Shown in pieces: positions 1 through 40,321 of a stretch of DNA of 40,321 nt (positions are counted from its first letter, which is position 1; each line of letters begins with the position of its first letter). The stretch covers positions 1-40,321 of the IMG/VR virus record IMGVR_UViG_3300005853_000017; one strand, written 5' to 3'. The notes below the pieces were generated by a model. It was given only the letters and a program-made list of their open reading frames with translations. It did not search any database and had not been told where the DNA came from. The translations under genes and the position numbers were made by a program. This DNA comes from a virus.

Positions 1-837
1 TTCCGCCAACTGGTAATCATTATAGCCCTCTTTATCTCTGTAAAGGATGGCAGGGTTTTGCCAGCCTATGCCGTCCAAGTTTATACAGTAATAGGCATGC
101 TTTGGCTTTTTTAATGTGTGAAACTTGGAACCCTCCAAGCCCACCTCCTCTCCGTCGGTGATCAAAAACCTGAGCTTGAAGGGAATGTTGTAATTCTCTC
201 TCAGCTCTTCGTAAAGATAGGGCAAAAGCAAAGATGCCAAGCCGTTATCTATGGCACCTTGGGTTTTTGGCTTTGTGTCCATGTGGGCTACTATATAGAC
301 CACCGGACCTCTGCCCAGTTCAAACACAAGGTTGCTGAGCTTTAGCTCTTCCTCTCGGACCTCCACCTTTAACTTGATGTAAAAGTCCTTTACCTTTGGA
401 AGGTCGCTCCTTTTGATGCAAACAACAGCCATCTCTTCTTCTGTGATGCCATAAAAGACCTGGTCTAACTCCTTTAGATAGCAAACTACTGCCTTTATGT
501 TCTTGGCCTTCAAAGCGTTCCAATCTATACCCTTGGCGGTCTGCAGTGCAATGTCACCCTCTATGAAATCTTCTTTCAAATATCCTTCAAAGCTTCCGCC
601 TATGCTATCCACAAAAGGAAAGGCTTGAATTTTTCTTCCCTCCACCTCCAAGCTGGCACCAATAGGAACACGCTTTTTTACACTGAAAGGCTCCTCCCAA
701 AAGGGGATGGATTTTTCTCTAAGGAGGTTTTTCAAAAACCTCTTTGCTTCCCTGTGGCCGTTGGTGTTGGGGAATCGGTTTAAAGTTAGGTATTCATAAG
801 CCCTCTCCGTAAGCTCTCTGTAGGTTTTACTTTTCAT
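1..837 (-). CDS. M28-family zinc peptidase, N-terminal 279 residues (cut by window edge)
   Basis: Zn-dependent aminopeptidase/carboxypeptidase-like hydrolase, expected in the cytoplasm. The frame is open from ATG at 837 to base 1, so the C-terminus lies outside. Visible metal and catalytic motifs in order: AHMDT (H185, D187), AIDNG (D197), DGEEVG (E230-E231) and NLDGIG (D255), the usual H/D/EE/D order of M28 enzymes. A PA-like insert may occupy roughly residues 60-170. The start overlaps the 3' end of ilvE by 11 bp, so the two genes are probably co-transcribed and translationally coupled. Composition and strand agree with ilvE, so I read it as host chromosome. The substrate cannot be told; a related M20/M42 peptidase is the alternative. 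Confidence 0.8.
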   Translation of the reverse strand, partial: MKSKTYRELTERAYEYLTLNRFPNTNGHREAKRFLKNLLREKSIPFWEEPFSVKKRVPIGASLEVEGRKIQAFPFVDSIGGSFEGYLKEDFIEGDIALQTAKGIDWNALKAKNIKAVVCYLKELDQVFYGITEEEMAVVCIKRSDLPKVKDFYIKLKVEVREEELKLSNLVFELGRGPVVYIVAHMDTKPKTQGAIDNGLASLLLPYLYEELRENYNIPFKLRFLITDGEEVGLEGSKFHTLKKPKHAYYCINLDGIGWQNPAILYRDKEGYNDYQLAE

Positions 838-1744
838 AAACGGGCGTTAGCCATCCCTTGTATCTTTCTATCTTTCCTCTTACTGCGTTAAAGTATAGCT
901 CCTGAAGTTCCCTTGTGATAGGTCCCACCTCTCCACCGTTGATTTTACGATCATCCACCTCCACCACGGGCGTGATCTCTGCGGCGGTACCCGTTAGGAA
1001 TATTTCGTCGGCCACGTAAAGCTCACTCCTTGCCACCGGTCTTTCCTCCACTTCCAGCATAAGCTCGTTTTTTGCCAGCTTTATAACTGCAGCGCGGGTT
1101 ATGCCCTCAAGTATATGCTCCGAATAGGAGGGTGTAATGAGCTTTTTATTCCTAACCAAGAATATGTTCTCTCCAGAGCCTTCAGCCACAAAACCGTTTT
1201 GATTTAGCAATATAGCTTCATCATACCCAGAAAGCAGAGCTTCTGTCTTAGCCAGTGCACTGTTCACGTAAGCGCCTGAAACCTTCCACCGGGAGGGAAT
1301 GGAGTTGTCATCGTTCCTACGCCAAGAGGAAACTTTAACCCTTGCACCTTTGGAGGTATCCAAATATCTGCCAAACCTGTACAGGTAGATGGCTACAGTG
1401 GGTGTAAAGCCCGTAAGCTTGGGTGTGAGGGCAAGGTCTTTAAAGTATGCGATGGGTCTTATATAGACATCTTCTCTTATTTGGCTCTTGATGAGGATTT
1501 CCTTTGTAATGTTTATAAGGTCATCCACTGTGTATTTAAGCTCCATAAACATTGCCCTGCAGTTATCTATCATCCGCTGGTAGTGCTCCCTTGCAAAGAG
1601 GATATAAAGCTGTTCTTCTTCTTCGTTCCAATAAGCCCTTATGCCTTCAAAGACGCAGGTGCCATAATGAAAGGAGTTCGTCTTTATGCTTAGCTTTGCT
1701 TCCTCTACGGGGACTATTTGGTCTTCAAAGAAAGCGTATTCCAT
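827..1744 (-). CDS. ilvE: Branched-chain amino acid aminotransferase
   Basis: PLP enzyme of fold type IV that reversibly transaminates leucine, isoleucine and valine with 2-oxoglutarate in the cytosol. The 305 residues match the usual length. Visible signatures: FHYGTCVFEGIRAY (residues 26-39), the Schiff-base lysine in SRWKVSGAYVNS (K154), EAILLNQNGFVAEGSGENIF (about 175-194), and LTGTAAEITPV near the C-terminus, which helps bind the cofactor phosphate. The ATG at 1744 is 8 nt from a TATAAT box on the same strand, and no Shine-Dalgarno is visible. It is a housekeeping gene and marks the left flank as bacterial chromosome. A D-amino-acid or ADC-lyase relative is possible, but the motifs favour IlvE. 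Confidence 0.93.
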   Translation of the reverse strand: MEYAFFEDQIVPVEEAKLSIKTNSFHYGTCVFEGIRAYWNEEEEQLYILFAREHYQRMIDNCRAMFMELKYTVDDLINITKEILIKSQIREDVYIRPIAYFKDLALTPKLTGFTPTVAIYLYRFGRYLDTSKGARVKVSSWRRNDDNSIPSRWKVSGAYVNSALAKTEALLSGYDEAILLNQNGFVAEGSGENIFLVRNKKLITPSYSEHILEGITRAAVIKLAKNELMLEVEERPVARSELYVADEIFLTGTAAEITPVVEVDDRKINGGEVGPITRELQELYFNAVRGKIERYKGWLTPVYEK

Positions 1745-1758
1745 GGCATTTTATTATA
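1745..1758 (-). promoter_or_regulatory. ilvE -10 box, leaderless geometry
   Basis: On the minus strand TATAAT (1758-1753) is followed by 8 nt and then the ilvE ATG. There is no Shine-Dalgarno between them, so the mRNA is probably leaderless or nearly so. A clear TTGACA is not visible. The box shows that the element inserted upstream did not destroy the core promoter of ilvE. Confidence 0.55.
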
Positions 1759-1845
1759 AGGTATATCCAGTTTTAGTTTGTTATCTTTACTCCTTACTCC
1801 TTGCTTTTTATCCTTTCTCTTAGCACCAAGCCAAGCACCAAGCTA

Positions 1846-1916
1846 AAGCTTGGATGTAAGATAGACCCGCACCCACCCACCGCACCATAACCAAGCTTTT
1901 GGTTGTAAGATAGACC
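1846..1916. repeat. Two direct copies of a ~22-bp repeat
   Basis: Copies at 1846-1867 and 1893-1916 share AAGCTT followed by GG(A/T)TGTAAGATAGACC. They lie in a C-rich, G-poor stretch (about 1780-2140) that also repeats CAAGCCAAGCACC-like words. No gene is visible. The function is unknown; the stretch is part of the host-virus transition. Confidence 0.6.
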
Positions 1917-1965
1917 AAACCCTTGCTTGGCTTGATAGCTTAGCACCCTAACCCACCCCACCCGA

Positions 1966-1993
1966 TGTTAATATAATGCGTATTATATTAACA
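1966..1993. other. dif-like 28-bp palindrome (candidate Xer/attachment site)
   Basis: A 28-bp site with 11-bp arms (TGTTAATATAA and its exact complement) around a 6-bp centre. Within it is ATAA-N6-TTAT, the core arrangement of bacterial dif sites bound by XerC and XerD. The right arm TTATATTAACA agrees with the E. coli XerD arm TTATGTTAAAT at 8 of 11 positions. Its place between ilvE and the viral genes, with no integrase in the window, suggests an attachment site. Alternatives: an operator for a dimeric repressor, or a hairpin. Unlike typical dif, the two arms are perfectly symmetric. Confidence 0.4.
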
Positions 1994-2043
1994 CCCAGCA
2001 CCTAACCTTTGCCCCCGCACCACCTTATCCTTGCTTAGCACCA

Positions 2044-2117
2044 TTGCTTTGCACCTTACAGGACACCACACAGGACACCAAACCTTTGCACCCTTGCTTT
2101 GCACCATACAGAACACC
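2044..2117. repeat. Two direct copies of a 24-bp repeat
   Basis: Copies at 2044-2067 and 2094-2117 read TTGCTTTGCACC(T/A)TACAG(G/A)ACACC. A third partial ACAGGACACC lies between them. No ORF is supported here. Confidence 0.65.
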
Positions 2118-2147
2118 CCGCCCCCGCACCGCAAAGATGCGTAAAAT

Positions 2148-2517
2148 CGTTGAAAATCAAGCACTTGCTTGATGTTGGCAAAGCGTTGAAAATCAAAGGT
2201 TTTTCAGACACCGAAAAGCCACCGAAAAGCTACCGAAAAGCTACCGAAAAGGATACCGAAAAGCATCAAACCGTTGAAAATCAAGCACTTGCTGAAATTT
2301 TTTCGGTTTTTCGGTTTTTCTACCCAAACATACCCCAAGACCCACCCCCACCCCGTTGGCACGATTTTTGCATGCCACCCGCCCGTTTTTTCTATACATT
2401 TCTCTATCACCGAAAAAACCGAAAAACAAAAAACAAAAAACAAAGAAAAACATTGAGAGAGTAAGGTTTGAATGCTTTTCGTTTTTCTTTTCGGTTTCTT
2501 TTCTGTAGCTTTTCGGT
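2148..2517. other. Iteron cluster, candidate viral replication origin
   Basis: Five direct ACCGAAAAG copies start at 2210, 2221, 2232, 2243 and 2255, spaced 11, 11, 11 and 12 bp (about one helical turn). ACCGAAAA recurs at 2409 and 2418. Inverted copies (TTTTCGGT) lie at 2300 and 2308, and CTTTTCGGT at 2487 and 2509. A second family, CGTTGAAAATCAA, lies at 2148, 2184 and 2272; the first and third copies extend identically for 22 bp. Phased direct repeats flanked by inverted copies in an AT-rich, gene-free region are typical of initiator-binding origins. The inference is supported by transcription diverging from here if the genome is circular. An operator array is the alternative. Confidence 0.5.
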
Positions 2518-2520
2518 TTT

Positions 2521-2549
2521 TTGACAAACTATAAAAACTATGTTATAAC
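2521..2549 (+). promoter_or_regulatory. Sigma70-type promoter facing the repeat block
   Basis: TTGACA (2521-2526), a 17-bp spacer and TATAAC (2544-2549). It lies just after the last inverted iteron copy. No coding gene follows for 740 bp, so it may drive an untranslated RNA through the repeats, or prime replication. Confidence 0.5.
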
Positions 2550-2654
2550 AAAGCCCCGCCAAGCCCCCACCCTTGCCCCGCCTACCCCGTCGTTTTAACA
2601 GCAATGTTATCAAAAGTTTTAACAGCAGTATTATAAAGCTTAGCGATAGCTACA

Positions 2655-2870
2655 CAACTGAGAACTGTTTGCAGTAGCCAAAAGCCTCGCAAGTAGAAAT
2701 CTTTTGCAGTTGCAAATTGTTTGCAGTTAAAAACAGTTTGCAGTTGTAAAGTCTTTGCAATAGTCAATAACCTCTCAAGTGGGAACCGCTTGCAGTTGCA
2801 AAACATCTGTAATTGCAAAAGTTTCTCAAGTGAGAACTGCTTGCAGTTGAGAATTATTTGTATTTGAAAT
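2655..2870. repeat. Degenerate TTGCAGTT repeat tract
   Basis: TTGCAGTT occurs at 2704, 2721, 2738, 2790 and 2841; the first three are exactly 17 bp apart. Several copies sit in a longer degenerate unit, CTCAAGTG(A/G)GAAC(T/C)GCTTGCAGTTG (about 2775 and 2825, with weaker copies near 2655 and 2685). Many words are near-palindromic (TTGCAGTTGCAA), so a transcript could fold into several small hairpins. A minus-strand open frame across the tract is only a product of this low complexity. Confidence 0.6.
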
Positions 2871-2934
2871 TGAAATTCAATCTCAAAATGCAAAATGAAA
2901 ACGGAATTGAGACGCAATTTCAAAATGTTTTCAG

Positions 2935-3063
2935 ATAAAAAGATTTTATGACCCTTAAGTCAAAAAAGAAAAGCATAAAGAGATTTTATGATGTAAAAAT
3001 CAGAAATGTGAAGCATAAAGAGATTTTCATATAAAAAGATTTTATGACCTTTAAGTCAAAAAA
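2935..3063. repeat. 33-bp direct repeat pair with an interleaved 17-bp pair
   Basis: The 33-bp copies at 2935-2967 and 3031-3063 differ at one base (they begin ATAAAAAGATTTTATGACC). A second pair, AAGCATAAAGAGATTTT, lies at 2971-2987 and 3011-3027. ATAAAAAGATTTTAT is itself nearly palindromic. No coding potential. Confidence 0.7.
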
Positions 3064-3086
3064 TGTTTATGGTTTTGTCTTTGTTT

Positions 3087-3182
3087 ATGCAAAGAGATAT
3101 TAAAACTTTGCATGTGAAATTTAACATCACGGAGTATGTAAAAAGCATTGAAATGCAAGGACTTTCATGATGTGGTGTTAAA
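3087..3182. other. Three nested/adjacent inverted repeats (possible structured RNA)
   Basis: ATGCAAAG (3087-3094) pairs perfectly with CTTTGCAT (3106-3113). TTTAACATCAC (3120-3130) pairs with GTGGTGTTAAA (3172-3182) with one mismatch, and encloses a GCATT-GA-AATGC hairpin (3145-3156). The elements lie just upstream of the first early promoter. They could be the end of an RNA begun at 2550, or binding sites; no U-tract follows. Confidence 0.4.
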
Positions 3183-3222
3183 ATTAACATGGTGCGGGGT
3201 TTGTGGTTTTGTATAAAAGGAA

Positions 3223-3251
3223 TTGACAAACTAAAAAATTTGTGATATAAT
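3223..3251 (+). promoter_or_regulatory. Consensus early promoter P1
   Basis: Perfect TTGACA (3223-3228), a 17-bp spacer and perfect TATAAT (3246-3251). A leader ending in CCCTTAAGGAGGTG follows, just before the ATG at 3286. The same cassette recurs upstream of other small genes at both ends of the element. Confidence 0.85.
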
Positions 3252-3285
3252 AATACCTATCTAAAACCCTTAAGGAGGTGTTGCT

Positions 3286-3489
3286 ATGAGGCTAATTAGC
3301 GTTGAGCTGTTGGTGCAAGCAATAAGAGAGCAGGGTATTGATGCCATTTTTGAAAAGTTGGAGGCTCTGTTTTATACAGAGTCTTTGGCGTTTATTAATT
3401 CAGATGGAGGAGTTGTTTTTAGACCATACGACCCCGAGGAATTGTATGAATATTTAGAAATTCTGAATGAAAAGGAGGTAGAGCTATGA
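3286..3489 (+). CDS. Small unknown early protein (67 aa)
   Basis: Not recognised. A 67-residue acidic protein that looks mainly helical, starting MRLISVELLVQAIREQGID and ending ILNEKEVEL; no transmembrane segment or cysteine motif. The start is secured by AAGGAGG 8 bases upstream and by promoter P1. Its stop codon overlaps the start of the next tiny ORF (ATGA), so the two are probably coupled. Position and promoter suggest it is made early in infection, as host-takeover proteins often are. That role is inference only. Confidence 0.7.
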   Translation: MRLISVELLVQAIREQGIDAIFEKLEALFYTESLAFINSDGGVVFRPYDPEELYEYLEILNEKEVEL

Positions 3490-3596
3490 GAAAATATTTG
3501 AAAGAAATAGAGATAAGGAGTATAAAGCTATTTGACGCTGGAATAATTAGCATACTTCTTTTTGATGATTATAGCAGCATTTCTTTAGCTCTCTAA
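3486..3596 (+). CDS. Putative 36-residue peptide, coupled to the upstream gene
   Basis: ATG at 3486 overlaps the previous stop (ATGA). AAAGGAGG lies about 8 bases upstream inside the previous gene. The frame runs 36 codons (starts MRKYLKEIEIRSIKLFD) to TAA at 3594-3596 and is followed after 11 bp by a hairpin terminator. The overlap, ribosome site and terminator argue that it is translated, but it is too short to be certain. Confidence 0.4.
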   Translation: MRKYLKEIEIRSIKLFDAGIISILLFDDYSSISLAL

Positions 3597-3607
3597 AATT
3601 AAACCAC

Positions 3608-3642
3608 AAGGCAAGGCATTTAAGCCTCGCCTTTTTCTTTTT
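3608..3642 (+). terminator. Rho-independent terminator
   Basis: Stem AAGGCAAGGC (3608-3617) pairs with GCCTCGCCTT (3624-3633) with one mismatch, loop ATTTAA, followed by a T-rich tract (CTTTTTCTTTTT). It closes the transcription unit begun at promoter P1. Confidence 0.8.
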
Positions 3643-3858
3643 ACCTTGCAAGTAAGTAAATACTCACTTACCAAAGCATGGCGTGGCGTGTGAGTGAGTG
3701 TTTATTTACAAGGTGTAGCATGTGAGTGAGTGTTTATTTACAAGGTGTGGCGGTTCTCAAGCGGGGCACGAGGCACCGCAACCGAAAACGGCCACAGCGG
3801 GGGCGGGGTGGGCTTATCGTTGTTCCTACAGAAGTTCTTTTCCTACTGGGCAACCCAC
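3643..3858. repeat. 32-bp tandem repeat with an inverted partner, then a GC-rich gap
   Basis: A 28-bp sequence beginning TGTGAGTGAGTGTTTATTT is identical at 3689-3716 and 3721-3748 (period 32 bp). An imperfect inverted copy with a 4-nt insertion lies at 3643-3671 (ACCTTG...ACTCACTTAC), so a large stem-loop is possible. The remaining 3749-3858 is GC-rich, carries one more ACCGAAAA at 3781, and has no convincing gene. Confidence 0.6.
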
Positions 3859-3887
3859 TTGACTTTTGCCTTGTTTTGTGGTATAAT
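3859..3887 (+). promoter_or_regulatory. Early promoter P2
   Basis: TTGACT (3859-3864), a 17-bp spacer and TATAAT (3882-3887). Leader CACAAAACCTTAAGGAGG follows. It is nearly identical to the next promoter at 4199. Confidence 0.85.
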
Positions 3888-3914
3888 ATCACAAAACCTT
3901 AAGGAGGCGTTATT

Positions 3915-4202
3915 GTGATTTTAGGACAAACACCGAAATACGACAGAAACGACTTGAGAAGCATTATAAAAGCTCTAATTGAAGAACTAAGGCTTCTCGG
4001 AAACTACAGATACAAAATACCGAGCGAAAATGCAAGCGAAGAAGAACTTATTTCTTTATACAATGAACTCAGACACAAACTCTTGGAAGAAGCTGTTGGC
4101 GTAATGCATAGTTATGTTTGTCAGTTTCCGTATGACGATTTATTTACAGATGAAGAGAGCATGCTTAGATATTTGCTTAAACTTTTTGAAACAAAGTCTT
4201 GA
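3915..4202 (+). CDS. Small unknown early protein (95 aa)
   Basis: Not recognised. 95 residues with a mostly helical, Leu/Glu-rich pattern (DLRSIIKALIEELRLLG; SEEELISLYNELRHKLLEEAVG). It has no membrane segment and ends LLKLFETKS. GTG start at 3915, seven bases after AAGGAGG. It has its own consensus promoter, and its last codons contain the -35 box of the following gene. The position beside the ring-nuclease gene suggests an early counter-defence or host-takeover role, but nothing in the sequence proves it. Confidence 0.75.
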   Translation: MILGQTPKYDRNDLRSIIKALIEELRLLGNYRYKIPSENASEEELISLYNELRHKLLEEAVGVMHSYVCQFPYDDLFTDEESMLRYLLKLFETKS

Positions 4203-4227
4203 CTTTTATCTCGTTTTATGGTATAAT
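4199..4227 (+). promoter_or_regulatory. Early promoter P3, driving the ring-nuclease gene
   Basis: TTGACT (4199-4204, overlapping the previous stop), a 17-bp spacer and TATAAT (4222-4227), then the leader ACTACAAAACCTTAAGGAGG. The spacer and leader match P2 almost exactly, suggesting cassette duplication. Confidence 0.85.
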
Positions 4228-4254
4228 ACTACAAAACCTTAAGGAGGTATAACC

Positions 4255-4614
4255 ATGCAACACAAAATCTACTTATCCAACGCATTTAGCCTCAACATGC
4301 TAAGTTTTAACCCTAACGCCCCAGCACCAGTCAGACTGTTCGTCAGACCAATTGACCTTCAGCGGGTTAAGTCTTTGCTTAAACTCGGTTTTGAAAGTGC
4401 GGTTGGGCATCAAAGCACCGCAGAAATTCTTTCAGCTTTACTCGGCATTGAGGTTCCAACTAACAGAACCGCAATTAAGCTTCAATCTGGAGACACTTTG
4501 ATTGTCTTTCAGTTAGGCGTGAGGCTTCAAGAAGGACAAGTGCTAAGCAAAGAAGAAATGCTTGACTTGTATAACAAAGGACAAGCAAGTTTTGTTGCGG
4601 TTGAAATAGCATGA
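4255..4614 (+). CDS. acrIII-1: DUF1874 / AcrIII-1-like viral ring nuclease (anti-type III CRISPR)
   Basis: Members of this family (SIRV1 gp29, STIV B116) rapidly cut cyclic tetra-adenylate, the second messenger made by type III CRISPR effectors, and so switch off Csm6/Csx1-type defence. The 119 residues carry the family's conserved blocks: LSNAFSLNML (7-16), GHQST (51-55, with H52 as expected catalytic histidine), TNR (69-71) and VRLQEG (89-94, R90 and E93). The spacings H52-R71-R90-E93 (19, 19, 3) equal those I recall for SIRV1 gp29 (H47, R66, R85, E88). The C-terminal SFVAVEIA resembles the family's last strand. AAGGAGG lies just upstream. A strong private promoter fits immediate-early expression. 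Activity is inferred, not shown. Confidence 0.88.
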   Translation: MQHKIYLSNAFSLNMLSFNPNAPAPVRLFVRPIDLQRVKSLLKLGFESAVGHQSTAEILSALLGIEVPTNRTAIKLQSGDTLIVFQLGVRLQEGQVLSKEEMLDLYNKGQASFVAVEIA

Positions 4615-4639
4615 ACTATTAAACAGCGGAGGTGGTGTG

Positions 4640-4924
4640 ATGGAGTTAGTCAAGATTATACCAGACGAAATGCAGTTCCCTTCAATTTATGACTTTACTT
4701 TCATCTTGTTTGGCAACAATGGAGAGATACGCATTCATGTGCGTCTGTTTGATGAGGAAGCAGTAAAACACTCAAAGTATGATTTGGTGGATGCATTAGA
4801 ACCAAAACTTTTGGCACGGTTTAAGTGGTATCACAAGCATCTTGAAACAACTCTTGTTGAAGAATACTATCAACTTGACTTTGACCAAGAAACTGTAGCT
4901 TTGCAAAGAGTGTATGAGGAATAG
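4640..4924 (+). CDS. Unknown small protein (94 aa)
   Basis: Not recognised. Acidic, about 94 residues, with a beta-rich start (SIYDFTFILFGNNGEIRIHVRLF) and a helical second half (LEPKLLARFKWYHKHLETTLVEEYY). I chose ATG at 4640, seven bases after GGAGG; an adjacent in-frame GTG at 4637 is possible. It lies 25 bp after the ring-nuclease gene with no promoter between, so it is probably co-transcribed and may share an early role. A protein-like open frame in another phase follows directly (4921-5112). Confidence 0.7.
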   Translation: MELVKIIPDEMQFPSIYDFTFILFGNNGEIRIHVRLFDEEAVKHSKYDLVDALEPKLLARFKWYHKHLETTLVEEYYQLDFDQETVALQRVYEE

Positions 4925-5112
4925 AAAAGACACCAGACTGTATAGCAATTTTTACCGATGGAGAAAAGAAGTTTTGGTTGCCTTTTAGAAAGAACGAAAG
5001 GTTCCGTTTCCTGACTTTTGACGAGGTTGAAAGGCGTATCGCAAAAGAAGTGTATTATAATACTAAGCAGATTTTGTTCGTTGATAAAGAAATGTTTGGT
5101 AAGGAGGTGTGA
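4921..5112 (+). pseudogene. Protein-like frame without a normal start codon
   Basis: The frame opens after a TGA at 4915-4917 and reads about 63 codons to TGA at 5110-5112. Its residues look coding: CIAIFTDGEKKFWLPFRKN, then FRFLTFDEVERRIAKEVYY and ILFVDKEMFGKEV. The first ATG comes only near the end. Options: ATA at 4921 used as start; -1 frameshifting from the upstream gene, which ends inside the overlap; a base error; or decay. A 24-codon ATG frame at 4914 overlaps it in a third phase. The stop lies 3 bp before the dnaN ATG, and the dnaN ribosome site is inside this frame, so translation here would be coupled to the clamp. Confidence 0.45.
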
Positions 5113-5115
5113 GCC

Positions 5116-6183
5116 ATGTTAGTGAGGCTTTACAAATCACAGCTTGCAGATGCTTTACAAACTGTAGCCAAAGCTGTTGAGAGAAAAGCATCAGCTTTTT
5201 ACTTGCAAGCAGTCAAGCTAACTTTTGAGAAGGACTATCTGACAATGCAGGCTACGAATATGGAGCGATTTTTGACTGTGAAGGTGCCGTTGGAACCTGT
5301 CGGGTTATTCCTTGAACCCAAGACGGTGTATGTTGATAGTGTGAAGTTTGCAAAGTTTGTGAAGGAGTTGGATGAAGAAATACTTCTTGCACCAGAGGAC
5401 ACAGAACTTGAAGTGAAGTCAGGCAGAACTAAGGCAAAGTTTTTGGTGATAGGTGATGCGGAATTACCAGAATTTCCAGAACCAGTTTATGACATTGAGT
5501 TTGACGCAAAACTACTTCTTGATGCAATAGAGAGAGTAGGTTTTGCGATACACAAAGAATACGATAATTTGAAGTGCTTATTAATTGACGGCAAAGGAGA
5601 CAACATAAACTTTGTGGGTTCTGATGGGCATAGACTTGTGATTTACAAGTATCCGATGAGTTTTGACAAGCGGTTTAGGTTGCATGTAAGTGGTTTGGTT
5701 GTGCTTAAAGACTTGCTTGATGAGACGGATGTTGTTAAGCTTGGTGCAACTGAAAGTATGACATTTGTAGCAACGGAACTGTGGGAACTGGCTTTGAGAA
5801 ATACAGAAGATGAATATCCAGACTACGAAGCAGTGATACCTTCTGATTATACTTGCAAAGCAGTATTTGATGCTGATGATATGGAGAAGGAGTTAAGGAA
5901 ACTTTTGGTGTTTGGTAAAGATGCGATAGGTGTTGAAATGCTTGTAGGCGGTGAGGAGATAGTAATGAAGACGCAAAGCCCAGATTACGGTGAAATTGAG
6001 GTAAAAGTTCCAACAGAAGAAGTGTCTGGTGAAATGCATATAGCATTTAACGGTAAATACCTCAAAGAGTTCATTGACAATGCAGATGGTAAAGTAGAGA
6101 TGAAGCTTGTGGATGCGGAAAGTCCGATGGTGTTTGAAAATGGTGAGAATTACTTGTATGTGTTGATGCCGATGAGGTTGTGA
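5116..6183 (+). CDS. dnaN: DNA polymerase sliding clamp (beta clamp)
   Basis: A ring-shaped processivity factor that tethers the replicative polymerase to DNA. The 355 residues are near the usual ~366. Clamp-like features: the N-terminal MLVRLYKSQLADALQTVAKAVE helix pattern, the middle-domain NINFVGSDGHRLVIYKYPM (about residues 165-183), and the C-terminal YVLMPMRL, close to the VMPMRL end of bacterial DnaN. AAGGAGG lies about 8 bases before ATG 5116. The partner is presumably the viral PolA-type replicase on the opposite arm. Clamp genes are uncommon in PolA viruses but are reported for pyroviruses. Confidence 0.92.
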   Translation: MLVRLYKSQLADALQTVAKAVERKASAFYLQAVKLTFEKDYLTMQATNMERFLTVKVPLEPVGLFLEPKTVYVDSVKFAKFVKELDEEILLAPEDTELEVKSGRTKAKFLVIGDAELPEFPEPVYDIEFDAKLLLDAIERVGFAIHKEYDNLKCLLIDGKGDNINFVGSDGHRLVIYKYPMSFDKRFRLHVSGLVVLKDLLDETDVVKLGATESMTFVATELWELALRNTEDEYPDYEAVIPSDYTCKAVFDADDMEKELRKLLVFGKDAIGVEMLVGGEEIVMKTQSPDYGEIEVKVPTEEVSGEMHIAFNGKYLKEFIDNADGKVEMKLVDAESPMVFENGENYLYVLMPMRL

Positions 6184-6222
6184 TGTATTGTTTTTCTCTC
6201 TTTTTGTTTTATATTTAAAAGT

Positions 6223-6423
6223 ATGGCGAGGAAGAAAAAGTGGATACAAGAGGCTATTAAAAACCCAGGTGCTTTTACTGAATGGTGCAGAAGGCAAGGC
6301 TATGAAGGTGCAACAAAAGAATGTATTGAAGAAGGCAAACGCAGTTCAAACCCTACCACACGGCGTCGGGCTCACTTAGCTGAAACTCTCAGAAAGCTTT
6401 CTAAGAAACGCAAGAAAGGATAA
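6223..6423 (+). CDS. Small very basic protein (66 aa)
   Basis: Lys/Arg-rich (starts MARKKKWIQEAIKNPGAF, ends LRKLSKKRKKG), which suggests nucleic-acid or capsid contact. The KKWIQEAIKNPGAFT start and the TTRRRAHLAETLRKL block resemble small basic proteins found in many phages, but I know no defined function. It has no Shine-Dalgarno: TATATT (6210-6215) stands exactly 7 nt before the ATG, so the message is probably leaderless. The last 23 bp overlap the convergent kinase gene. Confidence 0.75.
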   Translation: MARKKKWIQEAIKNPGAFTEWCRRQGYEGATKECIEEGKRSSNPTTRRRAHLAETLRKLSKKRKKG

Positions 6424-6874
6424 ACTGTTTAGCTTGCTCGGTGTCTGAGAATAACCTTGCTTTGTCTGAAGCTAAAGCGTAAAGATGGTATAACTTCATT
6501 ATGCGTTTTGCGGTTTCTTTGTCTAAGTTTGGTCTGCGTTGTGAAATTACATCAAGCGGTGCAGTTAGAACTATAACTAAATCAGGTTTGGCACATTTTT
6601 TGCAGTGTTGAAGATAGTCTTCGTAAGATAGGTCTTTTTTGATAATCACATTGTAAATCAGGGTGCTTAAAGTGTAGCGGTCAAGTAAAACTATTTCGTT
6701 TTGCCACTTGTTGAGAAGCCATTGACCCGTTGTTTCTCTCCAGTGGAGTAAGTCTTTGATATTTTGCACGAGACTGCGAGGTTCCTTGTAAATTTTGAAG
6801 TTGTAGTGCTTTTTTAGTTCTTCTATAAGCGTGGTTTTGCCTGCACCATTTGCCCCTTCCAAAACTACCAACAT
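6401..6874 (-). CDS. Thymidylate kinase-like nucleotide kinase
   Basis: Phosphorylates a deoxynucleoside monophosphate (probably dTMP) with ATP, feeding viral DNA synthesis. The 157 residues from ATG 6874 show the P-loop LEGANGAGKTT (5-15), the LLDRYTLSTLIY motif (DRY at 65-67) of TMK-type kinases, and the RRPNLDKETAKRIM region near the LID. It is shorter than the usual ~200 residues, with a reduced C-terminal half. A longer open frame upstream to 6991 runs into the tail-fibre gene and lacks support. It is the only minus-strand gene in the left 28 kb and so looks like a moron. It starts 7 nt after a TATAAT shared with the divergent gene. Confidence 0.85.
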   Translation of the reverse strand: MLVVLEGANGAGKTTLIEELKKHYNFKIYKEPRSLVQNIKDLLHWRETTGQWLLNKWQNEIVLLDRYTLSTLIYNVIIKKDLSYEDYLQHCKKCAKPDLVIVLTAPLDVISQRRPNLDKETAKRIMKLYHLYALASDKARLFSDTEQAKQFILSCVS

Positions 6875-6891
6875 GGTATATATTATATAGT
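6875..6891. promoter_or_regulatory. 17-bp bidirectional leaderless promoter
   Basis: The entire intergenic space between two divergent start codons. Plus strand: TATATT (6879-6884), then 7 nt, then ATG 6892. Minus strand: TATAAT (6887-6882), then 7 nt, then ATG 6874. One symmetrical AT-rich box thus sits at the same distance from both genes. There is no room for a leader or ribosome site. Confidence 0.65.
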
Positions 6892-7692
6892 ATGGCTTAC
6901 ATAAGAAGACCGTTTGACCCATTAACACCAACACCAAACCAAGTAGTAAATGAATTAAACCAAGCGAACGAGAATTTTGATATACTGGCACAGGCTTTTG
7001 TGAATGATAATCCAGAGACTTTTAAAGTAAAAAATGCCTTGAATTCTGATAATGCTGTGAATTCTGATACTGTAGATGGCTTTCACGCAAGTCCAACTCC
7101 TGCACCGAATGTGATAGTGCCTCTCAATGCGGACGGAATACTGGATTTGAGTGCGACTTATGTGAAGAGTAATGTTTATACATTTCGCAGAGTTGATTTA
7201 ACTAATGCGACGAGTGATTATTTGTTGCGGGTGGGAGAGGAGGCTTATATAAGTTTTAGTAATACTACGAGTGTGCCCTTGCGAATAGCGACAAACACTA
7301 ATTGTATTTATGAAATATTTTTACAATTTACTGTAAATTTAACAAACAACGTTGTTTTTACTTATTTAAATCCTAATAATACAACTTATGCATCGTCTTT
7401 TAGCCATTGTTCAGTTTATTGGAATTCGTTAGGAGATGGTAACTGGGTTTCATATACAACATCAGATAATGCATTTAAAATTTTCAGCCAAACACCACAT
7501 ACTTACATGATTTTAGAAACATTTAGAAGAACAATAAAAGGAATAATATCTTATGAATTTGGGGACACTAATATAGGATATGGTATATTTACTTCAAAAT
7601 GGCGAGATTTGGCAACAGCTTGGGTTTCTTTAGGGACTTTTACTTTTCCTCAAGCAATGAGTGGAGTTATTTTAGTTAGGAGGTTAGTATGA
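6892..7692 (+). CDS. Tail fibre / receptor-binding protein candidate
   Basis: 266 residues. The N-terminal part (AYIRRPFDPLTPTPNQVVNELNQANENFD) resembles virion-attachment segments of tail fibres. The segment NSDTVDGFHASPTPAPN...VPLNADGILD (about residues 56-86) is a recurrent motif of phage fibre and needle proteins. The rest is beta-rich (many Thr, Asn, Ser, Val) and ends YEFGDTNIGYGIFTSKW..., fitting a trimeric receptor-binding tip. I chose ATG 6892 because TATATT lies exactly 7 nt before it and the upstream extension would run into the kinase gene. The next gene, a likely fibre-assembly protein, overlaps by 4 bp. The receptor is unknown. Confidence 0.7.
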   Translation: MAYIRRPFDPLTPTPNQVVNELNQANENFDILAQAFVNDNPETFKVKNALNSDNAVNSDTVDGFHASPTPAPNVIVPLNADGILDLSATYVKSNVYTFRRVDLTNATSDYLLRVGEEAYISFSNTTSVPLRIATNTNCIYEIFLQFTVNLTNNVVFTYLNPNNTTYASSFSHCSVYWNSLGDGNWVSYTTSDNAFKIFSQTPHTYMILETFRRTIKGIISYEFGDTNIGYGIFTSKWRDLATAWVSLGTFTFPQAMSGVILVRRLV

Positions 7693-8123
7693 TGAAAGTT
7701 TATGCCTTTATTCACCCAGACTTGCAAACTCTTTGTTGTGCTTTACTACCTGAAGCAGTTCCCGAAGGTGTTGAAGCTATTGAACTTGAAGTAGAAAGTC
7801 CTGATGATGTTATTCTTGACAACGAACAAATCAGACTAAAAACAGAAGCAGAAAAACTCGCAGAAGAGAAACAGAGGAAACTCACAGAACTGAAAAACTA
7901 TGTTGCAAGCTTGCTTGAACAGACTGACTATGTAATCATGAAAATTGCAGAAGCACAAGTACTTGGAGACACGAATGAAGTAGAAAGATTAAAACAAAAA
8001 TACGCAACACAACTCCAACAGAGAAAAGCGATACGGCAATGGAACGAACAAATGAAGCAAGCGATAGGAAACGCAAAGACTTTAGAAGAACTGAGAAGCT
8101 TAGAGATTAAGTGGAATGGTTAA
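7689..8123 (+). CDS. Tail-fibre assembly / chaperone-like protein
   Basis: 144 residues. A short beta-rich N-terminus (MKVYAFIHPDLQ, AIELEV) is followed by a long helical part from about residue 55: EAEKLAEEKQRKLTELKNYVASLLEQTDYVIMKIAEAQ and LEELRSLEIKWNG. The combination of a 'tell me the default value' style N-terminus with 'LEQTDYVI...KIAEAQ' and a final 'TLEELRSLEIKW' recurs in small proteins encoded next to phage tail fibres. AGGAGG lies just upstream; two adjacent ATGs (7689 and 7692) are possible. It overlaps both neighbours, so it is part of the same operon. Confidence 0.6.
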   Translation: MMKVYAFIHPDLQTLCCALLPEAVPEGVEAIELEVESPDDVILDNEQIRLKTEAEKLAEEKQRKLTELKNYVASLLEQTDYVIMKIAEAQVLGDTNEVERLKQKYATQLQQRKAIRQWNEQMKQAIGNAKTLEELRSLEIKWNG

Positions 8124-8454
8124 GTCTTGGCTTTTTGTAAGTGTGATAACAGTTTTGCTGTTGTTTGGTTTGTGGTTTTACGAACGCAAGACGCATTTTC
8201 AAACGATGAATAAGCTTGCTATATGCAGAGCAGAACTTCAAGCTACGCAGGAAAACCTACTCAAATACACACAACTATACAAAGACCTAAAGAATAAATG
8301 CGAACTGGATAAAAAGCAAATTGAACAGAAATACTCCGCACTCTTGAAGAAATCGCTTGAACCTACGCCTCAAATTCAGATACCAAAGACTGAAGATGAA
8401 TGTCAAGCTTTGAAGGAGATGATAGATGAGGCGTCTTCTTATTTTAGCAAGTAG
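8116..8454 (+). CDS. Inner-membrane spanin (Rz-like) candidate
   Basis: 112 residues. An N-terminal membrane anchor (SWLFVSVITVLLLFGLWFY, about 4-22) is followed by a periplasmic coiled coil (about 30-80: KLAICRAELQATQENLLKY...) and a Pro-containing tail (EPTPQIQIPK). This is i-spanin topology. Together with the overlapping lipoprotein gene it would fuse the inner and outer membranes at the last step of lysis in a Gram-negative-type host. ATG 8116 overlaps the previous stop; the ribosome site is weak. The assignment rests on topology and gene order, since spanins have little sequence conservation. Confidence 0.7.
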   Translation: MVKSWLFVSVITVLLLFGLWFYERKTHFQTMNKLAICRAELQATQENLLKYTQLYKDLKNKCELDKKQIEQKYSALLKKSLEPTPQIQIPKTEDECQALKEMIDEASSYFSK

Positions 8455-8665
8455 TTTCACAGTTTTTGCTTGTGCAACGAAACCTCAGATAGTGGAAAAG
8501 GAAGTGTTTGTGCGGTGTCCAGTGCCTGATGTTCCCAAGACAGAAAGACCAGTAATTAAGCAAGATATGACTTATCCAGAAAAACTAAAAACTTTGTTAG
8601 ACTACATGTTCAAGCTTGAAAGAGAAAACGAACTATTGAGAAGCATTTTAGATACTTGCAGATAA
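8426..8665 (+). CDS. Outer-membrane spanin lipoprotein (Rz1-like) candidate
   Basis: 79 residues with a lipoprotein signal peptide: MRRLLILASSFTVFAC, with lipidation expected at C16 after VFA. The mature part begins with a Pro- and Val-rich stretch (KPQIVEKEVFVRCPVPDVPKT), as in Rz1-type o-spanins, and ends with a short amphipathic helix. The gene starts inside the 3' end of the i-spanin gene in another frame (29-bp overlap), the classical Rz/Rz1 embedded arrangement. AAGGAG lies 7 bases before ATG. Confidence 0.75.
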   Translation: MRRLLILASSFTVFACATKPQIVEKEVFVRCPVPDVPKTERPVIKQDMTYPEKLKTLLDYMFKLERENELLRSILDTCR

Positions 8666-8684
8666 AACAGGATTGCTTTAAAAT
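8656..8684 (+). promoter_or_regulatory. Possible promoter before 8706
   Basis: TTGCAG (8656-8661), a 17-bp spacer and TAAAAT (8679-8684), followed by AAAGGAGG and ATG 8706. The match is moderate; the -35 lies in the end of the o-spanin gene. Confidence 0.4.
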
Positions 8685-8705
8685 AGTCTGAAAGGAGGTA
8701 AAAAC

Positions 8706-9035
8706 ATGCTCGGGCTACTTGAAACACTACTTGATGAAAATGTTTTAATTTTTGAAGAAGACTTAAAGAAGATTGACACTTTGCTCAGAGACTATCCAGA
8801 CCTTATTACAGACATAATCAAAGTGCATAGTTTTGCCAAAGACAATGAAGATGTTATAATAGCTGAATACATTTACCCAACAGAAGACAACAAACTCATC
8901 TACGAACTCGGCACATTTGGTGTAGAAGAAGCAGTGCGTTTGTCTATGGCAATTGACATGCTTGGGATTAGGTCTAAAAATCTTATTGTTAGTATAGCAT
9001 ATCCAAAGGAGGATATAGAAGATGAAGGCGATTAA
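8706..9035 (+). CDS. Unknown protein in lysis module (109 aa)
   Basis: Not recognised. Very acidic, 109 residues, with no membrane segment or signal. Helical N-terminal half (LETLLDENVLIFEEDLKKIDTLL) and a mixed second half (DVIIAEYIYPTEDNKLIYELGTFGVEEAV). AAAGGAGG lies upstream, and the gene end overlaps the holin-candidate start by 14 bp. A soluble regulator of lysis timing is conceivable from position alone. Confidence 0.7.
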   Translation: MLGLLETLLDENVLIFEEDLKKIDTLLRDYPDLITDIIKVHSFAKDNEDVIIAEYIYPTEDNKLIYELGTFGVEEAVRLSMAIDMLGIRSKNLIVSIAYPKEDIEDEGD

Positions 9036-9291
9036 AGATTTTCTTACTTATTATTGGTTCGTAGTTCTATTTTTGCCACTTGCTTTGTATTTTTACTATG
9101 CAAACGCATTTGACCCGCAACTGATACCAGACCTTGTATTTCGCAAGCTGTCTATAGCTTTGGCAAGTCTTGGGCTTGGTTATTTAGCGAGGCGGTTGGT
9201 AATAGGCAAAATTGATTGGCAAGGAGTGTGGCAATATGTTTATGCGATTGTTCTTCAGCTTATTGTTGCTTTGGCATTTATCTTTGGCTAA
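9022..9291 (+). CDS. Holin candidate (small membrane protein)
   Basis: 89 residues with an N-terminal membrane segment (WFVVLFLPLALYFYYANAF, about 12-30), a weaker hydrophobic stretch (LSIALASLGLGYLA, about 43-56) and a C-terminal segment (VWQYVYAIVLQLIVALAFIFG, about 69-89). Holins form pores that release or activate the endolysin. The size, two or three segments, and overlap with the transglycosylase gene (56 bp) support the call. AAGGAGG lies in the upstream gene. Confidence 0.7.
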   Translation: MKAIKDFLTYYWFVVLFLPLALYFYYANAFDPQLIPDLVFRKLSIALASLGLGYLARRLVIGKIDWQGVWQYVYAIVLQLIVALAFIFG

Positions 9292-9820
9292 CCCACTTGA
9301 GACCTGCATACGCATTGCAGATAAAACTAAGCTTGCTACCGCACGGTATTTTGCCTCAGATTTTCCGTATTGGTATAACATAGGCTTAGCACATACAGAG
9401 ACAAAATGCCGATTTGTTATAAGTAAAGATGGATACGGTTCTGTAGGCTACTTTCAACTCACACCGAAATTTTTAGACCCAACACTCAGACCTTACTTTC
9501 CAAAATACACAGAAAACCACTTAGACCACTTTTATGCCTTTGCGTATTATTTACGCAGTTTATACAAAGAACCTCTTTGGATAATGTATCAGAGGTATAA
9601 TGGCGGTGATTTGGTTTTACGAGAATGTAGCAGGGCTAACAGTATGCGGTGGGAAGATTGCAAAGCACAATGCAAACGAAAAGATGTGTGCGTGTGGTTT
9701 GATGGTTTGACTTGTAAGCAATACAGAAATGCTTGCGATATAAACTACAGCTATTCCAAGAAAGTCTATCAAAACGGGCAATACTACCGCACTGGAGAGG
9801 ATAAACTGAAATTTTGGTAA
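9236..9820 (+). CDS. Exported lytic transglycosylase (endolysin)
   Basis: Cuts the glycan strands of peptidoglycan to release virions. N-terminal signal or signal-anchor MFMRLFFSLLLLWHLSLA (residues 1-18), then an SLT/lysozyme-like domain: catalytic Glu in AHTETKC (E55), DGYGSVGYFQLTP (65-77), matching the 'ESG...GaxGLmQl' pattern, and MYQRYNGGD later. The Cys-rich C-terminus (CSRANSMRWEDCKAQCKRKDVC...C) may form disulfides or bind a ligand. I chose ATG 9236 because AAGGAG lies 9 bases upstream and the signal begins there; the frame is open eight codons further. It overlaps the holin candidate, so expression is coupled. Confidence 0.85.
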   Translation: MFMRLFFSLLLLWHLSLANPLETCIRIADKTKLATARYFASDFPYWYNIGLAHTETKCRFVISKDGYGSVGYFQLTPKFLDPTLRPYFPKYTENHLDHFYAFAYYLRSLYKEPLWIMYQRYNGGDLVLRECSRANSMRWEDCKAQCKRKDVCVWFDGLTCKQYRNACDINYSYSKKVYQNGQYYRTGEDKLKFW

Positions 9821-9828
9821 GGTTGTGT

Positions 9829-9841
9829 TATATTTATTTGT
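9829..9841 (+). promoter_or_regulatory. Leaderless -10 box before the portal gene
   Basis: TATATT (9829-9834) followed by exactly 7 nt and ATG 9842. No Shine-Dalgarno. No TTGACA-like -35 at the usual distance. Confidence 0.55.
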
Positions 9842-11626
9842 ATGATTGTTTTGAATGATTACACCAACACACCATTCACTGCTGAAGAGGGTGAGTTAGA
9901 AAATTTTGCAGTAAGTATATACAACGAACTAAAAAGTTTGAATGAACCTCGTCATACGAAAGTCCGAGATTACATCAGAGAACTTAACGGAAATTCGGCA
10001 ATTACAGAACCTGAACTGGATTGGCAAAGCAATATCAAGTCAAGTCTTTTCTTTCAAAAACTCGCATTTGCTTATTACTACTTCCGCTCTCTTGTAGATA
10101 GAGCAAGTAAAAACTTGCTTACTTTCTATGCATCAGACCCATACAGCAAAATGCCGTCTATTTTGAAGAAATGCTATGACCTTGCTATATACAAGTCCGA
10201 TTTCTTTCAAGAGGTAGGACTTACATTGTTCTACGGTCTTTTGTCTGGACACCTTGCTTTGCTTATAGATACAGACCTTGAGATAGACCAGTTTGGTGAG
10301 GTTGAGAAAAAACTTATAGTAAAAGCTTTGCATCCACTGGATTTTTATGTTTCAAACGATGGTTCTTTTTACGCATATGATGTGTATGTTCCTTTTGAGA
10401 AAGCTTATAGGCTTCAAAAGTTCTGGATGATACAACCAGAGAAACTTGAACCTTATAACATATCCACATCAAAAGAAACAGTAGAGTATCTGGTAAAAAG
10501 TTCCCGCAAGCGAGCTTTTGTAAAGCTTACTTACATATACGGGCGGTATGTCAATAACGATGTAGTATCTACACCAATCAAGATAACTCTTTTGAACGAT
10601 ACTAAGCTTGTTGATGTAGAACAAATCAATCATGCAGACAATCTGATGCCAATTGTTCATACTTATTTCTATGCCTCTGACTTTCAACTAAGCTATGCAG
10701 ACTTGATATGGGACTATTACAAAGAAGATACAAGACTTTTGCGGTCTTTCATTGATAGAGTTTTGCTTAGCACAGCAACAGCTTTTGAGATATACGTAGA
10801 TGCTGTTAAACAAGAAGAGGATAAAGAAGAACTTGAAATAGCACCTTACATGGTGTTTAAAACAACTTCTCCTGACCAAGCAGTCAGAACATTCCAGCTT
10901 GCTTCAATAGACCCTAACGCATTACCGTTTAGGCAAATGATACTCATGGAAGTGCAAAATGTAAGTGCGATGTCTGAGATACTTGAAGGTAAGCCAACTT
11001 CAAAAGGCAGACCAACGGCAAAAGAGATACTTATTAAATCTCAACTGAACGCACAGTATGTAAATACTCTTATCAACAGAATTGAAGAAGAGTTTATTGC
11101 AAAGGCGGTTCGTAAGATGCTTGCGGTATTTATTCAAACATTTATAGATGAAATACCAGCAATGCTTACTCCAGAAGAGGCTCAAGAGTTTAATCTGCTT
11201 GTTAATAAAGCAATCATAGAAGACAAACCGAAATACTATTACATTGTCAAAAACATCTACAAAGGTATTACGATTAGAGTTGAAGGTCTAAGCGGTGTTG
11301 TAAGGCAGAAAGAGGAGCTTGAAAGCTTGTTATCAGTGCTTGAGTTGTTTAGTAATCTTGGTGCTTTGCCGTTCCTCAATGTGCCTATCATAGTTAAGAG
11401 AATAGCAGATATTATGCAACTACCTTCTGAGCTTGTGCGGATACCTACTCCAGAAGAAATGCAAGCGATGGCACAAGCACAAAAAGTCAAAGAAGAGAAC
11501 ATTAAGCAGTTTATCCAGCAAATCCTTTCTAACGAAGAAATGCTACAAAAAATTGTTCCTAAGTCTAAAGACCTTTTAACATATCTAAACCTTGCAATAG
11601 GAGGTAATAGCGATGCAGGTGAATGA
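9842..11626 (+). CDS. Portal protein
   Basis: Dodecameric ring at the capsid vertex through which DNA is packaged and ejected. 594 residues, in the podovirus portal range. The pattern is portal-like: an N-terminal helical region, a wing/stem with alternating helices (FQKLAFAYYYFRSLVDRASKNLLTFYASDP), MILMEVQNVSAMSEILEGKP...GRPTAKEILIKSQ (about residues 365-405), which resembles the long portal helix, and a Gln/Ala-rich C-terminal helix (EEMQAMAQAQKVKEENIKQFIQQIL). No enzyme motif. The call is supported by position in the head/packaging module. No ribosome site; TATATT lies 7 nt before the ATG. Confidence 0.8.
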   Translation: MIVLNDYTNTPFTAEEGELENFAVSIYNELKSLNEPRHTKVRDYIRELNGNSAITEPELDWQSNIKSSLFFQKLAFAYYYFRSLVDRASKNLLTFYASDPYSKMPSILKKCYDLAIYKSDFFQEVGLTLFYGLLSGHLALLIDTDLEIDQFGEVEKKLIVKALHPLDFYVSNDGSFYAYDVYVPFEKAYRLQKFWMIQPEKLEPYNISTSKETVEYLVKSSRKRAFVKLTYIYGRYVNNDVVSTPIKITLLNDTKLVDVEQINHADNLMPIVHTYFYASDFQLSYADLIWDYYKEDTRLLRSFIDRVLLSTATAFEIYVDAVKQEEDKEELEIAPYMVFKTTSPDQAVRTFQLASIDPNALPFRQMILMEVQNVSAMSEILEGKPTSKGRPTAKEILIKSQLNAQYVNTLINRIEEEFIAKAVRKMLAVFIQTFIDEIPAMLTPEEAQEFNLLVNKAIIEDKPKYYYIVKNIYKGITIRVEGLSGVVRQKEELESLLSVLELFSNLGALPFLNVPIIVKRIADIMQLPSELVRIPTPEEMQAMAQAQKVKEENIKQFIQQILSNEEMLQKIVPKSKDLLTYLNLAIGGNSDAGE

Positions 11627-11921
11627 TTATCTGCTTGTAAGTGCGGTAGCGATTAATGTTGTGCTTTTGTTTGCTTTCGTTTTTGTGGTGTTTAAGCTGA
11701 TAAAACTTCAAGCAAGGTTAGAACTTATGGAGACAAAGTTTGAAGTTCTGCATGAAAGCTTACAAGATTTGATGGAACGCATACGGAAAATTGACGATAA
11801 GATTAACATAATTAAAGAAATAGAACAGCTTGTAGAACGCATTCAGGTTAAGCGTGAAGAGGATAAAGACAAAATTAAACAATTTTTGATTAGGAAATTC
11901 AGCCATGATATGGCAGGATGA
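11613..11921 (+). CDS. Membrane-anchored coiled-coil protein (102 aa)
   Basis: N-terminal membrane segment (LVSAVAINVVLLFAFVFVVFKLI, about 8-30), then a long coiled coil (LQARLELMETKFEVLHESLQDLMERIRKI...), basic at the end. The function is unknown. The same layout occurs at 27840-28040. It overlaps the portal gene by 14 bp with GGAGG upstream. It could be a membrane-side lysis or ejection accessory. Confidence 0.75.
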   Translation: MQVNDYLLVSAVAINVVLLFAFVFVVFKLIKLQARLELMETKFEVLHESLQDLMERIRKIDDKINIIKEIEQLVERIQVKREEDKDKIKQFLIRKFSHDMAG

Positions 11922-12333
11922 TGCAATGACTTTTCAACAAGCTATGGAGAAAGAAACGAAGTTTATAAAGTTTGTCTTTCTGGACGGAGTGTATATAGGC
12001 AAGAAACTTGGAAACGAGTTGTTCTGTGATTTTCACCCGACGATTGAGACAGCAAAACTTTTGAAGCAAGTTATAAAGGTTTATAAACCAATTGTGGTGC
12101 CAGACCCTTACAAACCCACAAGAGAAGGCTTACTAACTAACACAGGACAATACATCTACTTTAGACAGTCAATTGTTTATTATGACGGCATCATTAGACC
12201 AGTTTTCTTTAGTAAGATGTATTCTTCTGACGTGTTTGATGTGCAACCTTTTTCACTGCTTGCAAGAGCTTGGAACGGCGAGTTTGATTTACAAACAGCA
12301 CAGAAAAAATATTTGGAGGCAATAACGCCATGA
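11905..12333 (+). CDS. Unknown virion-module protein (142 aa)
   Basis: Not recognised. 142 residues, mixed alpha/beta, rich in aromatic residues (FIKFVFLDGVYIGKKLG; YIYFRQSIVYYDGIIRPVFF), without membrane segments. It overlaps the gene before (17 bp) and the ATP-grasp gene after (4 bp), so it is one operon. The ribosome site at ATG 11905 is weak; ATG 11926 (MTFQQAMEK) is an alternative start. It may act with the ATP-grasp enzyme, for example as substrate carrier, but that is a guess from position. Confidence 0.65.
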   Translation: MIWQDDAMTFQQAMEKETKFIKFVFLDGVYIGKKLGNELFCDFHPTIETAKLLKQVIKVYKPIVVPDPYKPTREGLLTNTGQYIYFRQSIVYYDGIIRPVFFSKMYSSDVFDVQPFSLLARAWNGEFDLQTAQKKYLEAITP

Positions 12334-13541
12334 GAGTGCTTGTGTTTGGAACAGGTATTGAGTTTAGTCATGTGCTTGGTTTAGCTACTGCAGGGCATGA
12401 GGTGTATTACTACACTGATTACATCTCTCCGTATCCGAGTTTTGACGATTTTGCTACAGGCTTTGGTTTTGAGAATATCAAAAAGGTGCATAATTTCTTT
12501 GCTTACATAGATAAAGTAGATAAGATTGTCAGCTTTGATGTGTATGGAGGAGACTTATTTTCGTTCTTAGCAAACAAAGGATACAAGACTTTTGGAGGTG
12601 GGATAGCTACGGAGCTTGAGCTGGACAGAAAATTTCTCAAGGTGATGTTAAAATCGGTTGATGTTCCTACTCCAGAATACAAGATTGTGCGAGGTTTTAA
12701 AAATATCAAACCACCTTGTGTTGTAAAACTTTCTATCTTTCGTGGTTCTGCGGAGACCTTCTTTATAAACAACGAGGCAGAGAAACGCAATTATGAAGCG
12801 AAACTGAGAAAAGAGTTTGGAGAGTTTCTTGATAAAATAGAGTTTATCGTAGAAGAACGACTTGAATTTGACGATAGATATGTTGAAGCTGGGATAGATG
12901 CGGTGTATGACTATGAGCAAGGTGGTTTTCTCTTCCCAATGCTTTGCGGAGTAGAGTATAAAAAAGGTGTGTATATTGGTAGAGTATGCAACAGCTTGTC
13001 CGAGTTGCCAAAACCATTACAAGAAACACTGATAAAGCTTGACCTAATTTTGAAAAAGTTCAAATATAAAGGTTTTATAAGCACAGAAGAGTTTATCAAT
13101 ACACGAGGCACAGACCACTACTTCCTTGACATTACTGTTCGTTCTCCTTACCCGCTTGGACTTGGTTATAGATACGCAATAACAAATTTTGCGGATGTAG
13201 TGCTAAATGGAGCAAGACCTATGTTTAGAGATAAGTTTTACGTGGCTGTGCCTCTAAAAATTGAAGAAGCTAAAGACTTTTTTGTTTATGTTGATACACC
13301 AGACCCAGAAAAGGACGCACGCTACAACTTTGAAGCTTTGATGAAAATAAAGGGCGAATATTACATACCCAAAGGTGAAGGTATTGAAGCGTGTATATGT
13401 GAGTGCTTTTCTTCCCTTGATGAGGTTAAAATTTTGAAAACTATGGAACAGCTGGTGAAGAAGGTTTCGGCTGTATCAAAGCAAGATGATTTGCCTAATT
13501 TACCCTTTGCTTTGCGGGAGGCAAAGAAGCTATGGAGATAA
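12330..13541 (+). CDS. ATP-grasp ligase, GARS-like architecture
   Basis: ATP-grasp enzymes join a carboxylate to an amine through an acyl-phosphate. The 403 residues begin with a Rossmann-like strand (MRVLVFGTGIEFSHVLGLATAGHEVYYYTD), as in PurD/GARS and peptide ligases. Then come ATP-grasp elements: ELDRKFLKVMLKSVDVPTPEY (about 93-113), PPCVVKLSIFRGSAETFF (about 128-145, the ATP-lysine strand), FIVEERLEF(D) (about 171-180), and the metal-site region KGFISTEEFINTRGTDHYFLDITVRSPYPL (about 246-275). The substrate is unknown; the residues typical of real PurD are not evident, so purine synthesis is unlikely. It sits inside the portal/tail operon, overlapping both neighbours, so it may modify a virion protein. 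SD TTGGAGG upstream. Confidence 0.75.
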   Translation: MRVLVFGTGIEFSHVLGLATAGHEVYYYTDYISPYPSFDDFATGFGFENIKKVHNFFAYIDKVDKIVSFDVYGGDLFSFLANKGYKTFGGGIATELELDRKFLKVMLKSVDVPTPEYKIVRGFKNIKPPCVVKLSIFRGSAETFFINNEAEKRNYEAKLRKEFGEFLDKIEFIVEERLEFDDRYVEAGIDAVYDYEQGGFLFPMLCGVEYKKGVYIGRVCNSLSELPKPLQETLIKLDLILKKFKYKGFISTEEFINTRGTDHYFLDITVRSPYPLGLGYRYAITNFADVVLNGARPMFRDKFYVAVPLKIEEAKDFFVYVDTPDPEKDARYNFEALMKIKGEYYIPKGEGIEACICECFSSLDEVKILKTMEQLVKKVSAVSKQDDLPNLPFALREAKKLWR

Positions 13542-13909
13542 TGAAATACACAAGGCTTGAAGAATTGTTAAAAGAGTATGAACAGATACAGTCTTTCAAT
13601 CAAAGAAGTCTTGATATTATGTCTATTGAAGTTCAGTTTCAAGGCTACAAAAAACTGCTTGAGGAAATAGAACGAGAGAAACGCAACCTTGAAAAGCTTG
13701 AGAGACAAGCTGATGTGCTTGGTATCAAAAATCCAGTCAGAACGAAGAACGAAATAGCAACGGTGAAAGCGAAACTCCTTGAACTTGAAAAGTCCATCTA
13801 CGATGCTTTTAAATCCTTCCGTGCAAAAGAAGAAACCGCACCAGCCACCGCAATACAGATTAACATTATGACCTCTTCTCCAGATAGACCCATTGTGGAG
13901 GAAGAGTAA
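13532..13909 (+). CDS. Coiled-coil protein (125 aa), small-terminase or scaffold-like candidate
   Basis: Mostly one long coiled coil (EEIEREKRNLEKLERQADVLG, IATVKAKLLELEKSIYDAFKSFRAK) with a Pro/Thr-rich tail ending SSPDRPIVEEE. It contains no HTH that I can see, so small terminase is only a possibility, favoured by genome position before TerL. It overlaps the ATP-grasp gene by 10 bp; ATG 13541 is another possible start. It ends in the ATG of the next gene. Confidence 0.6.
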   Translation: MEIMKYTRLEELLKEYEQIQSFNQRSLDIMSIEVQFQGYKKLLEEIEREKRNLEKLERQADVLGIKNPVRTKNEIATVKAKLLELEKSIYDAFKSFRAKEETAPATAIQINIMTSSPDRPIVEEE

Positions 13910-14583
13910 TGAGTGAAGTAAAACCGACGCTTGTTAGTATTAGTGTAGATGAAGCATTACTACCATTAAACTCTTGGTTAAGCAACTTTCCATCAGGCAA
14001 ATGGATTGACGCTCAAAATAGAAACTGGTATTGGGTTATTGTGAATGTTGTTAGACTTGTATATGCTTATGAATACAGAGTAAAGTTTGATAATCCTGTA
14101 GAAAATGCCAAATTAACTTTTCCGTTTGTAGTGAAGACTTCAGACGAAGGTATTAAAAAAGTTTTCATTGATGGTGTAGAGTATCAAGTAAGAAGTAAAG
14201 AGAACTACGGTAATATGTTCATAGTGTCTGGGCAAGAGTTTAAGTTTAAGGTAGCAACGAAATACAAATTACACAAGCAAGCTGTTCCGATTTTAGCAGT
14301 TGAATATAAGCAAGCGGTTTTTAAGAGTGTGGAGTTTTCAGATTTAAACTACATCAGGTTAAGATATGCTTCTTCTGGTTTCAATGCAGTAAATAAGATA
14401 GCTACAGACTACACTACAACACAAAACGTTAGTGCAGAGTTCTTTGCTTCCAGCATTGTTCCAAGTATGTTTAGTAGTGTTAATAGCTTTTCTGTTCCAG
14501 TTATAGCTAACTGCAGAGACACATCTTGGGCAAGGTTTGGAGGTATATGGAGCTCATGCGACACATGGATGCCATTGACCTGA
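13909..14583 (+). CDS. Virion structural protein, tail-hub candidate I
   Basis: 224 residues, beta-rich (VYAYEYRVKFDNPVENAKLTFPFVVKT; VFIDGVEYQVRSKENYGNMFIVSGQEFKFKV), with no enzyme motif. It starts in the last codon of the previous gene with GGAGG upstream. The C-terminus (SWARFGGIWSSCDTWMPLT) overlaps the next gene in another frame by tens of bases, so the two products may be made together or be halves of one larger hub protein. The assignment rests on position between portal and terminase. Confidence 0.6.
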   Translation: MSEVKPTLVSISVDEALLPLNSWLSNFPSGKWIDAQNRNWYWVIVNVVRLVYAYEYRVKFDNPVENAKLTFPFVVKTSDEGIKKVFIDGVEYQVRSKENYGNMFIVSGQEFKFKVATKYKLHKQAVPILAVEYKQAVFKSVEFSDLNYIRLRYASSGFNAVNKIATDYTTTQNVSAEFFASSIVPSMFSSVNSFSVPVIANCRDTSWARFGGIWSSCDTWMPLT

Positions 14584-15701
14584 CCAAACTACCGATTGTG
14601 AATATCAAAGGCGATGTGGTTTATTTGTCTGAAGAAGGTTTTGTTGTTTTTCCTCAGGTGGTGCGTCAAAGATATTTAGAAATAAGCACTTTACCAAACA
14701 ACTTCGTAGAAGGTTTTGTTCTAAACGATAAAGTGTTTTTGGTTCTGAGTAGAAACACCTTATACGATGTTTTTTACAAAAACACTCTTAGAACATACAT
14801 AAAATTTGCTGGTGTGGTAGTGTTTGGTGATGTTATTTTTTGTTTTGTAGATAACAACAAATGCTTGGTTATAAACACAGCAACAGATGAAGTTAAAACT
14901 ATAACCATTTCAGAACCGTCAAATATTGTTTATGTCTATCAGTTATCAGCTTATCTCTTTGCAGTTATTACAACTCCTCCCACGACTGTTTATATATACA
15001 GCATGGATGATGCGGGACGAATTGCAACAGCAAACGATGGAGATGCTATAACTCTTCCAGCTTATACATACGGCGTGTTTGCTAATCCAAAAGTTAATCC
15101 GAGACTTGTAAAGAAAGACGACTTACTCTATCTCATTGGAGATGATGCTACCGTTTTGCTTAGCCTTCAAATCTCAGACCTAATCTACTTGCGAACCGAA
15201 GAAACTTTTTTACAAAAAGTTTGTCCGTTTCCAGAATTTGAAGAACAAGGAATTGAGTTTGTAAGAGAAATGCAGAACTTCTACTTGTTTAGAAATTCGC
15301 TGTTCAACAACTTAGTGTGGTTTAGCAAAGGCAACAAGCGGATTTACTTTTCAACAAATTACTTGTATTTGTCTCAGTATCATGTAGTATATGACAGAAA
15401 CCTTTACACACTACAAGATACAATAGACCCAGACAAGCCACATATTCCACTACAGAAAGAATTTACAGTGAAGTTTAAGAAAAACTGGTTGAACGGCATA
15501 AGTATGGAGGTGTTGGAGACAACTGATTACAATATAGGGCACATGGCGGTGCTTAGCAGATTTCTTGATTTTCAGACTTTTTTCAATTATATAGTCAGGG
15601 CAACACGAACAAACTATAGACTTGCTTTGAAAGGAGAGGAGTTTGTGGTATCTTTATATACAGAACAAGCTTGTAGGATAAGGAGTTTTCAAGCATGGTG
15701 A
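14547..15701 (+). CDS. Virion structural protein, tail-hub / beta-propeller candidate II
   Basis: About 384 residues with many repeated short strands (VVYLSEEGFVVFPQV; GFVLNDKVFLVLSRN; VVVFGDVIFCFVDNNKCLVINTATDEVKTI; YLIGDDATVLLSL), spaced like propeller blades. The podovirus tail hub of P22 (gp10) is also a propeller, which is why I suggest a tail hub. Start uncertain: ATG 14547 follows GGAGG closely; ATGs 14556 and 14565 are in frame; an upstream TTG at 14526 is less likely. It overlaps the previous gene by about 37 bp. The ending ACRIRSFQAW overlaps the next small gene. Confidence 0.65.
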   Translation: MELMRHMDAIDLTKLPIVNIKGDVVYLSEEGFVVFPQVVRQRYLEISTLPNNFVEGFVLNDKVFLVLSRNTLYDVFYKNTLRTYIKFAGVVVFGDVIFCFVDNNKCLVINTATDEVKTITISEPSNIVYVYQLSAYLFAVITTPPTTVYIYSMDDAGRIATANDGDAITLPAYTYGVFANPKVNPRLVKKDDLLYLIGDDATVLLSLQISDLIYLRTEETFLQKVCPFPEFEEQGIEFVREMQNFYLFRNSLFNNLVWFSKGNKRIYFSTNYLYLSQYHVVYDRNLYTLQDTIDPDKPHIPLQKEFTVKFKKNWLNGISMEVLETTDYNIGHMAVLSRFLDFQTFFNYIVRATRTNYRLALKGEEFVVSLYTEQACRIRSFQAW

Positions 15702-15880
15702 GGATTATTAAGGCTGGAAGAACTGTGAGAGTGGAAAAAGGTGTGGTGGTTTTTGTAAAGTATGATTTGACTGTTGAAGCAATATTGATAGAACAACCTC
15801 AAAACATTTATGTTGATGAAAGCTTGTTCTCTTGTGCTATATTTATATCTGAGGAGGATGAAAGATGGCGACAACGATAA
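15695..15880 (+). CDS. Small unknown protein (61 aa)
   Basis: Short beta-rich protein (RIIKAGRTVRVEKGVVVFVKYDLTVEAILIEQPQNIYVDE). It overlaps the hub candidate by 7 bp and the following gene by 16 bp, with AAGGAG 9 bases upstream. The compact overlapping arrangement supports expression. Probably a minor virion or assembly component. Confidence 0.6.
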   Translation: MVRIIKAGRTVRVEKGVVVFVKYDLTVEAILIEQPQNIYVDESLFSCAIFISEEDERWRQR

Positions 15881-16242
15881 GCATTGCTTATGCACAAGCG
15901 GTAGCTACAAATATACTGCAAAACAGTTATGTTGGTTTAATAAGACAAGATGGTTCTGAGTGTCCGATAGGCAGAATAGCGTTTGGTGATGTAGTTGTAG
16001 ATGCGGTTTCTGACCCAGATTATATTGTGCTTTCAAACCTAAACGATGTTGTATTTCCTATAGCTTCTATTGATGTAGCACCAACGAGTAATCCAGTAGT
16101 GCAGGTAGCCTTGTATGATGCAAATAGCGGTGGAAATATGCTGGCTAAGACTGATGTAGTATCTAAACCCTACTTAGCAGGAGACCAGTTTAAAATACCT
16201 GCAGGCTGGTTGCAGTTTAAGATACAAAAAGTTGTTCCGTGA
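15865..16242 (+). CDS. Small virion protein (125 aa), decoration/fibre-like
   Basis: Ala/Val/Asp-rich beta protein: TTISIAYAQAVATNILQNSYVGLI, GRIAFGDVVVDAVSDPDYIVLSNLNDVVFPIASI and GDQFKIPAGWLQFKIQKVVP. Such 'GDxxxIPAGxLxxxI' endings occur in small phage surface proteins. No enzyme motif. GAGGAGG precedes ATG 15865, and a TATATT box lies 21 nt upstream (15838-15843). The stop overlaps the TerL start. Confidence 0.6.
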   Translation: MATTISIAYAQAVATNILQNSYVGLIRQDGSECPIGRIAFGDVVVDAVSDPDYIVLSNLNDVVFPIASIDVAPTSNPVVQVALYDANSGGNMLAKTDVVSKPYLAGDQFKIPAGWLQFKIQKVVP

Positions 16243-17699
16243 AGGATATAGTTCTCACACCCAAACAAGAGGAAATTATCAAGGCGTTTTTTGAAGGCAA
16301 TAAACTGTGGATAATGTCTGTTGGCGGTAAAGGTTCCGCAAAGACTACTGCAACCTTATTCATACTTCTTAGATTGATGTTTGACCAGCAATACGCAAAA
16401 AGCAAAATACTTGTAGCACGGGAAAGTCTTAGAGACTTGAAAAATACGCTGATTGATGAGTTTATCAGGCTTTGCACTGAGAAAGGCATTAAGCTTGGCA
16501 TAGACTATGATGAAAACAAACAACTTCAGAGGATTTACTCGTATGTAAATCAATCTGAGATATTTTATCTAAGCTTGTCTGACAAGAACGAGCAATACAA
16601 AACAGTCCGAAGCTACGAGTTCAATGTTGTAATAATTGACGAGTTAGACAGACTTAGTCAAAAAGCTTTTGTTGAGGCGTCTGAAAGGCTCAGGTATCCT
16701 CACAAGTTTATTCGTGGTCTTGTAAATTTGAACCCAGTTCCAGAAACGCACTGGATTTATAAAGAATTTGTAGAAGAAAGCGGAGCTTTTGCTCCTTTTA
16801 CGCAAATTATTAAATCAAGCGTGTATGACAATTTTGTGTATGTTAAGCTATCAAAAGACTTTCTTGCTACGGTGGATACTTACATTTATGACAATAAAGT
16901 CTTTTACGTTATTAACAACAGGCGGTATGAGATAGTTTCAGAGAAAGACGGAGAAGTGATAGCTAAACGGTATAACCCACCGCACAGCTACCTTGCACAA
17001 ATGGAGCATAGACCTTATTACTACAGAAGAGTTATGCTTTATGGTGAGTGGGGCAATGCTTACTTTGAAGGTAGCGGTATTTATACAGAATACTTCTCTG
17101 AAGAAAACATTTACTCTGACTGGAACCCAAACGCAACAATGCCTTTCTATTACAACTTCTACGCAGGAATAGACTTCGGCTTGAGAAGACCAGCATATGT
17201 CCTGCTTGTTGAAGATGAGCTTGGTAGATTGATTGTGATGGATGAATTGCTTGGCGAGAATGAACCTCTGGCTGTGTTTATGGAGAATGTAGCAAAACGG
17301 TTGAGAAGCAATTTTGGTATCACCATTCACGATGTGGAATGGTGGGGTGATATAGCTGGAAGACAGAGAGACCAGTATGAGGGTTTGTCCCTGCTCAAGA
17401 AAATTCAAGATGAGTTTAGAATAAGCATAAAAACCACGCAAGTTCCACAACTTCAAAGTATAGAAGCGATACGAGATATGCTTATTACTGACATTCAAGG
17501 CAAGAGATGGTTGCGTGTTTATCAAAACTGTCATATAACTATGAATGGTCTCTTGGGTGAGTTTCAAGTTGATGAAAAAGGCAAATTGTTAAAAGACGGC
17601 TACTATGAACATGTTCATGACGCTTTGCGTTATGTTTGTTATCCGCTTTACAGAAAGGCAAAAACCTCAAAACTTGTGATAAAGGCACCAAAATATTGA
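16239..17699 (+). CDS. terL: Terminase large subunit
   Basis: ATP-driven DNA packaging motor and nuclease. 486 residues. ATPase: Walker A GGKGSAKT (29-36), Walker B VVIIDELD (130-137, D134/E135), and the coupling region GLVNLNPVPETHW (160-172). RNase H-like nuclease: AGIDFGLRRPA (D312), EWWGDIAGRQ (D371) and HVHDALRYV (D461). GTG start overlapping the previous stop (GTGA). The promoter for the capsid operon lies across its stop codon. With portal, scaffold and capsid genes on both sides this is a complete packaging module. Confidence 0.95.
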   Translation: MKDIVLTPKQEEIIKAFFEGNKLWIMSVGGKGSAKTTATLFILLRLMFDQQYAKSKILVARESLRDLKNTLIDEFIRLCTEKGIKLGIDYDENKQLQRIYSYVNQSEIFYLSLSDKNEQYKTVRSYEFNVVIIDELDRLSQKAFVEASERLRYPHKFIRGLVNLNPVPETHWIYKEFVEESGAFAPFTQIIKSSVYDNFVYVKLSKDFLATVDTYIYDNKVFYVINNRRYEIVSEKDGEVIAKRYNPPHSYLAQMEHRPYYYRRVMLYGEWGNAYFEGSGIYTEYFSEENIYSDWNPNATMPFYYNFYAGIDFGLRRPAYVLLVEDELGRLIVMDELLGENEPLAVFMENVAKRLRSNFGITIHDVEWWGDIAGRQRDQYEGLSLLKKIQDEFRISIKTTQVPQLQSIEAIRDMLITDIQGKRWLRVYQNCHITMNGLLGEFQVDEKGKLLKDGYYEHVHDALRYVCYPLYRKAKTSKLVIKAPKY

Positions 17700-17723
17700 C
17701 AAATTTTTCGCACTATTTATATT
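17696..17723 (+). promoter_or_regulatory. Capsid-operon promoter
   Basis: TTGACA (17696-17701, overlapping the terL stop), a 16-bp spacer and TATATT (17718-17723). Then a short leader with GGAGG before ATG 17743. It is the only late promoter here with both a consensus -35 and a leader with ribosome site, as expected for highly expressed capsid genes. Confidence 0.75.
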
Positions 17724-17742
17724 AATAGACCAATGGAGGTAG

Positions 17743-18351
17743 ATGATGAGTGATAGGCTTGAAGATTTGATTAAAGAAGTAGAAGCTTTGCTTGGAAAAA
17801 GCGAAGGGAATTCTTCTGAGCAAGAGAGCCAGCCTGAGCAAAATGTAGATTATCAGCAAACAAGTGATGAACAGGAGCAAACTGATTATCAACAAGCGTA
17901 TCAGCAATTGTATTGGGAAAACTGGAAAAATTTAGGAAGAAGTGTTTTTATTGGAAAATATGCGACTTTGCCTAATATTGGTAAATATCTGCCGTTTATA
18001 GAACAACGAGCGGAACAGAAATTCCAGATAGACCTCGCACAAAGCAAAGTAAAAGATAGCTACGATAAATATCTTGAAGAAGCTTTTAGAGAAGTTCGTG
18101 AAGAGTTAGGAGCTATAAGCAAGGATTATGTGGATATAAGCAAAACTTTTGTTCTGCAAGAAAACTTAGCCAAGCAAACTACCGAAAAGCCTTACACGAT
18201 TAAAGACTACAGAAACGACTACAAAAAGATGCTTGAGTATGCTACTTACAGAGATGTGGCGGATATAGTCTATAAAGATGGTTCTGAAAGAGGTAGATAC
18301 GGAGAACCTAAACTTAGACTTGGCGAAACAATTGATGAGATTAATATTTAA
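17743..18351 (+). CDS. Capsid scaffolding protein candidate
   Basis: 202 residues. Acidic Gln/Glu/Ser-rich, low-complexity N-terminus (EGNSSEQESQPEQNVDYQQTSDEQEQ region, about 25-55), then helical segments (FIEQRAEQKFQIDLAQSKVKDSYDKYLEEAFREVREELGA). Size, composition and position directly before the major capsid gene fit a scaffold. No protease motif is visible. GGAGG upstream; two adjacent ATGs. Shares the promoter at 17696. Confidence 0.7.
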   Translation: MMSDRLEDLIKEVEALLGKSEGNSSEQESQPEQNVDYQQTSDEQEQTDYQQAYQQLYWENWKNLGRSVFIGKYATLPNIGKYLPFIEQRAEQKFQIDLAQSKVKDSYDKYLEEAFREVREELGAISKDYVDISKTFVLQENLAKQTTEKPYTIKDYRNDYKKMLEYATYRDVADIVYKDGSERGRYGEPKLRLGETIDEINI

Positions 18352-18369
18352 ATAAAGGAGGTGTAAAAC

Positions 18370-19455
18370 ATGGCGATATTTTGGCAACCTACTTTAACAC
18401 CAATGAGCCAGTTAGGTTTTAGCGATGAAGAGTTTTTTAGCTATACTACTGAGGTAGGAACCTACAGGCTTAGCAGAGCGTCTATAAGCAAGGAGATAAT
18501 GAAGAGAGCAATGCCTGAGCTGACGTTCAGGAAGTTCGTTTCCAAATGGACTGATTTTAGAGCGGGAACAGACAGATACTTTGAGATGTGGAAGAAAACT
18601 ACCGCACCGTATTCCCAATATTGGAGACCTGTAGGAGAATTTGACCCTCTACCTACTGTGATGCCTGCTTACAAAAGGTATTCAGTAAGCGTGGAGGAAA
18701 GAGGTGCTCAGATACCTTGGACAGAAAGAGCACAGATTTTCTCTGCGATAGACATAGAAAGCGAGATAAGAAAGCATCTTGAAGAAGTGGTTGTTGGCTC
18801 TATAGAAAGAGACTTGATAAAGAATGCGTTTATGTATCTTGATGTGCTCGGTCTATACACCACAAGCGGTCTTGAAGTGCATGTAGGAGTGTCTCTAAAT
18901 TCTACAAAGACTTTTGCGCAAGAGAGCGGTTTTCCTATTACAATTAACCAATATACAATACCAGCTGGCACAACCTTTGCGGGACTAACACTTAGTGCTA
19001 TAAGGCAATTTGTCATGGAATTGGCAAGGCAAAACTGTCCAAGCTATGACGGAAGAGGCTTTGGTAGATATGTAATAATCATGAACGCACAAGCAAAAAA
19101 CAGAATATACTCAGACCCAGAGTTTCAAACTATCTTCTCCAGACTGCAAGATGCGAGAGCGTTTAAAGAGGGATACATCGGAACCTACTACGGGCAAGAA
19201 ATGGTAGAGGACAACGGTAGGTGGATAGAGTTTGTGTTTGGCGGAGTCAATCCAAGCCTGCTTGATAAGTCCATCTGCATCTTTCTTGGAAGAGATGCTA
19301 TCAGAGAAGCCATCGTGAAACCTGAAGAATTCATGCATCAGAAAGGAGACTTCAACAGGTTCCGTGCAATAGGTGTGAATACTTACAGAGGCGAACAACC
19401 CACTTGGTTTGCGTCAGAAGGTCAGGCGGTAGGTGGTATATTGATAGCTGGTTAA
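18370..19455 (+). CDS. Major capsid protein (HK97-fold candidate)
   Basis: 361 residues. N-terminal helix region, then ELTFRKFVSKWTDFRAGTDRYFEMWKKT (about 50-77) and VSVEERGAQIPWTERAQIFSAIDIESEIRKHLEEVVVGSIERDLIKNAF (about 106-155), a pattern typical of N4 gp56/P22-like coat proteins (E-loop strand followed by a spine helix). YVIIMNAQAKNRIYSDPEFQ then resembles the 'hhxxNPxxxxxLr' region of such coats. Ribosome site AAGGAGGTGT is the strongest of the operon. The position after the scaffold supports it. Confidence 0.85.
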   Translation: MAIFWQPTLTPMSQLGFSDEEFFSYTTEVGTYRLSRASISKEIMKRAMPELTFRKFVSKWTDFRAGTDRYFEMWKKTTAPYSQYWRPVGEFDPLPTVMPAYKRYSVSVEERGAQIPWTERAQIFSAIDIESEIRKHLEEVVVGSIERDLIKNAFMYLDVLGLYTTSGLEVHVGVSLNSTKTFAQESGFPITINQYTIPAGTTFAGLTLSAIRQFVMELARQNCPSYDGRGFGRYVIIMNAQAKNRIYSDPEFQTIFSRLQDARAFKEGYIGTYYGQEMVEDNGRWIEFVFGGVNPSLLDKSICIFLGRDAIREAIVKPEEFMHQKGDFNRFRAIGVNTYRGEQPTWFASEGQAVGGILIAG

Positions 19456-19461
19456 TAAGTC

Positions 19462-20097
19462 ATGACAAATGAGGAGCTGGTTAGGTTTGTTATAGAAGAC
19501 CGTAAGGTTCCGTATAACGACCAGCTCCTCATCCTTGCTTTTCAATACTTTAAGCTTGTAATTGAAGACTTAGAAAAACGCAACAACTTCAACTACATGC
19601 GTAGAACGTCTCTTTTTACTCTTCTCAAAGACAACTTTTCTGTCAATTTTACTGAAGATATAAAGCAGTTTAATGAGATAGTAGATAAAAAGCTTAGAAT
19701 GAAGCTAACGGGCGATGAGGATGTGAAAATGCTTTTTGCTTATGCGACAGATATAAAAGGCATACCGTCAAGGTTTTTGTATATCCCGAACACTAACTCA
19801 ATCGGCGGAACACTTTACTTTGATTGTCCAGCGTCTGACAATATTGAGTATATAGCAGACTACTATGTTTATACCTACAGAAGCAACCTCGTGGAACCCA
19901 CACAATCACATCCTTTGATTTTTGAGAACAAGACTTTACTAATTCATGCGTTGAGTTTCTGGATTGAGAGATACTTTACAGCAGACATTAGTCTTGAAGC
20001 ACAAGCAAAAGCAATGCAAGAAGCACTTGAGAGAAGTGTTCAGTCAGCGCAACGGTTCAAGAAAGCAAGACTTAAATTTTACTTTAGGAGGTATTAG
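19462..20097 (+). CDS. Head-completion / head-tail adaptor candidate
   Basis: 211 residues, mainly helical (NEELVRFVIEDRKVPYNDQLLILAFQYFKLVIEDLEKRN; LEAQAKAMQEALERSVQSAQRFKKARLKFYFRRY) with a central beta stretch (YIPNTNSIGGTLYFDCPASDNIEYIADYYVYTYRS). This is typical of adaptors that join portal to tail and are encoded right after the capsid gene. There is no clear ribosome site before ATG 19462; only 6 bp separate it from the capsid stop, so translation is probably coupled. Confidence 0.7.
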   Translation: MTNEELVRFVIEDRKVPYNDQLLILAFQYFKLVIEDLEKRNNFNYMRRTSLFTLLKDNFSVNFTEDIKQFNEIVDKKLRMKLTGDEDVKMLFAYATDIKGIPSRFLYIPNTNSIGGTLYFDCPASDNIEYIADYYVYTYRSNLVEPTQSHPLIFENKTLLIHALSFWIERYFTADISLEAQAKAMQEALERSVQSAQRFKKARLKFYFRRY

Positions 20098-20099
20098 GA

Positions 20100-20939
20100 G
20101 TGGGTTTTAAGCTAAAGCTACCTAAATTAGGAAAAATACTTAAACCAGCTTTGCCTATAATAGGCACAATAGCTGGCGGTTTAATAGGAGGAAAAATTGG
20201 TGGTGTATTAGGTGGTGCTTTTGGTAAAAACATAGGAAGAATAATAGGTGGTGTTGCTGGTGGTATGTTAGGTGGGTCTGCTGGTGGTGGGATAAGACTT
20301 CAAGACCAATTTTCTACTCAAGTTATGATACCTCCTTACGCACAACAAGGTGCAAGTATTTTAGAGCAGTTGCTTGGTCAAGCTTCTCAATATGCACAAA
20401 CTGTAGCAAGCATTAAACAACCTTACTTAAACCAAGCGAAAGCATCTTTTGAAAGTTTGCAAACTGAAATACCAAACCTGTTTAGTAGAACAAAAAGTGA
20501 AGTTTCAAGTCTTTACGAAGACTTACTTTCACAAACACGAAACATAATCACTTCAGAACAAGCAAAGCAAAACACAAGGCTTGGTGCCTTAGGACTGTTG
20601 AACACTCAAGCACAGCAATGGACTATGGCGGATATTTTGAATAGAACTGCTTTTCCCATCTTGCAAGAGAAAACCAGAACTTTAGCTGGACTTTCCGAGG
20701 CACAAACTGATACGATGTTGAAGTATCTGTTTGCGAAACCAGACTTTTATGCAAAGTTTGCTGATGAAATGGTATCTGTAAATCCTTATATTCTTGAACA
20801 GCAGTATAAAATGGATATAGCTAAAGCTTTGATGGGTGTGCCAACAATCGTGCAACCTACTTATAAGCAAGGGTTGTTGAGTTCTTTACCTTATATAATA
20901 GGTTCTGGTATCGGACTTTATAAATTATTAGCTAAATAG
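20100..20939 (+). CDS. Gly-zipper internal virion / DNA-ejection protein candidate
   Basis: 279 residues. The N-terminal 65 residues are a glycine-zipper membrane-active segment (IIGTIAGGLIGGKIGGVLGG...GGVAGGMLGGSAGGG), then helical Gln/Ala-rich parts (SILEQLLGQASQYAQTVASIKQ). Internal proteins of podoviruses (T7 gp14/15/16, P22 gp7/20/16) insert into the host envelope to form an ejection channel; this fits the small membrane-inserting member. GTG start 20100 with AGGAGG upstream. Followed closely by two further large helical proteins. Confidence 0.65.
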   Translation: MGFKLKLPKLGKILKPALPIIGTIAGGLIGGKIGGVLGGAFGKNIGRIIGGVAGGMLGGSAGGGIRLQDQFSTQVMIPPYAQQGASILEQLLGQASQYAQTVASIKQPYLNQAKASFESLQTEIPNLFSRTKSEVSSLYEDLLSQTRNIITSEQAKQNTRLGALGLLNTQAQQWTMADILNRTAFPILQEKTRTLAGLSEAQTDTMLKYLFAKPDFYAKFADEMVSVNPYILEQQYKMDIAKALMGVPTIVQPTYKQGLLSSLPYIIGSGIGLYKLLAK

Positions 20940-20949
20940 GAGGTGAAAG

Positions 20950-22890
20950 ATGGCAAATATCGTTGTTTTACCTACTATTGAGGTTTCAAACCCGTTTGGA
21001 GTTTTAGCGGAGATTTTAGGAAACCAAGTAATACCTTTTATCGCAGAACTTTCAAGAAGTAAAGAACAGATAGCTTTGTTTTCAGACAAAGAACTAACTG
21101 ACCACATACCTGTTCTTAAGCGATTTGCTTCAGACTTGCTTACGCAAGATGATAAAATATACTGGAATAAAGTTGAAGAATATGCTAAGTCTGAAGACCC
21201 GTTTAAACAAGAAGTAGCAAGTTATCTAAACAATGTCAGAAAAATGAGAGAAGAGTTCGCAAATTTGCCTATCGGAGAAAAGCTGGAAAAGTTGGGTTTT
21301 TATGCTACAGCAACTAATCCCAAGATTTTAGAGAAAAGTTTTAAAGTCAAAGTTATTACAGAAAAATACAACGAAGCTTTAGATAAAGCTGACATACCTG
21401 AGGAGCTAAAGCTTCTCTTTCGTGCTCATGCCCCAGAACTTGCAGAGAAAATAGCAGAAAAACCAGAACTTTTCAGCTCCTACATAAAGCTTCTTGAGAA
21501 CATTAGCAAAAAGAAGCAGGGAGACACTCAACAAGGAGGTGGAACTGGTAGCTGGCGGTTGAGTTTAGATGGACAAAATAAAAAGCAGTTTGGTATTAGG
21601 TTAGAGGAACCTCAGCTTACTCCTCCACAAGTCAGTCCTCCGCAAATACCTAAAGTAGTAGCACCACAACCAGCTTCTCCGCAAGCACCTAAAAAGTCTG
21701 TTGTTAGTGGAAGCCAAACAGGTAATATCGGTAGAGAAGGACAAGTTAAGCAAGATAATAAAACAAAATCTACCAAAGACCAAAAACCGCAAAATGAACC
21801 AGTAATGACTTTTTGGCGTGATGGTGTGTTGTGGGAAATGAGAAGAGGTAAAGACGGTAAAGTTGAGTATATACCAAGAGAAGCACCGCTTGTAGAACAA
21901 GATATAGACCCGCTTACTGTTTCTTTTCTACCAAACTTACTTTCCAGAGCTGGTGGTTTCGTTAGCAAAGTTTTTGGTAGAGGTGTGTCAAAGATTATGG
22001 GAAGAGGAGCACAAAAATCTGCAGAAAAAGTGGCAGAAAATGTAGCAAAAGAAACCACAGAAAAAGCAGCATCGGAGCAAGCTGTATCTGGAGCACAGAA
22101 TGTTGCTGGACAAAAAAGTAAGTATGATGCAAAAAGAGAGGAAGTGAGAAAGAAAATTGAGGAACAGTTGAAAAAGAAAATTCCAGCTAATGAGTGGAGG
22201 TTTGCTTACAAAAAGCCACCTGTTGAGAAAGAGTTTGAAGTTGTTTCTATAAAAGACCTTAAAGAAAAAACAAGACAAAAAAAGCTACCTACTCTGGCAC
22301 CTAAAGAAACTCGTTGGGAATTTGCTAACGCAAAACCACCTGCTGTTATTTTTAGAGAAAAGGGGGTAATGGAAGACTACGTTCCTCCTCAGTTTGAAAG
22401 ATTGTTTGCAACAAGACTTAAAGAGCTCGCAAGACAAAAGAATTTACCTAAGCTTTTGTCTGAAGGAGAGATTACCAAAACTATTAAACCACTACCGAAA
22501 GAAACTCCGTATAAAGAAGAAGTAGCGAGACAAGGTCTTAAAACTTCACAGAAGTTAGAAGAATTCTTGAAAAAACTCGGAGCAGAACCTAAAAGAGTAG
22601 AAACTAAAGAAACTGTTCTTAATCCTATCAAAAAGTTGGAAAATCTTATTAAAGAAATACCTGATGAAGCAAAGCAAGACCCAGACATCAGGAGAAAACT
22701 CGTAGAAATTACAAGAGATTTGAAGAAGATTTCACAGGAAGCACCATTCAGAGATGCGTCAAAAGACTTAAAAACTTTAGATACAAAAGTGGAAGAACTA
22801 AAAACCCTGCTTAAGGAACGATATAGCAAAACTGGTCATTCATCAGAAAAGCCAGCGCCAAAGACTAAAAAGAAACAATCTAACAAATAA
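20950..22890 (+). CDS. Large helical internal virion protein candidate (646 aa)
   Basis: Helical N-terminal third, a Pro/Gln/Lys-rich disordered middle (about 195-290: PQVSPPQIPKVVAPQPAS region), a weak hydrophobic/Ala-Lys segment (SKIMGRGAQKSAEKVAENVAKETTEKAA), then Lys/Glu-rich coiled coil to the C-terminus (KETVLNPIKKLENLIKEIPDEAKQD...). No catalytic motif. Two copies of an (E)WRFA(Y/N)..KPP segment (about 415 and 456) form a degenerate internal repeat. Position suggests an ejection protein. GGAGG precedes the ATG. Confidence 0.65.
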   Translation: MANIVVLPTIEVSNPFGVLAEILGNQVIPFIAELSRSKEQIALFSDKELTDHIPVLKRFASDLLTQDDKIYWNKVEEYAKSEDPFKQEVASYLNNVRKMREEFANLPIGEKLEKLGFYATATNPKILEKSFKVKVITEKYNEALDKADIPEELKLLFRAHAPELAEKIAEKPELFSSYIKLLENISKKKQGDTQQGGGTGSWRLSLDGQNKKQFGIRLEEPQLTPPQVSPPQIPKVVAPQPASPQAPKKSVVSGSQTGNIGREGQVKQDNKTKSTKDQKPQNEPVMTFWRDGVLWEMRRGKDGKVEYIPREAPLVEQDIDPLTVSFLPNLLSRAGGFVSKVFGRGVSKIMGRGAQKSAEKVAENVAKETTEKAASEQAVSGAQNVAGQKSKYDAKREEVRKKIEEQLKKKIPANEWRFAYKKPPVEKEFEVVSIKDLKEKTRQKKLPTLAPKETRWEFANAKPPAVIFREKGVMEDYVPPQFERLFATRLKELARQKNLPKLLSEGEITKTIKPLPKETPYKEEVARQGLKTSQKLEEFLKKLGAEPKRVETKETVLNPIKKLENLIKEIPDEAKQDPDIRRKLVEITRDLKKISQEAPFRDASKDLKTLDTKVEELKTLLKERYSKTGHSSEKPAPKTKKKQSNK

Positions 22891-22894
22891 GGCA

Positions 22895-22907
22895 TATATT
22901 TATCTCT
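22895..22907 (+). promoter_or_regulatory. Leaderless -10 box before 22908
   Basis: TATATT (22895-22900), then exactly 7 nt and ATG 22908, with no Shine-Dalgarno. The same geometry as at 6223, 6892 and 9842. Confidence 0.55.
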
Positions 22908-23882
22908 ATGCTACAAGCGTTGGCTAAGTTATTGACAAGTAAGAAAGCTTTAGCAACTTTAGGCGGTGCGGGTGCCTTAGGTGGTGTTTATCTTTTAGGA
23001 AGAAGCTCAGACACCGAAGAAAAGTCTAAAGATATAAAGCTCAAAAACGAAACTTCACAACCTGCTACTTCAACTACTACTAAAACCAAATCTCATAAAG
23101 CAACAGTAAAACCAACGGCACCTCAAGTTGAACAAACTCAAAACGAGAAACAACAGACTACTCCAACTGTAGGTGCATTTTTGCCTGAACTGTTGCGACT
23201 ATACGAATTGTCAAACCTGCTTGCTCATCAATACGAACAAGACGCAAAAGCTTATTATCAAGTTTTTCAAGAATATTCAGAAAAACTTGAGAAGCTTGTG
23301 CCTTATATTGCCTTAGATTTATCCAAAACTCCGCTTGGTATGAAAACTGGCTTAGATTTGCCAGAAATAATGCATACCTTTCTCAAATACTATCCGTGGG
23401 ATTTTGTAAAACAGAACTTTCCAAAACTTCTATCTGGCTACTACATTCTCAAAGCAAATAGACACGAAGATTTATCCAGATATACGATTGAAGATTTAAT
23501 TACGGTAGCAGACAATCCAGCACTTGCACAAGCTACAGACCAAAACTGGTTAAGCTTAATTTCAAACTATGCAGAGAACTACAAACTCGTCATGCAATCA
23601 GTTCTTGACCAGATAGGCAAGCTGAAAGACTTCTATACATACAGACTGAACGTTCTAAAAACGCAAGCAGATATGATAGAAAGTATTACCAAGGCTATAA
23701 TGAACGAAGAAAAGCTTAACTTTGAAAAGTGGCTAAAAACTTTTAATGCTTATAGCCAGCACTGGGAAAGAATGCAAGATGTTGCACGAGGTTGGGAAAG
23801 TTTAAACCTGAGAAGACAGCAACTTGAATTAAAACAGCAACAACAATTTGCTCCTCTTATTCAAATAAAGAAGGAGAAGTGA
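22908..23882 (+). CDS. Internal virion protein candidate with N-terminal hydrophobic segment (324 aa)
   Basis: A Gly/Ala/Leu hydrophobic segment (ALATLGGAGALGGVYLLG, about 14-31), a Thr/Lys/Gln low-complexity linker (about 35-85), then a helical domain to the C-terminus that ends in QLELKQQQQFAPLIQIKKEK. No enzyme motif. It sits between two large helical proteins, so a middle-sized member of a three- or four-protein ejection set is likely. Leaderless geometry at its start; only 1 bp before the next gene. Confidence 0.65.
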   Translation: MLQALAKLLTSKKALATLGGAGALGGVYLLGRSSDTEEKSKDIKLKNETSQPATSTTTKTKSHKATVKPTAPQVEQTQNEKQQTTPTVGAFLPELLRLYELSNLLAHQYEQDAKAYYQVFQEYSEKLEKLVPYIALDLSKTPLGMKTGLDLPEIMHTFLKYYPWDFVKQNFPKLLSGYYILKANRHEDLSRYTIEDLITVADNPALAQATDQNWLSLISNYAENYKLVMQSVLDQIGKLKDFYTYRLNVLKTQADMIESITKAIMNEEKLNFEKWLKTFNAYSQHWERMQDVARGWESLNLRRQQLELKQQQQFAPLIQIKKEK

Positions 23883-23883
23883 G

Positions 23884-26800
23884 ATGGACTGGAACAAGAT
23901 ACTCAAACAAGCCAGCATATCTATTGAAAAAAGTATTTCGGACTTGTTTGATGCAACGCACCAACTAACTCGTAGTATTGTTCCATCGGCAAAACAAATT
24001 AATGACTTTACAAAGAAACATCTCGGTTTCAAAGCTTTCGCTTATGCACCATCAAGCTACGATACTCCGCAAGAACTTGCAAAGCAAACTAAACAGATTA
24101 TAAATCTCGGATTTTCAGGATATGCTTCAGATTTTGTTAAAACTCTCAAAGAAACTGGCGATACAAATGCTTTACAAGATGTTGCAAACTTTCTATCAAA
24201 GAAACTTCAAAACGCTATCGCAAACAGAAAGTTTGACCAAGTTGCGTATCTCTCTGCGGTAGCTGAACAGCTTGACCCAAATTTCAGAGATACTTTGAAA
24301 AAGTATTTAACCACCACAAAGCAAAACGGCGAGTTGTTGTATGAAGCTATAGAAAAAGCAAGAGAAAAAGTGAATTCTATAGAACACGCAACTTTAGCTT
24401 TGAACTTAGCATCACTTGGATTTGGAATAGGTAGTTTTTTATCAAGACCTTTCTTAGCTCCGTGGATAAGACTTACAATAGAAAGTCTTACTGCTGGCAC
24501 TCTTGCTGGTAGTGTTGTAGGTGAAATGGTAAAAGCACAAACACAAGGCAGGAACCCGCTTACTGCTTTATTTGATTTGCCAAATCTTGCTGTTGCTTAT
24601 GATTTGATTAAATCTGTTAGAACCGCACCAAAGACTATACAAAGCACCACTGCTAAGCTTATTCTTGATAAACCTACAGAAGAACTAATACCAGAAATCA
24701 TAGCTGACATGACACCTTCTTTTAAAACAAAACTTCAAATTTCACAAGACCTTGAACAGGTAAAGTCAGCTTTAACCTTTGTAAATAAGTCTTTTACTAC
24801 TGGAGAAAAGTTTGACGATAACATTCTTCAGACTTTTTATAGACATGCTGGGTTAAAATCTGCGGTCGCATTTCATAGAATGGTATCTGCTTTCTCTCAC
24901 GATATGAAACTTGCATCCGAGTTTTCTGCTGTAGCGAAATACATCTATAACAAAGACAGTGTCAAGGAAGCCTTGAAAAGATACATAAGAGAAGACGGTT
25001 CCATCAAAGTCAATGCTAACGAGGTAGAAAGAATTCTGTTGGACTTGTCAAAACAAGACCGTGAGATTTACAACTATCTTGCTTTGCAAAGAACAACGAG
25101 CTTGTTGCATGCTATCAACAGAGCTTTAGAAGACGGAGCTGAAGTGATACATATCAGAAGAGCTGGGGAACGTGAGGTTATACATACATTTAACATCTTG
25201 GAAACAAAGGTAGATGAAATTATTAAACCAATCTTTGAAGAGATGGACAAAGGACACAAACTTGTTTTAACTTGGTCTAACAAAGCAGAAAACAAACCTG
25301 CGTATATGATACTCAAACCTGCATATCATCCAAGCTATGATAACTTCATAATTCTCAAGGCGGAGCCATTAATAGTTGCCACAGAAGAAGGCAAAATTTT
25401 TGATGAACTTCTACCACAATTGAAGAAGTTCTACACAGATGAAGAGCTTGAAGAGTTGCGAAAGATTGTTGGAAACAGAAAAATAGATTTGCTTGAAGAT
25501 GAATACTTTAGCATACCATATCACAACATTACTACAAGCAGAGAGTTTGTGAATGGTGTCCTGAGGGACAAACTTGGAGATTATAAAGCAGAATTTATAC
25601 ACGGTAAATTTACTATTTACGACAACGCCACAATCTTTCCACACAAACTTGAAAAAGAAGCAGAAAAGCTTGAGGAACTGAAAAGTATATTAGAAAACGA
25701 ACTAAGAGCCGACATTTTAAGAATGATTGAAATCGCTGATGGACTTGACGATAAAGCTGTTCAAAAAATTATAGAAGCTTTACAAAAAGCTGAGTATGTA
25801 GAAACAAAGCTTACAAACATTGCAGGCACCTTGGAAGAGCTGGCTTTTAAACAAGCACCAGAGATGCACAGAGAAGGCAAAGGTTTTGCTATACTGTTCA
25901 AAGATTATGACAGCTTTGTAGATTACGCTTCTTCAAAAGTATGGAGTAGATTGTATCCAAACCTTGCTGGTATTAAAAGCATACGAATTTTAAAATCCTT
26001 TATAGAAAACAAGCCTAAAGAACAATGGACTGATTTACAAAGACTTGTTGATGACTTCATAAAAACGCTTGAATACAAAACAGGTAATGAGTTAGTTGAT
26101 GCTTTGAAAACATTTAGCAGATACGTTGGCTCCGTTTATACAATGTTCAACATACCTATCACCGTTGCAAACTATGGGCAATACCTTGCTATAGCCTCTG
26201 CGTTGTTCCCAAGCTTGAAGCTGTTTTCAACCGCATCGCTAAAACACCTGATAGATGAACTAAAAATAGCTTACAGAGAAGCAGGTATAAGACACGGGCT
26301 TTACAAATACCACGCTTTGAACCCGTTTGTGCCTTTGGCTGAAGGTCTTATTCGTTCATCAATCCGAGCTACCATTGAGGATGAAGCTGGATTTAAAGCT
26401 GTGATAGATGACTTGGCAAGATTTATTACAAAGTTCAACCAAAAAGATGTTGAAGCGGTAGCGAAAGAGCTGTATGACTTTTACAAGCTGAACAAAGAGC
26501 TGCTTGTAGATGATTTGGAAAGAATGATAATCGGAGGAGACTTGCGAACACTAAACAATCTGTTTATAAGATTTGGTTCTCTTAGTGCTAACACACTTGA
26601 GGCAGTAATTTCGTGGTATAGATTTGTGTTCTCTCCTCTTTCACTTGGCTTACAATCTGCACATAAACTTCTTACAGACCTAAGTAGAGGAGATATTAAA
26701 TCACTCGGTAAAGGTCTTGCGATGTCTTCGCTACTCGCTTTTACTGTTGGAACTCAAGCGGTTCCTTACTTTACTCCTGCTGAAGTAGGATATAGCTTAG

Positions 26801-27843
26801 CAAAAGATGTAGCAAACCTCATAGCAAACACGCTCGGCGTAGAAACTCCTGAAATACTTGACGAGAAGAATTTAGGCTATGCTATAACAAAGAGAATTCT
26901 TGGTTCCTTCGGTATAGAAGTGCTTGACCCGAAATCAAAGTATTACCTCTTTGAAGCGTCTGGGAGAGAAGTGGCAAAACACCTTGCTGGACAAGAACTC
27001 ATTGGAGATAGTAGAGCTTGGAGTATTGTAGAAAGAGGTTTAAACGTTCTGCGTATGCTGACGAATGTAAGTGAGACTGGACTTGTTTCTCCAAGTGCTA
27101 TGGCATATGATTTGACTTTGTTCTCACCAGTGATAGAACTTGGTAAAAACCTTATTAAGGAATTGTGGTCTGTAAATCGTGGAGACAAGACTTACGGTGA
27201 TGTGCTTTTGAGAATGCTCCCTAATCTCATTCCAGCAGGTCGTAGAATGCTTGCTTTGATAGAAGGCAAACCACTTGTGAAGAGCAATTACGGTGATTTG
27301 AGAGAGTTTTACGGAGAAGCTAAGCATCTATCTGAACAAGATTTCTATACTACACTCGGACTTAGCTGGTATCTTGGATACTTGGCTACTTTCTTTGACG
27401 GTGTTTATACAAACTTCTTCTTTGATAGCTTAGCTAACTGGTTTGACATAGAACCTGAAAAGTTCAAGAGACCAAAAGAAGCCGAGTATTACAAAGTTAT
27501 AAACTTGCGAGACACGAAGCAATTGCAAGACGCTAACGAGTTGAAGTATATGATTGCGATGTTTAAGCATGCTGATGATGAAGGAAAGAGGTTTATACTT
27601 GATAGAATGCACAGACTTGTTGAGAATAGCTTGTTGAGTAGGTCAAAGAATTTGCAAACTATTTTGAAGAACTTTGATAAGCAGTTTGAGAAGAAAGAAG
27701 AAATACTAAAGAACTATGTAGAATTTTACAACTTCGCAAGACAATACCTCACTCCAGAAAGCCAAGCATACCTTGACCAACGAGTGAAATTGCTTATAGA
27801 TATATACAGATTAGCTAAACAACAACGAGGTGATGAGGAATGA
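23884..27843 (+). CDS. Giant internal virion / DNA-ejection protein candidate (1319 aa)
   Basis: Largest structural gene. Almost entirely helical, with an Ala/Gly-rich hydrophobic part near residues 170-215 (LALNLASLGFGIGSFLSRPF...LTAGTLAGSVVGEMV) and further amphipathic segments (VYTMFNIPITVANYGQYLAIASALFP, about 755; SSLLAFTVGTQAVPYF, about 950). Length and composition resemble T7 gp16-type proteins that thread DNA through the envelope. I see no convincing transglycosylase or protease site. AAGGAG upstream; the stop overlaps the next start (ATGA). It may instead be a tail-associated tape-measure-like protein, but the short-tail gene set argues against that. Confidence 0.65.
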   Translation: MDWNKILKQASISIEKSISDLFDATHQLTRSIVPSAKQINDFTKKHLGFKAFAYAPSSYDTPQELAKQTKQIINLGFSGYASDFVKTLKETGDTNALQDVANFLSKKLQNAIANRKFDQVAYLSAVAEQLDPNFRDTLKKYLTTTKQNGELLYEAIEKAREKVNSIEHATLALNLASLGFGIGSFLSRPFLAPWIRLTIESLTAGTLAGSVVGEMVKAQTQGRNPLTALFDLPNLAVAYDLIKSVRTAPKTIQSTTAKLILDKPTEELIPEIIADMTPSFKTKLQISQDLEQVKSALTFVNKSFTTGEKFDDNILQTFYRHAGLKSAVAFHRMVSAFSHDMKLASEFSAVAKYIYNKDSVKEALKRYIREDGSIKVNANEVERILLDLSKQDREIYNYLALQRTTSLLHAINRALEDGAEVIHIRRAGEREVIHTFNILETKVDEIIKPIFEEMDKGHKLVLTWSNKAENKPAYMILKPAYHPSYDNFIILKAEPLIVATEEGKIFDELLPQLKKFYTDEELEELRKIVGNRKIDLLEDEYFSIPYHNITTSREFVNGVLRDKLGDYKAEFIHGKFTIYDNATIFPHKLEKEAEKLEELKSILENELRADILRMIEIADGLDDKAVQKIIEALQKAEYVETKLTNIAGTLEELAFKQAPEMHREGKGFAILFKDYDSFVDYASSKVWSRLYPNLAGIKSIRILKSFIENKPKEQWTDLQRLVDDFIKTLEYKTGNELVDALKTFSRYVGSVYTMFNIPITVANYGQYLAIASALFPSLKLFSTASLKHLIDELKIAYREAGIRHGLYKYHALNPFVPLAEGLIRSSIRATIEDEAGFKAVIDDLARFITKFNQKDVEAVAKELYDFYKLNKELLVDDLERMIIGGDLRTLNNLFIRFGSLSANTLEAVISWYRFVFSPLSLGLQSAHKLLTDLSRGDIKSLGKGLAMSSLLAFTVGTQAVPYFTPAEVGYSLAKDVANLIANTLGVETPEILDEKNLGYAITKRILGSFGIEVLDPKSKYYLFEASGREVAKHLAGQELIGDSRAWSIVERGLNVLRMLTNVSETGLVSPSAMAYDLTLFSPVIELGKNLIKELWSVNRGDKTYGDVLLRMLPNLIPAGRRMLALIEGKPLVKSNYGDLREFYGEAKHLSEQDFYTTLGLSWYLGYLATFFDGVYTNFFFDSLANWFDIEPEKFKRPKEAEYYKVINLRDTKQLQDANELKYMIAMFKHADDEGKRFILDRMHRLVENSLLSRSKNLQTILKNFDKQFEKKEEILKNYVEFYNFARQYLTPESQAYLDQRVKLLIDIYRLAKQQRGDEE

Positions 27844-28040
27844 GTGAGATTTTAGGTGTTTTTAATTCTGTATTCAATGTGGTAAGTTTTGTGCTTGTGG
27901 TATTGCTTATACCTTTGATAAAATTTTTGATAGATTTGCGATTGAAGATTGAACGCATTGAGCTTCTGCTTGATATAATACTGAAAGACGTTGAGAAGCT
28001 AAAAAAGGAGGTTTGGAATGGAGAAGAGAGTGAGGATTAA
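27840..28040 (+). CDS. Small membrane coiled-coil protein (66 aa)
   Basis: Membrane segment (FNVVSFVLVVLLIPLIKFLI, about 12-31) followed by a heptad-like charged helix (LRLKIERIELLLDIILKDVEKLKKEV). Layout like 11613-11921 and like some phage accessory holins. It overlaps the giant protein gene by 4 bp and the next gene by 23 bp. Function unknown; a second holin or an ejection accessory is possible. Confidence 0.65.
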   Translation: MSEILGVFNSVFNVVSFVLVVLLIPLIKFLIDLRLKIERIELLLDIILKDVEKLKKEVWNGEESED

Positions 28041-28269
28041 GGTTGGTAATGCTGTAGTTGAAATGCCAGAAAATGTAGCTTTACAAAATCCGTATTATCG
28101 GGCACTGCTACAACAAGGTAGCAAGGAAACGCCTCAGACAGAAGCTCAAACGCCTTCTTCTGATACGGAGACAGAAGAGAAACAGGATTTTGTGGTATTT
28201 TCTGAACAAACTTTACCTCATAGAACCCAGCAGAGAGGTAGAAGGAGAAAGGACGCTGAAGAGAAATGA
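28018..28269 (+). CDS. Small Gln/Glu/Arg-rich protein (83 aa), last gene of the late operon
   Basis: AAAAGGAGG lies just before ATG 28018. N-terminal strand-like part (RVRIKVGNAVVEMPENVALQNPYYRALLQQ), then low-complexity Thr/Glu/Gln and a basic end (RTQQRGRRRKDAEEK). Function unknown. Most of the gene (233 bp) is antisense to the 3' part of the minus-strand nuclease gene, so one stretch of DNA appears to encode two proteins at the meeting point of the two transcription directions. Confidence 0.55.
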   Translation: MEKRVRIKVGNAVVEMPENVALQNPYYRALLQQGSKETPQTEAQTPSSDTETEEKQDFVVFSEQTLPHRTQQRGRRRKDAEEK

Positions 28270-28408
28270 CGATAAAGTCTGGAAAACCTTTAAAGACAGT
28301 GCTGTAGATTTTGATTGACTTCGCAAAAATCTTGTTCTTAAGTAGTTTGTATATGTCTTTCTCCTTCTTCGCTTTGAACTTAAACTCTGCTTGATAAACT
28401 TCTCTCAA
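28037..28408 (-). CDS. PD-(D/E)xK nuclease, VRR-NUC-like
   Basis: 123 residues with a compact nuclease pattern: FKGFPDFIVIS (PD, first metal aspartate, about 39-49), FYEVKF (E-x-K, about 62-67) and SLLSPYQKKAFELL (Q in the helix after the core, about 78-91), then CYLVVAVP. These occur in the order and spacing of VRR-NUC/Holliday-junction-type nucleases that cut branched or flap DNA. Role probably in resolving replication or packaging intermediates. TTG start at 28408 with AGAGGTG upstream; the start overlaps the upstream gene by 29 bp. Confidence 0.7.
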   Translation of the reverse strand: MREVYQAEFKFKAKKEKDIYKLLKNKIFAKSIKIYSTVFKGFPDFIVISLQRPFSFYLSAGFYEVKFVQKIPQNPVSLLSPYQKKAFELLSEAFPCYLVVAVPDNTDFVKLHFLAFQLQHYQP

Positions 28409-28682
28409 GTTTTTTCACCTCTCTTTGCTTTAAATTAAGCACTTTTGCGATAATTTCGTCAGGCACACCGAGTTCTTTTGCTTTACGGATATACTCTGCT
28501 TTTTGTTCTATAGGTAAAGTTCTGAGCTTCTTTCTAAGCAATCTGGTTTTAATGCTTGACCTCTCAAGCTTTTCTTTCCAGAGAATAGGTGCTATATTAC
28601 GAGGATAATCTCCGACTATGTTTGCAATTTCGTTGATAGTTAAGTAAAGTTCAGTGTAAAGCTTTTTTACAAGTTCTTCCAC
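28380..28682 (-). CDS. Helix-turn-helix-like DNA-binding protein candidate (100 aa)
   Basis: 100 residues, basic. An HTH-like segment near the N-terminus (LYLTINEIANIVGDYPRNIAPILWKEKL, about 12-39) and a second helical segment (LGVPDEIIAKVLNLKQREVKKLERSL, about 71-96) with the spacing of another HTH. Two HTHs with a basic linker could bind promoters or ends; a small terminase or late regulator are options. Overlaps both neighbours. Confidence 0.55.
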   Translation of the reverse strand: MEELVKKLYTELYLTINEIANIVGDYPRNIAPILWKEKLERSSIKTRLLRKKLRTLPIEQKAEYIRKAKELGVPDEIIAKVLNLKQREVKKLERSLSSRV

Positions 28683-29533
28683 AGCTTAGCCTCCTGCTTA
28701 GTTATATCATAATTCGCCCACAAAACTTCAACAGCTTTTGGTCTTTCTTTAGCTTGATTATACATTGTTATTCCGTATAAATGCTTAACCGCTGGAACTT
28801 CAAGTCTGAAGAAATCTTTCAGTTCCTCATCGTAAAGCGGGTTTGCATATCCAGATAAAAGCCACTTTGCTTTTGCTTGTTTTAGAATATTAAGTAGGTC
28901 TTTGTGGTCTCGTTCTGAAAAGTCTGTGTTGTAGTAATGTTCCGTGTCATAATAAGGTGGGTCTAAATAAATAAAAGCATTTTCTCTATGTGCTACTTTA
29001 TTAAGTAAATCACGAAAATCCAAACTCTCTATTAGAACATTTTTAAGTCTATTGTGTATTTGTTCTAACTCAGATAAAGCGTTGAAAAACATTTTTGCTT
29101 CGTTTTTCTTATGTTTATAAGAAAGTCTAAACGAAGAAGAATTTATTTTACCTGAAAAATTTACTCTTAACAAATAGTAAGTCTTAACAGCCAAATCAAC
29201 ATCTCCCAACTTTGATATTTTTGCATTGCGAAAATCTTCAAAAAATTGCTTTTCTAAAGCACGAGAATAAACAAGTCTATTAATCTTCTCATAAAACTCA
29301 TCAAATTTAAAAGCAACTACATAAAACAAGTTGGCAATTCGTTTATCGTAGTCATTGTAAATTTCTATAGGAGATAAAGGTTTATTTAACAGCACTTTAG
29401 CAGAACCGCCAAAAACTTCCACATACACTTCATGCTTTGGTATTAGTTTTAAAATCACATCAAGCATGTAGAACTTACCTCCTACATACGGGAAAAAGAC
29501 TAATTTACCCTTTCTCCCAAACTTCGCCAACAT
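28667..29533 (-). CDS. DNA adenine-N6 methyltransferase, D12 (Dam) class
   Basis: Transfers methyl from SAM to adenine in DNA. 288 residues from ATG 29533. Motif X FPYVGGK (14-20), SAM-binding EVFGGSAKVLL (39-49), catalytic DPPY (191-194), and the LSGYANPLYDEELKDFF block. I chose ATG 29533 because GTGGAGGAGCCAC stands before it; longer starts lie deeper in the replicase gene. It overlaps the replicase 3' end by 29 bp. No cognate restriction enzyme is near, so it probably protects viral DNA from host nucleases or marks it for replication or packaging. Target site unknown. Confidence 0.88.
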   Translation of the reverse strand: MLAKFGRKGKLVFFPYVGGKFYMLDVILKLIPKHEVYVEVFGGSAKVLLNKPLSPIEIYNDYDKRIANLFYVVAFKFDEFYEKINRLVYSRALEKQFFEDFRNAKISKLGDVDLAVKTYYLLRVNFSGKINSSSFRLSYKHKKNEAKMFFNALSELEQIHNRLKNVLIESLDFRDLLNKVAHRENAFIYLDPPYYDTEHYYNTDFSERDHKDLLNILKQAKAKWLLSGYANPLYDEELKDFFRLEVPAVKHLYGITMYNQAKERPKAVEVLWANYDITKQEAKLWKNL

Positions 29534-32500
29534 GTGGCTCCTCCACTTCAAGTTTTATTTTAGCAACTCTGTTGCCAAATTCTTCCGCTTTTTCAAGACA
29601 CCAGTCCCACGCTTCTTCCATCTTTTCTTTGATTAGCTTCGCCAAGTCTTGTGCATCTTTGCTGTCTGCTTCCACTACTATCTCATCATGCACAAGATTG
29701 ACTATCTTCAAGCTCGGTTCCTCCTGCTTTAACAATATTATAGCTTTTTTGAATAACTCCGCACCACTGCCTTGTATTTGATAGTTCAAGAGGTCTTGTG
29801 GTTTGTATGCTCGGTAGGTTCTGTTAAGCCATGTTTCGTTATCTACATACTCGTTGTATTTGAACCTTTCGTATGCTATCTGATGCTGTTCTGTGATTTT
29901 TGTGTAATATTTCTTCCACTTCTTAACAATCTCATAAGCTTGTTCTTCTGTGATGTTGATGCCGTTTGTAATACAGTGCTCCGCAAAGCCTCTTGGAGAA
30001 ATACCGTATATCAAACCGAAGTTTGCTGATTTGCCTATCTGCCTTTCTTCTTTACTTACTTCATCTATAGATTGCTTGTCAAACAGTATTGACGCTGTGA
30101 GTTTGTGAAGGTCTATGCCTTGCCTAAACGCTTCAATGAATTTCGGTTCATTCCAAATCACGCCCGCAAGTCTGAGTTCTATCTGCGGAAAGTCAGCTGT
30201 AATTAGTTTTTTGTCTTCTGTATCAAAGCCTATAAACTGTCTTAATCTGCGTGGAATTTGTTGAAGATTTATATCAGAACAAGACATTCTACCTGATGGT
30301 GCGGTGGTGGTAAAGAAGTTTCCGTAAATTCTACCGCCACTCTTCTTTGCAAGGTCATAGAGGTCTTTGGCAAAGGTTAAAGATTTTTCTATCTGCCTTG
30401 CTTCAAGCACCTTCTTAGCCATTTCGTTGCCTTGCAAAGCTAAGTCCATCAACACATCTTTTGATGAGCTATCTAATCCAAAGAACTTAGCGGTTTGTTT
30501 AGGTGAGTTATAATTGAAAGGAATTTCTTTTTGCATCTGGTTGCGGAGTTGGGTTAATCTGTATATCTCTTCTTCTAAAGCTTTAAGTTTCACTGGCATA
30601 CCGTGTTGCGATGTTTCTACAACAATTTTCTGTGCAGTTTGGTCAAGCTGATAAACAAGACTGTTTAATGTGCTTGACGAAAGCTGTTCGTAAAGCAGAT
30701 GCGGTATGTATGCATCAAGTGAGGCATAAAGTAGTTGCTGTTCGCTGAAAGTGTTATACATGTTCTGCTTGAAAGTTGTGCGAATTTTTGACTTGTCCAT
30801 CGGATATTCTATACCAAACAAATCTCGTGCCACATCATCAAGCCTAAAACCTTCACCTTTGGTTCCGTTTTGTCTGAACCTTTCGTAATGCTGAACCTTT
30901 ATCGCAAGCTGAACATCTACAATCTTCTTATCTTTGAGTTGTTCGTATGTATAACCAAGCACTCGCAAGTCAAAGTCCAAACCCCAGCCTCGTATTTCTG
31001 AGAATTTAAGTAGCCACTCTTTGAACCTTGTTGGTTTCTCTTTGAGAAGATTAAGACAATAGACTTTGCGTTCAAAGTGTGGTTGATAAATGCTTGCAAG
31101 GACTGGTCTATCCTCATCTGTCTCAAGGTCAAAGTATATCGGTTCATTAAACTTAGCTGGTATCTCATCAATGCTGTTGCAAAGCACTGGTTCCACTAAA
31201 GCTTTTGGTTGAGGTTTGAGAATTGATTTTTGTATGTTCATCATCTTAGGCGTGGTTAGTCCGTCTTCTCCTGCAAAATGTTCGTTCAACTCATCTTCTT
31301 CCTCTTCATCTTCCTCATCTTCTTCATTTTCATAATCAAACTCTTCTGTTGGTGGTAAGTCATCTGGTGGTGTATCATCGTCATCCCCTCCATTTGGTGG
31401 TAAGTCATCTGGTGGTGTATTATCATCGTTGTTATTGTTTAGAAAGTCTTTCAAGTCATCAAACTTAAAGCTTTCTACAAAAATACTATGCACTCTGCGG
31501 AGCCCTGCTTCACCGTGTATTGAAAGCATGAGTTCCGCAAAAACCTCAAGGATGCTTCTGTAGAGTTCTGGATAATGTTGCTTGATGTAGATTAGTCTTT
31601 CGTATTCTCTTGCTACCATTCCTTCAAACCAAGCGGGGTTGCGTCCTTCTACAAAAATGGAACCGAGATAAACATAACCTTTCTTACTTTCATAATATCT
31701 CATAAACAACATCTTCACATAAGGTTCTATATCCGTTGTTGGAACTTGCACACCAGCTACATCAATAAGTTTCTTCAAAGTCAAGCCTCTAATTGTTGTC
31801 TTCTTGATTGGATTATTTGATGCATTGTAGAGCCCGTCTGCAAGGTCTCTCAGATAATCAACTATCTTGCTTAGCTTGTTTTCTTCTTTTGGGAGAAGTG
31901 TATCATAGAATTTTGCAAGCACGTTGCGGATGTATTCTTCAAGTATTGCAAAAACTTCTGCTTTTTCTTCCTCAGACAAATCAAGAAATTCAAGAAATAC
32001 ATGAATTGAGGCAAAGATAAGTTTCAAATGATTGTCCAAAGACTTCACAATACCACGCAACGCCTTTGACTTTCTTTTATCAAATTCGTCTTTGAGTATC
32101 TCAACATCTTTGTAAAGCTGGGTTAAAGCCTCAATGTCTAAGTTGTTTTCAATAAAGTCTATTAGCTTGAAGATGTATCCGTGATTATACTTGAGAATTG
32201 GTAATAGTTCGCTTGTGTAGAAATCTATTAAAGCACTGTTCTTTTGCTTTGGTAGTTCATCAACATCAAGCACTATGCTTCTTCTGTATAGACCTTCTCT
32301 GTTTGCACAAAGCTTTTCTACAGACAAAGCGTTCTTCTCACCACTAAACACCACAGGCACCTGAATTGGATTAAACCGCTCATATGCTGTGTCTTTTGAG
32401 GCTTCGTTTGCTATTGCGTATATCATGTTTGCTACTTCTTCTTCTTTGTCTTTTCTCATTTTGAATTCATCAAGTGGGAGAGGCATACCTATATTACCAA

Positions 32501-34331
32501 ACTCTCTTAGTATTTTAGCTGTTGTGGTTTCTGTGATTTGTATAACCTGCGGTGTGCCGTAGAGTGCGGATGCTATGCGTAGTCTTGTCGTTTTACCAGC
32601 TGTGGTAAAACCTCTTAAGAAAATTAACACATTTGGTTCAGAACTCGCTACAAACTTGTCTCTGAAATATTCTTTTGTAATATGTGAAATGAAGTGCCCA
32701 AGAAGAAGTAGCATGATTGGGTCTTTTGCTTTTACTACTCTGCGGTATGTGTTTTTCCAAGTTTCAAAAGAACCATTCATAATGGGAATATAGTAGTTCA
32801 ATCTGTTTGTTCTATCATTCCACATGTAGAAGTTCAAGTCTTCTGCTCTGAATGAGCCCATGTTTGCTACTACCATATCCCACTTTCTCTTCAAATCGTT
32901 GTATTTGTAGCCTGCTTTGTCTATTTCTCTTACGCCTCTTGCAAGCTGGAAGAGGGTTAGATATTTATTCAAAAGATACTTAAATAGTTGCTGATTGTAA
33001 AAAGTCAAAACTATAAACTCGCTAAAGTCTGTGTTTGCTGATGCGGTAAGAACATACGGAATAAATTCGTATTTGTCCCTGTAGAAGATTTTGATGTATT
33101 TTTCTTTGCGGTTTGGTTTATTGTAAAGCACAACATCTTCAATCTTAAATAATTCACAAACAGGTTCTCCAGTGTCTTCTTTTACCCAGAGATTTCTTTT
33201 CTCATCAACTCTGAAACCTTCAAGCCTTGTCTCTAAATAAAACAAGTCTCTGAACCAGTTGGAGATAAGTTTCCGTTCTCCGTTTTCATCAAACACCCAC
33301 CTCGCATACTGACACTTCTCGCACTTTTCTCCTGCATCTGCTACATACTTATACACAAACGAACAAGAGAAATACGGTAAAGTTTCTCTGTCTTTCAACA
33401 TCCACTTGAGAGTGTTTTGGAATTGCTGTTCTGGAGTTATTACTACTTTGCCTTTCCAGAGCTTAGATTTTTGAAGAAATTCTTGCCTGTATTCTTCTTT
33501 CTGCGTTAAAACATACAAGAAGGCATGCTTCCAAGACAGGATAAACCACTCGTGATATGTGTGAGTTTCCCATCTCTCTTCTAAACTACGCAACACAGGA
33601 CACGCATTCCACAACGTGAGTGCCAAACCTTCTGACAGTTGAGATACAGGCACCCCGCTGCAGTCTTTCCGTTTGACTATTAAACCATTTACTTGAATTT
33701 CAACGCCAAAATAGTCATTTATTGCTTTTAGAAGTTCTTCTTTTGTGTAAGGTTCTCGCAACTCATATATCTCTGTGCTATATCTTGTGGCTATTTGATA
33801 TGTGTGGTCTATCTTGTCAGCATATTTGCGGAGATGTGTTTTAAGTTCTTCAGTATAGCTATGTATGAGGTATATGACTTCTTTGTCTTCGTTCTCTATG
33901 AAGTCTTTTGTAATGTAAAAGATGTGCCAGCCCTTGATTGTTCGTAGTAGATGTGTTGGTGGTATTGGTATTAGGTCTCCATTATTCACTATCTCAAGCA
34001 CTTGTTCAAGCTTCAAAGGTTCATCTATATCAATGCGTATTGCAACTTTCGTTCTTTTCAAGTAGTCTTGTGAGTTTCTCTTTTCCGCAAAAAGTGAAAG
34101 ATAGTATCTGTTGCGCTCTCTTGCTTCTTTGCAATATTCTTCAAACTCTTTTACCCATCTCTCTTTATCTGTTTCGTTAAAACCAAGAAAAGCTTCTCTA
34201 ATCTCTTTAAGCACTGTGCCTTCTGGAGTTTGTGAAAGGACAAGCACGTAATCATTGAAAGTATAACCATCATCGGTTTCACTAACTAAACCTATCTTGA
34301 CAAACAACTCGGAAAATGATATACTTTTCAT
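29505..34331 (-). CDS. polA: Replicase polyprotein: primase-like + helicase + 3'-5' exonuclease + family A DNA polymerase
   Basis: 1608 residues. (1) 1-350: archaeo-eukaryotic-primase-like signs: hhhDxD at VAIRIDIDEP (D101, D103), KGWHIFY (H136), D175 region, then C323/C337/C340. (2) about 480-960: P-loop ATPase, Walker A GFTTAGKTT (574-582), LPLDEF (D621, E622), DUF927/SF3-like helicase. (3) 966-1020: acidic tandem linker with two TPPDDLPP units. (4) 3'-5' exonuclease: FDLE (D1068, E1070), LDFDLRVL (D1119), YASLDAY (D1206). (5) polymerase: motif A DFPQIELR (1380-1387), motif B 1430-1443 (R1430, K1434, F1438, Y1442), motif C VHDE (H1548, D1549). Parts 4-5 match 3173-type PolA of hot-spring viruses, reported to act as a proofreading, strand-displacing polymerase. 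The start overlaps the Cas4-like gene stop (ATGA). Confidence 0.95.
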   Translation of the reverse strand: MKSISFSELFVKIGLVSETDDGYTFNDYVLVLSQTPEGTVLKEIREAFLGFNETDKERWVKEFEEYCKEARERNRYYLSLFAEKRNSQDYLKRTKVAIRIDIDEPLKLEQVLEIVNNGDLIPIPPTHLLRTIKGWHIFYITKDFIENEDKEVIYLIHSYTEELKTHLRKYADKIDHTYQIATRYSTEIYELREPYTKEELLKAINDYFGVEIQVNGLIVKRKDCSGVPVSQLSEGLALTLWNACPVLRSLEERWETHTYHEWFILSWKHAFLYVLTQKEEYRQEFLQKSKLWKGKVVITPEQQFQNTLKWMLKDRETLPYFSCSFVYKYVADAGEKCEKCQYARWVFDENGERKLISNWFRDLFYLETRLEGFRVDEKRNLWVKEDTGEPVCELFKIEDVVLYNKPNRKEKYIKIFYRDKYEFIPYVLTASANTDFSEFIVLTFYNQQLFKYLLNKYLTLFQLARGVREIDKAGYKYNDLKRKWDMVVANMGSFRAEDLNFYMWNDRTNRLNYYIPIMNGSFETWKNTYRRVVKAKDPIMLLLLGHFISHITKEYFRDKFVASSEPNVLIFLRGFTTAGKTTRLRIASALYGTPQVIQITETTTAKILREFGNIGMPLPLDEFKMRKDKEEEVANMIYAIANEASKDTAYERFNPIQVPVVFSGEKNALSVEKLCANREGLYRRSIVLDVDELPKQKNSALIDFYTSELLPILKYNHGYIFKLIDFIENNLDIEALTQLYKDVEILKDEFDKRKSKALRGIVKSLDNHLKLIFASIHVFLEFLDLSEEEKAEVFAILEEYIRNVLAKFYDTLLPKEENKLSKIVDYLRDLADGLYNASNNPIKKTTIRGLTLKKLIDVAGVQVPTTDIEPYVKMLFMRYYESKKGYVYLGSIFVEGRNPAWFEGMVAREYERLIYIKQHYPELYRSILEVFAELMLSIHGEAGLRRVHSIFVESFKFDDLKDFLNNNNDDNTPPDDLPPNGGDDDDTPPDDLPPTEEFDYENEEDEEDEEEEDELNEHFAGEDGLTTPKMMNIQKSILKPQPKALVEPVLCNSIDEIPAKFNEPIYFDLETDEDRPVLASIYQPHFERKVYCLNLLKEKPTRFKEWLLKFSEIRGWGLDFDLRVLGYTYEQLKDKKIVDVQLAIKVQHYERFRQNGTKGEGFRLDDVARDLFGIEYPMDKSKIRTTFKQNMYNTFSEQQLLYASLDAYIPHLLYEQLSSSTLNSLVYQLDQTAQKIVVETSQHGMPVKLKALEEEIYRLTQLRNQMQKEIPFNYNSPKQTAKFFGLDSSSKDVLMDLALQGNEMAKKVLEARQIEKSLTFAKDLYDLAKKSGGRIYGNFFTTTAPSGRMSCSDINLQQIPRRLRQFIGFDTEDKKLITADFPQIELRLAGVIWNEPKFIEAFRQGIDLHKLTASILFDKQSIDEVSKEERQIGKSANFGLIYGISPRGFAEHCITNGINITEEQAYEIVKKWKKYYTKITEQHQIAYERFKYNEYVDNETWLNRTYRAYKPQDLLNYQIQGSGAELFKKAIILLKQEEPSLKIVNLVHDEIVVEADSKDAQDLAKLIKEKMEEAWDWCLEKAEEFGNRVAKIKLEVEEPHVGEVWEKG

Positions 34332-35038
34332 GGTTTTTCCTCCTCCTTTTCCTTTTTTATTATACCACGATAATAATCACAGTGCTTTCTATAATGACAA
34401 AACTGACAATAGCCTGAAAGAAGTCCAAGCGGTGGAAACTCTTTAACTTCTAAAAGCTTGGCTACAGACTTTACTATTGTTAGAACTTCTCTTTTTGGTA
34501 TAAGCTGTGCTTGAATAGTTTCCACTCTGTCTGGAAAAATGTAATGCAAATGATAGGTATCCGCATCGTCTGTGAGAGAATAAACAGAAAGTTGAAATAC
34601 ATGTTTAAAATCTGGCAATGGTCTGTTTTGCTTTGTAGTTTTGAGTTCTATCATCTTGCGTTTTAGTGTTAGAATATCAATATAACCAATGATAGCTATA
34701 TCATCTATTTCTAAATAAAAATCTTTCTCCGTTGCAAGCACTCCTTCTTCTGCTATTTTTTCAAGAGTGCTTTCATATGTGTTGTAAAATTGAATGGCTT
34801 GTTTGAGTGGGTCTGGTGAGTGTCCGTTCTGCTCAAAAAACTCTTGTGTAGCTATACCTATCGCTTCTTCTTTTGAGTATCCTTTTAGTCTTAGTTCAAC
34901 CAGTCTATGAAAAACAGAGCCAGTCTTCATAGCTGGTGTCTCCTCCTCTTTGACTTGAAATTTTAAATGCAAGGCGTATGGACACCGTGAAAAGAGAAGT
35001 ATCTGTGATGCTGATACAGTTATCGGTCTTGCTTCCAC
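34328..35038 (-). CDS. Cas4/RecB-like iron-sulfur nuclease
   Basis: 236 residues with the Cas4/AddB-type arrangement: C19 in FSRCPYALH, GSVFHRLVE (H44), IIGYIDILTL (D121), MIELKTTK (E131, K133), QLSVYSL (Q149, Y153), and the C-terminal cluster C211-x2-C214-x5-C220. Four cysteines split between the ends are the [4Fe-4S] 'iron staple' of this group. Such enzymes process DNA ends or 5' flaps with a helicase, and stand-alone viral Cas4-like proteins may also interfere with spacer acquisition. GTG start with GGAGG upstream; 3 bp from the SNF2 gene and overlapping the replicase. Functions outside replication are inference. Confidence 0.87.
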   Translation of the reverse strand: MEARPITVSASQILLFSRCPYALHLKFQVKEEETPAMKTGSVFHRLVELRLKGYSKEEAIGIATQEFFEQNGHSPDPLKQAIQFYNTYESTLEKIAEEGVLATEKDFYLEIDDIAIIGYIDILTLKRKMIELKTTKQNRPLPDFKHVFQLSVYSLTDDADTYHLHYIFPDRVETIQAQLIPKREVLTIVKSVAKLLEVKEFPPLGLLSGYCQFCHYRKHCDYYRGIIKKEKEEEKP

Positions 35039-35041
35039 ACC

Positions 35042-36226
35042 TCAAGCCTCCTGCTTTCTTAAATATTCTACCACATTTCGCTTACTCTTCAAAATCCGCA
35101 ATACAGTTTTGTCTATCCCATTCTGTATAAGATAATACACTGCTACCTTCTTGTCCTGTCCTGTTCTATACACTCTTCCTATAGCCTGTTCAAGGTCTAT
35201 GTATTTCAACGGTAATGACGCAAAGATGATATTCTTATAACCTTTCTGAAGATTAGCTCCCTCGCCCATTGCGTAGGTGCTTATGATTGGTTTGTCTTGC
35301 CTTGCTATTACTTGCATCCGATATTCCGCTGGTGTCTGACCTGTGATGTAATAAGCTCGGTTGCCAAGCTTTTCTTTAACCTTATTCACAAAGTCTATGA
35401 AGTAAGAAAACACTATCGTGTTCGGGTTTTCTTCTATGAAATCAAGCACAAAGTCTAACTTCTCTTTTGTTAAAGCCGATGCATGATACTCTTTAGTGAA
35501 GTTTGCAAGTTCGTAGTTTGATATATCGTATTCAAGAGGAACAGGTTGAAGTTCTATTGTTATCTCTTGGAGTGGTGGCAGTTCTAACACATCCTCACGC
35601 TTAACTATGAAAGCGTATCTTTCAAGCCAAGCTTTCAACTCTTGTTTGAACTCTGGACGCAACAAGCCTCGTGGTTTGAAGTAATCATCTAATTCAAAGA
35701 AAGCATTTATGAACTGGCTGTAGCTTCTATACTTCTGAAACATTTCATCATCTGGATTTATAACTTTCAGTTGTGCGTAGATTTTGTGGTATCTATCCAC
35801 TGGTGTCCCACTCAGGAGAAGAACCTTTTTTATTTTTTTGTTCATGCGTAATTCTATTGCCTTGCGTGTCCATTGTGTTTTTGTATAACTCAACCGATGA
35901 GCCTCATCAAACACAACTAAATCAAAGCTTGAAAAATCGTTTATCTTGTCTCGGAACCGCTCATAAGTGGCAAGTTCTATATCAATATTGAAATATTGAT
36001 TGTCGTTTATCCAGCTTTGATGTGCTGACTTTGGTGCTACAACAAGTAGCTTTTCAAAACCGTAATGCCTACATATAGCCAATGCACCTATTGTTTTTCC
36101 TGTTCCCACTTCCCAAGCAAGATACTTCTTTTGTGGGAACAGGTCTATAGCTTTCTTTTGATGTCCGAAAAGCTTGATTTCTGACATGGTTTGTGTTATA
36201 ATATATTCTACTCCCGCCTCTCTCAT
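35042..36226 (-). CDS. SNF2-family (SF2) DNA helicase/translocase
   Basis: 394 residues with both RecA-like lobes: GHQKKAIDLF (Q motif), EVGTGKT (39-45, motif I), VFDEAH (105-110, motif II), LLSGTP (137-142, motif III), FSYFIDF (273-279) and QAIGRVYRTGQ (347-357, motif VI, typical of SNF2/UvsW-like enzymes). Compact, without accessory domains. Likely remodels replication forks or drives branch migration together with the Cas4-like nuclease and replicase in the same operon. AAGGAGGTGTTGCC precedes ATG 36226; an internal ATG at 36187 is less well supported. A GC hairpin (36248-36270) stands immediately before its ribosome site. Confidence 0.9.
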   Translation of the reverse strand: MREAGVEYIITQTMSEIKLFGHQKKAIDLFPQKKYLAWEVGTGKTIGALAICRHYGFEKLLVVAPKSAHQSWINDNQYFNIDIELATYERFRDKINDFSSFDLVVFDEAHRLSYTKTQWTRKAIELRMNKKIKKVLLLSGTPVDRYHKIYAQLKVINPDDEMFQKYRSYSQFINAFFELDDYFKPRGLLRPEFKQELKAWLERYAFIVKREDVLELPPLQEITIELQPVPLEYDISNYELANFTKEYHASALTKEKLDFVLDFIEENPNTIVFSYFIDFVNKVKEKLGNRAYYITGQTPAEYRMQVIARQDKPIISTYAMGEGANLQKGYKNIIFASLPLKYIDLEQAIGRVYRTGQDKKVAVYYLIQNGIDKTVLRILKSKRNVVEYLRKQEA

Positions 36227-36247
36227 GGCAACACCTCCTTAAGGGTT

Positions 36248-36270
36248 CCCAGCACCGTTGTGGTGCTGGG
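36248..36270 (-). other. GC-rich hairpin directly before a ribosome site
   Basis: CCCAGCACC (36248-36256), 5-nt loop, GGTGCTGGG (36262-36270). On the minus-strand transcript it follows the SSB-like gene and is followed at once by AACCCTTAAGGAGG. It has no U-tract, so it is more likely an mRNA-processing/stability element or attenuator than a classical terminator. Confidence 0.6.
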
Positions 36271-36281
36271 TTTAAAAATCA

Positions 36282-36977
36282 TCAGAGTTCAAGTGGAATA
36301 TCATCGTCAGATGTTGATGCGTTTTTGAAGAGTGAATTGTTGTATTGTGTTCTGAATTGCTCAAATTCAGACAGATATTCGTAAGCTATTTTCAAAACGT
36401 CATCGGAAACACTATCAGCACTTTTTACAGACACTACCTTAGGCTCACTCCATGTTTTTACTCCGCTCTTCTGTTTTACAAGCTTGACCGTTAGTTCATG
36501 TCCCGTAAGAGTATTCAGGTTTTCCTCACGCATAAAATTAATCAATACCTTTAACGCACTCCGTTTCGCTTCCCACACTGCTTTGATTGGTTCTTTTGAA
36601 ACAATTACAATTGGCAACACCCACGCATTAATAACAGAAAACTCTTCTTCTTCAAGTCTTTTGAGTGCTTCAACGAGTAAGTTGCCTGTAAATATTCCAT
36701 TCATTGAGTATAGAACAAGTGCTTTGCTTCTCTCTTTTGGATTAAATATTTGAGATTTAAGAACTAAGTTTCCGTTTGAGTTAAACACCGTTGTCTGCAT
36801 AAACACCTTAGCTACAAAGAAAGATAGCTGATTACCAAACTCCTCCTCACCTAATATCCATATAGCTTTATCGTGGTCAATGCGGAGTTGTGGTGCTGGA
36901 TAGCTTATTACCTGTGTAGTGCTTTGCTTAGCTTCCTCCTGAACTATTTGTTTCCAAGCTTCTTTAAAGTTTTGCAT
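36282..36977 (-). CDS. SSB-like protein candidate with acidic C-terminal tip
   Basis: 231 residues from ATG 36977 (AAAGGAGGTGTAGCT upstream). Mixed beta/alpha body (NQLSFFVAKVFMQTTVFNSNGNLVLKSQIFNPKERSKALVLYSMNG; VVSVKSADSVSDDVLKIAYEYL). The last residues are SDDDIPLEL, similar to the DDDIPF tip by which bacterial SSB recruits partners. No catalytic motif. With polymerase, helicase and nuclease downstream, a single-strand binding or annealing role is plausible. OB-fold strands cannot be proven by eye. Confidence 0.5.
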   Translation of the reverse strand: MQNFKEAWKQIVQEEAKQSTTQVISYPAPQLRIDHDKAIWILGEEEFGNQLSFFVAKVFMQTTVFNSNGNLVLKSQIFNPKERSKALVLYSMNGIFTGNLLVEALKRLEEEEFSVINAWVLPIVIVSKEPIKAVWEAKRSALKVLINFMREENLNTLTGHELTVKLVKQKSGVKTWSEPKVVSVKSADSVSDDVLKIAYEYLSEFEQFRTQYNNSLFKNASTSDDDIPLEL

Positions 36978-36990
36978 AGCTACACCTCCT

Positions 36991-37245
36991 TTATAAAGTT
37001 CTTTCAATATAAGATGCTGGTATATACCTTGCTATAAGCTCCGCAAACTCTTTTAAAATCTCGCTGTCTCTTCTTAAGGCTTTGTAATTATGCACAAGTT
37101 CAAGAAGTTCGCCGACGAAATATCGGATTTCGTCTGGCTTAAAACCTGTCCTGAGCTTTTCCTCTAACTCTTGCCTCACCCTATACACCTCAACTGTGGA
37201 TGAGGCTTCTAAAAGCTTGGTTATGTAGCTTGGGTTTCTCTTCAT
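36991..37245 (-). CDS. Unknown helical protein (84 aa)
   Basis: Basic/acidic helical protein (ITKLLEASSTVEVYRVRQELEEKLRTG; VGELLELVHNYKALRRDSEILKEFAELIARYI). No known domain. First gene of a transcription unit with a consensus promoter and AAGGAGGTGTTGCC ribosome site. Early expression is inferred from these. Confidence 0.75.
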   Translation of the reverse strand: MKRNPSYITKLLEASSTVEVYRVRQELEEKLRTGFKPDEIRYFVGELLELVHNYKALRRDSEILKEFAELIARYIPASYIERTL

Positions 37246-37257
37246 GGCAACACCTCC

Positions 37258-38352
37258 TTATTGGTTTTGATGTAATATATTATACCATAAACTTTGCAAT
37301 TTGTCAAGAGGCAGATTAAACTTCTTTATGTCTTGCAACCAGACTTGTCTGATTTCTTCCAACTCTTCTGAAGTCAAAAGTTGCATGCCTGTAGCTTTTC
37401 CCAGTTTCTGGAGTTCCTCCAATATTTTCTGCCTCGCTTGTAAAGTTAAAACACCTTTCCCATTAACAGCCCCTTTCCCATCCCGTCGGACTGGTAGCCT
37501 ATTTTCAGATTTATTACAAAACTCTACAAGCCAGTTTCTAAACTCATACAGTTTTCTTAAAACCTCATTATGCACTGCCTGGTTCCTAAGCGTTTTATCT
37601 TCTTTAACCACAGTGCAAACCCAACACCCAAACCGCATACCACAACCGCTACGAAATTTGTTCTTTTCTGGAATTAACGGACACTCACCTCGTGCAGTTC
37701 TGTAAAGATTTACAACATCTTCGTAAGTTCCGCCCCACGGTGTATTGTTTTGAATTAAAAACTCCCAAACCTCATCCTCTGTTATATCATACATCGGAGC
37801 AAACACTCTAAGATGGTTCCTTTCAAGTTCTATTGAATTCAACCGCCTGCTTAGTGAAACTTTTCGTGCAGTGCTTTCATCTATTCTAACCGCCACAAGC
37901 ATAAATCCATCATTAAACGACGATAAAACTTTTTTAATCGGTTTAATCTTCAGCTTATCTTGACACCAACGGAACCTAAAACTCGGCAACGGATAACCCT
38001 TTCCTATAACATTAACCCAATAAGTGTTATTAACTTCAGGTTTAGCTATCAAAATACGCACATCAAGACCAACAGTTTTACAGTAGTTTTCAACTTTATC
38101 CAAAAACCGCATAGCGTGGTTATGGATTACAGGATTTTCAACAAGAGTATCCGCATACACAACTGCCAAAGGATTAGTTTTCATCTCGCTTAGAAGCACA
38201 AGCACATGATGTAATAAAAATGTGCTGTCTTTACCACCCGAATAAGCTACTACAATTGGTTTTCCACTAAACTCCTTAAATAATTCTATCAAGCGTGCTT
38301 TTAGCTCGTCTGTTTTTGTTTTCTTTTTATGATTAAACATTTCCAACTGCAT
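37258..38352 (-). CDS. DndC-like ATP-pyrophosphatase / PAPS-reductase-family protein
   Basis: 364 residues. N-type PP-loop AYSGGKDST (36-44), VYADT (66-69 region), RFRWCQDKLKIKP (126-138), VAVRIDES..R (153-163), and a four-cysteine cluster, C224 plus CGMRFGCWVC (C237, C243, C246). The RFGCWVCTVVKEDK block is the signature I associate with DndC, the [4Fe-4S] protein that activates the DNA backbone for phosphorothioation; sulfate-assimilation PAPS reductases lack it. DndC is usually ~500 residues and works with DndA/D/E; none is in the window. Possible role: thio-modification of viral DNA or nucleotides using host sulfur donors. I chose ATG 38352, after GGAGGGAATAACG; the frame opens earlier. 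Confidence 0.8.
   Translation of the reverse strand: MQLEMFNHKKKTKTDELKARLIELFKEFSGKPIVVAYSGGKDSTFLLHHVLVLLSEMKTNPLAVVYADTLVENPVIHNHAMRFLDKVENYCKTVGLDVRILIAKPEVNNTYWVNVIGKGYPLPSFRFRWCQDKLKIKPIKKVLSSFNDGFMLVAVRIDESTARKVSLSRRLNSIELERNHLRVFAPMYDITEDEVWEFLIQNNTPWGGTYEDVVNLYRTARGECPLIPEKNKFRSGCGMRFGCWVCTVVKEDKTLRNQAVHNEVLRKLYEFRNWLVEFCNKSENRLPVRRDGKGAVNGKGVLTLQARQKILEELQKLGKATGMQLLTSEELEEIRQVWLQDIKKFNLPLDKLQSLWYNILHQNQ
37279..37307 (-). promoter_or_regulatory. Early-type promoter P4 (leftward)
   Basis: TTGACA (37307-37302), 17-bp spacer, TATAAT (37284-37279). Preceded by TGCCTC, so TGCCTCTTGACA is shared with P5 and P6. Drives 36991-37245 and probably the replication genes beyond. It lies within the 3' end of the DndC-like gene. 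Confidence 0.85.
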
Positions 38353-38680
38353 CGTTATTCCCTCCAACACTATAGCTTATTTTTAATAGCTTGTCAATAA
38401 GTTTTTCATGCAATCTAACCCATAGTCCTCTTTTAACATTTTCATAGATATTCGCATACCATATGTGAAGGTCTGGTGGAAATAAAATTAATATTTTCCC
38501 ACCTTCACCAAACCTTCGTTTTATCTCCTCAAAGTCTCTTCTCCTGATTGGTTCAAATACCTCTCCGCTCTCTTTTAATTCTCTTATAGTATCAATTATA
38601 AACCTGTTGCGAATTACACCTTGCTTGTGTAAATCGTAAATATCTTTAAAAAGATAGATTTGCAAGGCGTGTCTTGTCAT
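38333..38680 (-). CDS. Unknown protein (115 aa)
   Basis: Not recognised. Mixed helical protein with a basic centre (IRRRDFEEIKRRFGEGGKILILFPPDLHIWYANIYENVKRGLWVRLHEKLI). No membrane segment. GGAGGTGAAGCC precedes ATG 38680. It overlaps the DndC-like gene by 20 bp and the upstream gene by 4 bp, so all are in one operon. Conceivably a partner of the DndC-like protein, from position only. Confidence 0.7.
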   Translation of the reverse strand: MTRHALQIYLFKDIYDLHKQGVIRNRFIIDTIRELKESGEVFEPIRRRDFEEIKRRFGEGGKILILFPPDLHIWYANIYENVKRGLWVRLHEKLIDKLLKISYSVGGNNDAVGNV

Positions 38681-38949
38681 GGCTTCACCTCCTGTAGTTT
38701 TTTGTTGAATTTTTTAAATACTGCATACTGTAAAGTCAGCGGTGTTTTATTGAAAAACTCAATCAAATCAGCATCTTTTTCAGTTAAGAGCACTCGCTTT
38801 CGTGCTTTTCTCTGTTTTTTGAGTTCTTTTACTTCTTCAAAAGTCAGCGGTTCTAAGTTCTCTTGCAATATCTCTCGTAGCAATATCTTAGCCACCGCAC
38901 TGTGCGGTGGTTGTGCGTCAGTAAAAAGTGGTATAGATTTTTGCATCAT
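38677..38949 (-). CDS. Unknown small basic protein (90 aa)
   Basis: Basic, helical (LTFEEVKELKKQRKARKRVLLTEKDADLIEFF). No recognised domain. CTTAAGGAGGTATAACC precedes ATG 38949, almost the same leader as at 4255. Overlaps the next gene as ATGA. Confidence 0.7.
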   Translation of the reverse strand: MMQKSIPLFTDAQPPHSAVAKILLREILQENLEPLTFEEVKELKKQRKARKRVLLTEKDADLIEFFNKTPLTLQYAVFKKFNKKLQEVKP

Positions 38950-38951
38950 GG

Positions 38952-39356
38952 TTATACCTCCTTAAGTTGTTTTCTTACTTCGTTGAAATTTTCAAATAAC
39001 CAATCTAAATAATGCTTGTCTAAAATATACCTTTCAAAATAAACAAAAGCATATTTTCTGTAGTAATCATAAGACTTATTCAACATAGCATCAAACATAT
39101 CTCTAATGATGGGCATAAGCTCATCTTTAGTTTTTCTTTCAAGTGGAATATCTAAGATTTCATAACCCAGCTCTTCTAATGCATGCAACCAGTCATCTAT
39201 CTCTCTTATTCTATGTGCTAAACTTTCAGCGTAAAAAGTAAAAGGTCTAACTTCTCCGTTTCTTTCAATATAAAAGTCAAGAGTTTGACTATCACGCCAA
39301 AGCTTAACAATTTCATTATACTTTTCTGACTTCAAAATAACTACAAGTTCCAACAT
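38952..39356 (-). CDS. Unknown early protein (134 aa)
   Basis: Not recognised. Aromatic- and Glu-rich, helical (HRIREIDDWLHALEELGYEIL; NKSYDYYRKYAFVYFERYILDKHYLDWLFENFNEV). First gene after promoter P5, with CTTAAGGAGGTGTTGTC before the ATG. Two bases separate its stop from the next start. Confidence 0.75.
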   Translation of the reverse strand: MLELVVILKSEKYNEIVKLWRDSQTLDFYIERNGEVRPFTFYAESLAHRIREIDDWLHALEELGYEILDIPLERKTKDELMPIIRDMFDAMLNKSYDYYRKYAFVYFERYILDKHYLDWLFENFNEVRKQLKEV

Positions 39357-39385
39357 GACAACACCTCCTTAAGTTTTTATGTTAT

Positions 39386-39414
39386 ATTATACCACAAAAA
39401 CAAGTTTTTGTCAA
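39386..39414 (-). promoter_or_regulatory. Early-type promoter P5 (leftward)
   Basis: TTGACA (39414-39409), 17-bp spacer, TATAAT (39391-39386), leader ending CTTAAGGAGG. A GC hairpin abuts the -35. Confidence 0.87.
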
Positions 39415-39441
39415 GAGGCACGGGCACCACACCCGTGCCTC
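39415..39441 (-). terminator. GC hairpin between two promoter units
   Basis: GAGGCACGGG (39415-39424), 7-nt loop, CCCGTGCCTC (39432-39441): a perfect 10-bp stem, 8 bp after the stop of 39450-39836 and touching the -35 of P5. There is almost no U-tract on the minus strand; it may still terminate or insulate at high temperature. Confidence 0.55.
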
Positions 39442-39449
39442 AAAACTCA

Positions 39450-39836
39450 TCAGTAAAAAGCTATACTCCAGTTATGATTTTTTATAAATTTTTCCACAAT
39501 GGCTCCTATGTCCTCACCATCGCCAAACTCAATATAACTGTCTTTAGGAATAGTTATTTTACATAGTATTTCGTCTTTCTTTTCTATAACAACTTCAACC
39601 TCACCTGAGCTTTTTCTTTTTTCCGCTTCTACTACAACAAGCAGAAATGACCGTGAATCTAACTTATAAACATAACCATAATATTTGATGTTTGAAAGCT
39701 CCGCAATCCTAACAGCATTCGGTATTTCCCATATCAAATAATCTTTAGCATCGCCTACATAGTAGTGACAGTAACTGCTGTTTAACTTAAGTCTGTTAAA
39801 AGTAATACCGCTTATTTCCTTTTTCATGTTTCTCAT
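39450..39836 (-). CDS. Unknown early protein (128 aa)
   Basis: Not recognised. Beta-rich (YYGYVYKLDSRSFLLVVVEAEKRKSSGEVEVVIEKKDEILCKITIPKDSY), two Cys, no membrane segment. First leftward gene of the right end with its own consensus promoter and CTTAAGGAGGTGTG ribosome site, so probably expressed first after DNA entry. Function unknown; anti-defence proteins often sit in this position. Confidence 0.75.
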   Translation of the reverse strand: MRNMKKEISGITFNRLKLNSSYCHYYVGDAKDYLIWEIPNAVRIAELSNIKYYGYVYKLDSRSFLLVVVEAEKRKSSGEVEVVIEKKDEILCKITIPKDSYIEFGDGEDIGAIVEKFIKNHNWSIAFY

Positions 39837-39863
39837 GTTTCACACCTCCTTAAGTTTTATAAT

Positions 39864-39892
39864 ATTATACCATAAATTTAAGACTTTGTCAA
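39864..39892 (-). promoter_or_regulatory. Early-type promoter P6 (leftward, outermost)
   Basis: TTGACA (39892-39887), 17-bp spacer, TATAAT (39869-39864), leader with CTTAAGGAGG. TGCCTC again precedes the -35. Confidence 0.87.
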
Positions 39893-39893
39893 G

Positions 39894-39918
39894 AGGCATA
39901 GGCATAACACCTATGCCT
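39894..39918 (-). terminator. Hairpin upstream of P6
   Basis: AGGCATAGG (39894-39902), 7-nt loop CATAACA, CCTATGCCT (39910-39918). Same design, loop size and position against the -35 as the hairpin at 39415. It probably marks the outer end of the leftward early unit. Confidence 0.5.
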
Positions 39919-40007
39919 TATGCACCGTGTGGAGCTGAAAAGCGGGTGTTAGCCCGTTCCTGCAGTTTTGAATTCTGAAGTAAAACTCTCTCATGGCTTC
40001 ACCACGT

Positions 40008-40050
40008 ATAGCTAATATTTTAGCTATCAATAACCTTTAGCTATCAATAA
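40008..40050. repeat. Right-junction palindrome and 15-bp tandem repeat
   Basis: ATAGCTAA (40008-40015) and TTAGCTAT (40020-40027) form a palindrome. TTTAGCTATCAATAA is repeated at 40019-40033 and 40036-40050; the second copy covers the stop codon of the flanking gene. A duplicated gene 3' end is what an attachment site can look like. No clear match to the left junction: only TTGATAGCT (near 1931) recurs, inverted. Confidence 0.4.
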
Positions 40051-40321
40051 TCTATTACATCATTTATTTCTTTCACAAGCTTAGCAAACCTGACCTTTTC
40101 CAGTTCCTTTGTTATAAGGTAGTATCCAAGTTTATTGGAGTCTGTGATTATGTATTTGCCGTAGCCTCTCACAATGTAACCTCCTTTTTCAGAAGGACTA
40201 AACTCAAAGGGCTTCAGCGGAAGAACCACCCCAAGCACTCCCTTGTTCATTAGTAGCCTTGACGCCAAACCCGCCGTGTGAAAGCCTACTGCATTGCCAT
40301 ATTCGTGTGCCATTTTCAGTC
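40044..40321 (-). CDS. C-terminal end of a probable host gene (partial)
   Basis: The frame is open to the window edge, so the ATG at 40313 may be internal. The visible end includes GNAVGFHTAGLASRLLMNKGVLGVVLPLKPFEF, then GGYIVRGYGKYIITDSNKLGYYL. The 'G..a...A..LL..G...GV..P' pattern recalls the C-terminus of saccharopine-dehydrogenase-like enzymes, but the match is weak. Richer GC than the viral genes, and same strand as ilvE, so probably chromosome on the other side of the element. Confidence 0.45.
   Translation of the reverse strand, partial: LKMAHEYGNAVGFHTAGLASRLLMNKGVLGVVLPLKPFEFSPSEKGGYIVRGYGKYIITDSNKLGYYLITKELEKVRFAKLVKEINDVIDY

What the first reader, a model, noticed from the sequence alone, without database searches (positions are those of the whole stretch)
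37258..38352. Solitary DndC-like protein in a virus: possible thio-modification of DNA
Seen: SGGKDST PP-loop, RWCQDKLKIKP, and CGMRFGCWVCTVVKEDK with four cysteines, as in DndC rather than sulfate-assimilation PAPS reductases. No DndA, DndB, DndD, DndE, SspB or restriction partner is present. A virus could borrow host cysteine desulfurase to phosphorothioate its DNA (masking it from nucleases), or the protein may thiolate or otherwise modify bases or tRNA, or bypass a host Dnd system. The gene is in the early leftward operon together with a DNA methylase.
Basis: partly seen in the sequence, partly recalled or inferred. Interest (0 to 1): 0.8.

Follow-up and report, generated by a model that had tools for sequence, protein, structure and literature searches.

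The report
Lone DndC-like gene in hot-spring virus
A virus of hot-spring Aquificota bacteria carries one enzyme gene of a bacterial DNA-sulfur-tagging system without its usual partners, apparently captured from a small host defence cassette, so the virus may tag its own DNA to escape host nucleases.

Summary
37258-38352(-) encodes a 364-aa PP-loop protein of the DndC type: TIGR03183 232.6 bits and PADLOC DndC 250 bits, against SspD 42 and CysH about 20. All five DndC cysteines are kept. No DndB/D/E was found in the record and no desulfurase homologue among its open frames. The window is a Pyrovirus-like genome (Aquificota hot-spring virus).

New here:
(1) The gene is an inserted accessory gene ("moron"). 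A relative (L091, Pol 86% identical) lacks it. Its last 17 codons are the promoter-bearing 3' end of the resident neighbour, and a near-copy of that promoter stands in front of it.
(2) Its closest kin (69%) is an Aquificota chromosomal gene in a 4.66-kb three-gene cassette (DndC-like, NurA-like, HerA) that a 93-95% identical genome lacks as a unit. Among 136 Aquificota genomes, that HerA occurs only in the two with this DndC-like type.
(3) A second branch of Pyrovirus-like contigs independently took another solitary DndC, from the canonical Aquificota dnd lineage, placed directly behind PolA and under purifying selection.

Best reading: a captured modification enzyme, like an orphan phage methylase, that puts sulfur on viral DNA with host desulfurase and evades host restriction. 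The chemistry is untested and a decoy role is possible.

The parts
37258..38352 (-). DndC-like PP-loop sulfurtransferase, 364 aa
   Evidence: AF2 model pLDDT 86, pTM 0.85
38221..38241 (-). PP-loop SGGKDST (residues 38-44)
   Evidence: invariant SGGKDS in a 30-row alignment
37963..37974 (-). FRWC motif, C130 = Salmonella DndC C146
37681..37683 (-). C224 in GECPL = Salmonella DndC C262
37615..37644 (-). C237, C243, C246 in CGMRFGCWVC = Salmonella DndC C273, C280, C283
   Evidence: C280 needed for [4Fe-4S] and PT in DndC (PMC11662687)
38369..38397 (-). sigma-70-like promoter in front of DndC (TTGACA-17-TATAGT, 11/12), inside the 3' end of the upstream small gene
37279..37307 (-). perfect sigma-70-like promoter (TTGACA-17-TATAAT, 12/12) inside the 3' end of the DndC gene; ancestral promoter of the downstream replication genes, matching sequence at L091:967-999
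37258..37307 (-). last ~17 codons of DndC, homologous to the 3' end of L091's 228-aa gene: insertion scar
38333..38680 (-). 115-aa resident gene into whose 3' end DndC was inserted; not a dedicated partner
38677..38949 (-). 90-aa resident gene, present in L091 without DndC; not a dedicated partner
36991..37245 (-). 84-aa resident gene just downstream, start of the replication block
   Evidence: homologue at L091:1039-1281
28667..29551 (-). Dam-like N6-adenine methylase in the slot behind PolA that holds DndC in the second viral branch

Best explanation
The gene is a captured, solitary DNA-sulfur-modification enzyme. The virus took a DndC-like gene from an Aquificota host cassette (DndC-like + NurA-like nuclease + HerA translocase) that looks like a compact restriction-modification unit. 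It inserted the gene as an accessory gene with its own early promoter. Proposed mechanism: the DndC-like protein carries a [4Fe-4S] cluster on C130/C243/C246, activates its target with ATP at the PP-loop, receives sulfur from the host's housekeeping cysteine desulfurase, and places it on viral DNA, probably as phosphorothioate, early in infection, so that host HerA-NurA-type or other sulfur-discriminating nucleases read the viral DNA as self. Shown: gene identity, intact site residues, insertion, host kin and cassette, second independent capture, purifying selection in the second branch. Inferred: that it modifies DNA, which atom, the sulfur donor, and the evasion.
For: DndC profile scores and five conserved cysteines. 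Nearest kin is a chromosomal Aquificota gene, 69% over 333 aa (tree 98/97). Its cassette of DndC-like, NurA-like and HerA (HerA: PDB 7f6d, E 2e-24; NurA only 13.5 bits, E 0.05) is absent as one 4.66-kb unit from G060, whose flanks are 93-95% identical. In 136 Aquificota genomes the special HerA occurs only in the two with this DndC-like type (chance about 1 in 9,180), near it in both but in different orientations. Insertion scar and duplicated promoter. Second capture in L013/L065/L022, sister to canonical Aquificota DndC (100/99), no DndD, dN/dS 0.07-0.09. Precedent: PT-modified virus SNJ1 escapes DndCDEA-PbeABCD (PMC6459918).
Against: The studied phosphorothioation systems use an ATPase (DndD or SspC) and a DNA-recognition subunit (DndE or SspB) besides DndC/SspD (PMC12707154). 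None is present here and no substitute was identified. No chemical data exist for these viruses. The host cassette is seen in two genomes only and has no demonstrated function. The protein scores below the curated DndC cut-off and lacks the C-terminal ~65-100 residues of long DndCs.
Confidence: 0.5

Rival explanations
1. Decoy or dominant-negative: the viral DndC-like protein competes with host DndC for the sulfur donor, the DNA or the HerA-NurA partner and disables host sulfur-linked defence, without modifying anything itself.
For: No partner subunits in the virus. The second-branch copies lack the C-terminal region of their canonical host kin (346 against 478-487 aa). The captured genes derive from two different host lineages.
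Against: All PP-loop and cluster residues are intact in both branches. The window protein is about as long as its host kin (364 against 337-371 aa).
Confidence: 0.2
2. It thiolates tRNA or another small molecule (a host-takeover or metabolic function) and is DndC-like only by ancestry.
For: The fold is shared with tRNA thiolases TtuA and NcsA and with PAPS reductase. Many phages carry PP-loop proteins annotated as PAPS reductase.
Against: Sequence is DndC-type and far from CysH/TtcA. Close kin sit with a nuclease/translocase pair, not with RNA or sulfur-assimilation genes. In the two viral branches the slot behind PolA holds either this kind of gene or a DNA methylase.
Confidence: 0.12
3. It is a defence gene carried by the virus against competing viruses or plasmids, not for its own protection.
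For: Defence genes are often inserted accessory genes in phages; patchy presence and own promoter fit.
Against: No nuclease or effector accompanies it; the HerA and NurA of the host cassette were not taken.
Confidence: 0.08
4. Unselected passenger gene, recently captured and on its way out.
For: Absent from relatives: L091 at this place, and behind PolA in L226, L227 and L229. One of three second-branch copies (L022) has a frameshift near codon 288.
Against: dN/dS 0.07-0.09, like the polymerase next to it; own promoter; two independent captures.
Confidence: 0.1

Closest known systems
DndC of DndABCDE phosphorothioation systems (TIGR03183)
   Same: PP-loop, FRWC, GEC, SCG and RFGCWxC motifs; all five cysteines; about 35% identity
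   Different: Below the curated cut-off (232.6 against 290.4 bits), C-terminal end missing, no DndD/DndE, viral gene
Aquificota chromosomal DndC-like + NurA-like + HerA cassette (L181, G056; partly L093, G003)
   Same: 69% and about 50% identity, same length class, same tree branch; no DndD or DndE in either setting
   Different: The virus has only the DndC-like gene, not HerA or NurA
Orphan phage DNA methyltransferases (anti-restriction)
   Same: Solitary modification enzyme of host origin in the early region; a Dam-like one is in the same genome
   Different: Sulfur-transfer chemistry instead of methyl transfer
Phage PAPS-reductase-like proteins (phrog_424; Thermus phage Tsatsa, Sinorhizobium phage AP-20-A p002)
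   Same: Solitary DndC-related PP-loop proteins in phages; AP-20-A's is annotated DndC (PMC13299392)
   Different: The Tsatsa group and another large phage group lack C224/C237 equivalents and branch elsewhere
SspD, BrxP, CysH, TtcA
   Same: PP-loop/PAPS-reductase fold
   Different: Only 42, 38 and about 20 bits for the first three; no TtcA profile match; CysH and TtcA on very long branches

Membership tests
DndC (TIGR03183 equivalog) | Score above the curated cut-off 290.4 | tested here: not met
   232.6 bits, E 8e-69
DndC (TIGR03183 equivalog) | PP-loop SGGKDS and cluster cysteines (Salmonella C146/C280/C283) | tested here: met
   S38-S43, C130, C243, C246
DndC (TIGR03183 equivalog) | Second cysteine pair (Salmonella C262/C273) | tested here: met
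   C224, C237
DndC (TIGR03183 equivalog) | Full length to the C-terminal end of the 447-position model | tested here: not met
   Match ends at position 380-386
DndABCDE system | DndD ATPase and DndE in the same locus | tested here: not met
   No TIGR03185 match in the record; no DndE-profile hit in window ORFs
DndABCDE system | Phosphorothioate in DNA | not testable with these tools
   needs LC-MS of viral or plasmid DNA
CysH/PAPS reductase | Best match to CysH models and placement with CysH | tested here: not met
   18.7-20.5 bits against DndC 232.6; E. coli CysH on a branch of 8.7 changes/column, not with the window
TtcA tRNA thiolase | Placement with TtcA | tested here: not met
   No TtcA model matched; branch of 10 changes/column, not with the window
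SspD | Best match to SspD model, SspB/SspC partners | tested here: not met
   42 bits against DndC 250 bits; no Ssp proteins among the ten ORFs scanned there
Viral orphan modification enzyme (anti-restriction) | Modification-type enzyme without cognate nuclease, of host R-M kinship | tested here: inconclusive
   Host kin in a cassette with HerA and NurA-like, neither found in the virus; but that the host cassette is an R-M system is inferred
Viral orphan modification enzyme (anti-restriction) | Protects viral DNA from a host nuclease | not testable with these tools
   needs an infection or transformation assay

The most novel reading that the evidence does not exclude
Aquificota carry a minimal three-gene sulfur-based restriction-modification cassette (DndC-like modification enzyme plus HerA-NurA nuclease, without DndD/DndE). 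Their viruses have repeatedly stolen DndC genes, from this cassette and separately from canonical dnd, as stand-alone enzymes that sulfur-modify viral DNA without any Dnd partner.
Probability: 0.33. Interest if true: 0.85.

Novelty: new variant of a known kind. Interest (0 to 1): 0.62.

Why it matters
DndC is known as one subunit of a complex that works with DndD and DndE. Two independent captures of DndC alone by related hyperthermophile viruses, and a host cassette that pairs a DndC-like enzyme with a HerA-NurA nuclease, suggest that this enzyme can work, or interfere, without them. That makes the minimal requirements of DNA phosphorothioation directly testable with small thermostable proteins. 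It would also add sulfur modification to the known viral escape routes from restriction.

Tried and rejected
Partner proteins next to DndC: rejected, since the 115- and 90-aa neighbours are resident in a relative without DndC. Gut 'phage' records with high similarity (MT836308, MT838064, MT838014): they are dnd-operon fragments with DndB and/or DndD/DndE beside DndC, not solitary phage genes. Short length as a mark of solitary DndC: rejected, since many short cellular DndCs have DndD beside them. Housekeeping HerA as the explanation of the HerA-DndC adjacency: rejected, since 69 Aquificota genomes have a HerA relative, but only G056 and G003 have the full-length 657-aa type, and G056 has both. 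My DndE profile drifted to HerA/FtsK proteins, so its ~500-aa hits are not plain DndE. No solved DndC structure was found by sequence. A single-protein scan of viral contigs found nothing; the alignment scan found 227 relatives. No plasmid carries the NurA-like protein. A helicase search of Aquificota genomes found no provirus.

Full report
WHAT IS THERE. The window is a 40,321-bp IMG/VR virus record. Its 1608-aa primase/helicase-PolA polyprotein and divided gene blocks match the Pyrovirus group of Aquificota hot-spring viruses (PMC7689252). A related record, L226, has exactly the published length of TGBSV/GBS41, 41,208 bp; identity with it is inferred from length. The flagged gene starts at ATG 38352 behind a GGAGG and encodes 364 aa. 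That paper's main text does not mention DndC, phosphorothioation or PAPS.

IDENTITY. DndC models give 232.6 bits (TIGR03183, cut-off 290.4) and 250 bits (PADLOC); SspD gives 42, BrxP 38, CysH about 20. Residues C130, C224, C237, C243 and C246 correspond to C146, C262, C273, C280 and C283 of a Salmonella DndC. C280 is needed for the [4Fe-4S] cluster, and the C280S mutant lost phosphorothioation (PMC11662687). The AF2 model is confident (pLDDT 86, pTM 0.85). Its nearest solved folds are PAPS reductases and the [4Fe-4S] tRNA thiolases TtuA and NcsA. E. coli CysH and TtcA sit on very long branches and not with the window.

SOLITARY. My DndB, DndD and DndE profiles hit no window ORF. The DndD family model matched none of 13 records searched, including the window and the second-branch viruses. 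Two cysteine desulfurases used as queries found no homologue in the Pyrovirus ORF set.

HOW IT GOT THERE. In L091 (Pol 86% identical) the same place holds one 228-aa gene. Its residues 119-220 match the window's 115-aa gene at 38333-38680, and its last residues LDKFQNLWYNIIHQIHQNQ match the last residues of the window's DndC, LDKLQSLWYNILHQNQ. The Aquificota homologue L093 lacks this tail. The tail DNA is a perfect sigma-70-like promoter (TTGACA-17-TATAAT, 37307-37279), and a matching sequence is in L091. An 11/12 near-copy stands directly before DndC (38397-38369). So DndC entered the 3' end of a resident gene and is flanked by two copies of the promoter region. An alternative order of events, deletion in L091 between the two copies, is less likely, because the tail belongs to the resident gene and not to DndC kin.

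WHERE IT CAME FROM. In a tree of 52 proteins the window groups with L181 (98/97), then with L093 (84/99). L181 is a chromosomal locus of an Aquificota genome, G056 (contig 1.52 Mb). Identity is 69% over 333 aa. It lies next to a 400-aa NurA-like protein (Pfam NurA, 13.5 bits, E 0.05, below cut-off) and a 657-aa HerA (PDB 7f6d, E 2e-24). A close relative, G060, aligns at 93-95% on both flanks but lacks 9325-13980, which holds just these three genes, with 62 bp in their place. The cassette therefore comes or goes as a unit. Of 136 Aquificota genomes, 6 have a DndC relative at E<=1e-20: three canonical operons with DndB-C-D-E, one degraded copy, and G056 and G003. The full-length 657-aa HerA type occurs only in G056 and G003. 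Shorter HerA relatives occur in the other genomes with a match (69 in all), including a second one in G056. If independent, the exact coincidence would have a chance of about 1 in 9,180; relatedness is not corrected for. In G003 HerA is divergent from DndC-like; in G056 DndC-like is convergent with NurA-like.

SECOND CAPTURE. Contigs L013, L065 and L022 have a solitary DndC directly behind PolA; L013 shows a split primase and PolA, as the paper describes for AJCSV/ACSV. These DndCs are sister to the canonical Aquificota DndCs L182-L184 (100/99), not to the window type. They keep all five cysteines, are shorter (346 against 478-487 aa), and show dN/dS 0.07-0.09, like PolA (0.07). L022 has a frameshift near codon 288. 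Relatives L227 and L229 have no DndC behind PolA, and none was found in the part of L226 held. In the window and L092 the slot behind PolA holds a Dam-like methylase.

MECHANISM. Known: PT-modified viral DNA escapes a PT-based system (SNJ1 against DndCDEA-PbeABCD; PMC6459918), and IscS can stand in for DndA (PMC10853773). HerA-type translocases act in antiviral complexes with nucleases, and HerA-NurA has been proposed to be antiviral (PMC12977600). From this I infer that the cassette is a compact modification/nuclease unit and that the virus took its modification half. The main gap is the absent ATPase and DNA-recognition subunits, which studied systems use (PMC12707154). HerA, a viral helicase or the host could supply these; this is not shown. 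Cellular DndC without DndD also exists in operons with a desulfurase, a GmrSD-type nuclease and an SNF2 helicase (L106; similar layout by ORF order in L119 and, without the desulfurase in view, L095). So DndC without DndD is not unique to viruses.

VERDICT. The interpretation as a sulfur-based DNA modification is the best reading at about 0.5. A solitary DndC-type protein in a phage is not new as such (AP-20-A p002, PMC13299392; Thermus phage Tsatsa). New are the viral group, the insertion anatomy, the host cassette, and the repeated capture from two host lineages. No paper in the held library contains HerA, NurA and DndC together.

Noticed in passing
L106:6712-12348, L119:6619-12255, L095:67-3095: Cellular DndC without DndD, followed by a GmrSD-type (DUF262) protein in L106, with a cysteine desulfurase before it and an SNF2 helicase after it (L106, L119): a possible separate DndC-based restriction arrangement. 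Only the L106 proteins were scanned with Pfam.
   Followed up: partly
L183:9324-10760(-), L184:9787-11223(+): Two canonical Aquificota DndCs, in operons with DndB/D/E, have lost both C262- and C273-equivalents together (GEP, TGG/SGG); the Tsatsa-type phage proteins lack both too. The pair seems to come and go as a unit.
   Followed up: partly
L022:478-1560: The solitary DndC of this viral contig has a frameshift near codon 288; intact copies exist in L013 and L065.
   Followed up: partly
window 2521-4227 (+) and 37279-39892 (-): Several near-perfect sigma-70-like promoters (TTGACA-17-TATAAT, often with TG before the -10) lie near both ends of the window; four perfect copies in the window.
   Followed up: partly
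L026-L041 and L042-L087 (viral contigs): Two large phage families of DndC-related PP-loop proteins; the first keeps all five cysteine positions but has CP in place of CT after the last one, the second lacks C224/C237. Function unknown.
   Followed up: partly
L003:1710-2669 (Thermus phage Tsatsa), L032-L034: A DndC-related 'PAPS reductase' shared by Thermus phage Tsatsa and related viral contigs, without Dnd partners: another thermophile virus group with a lone gene of this kind.
   Followed up: partly
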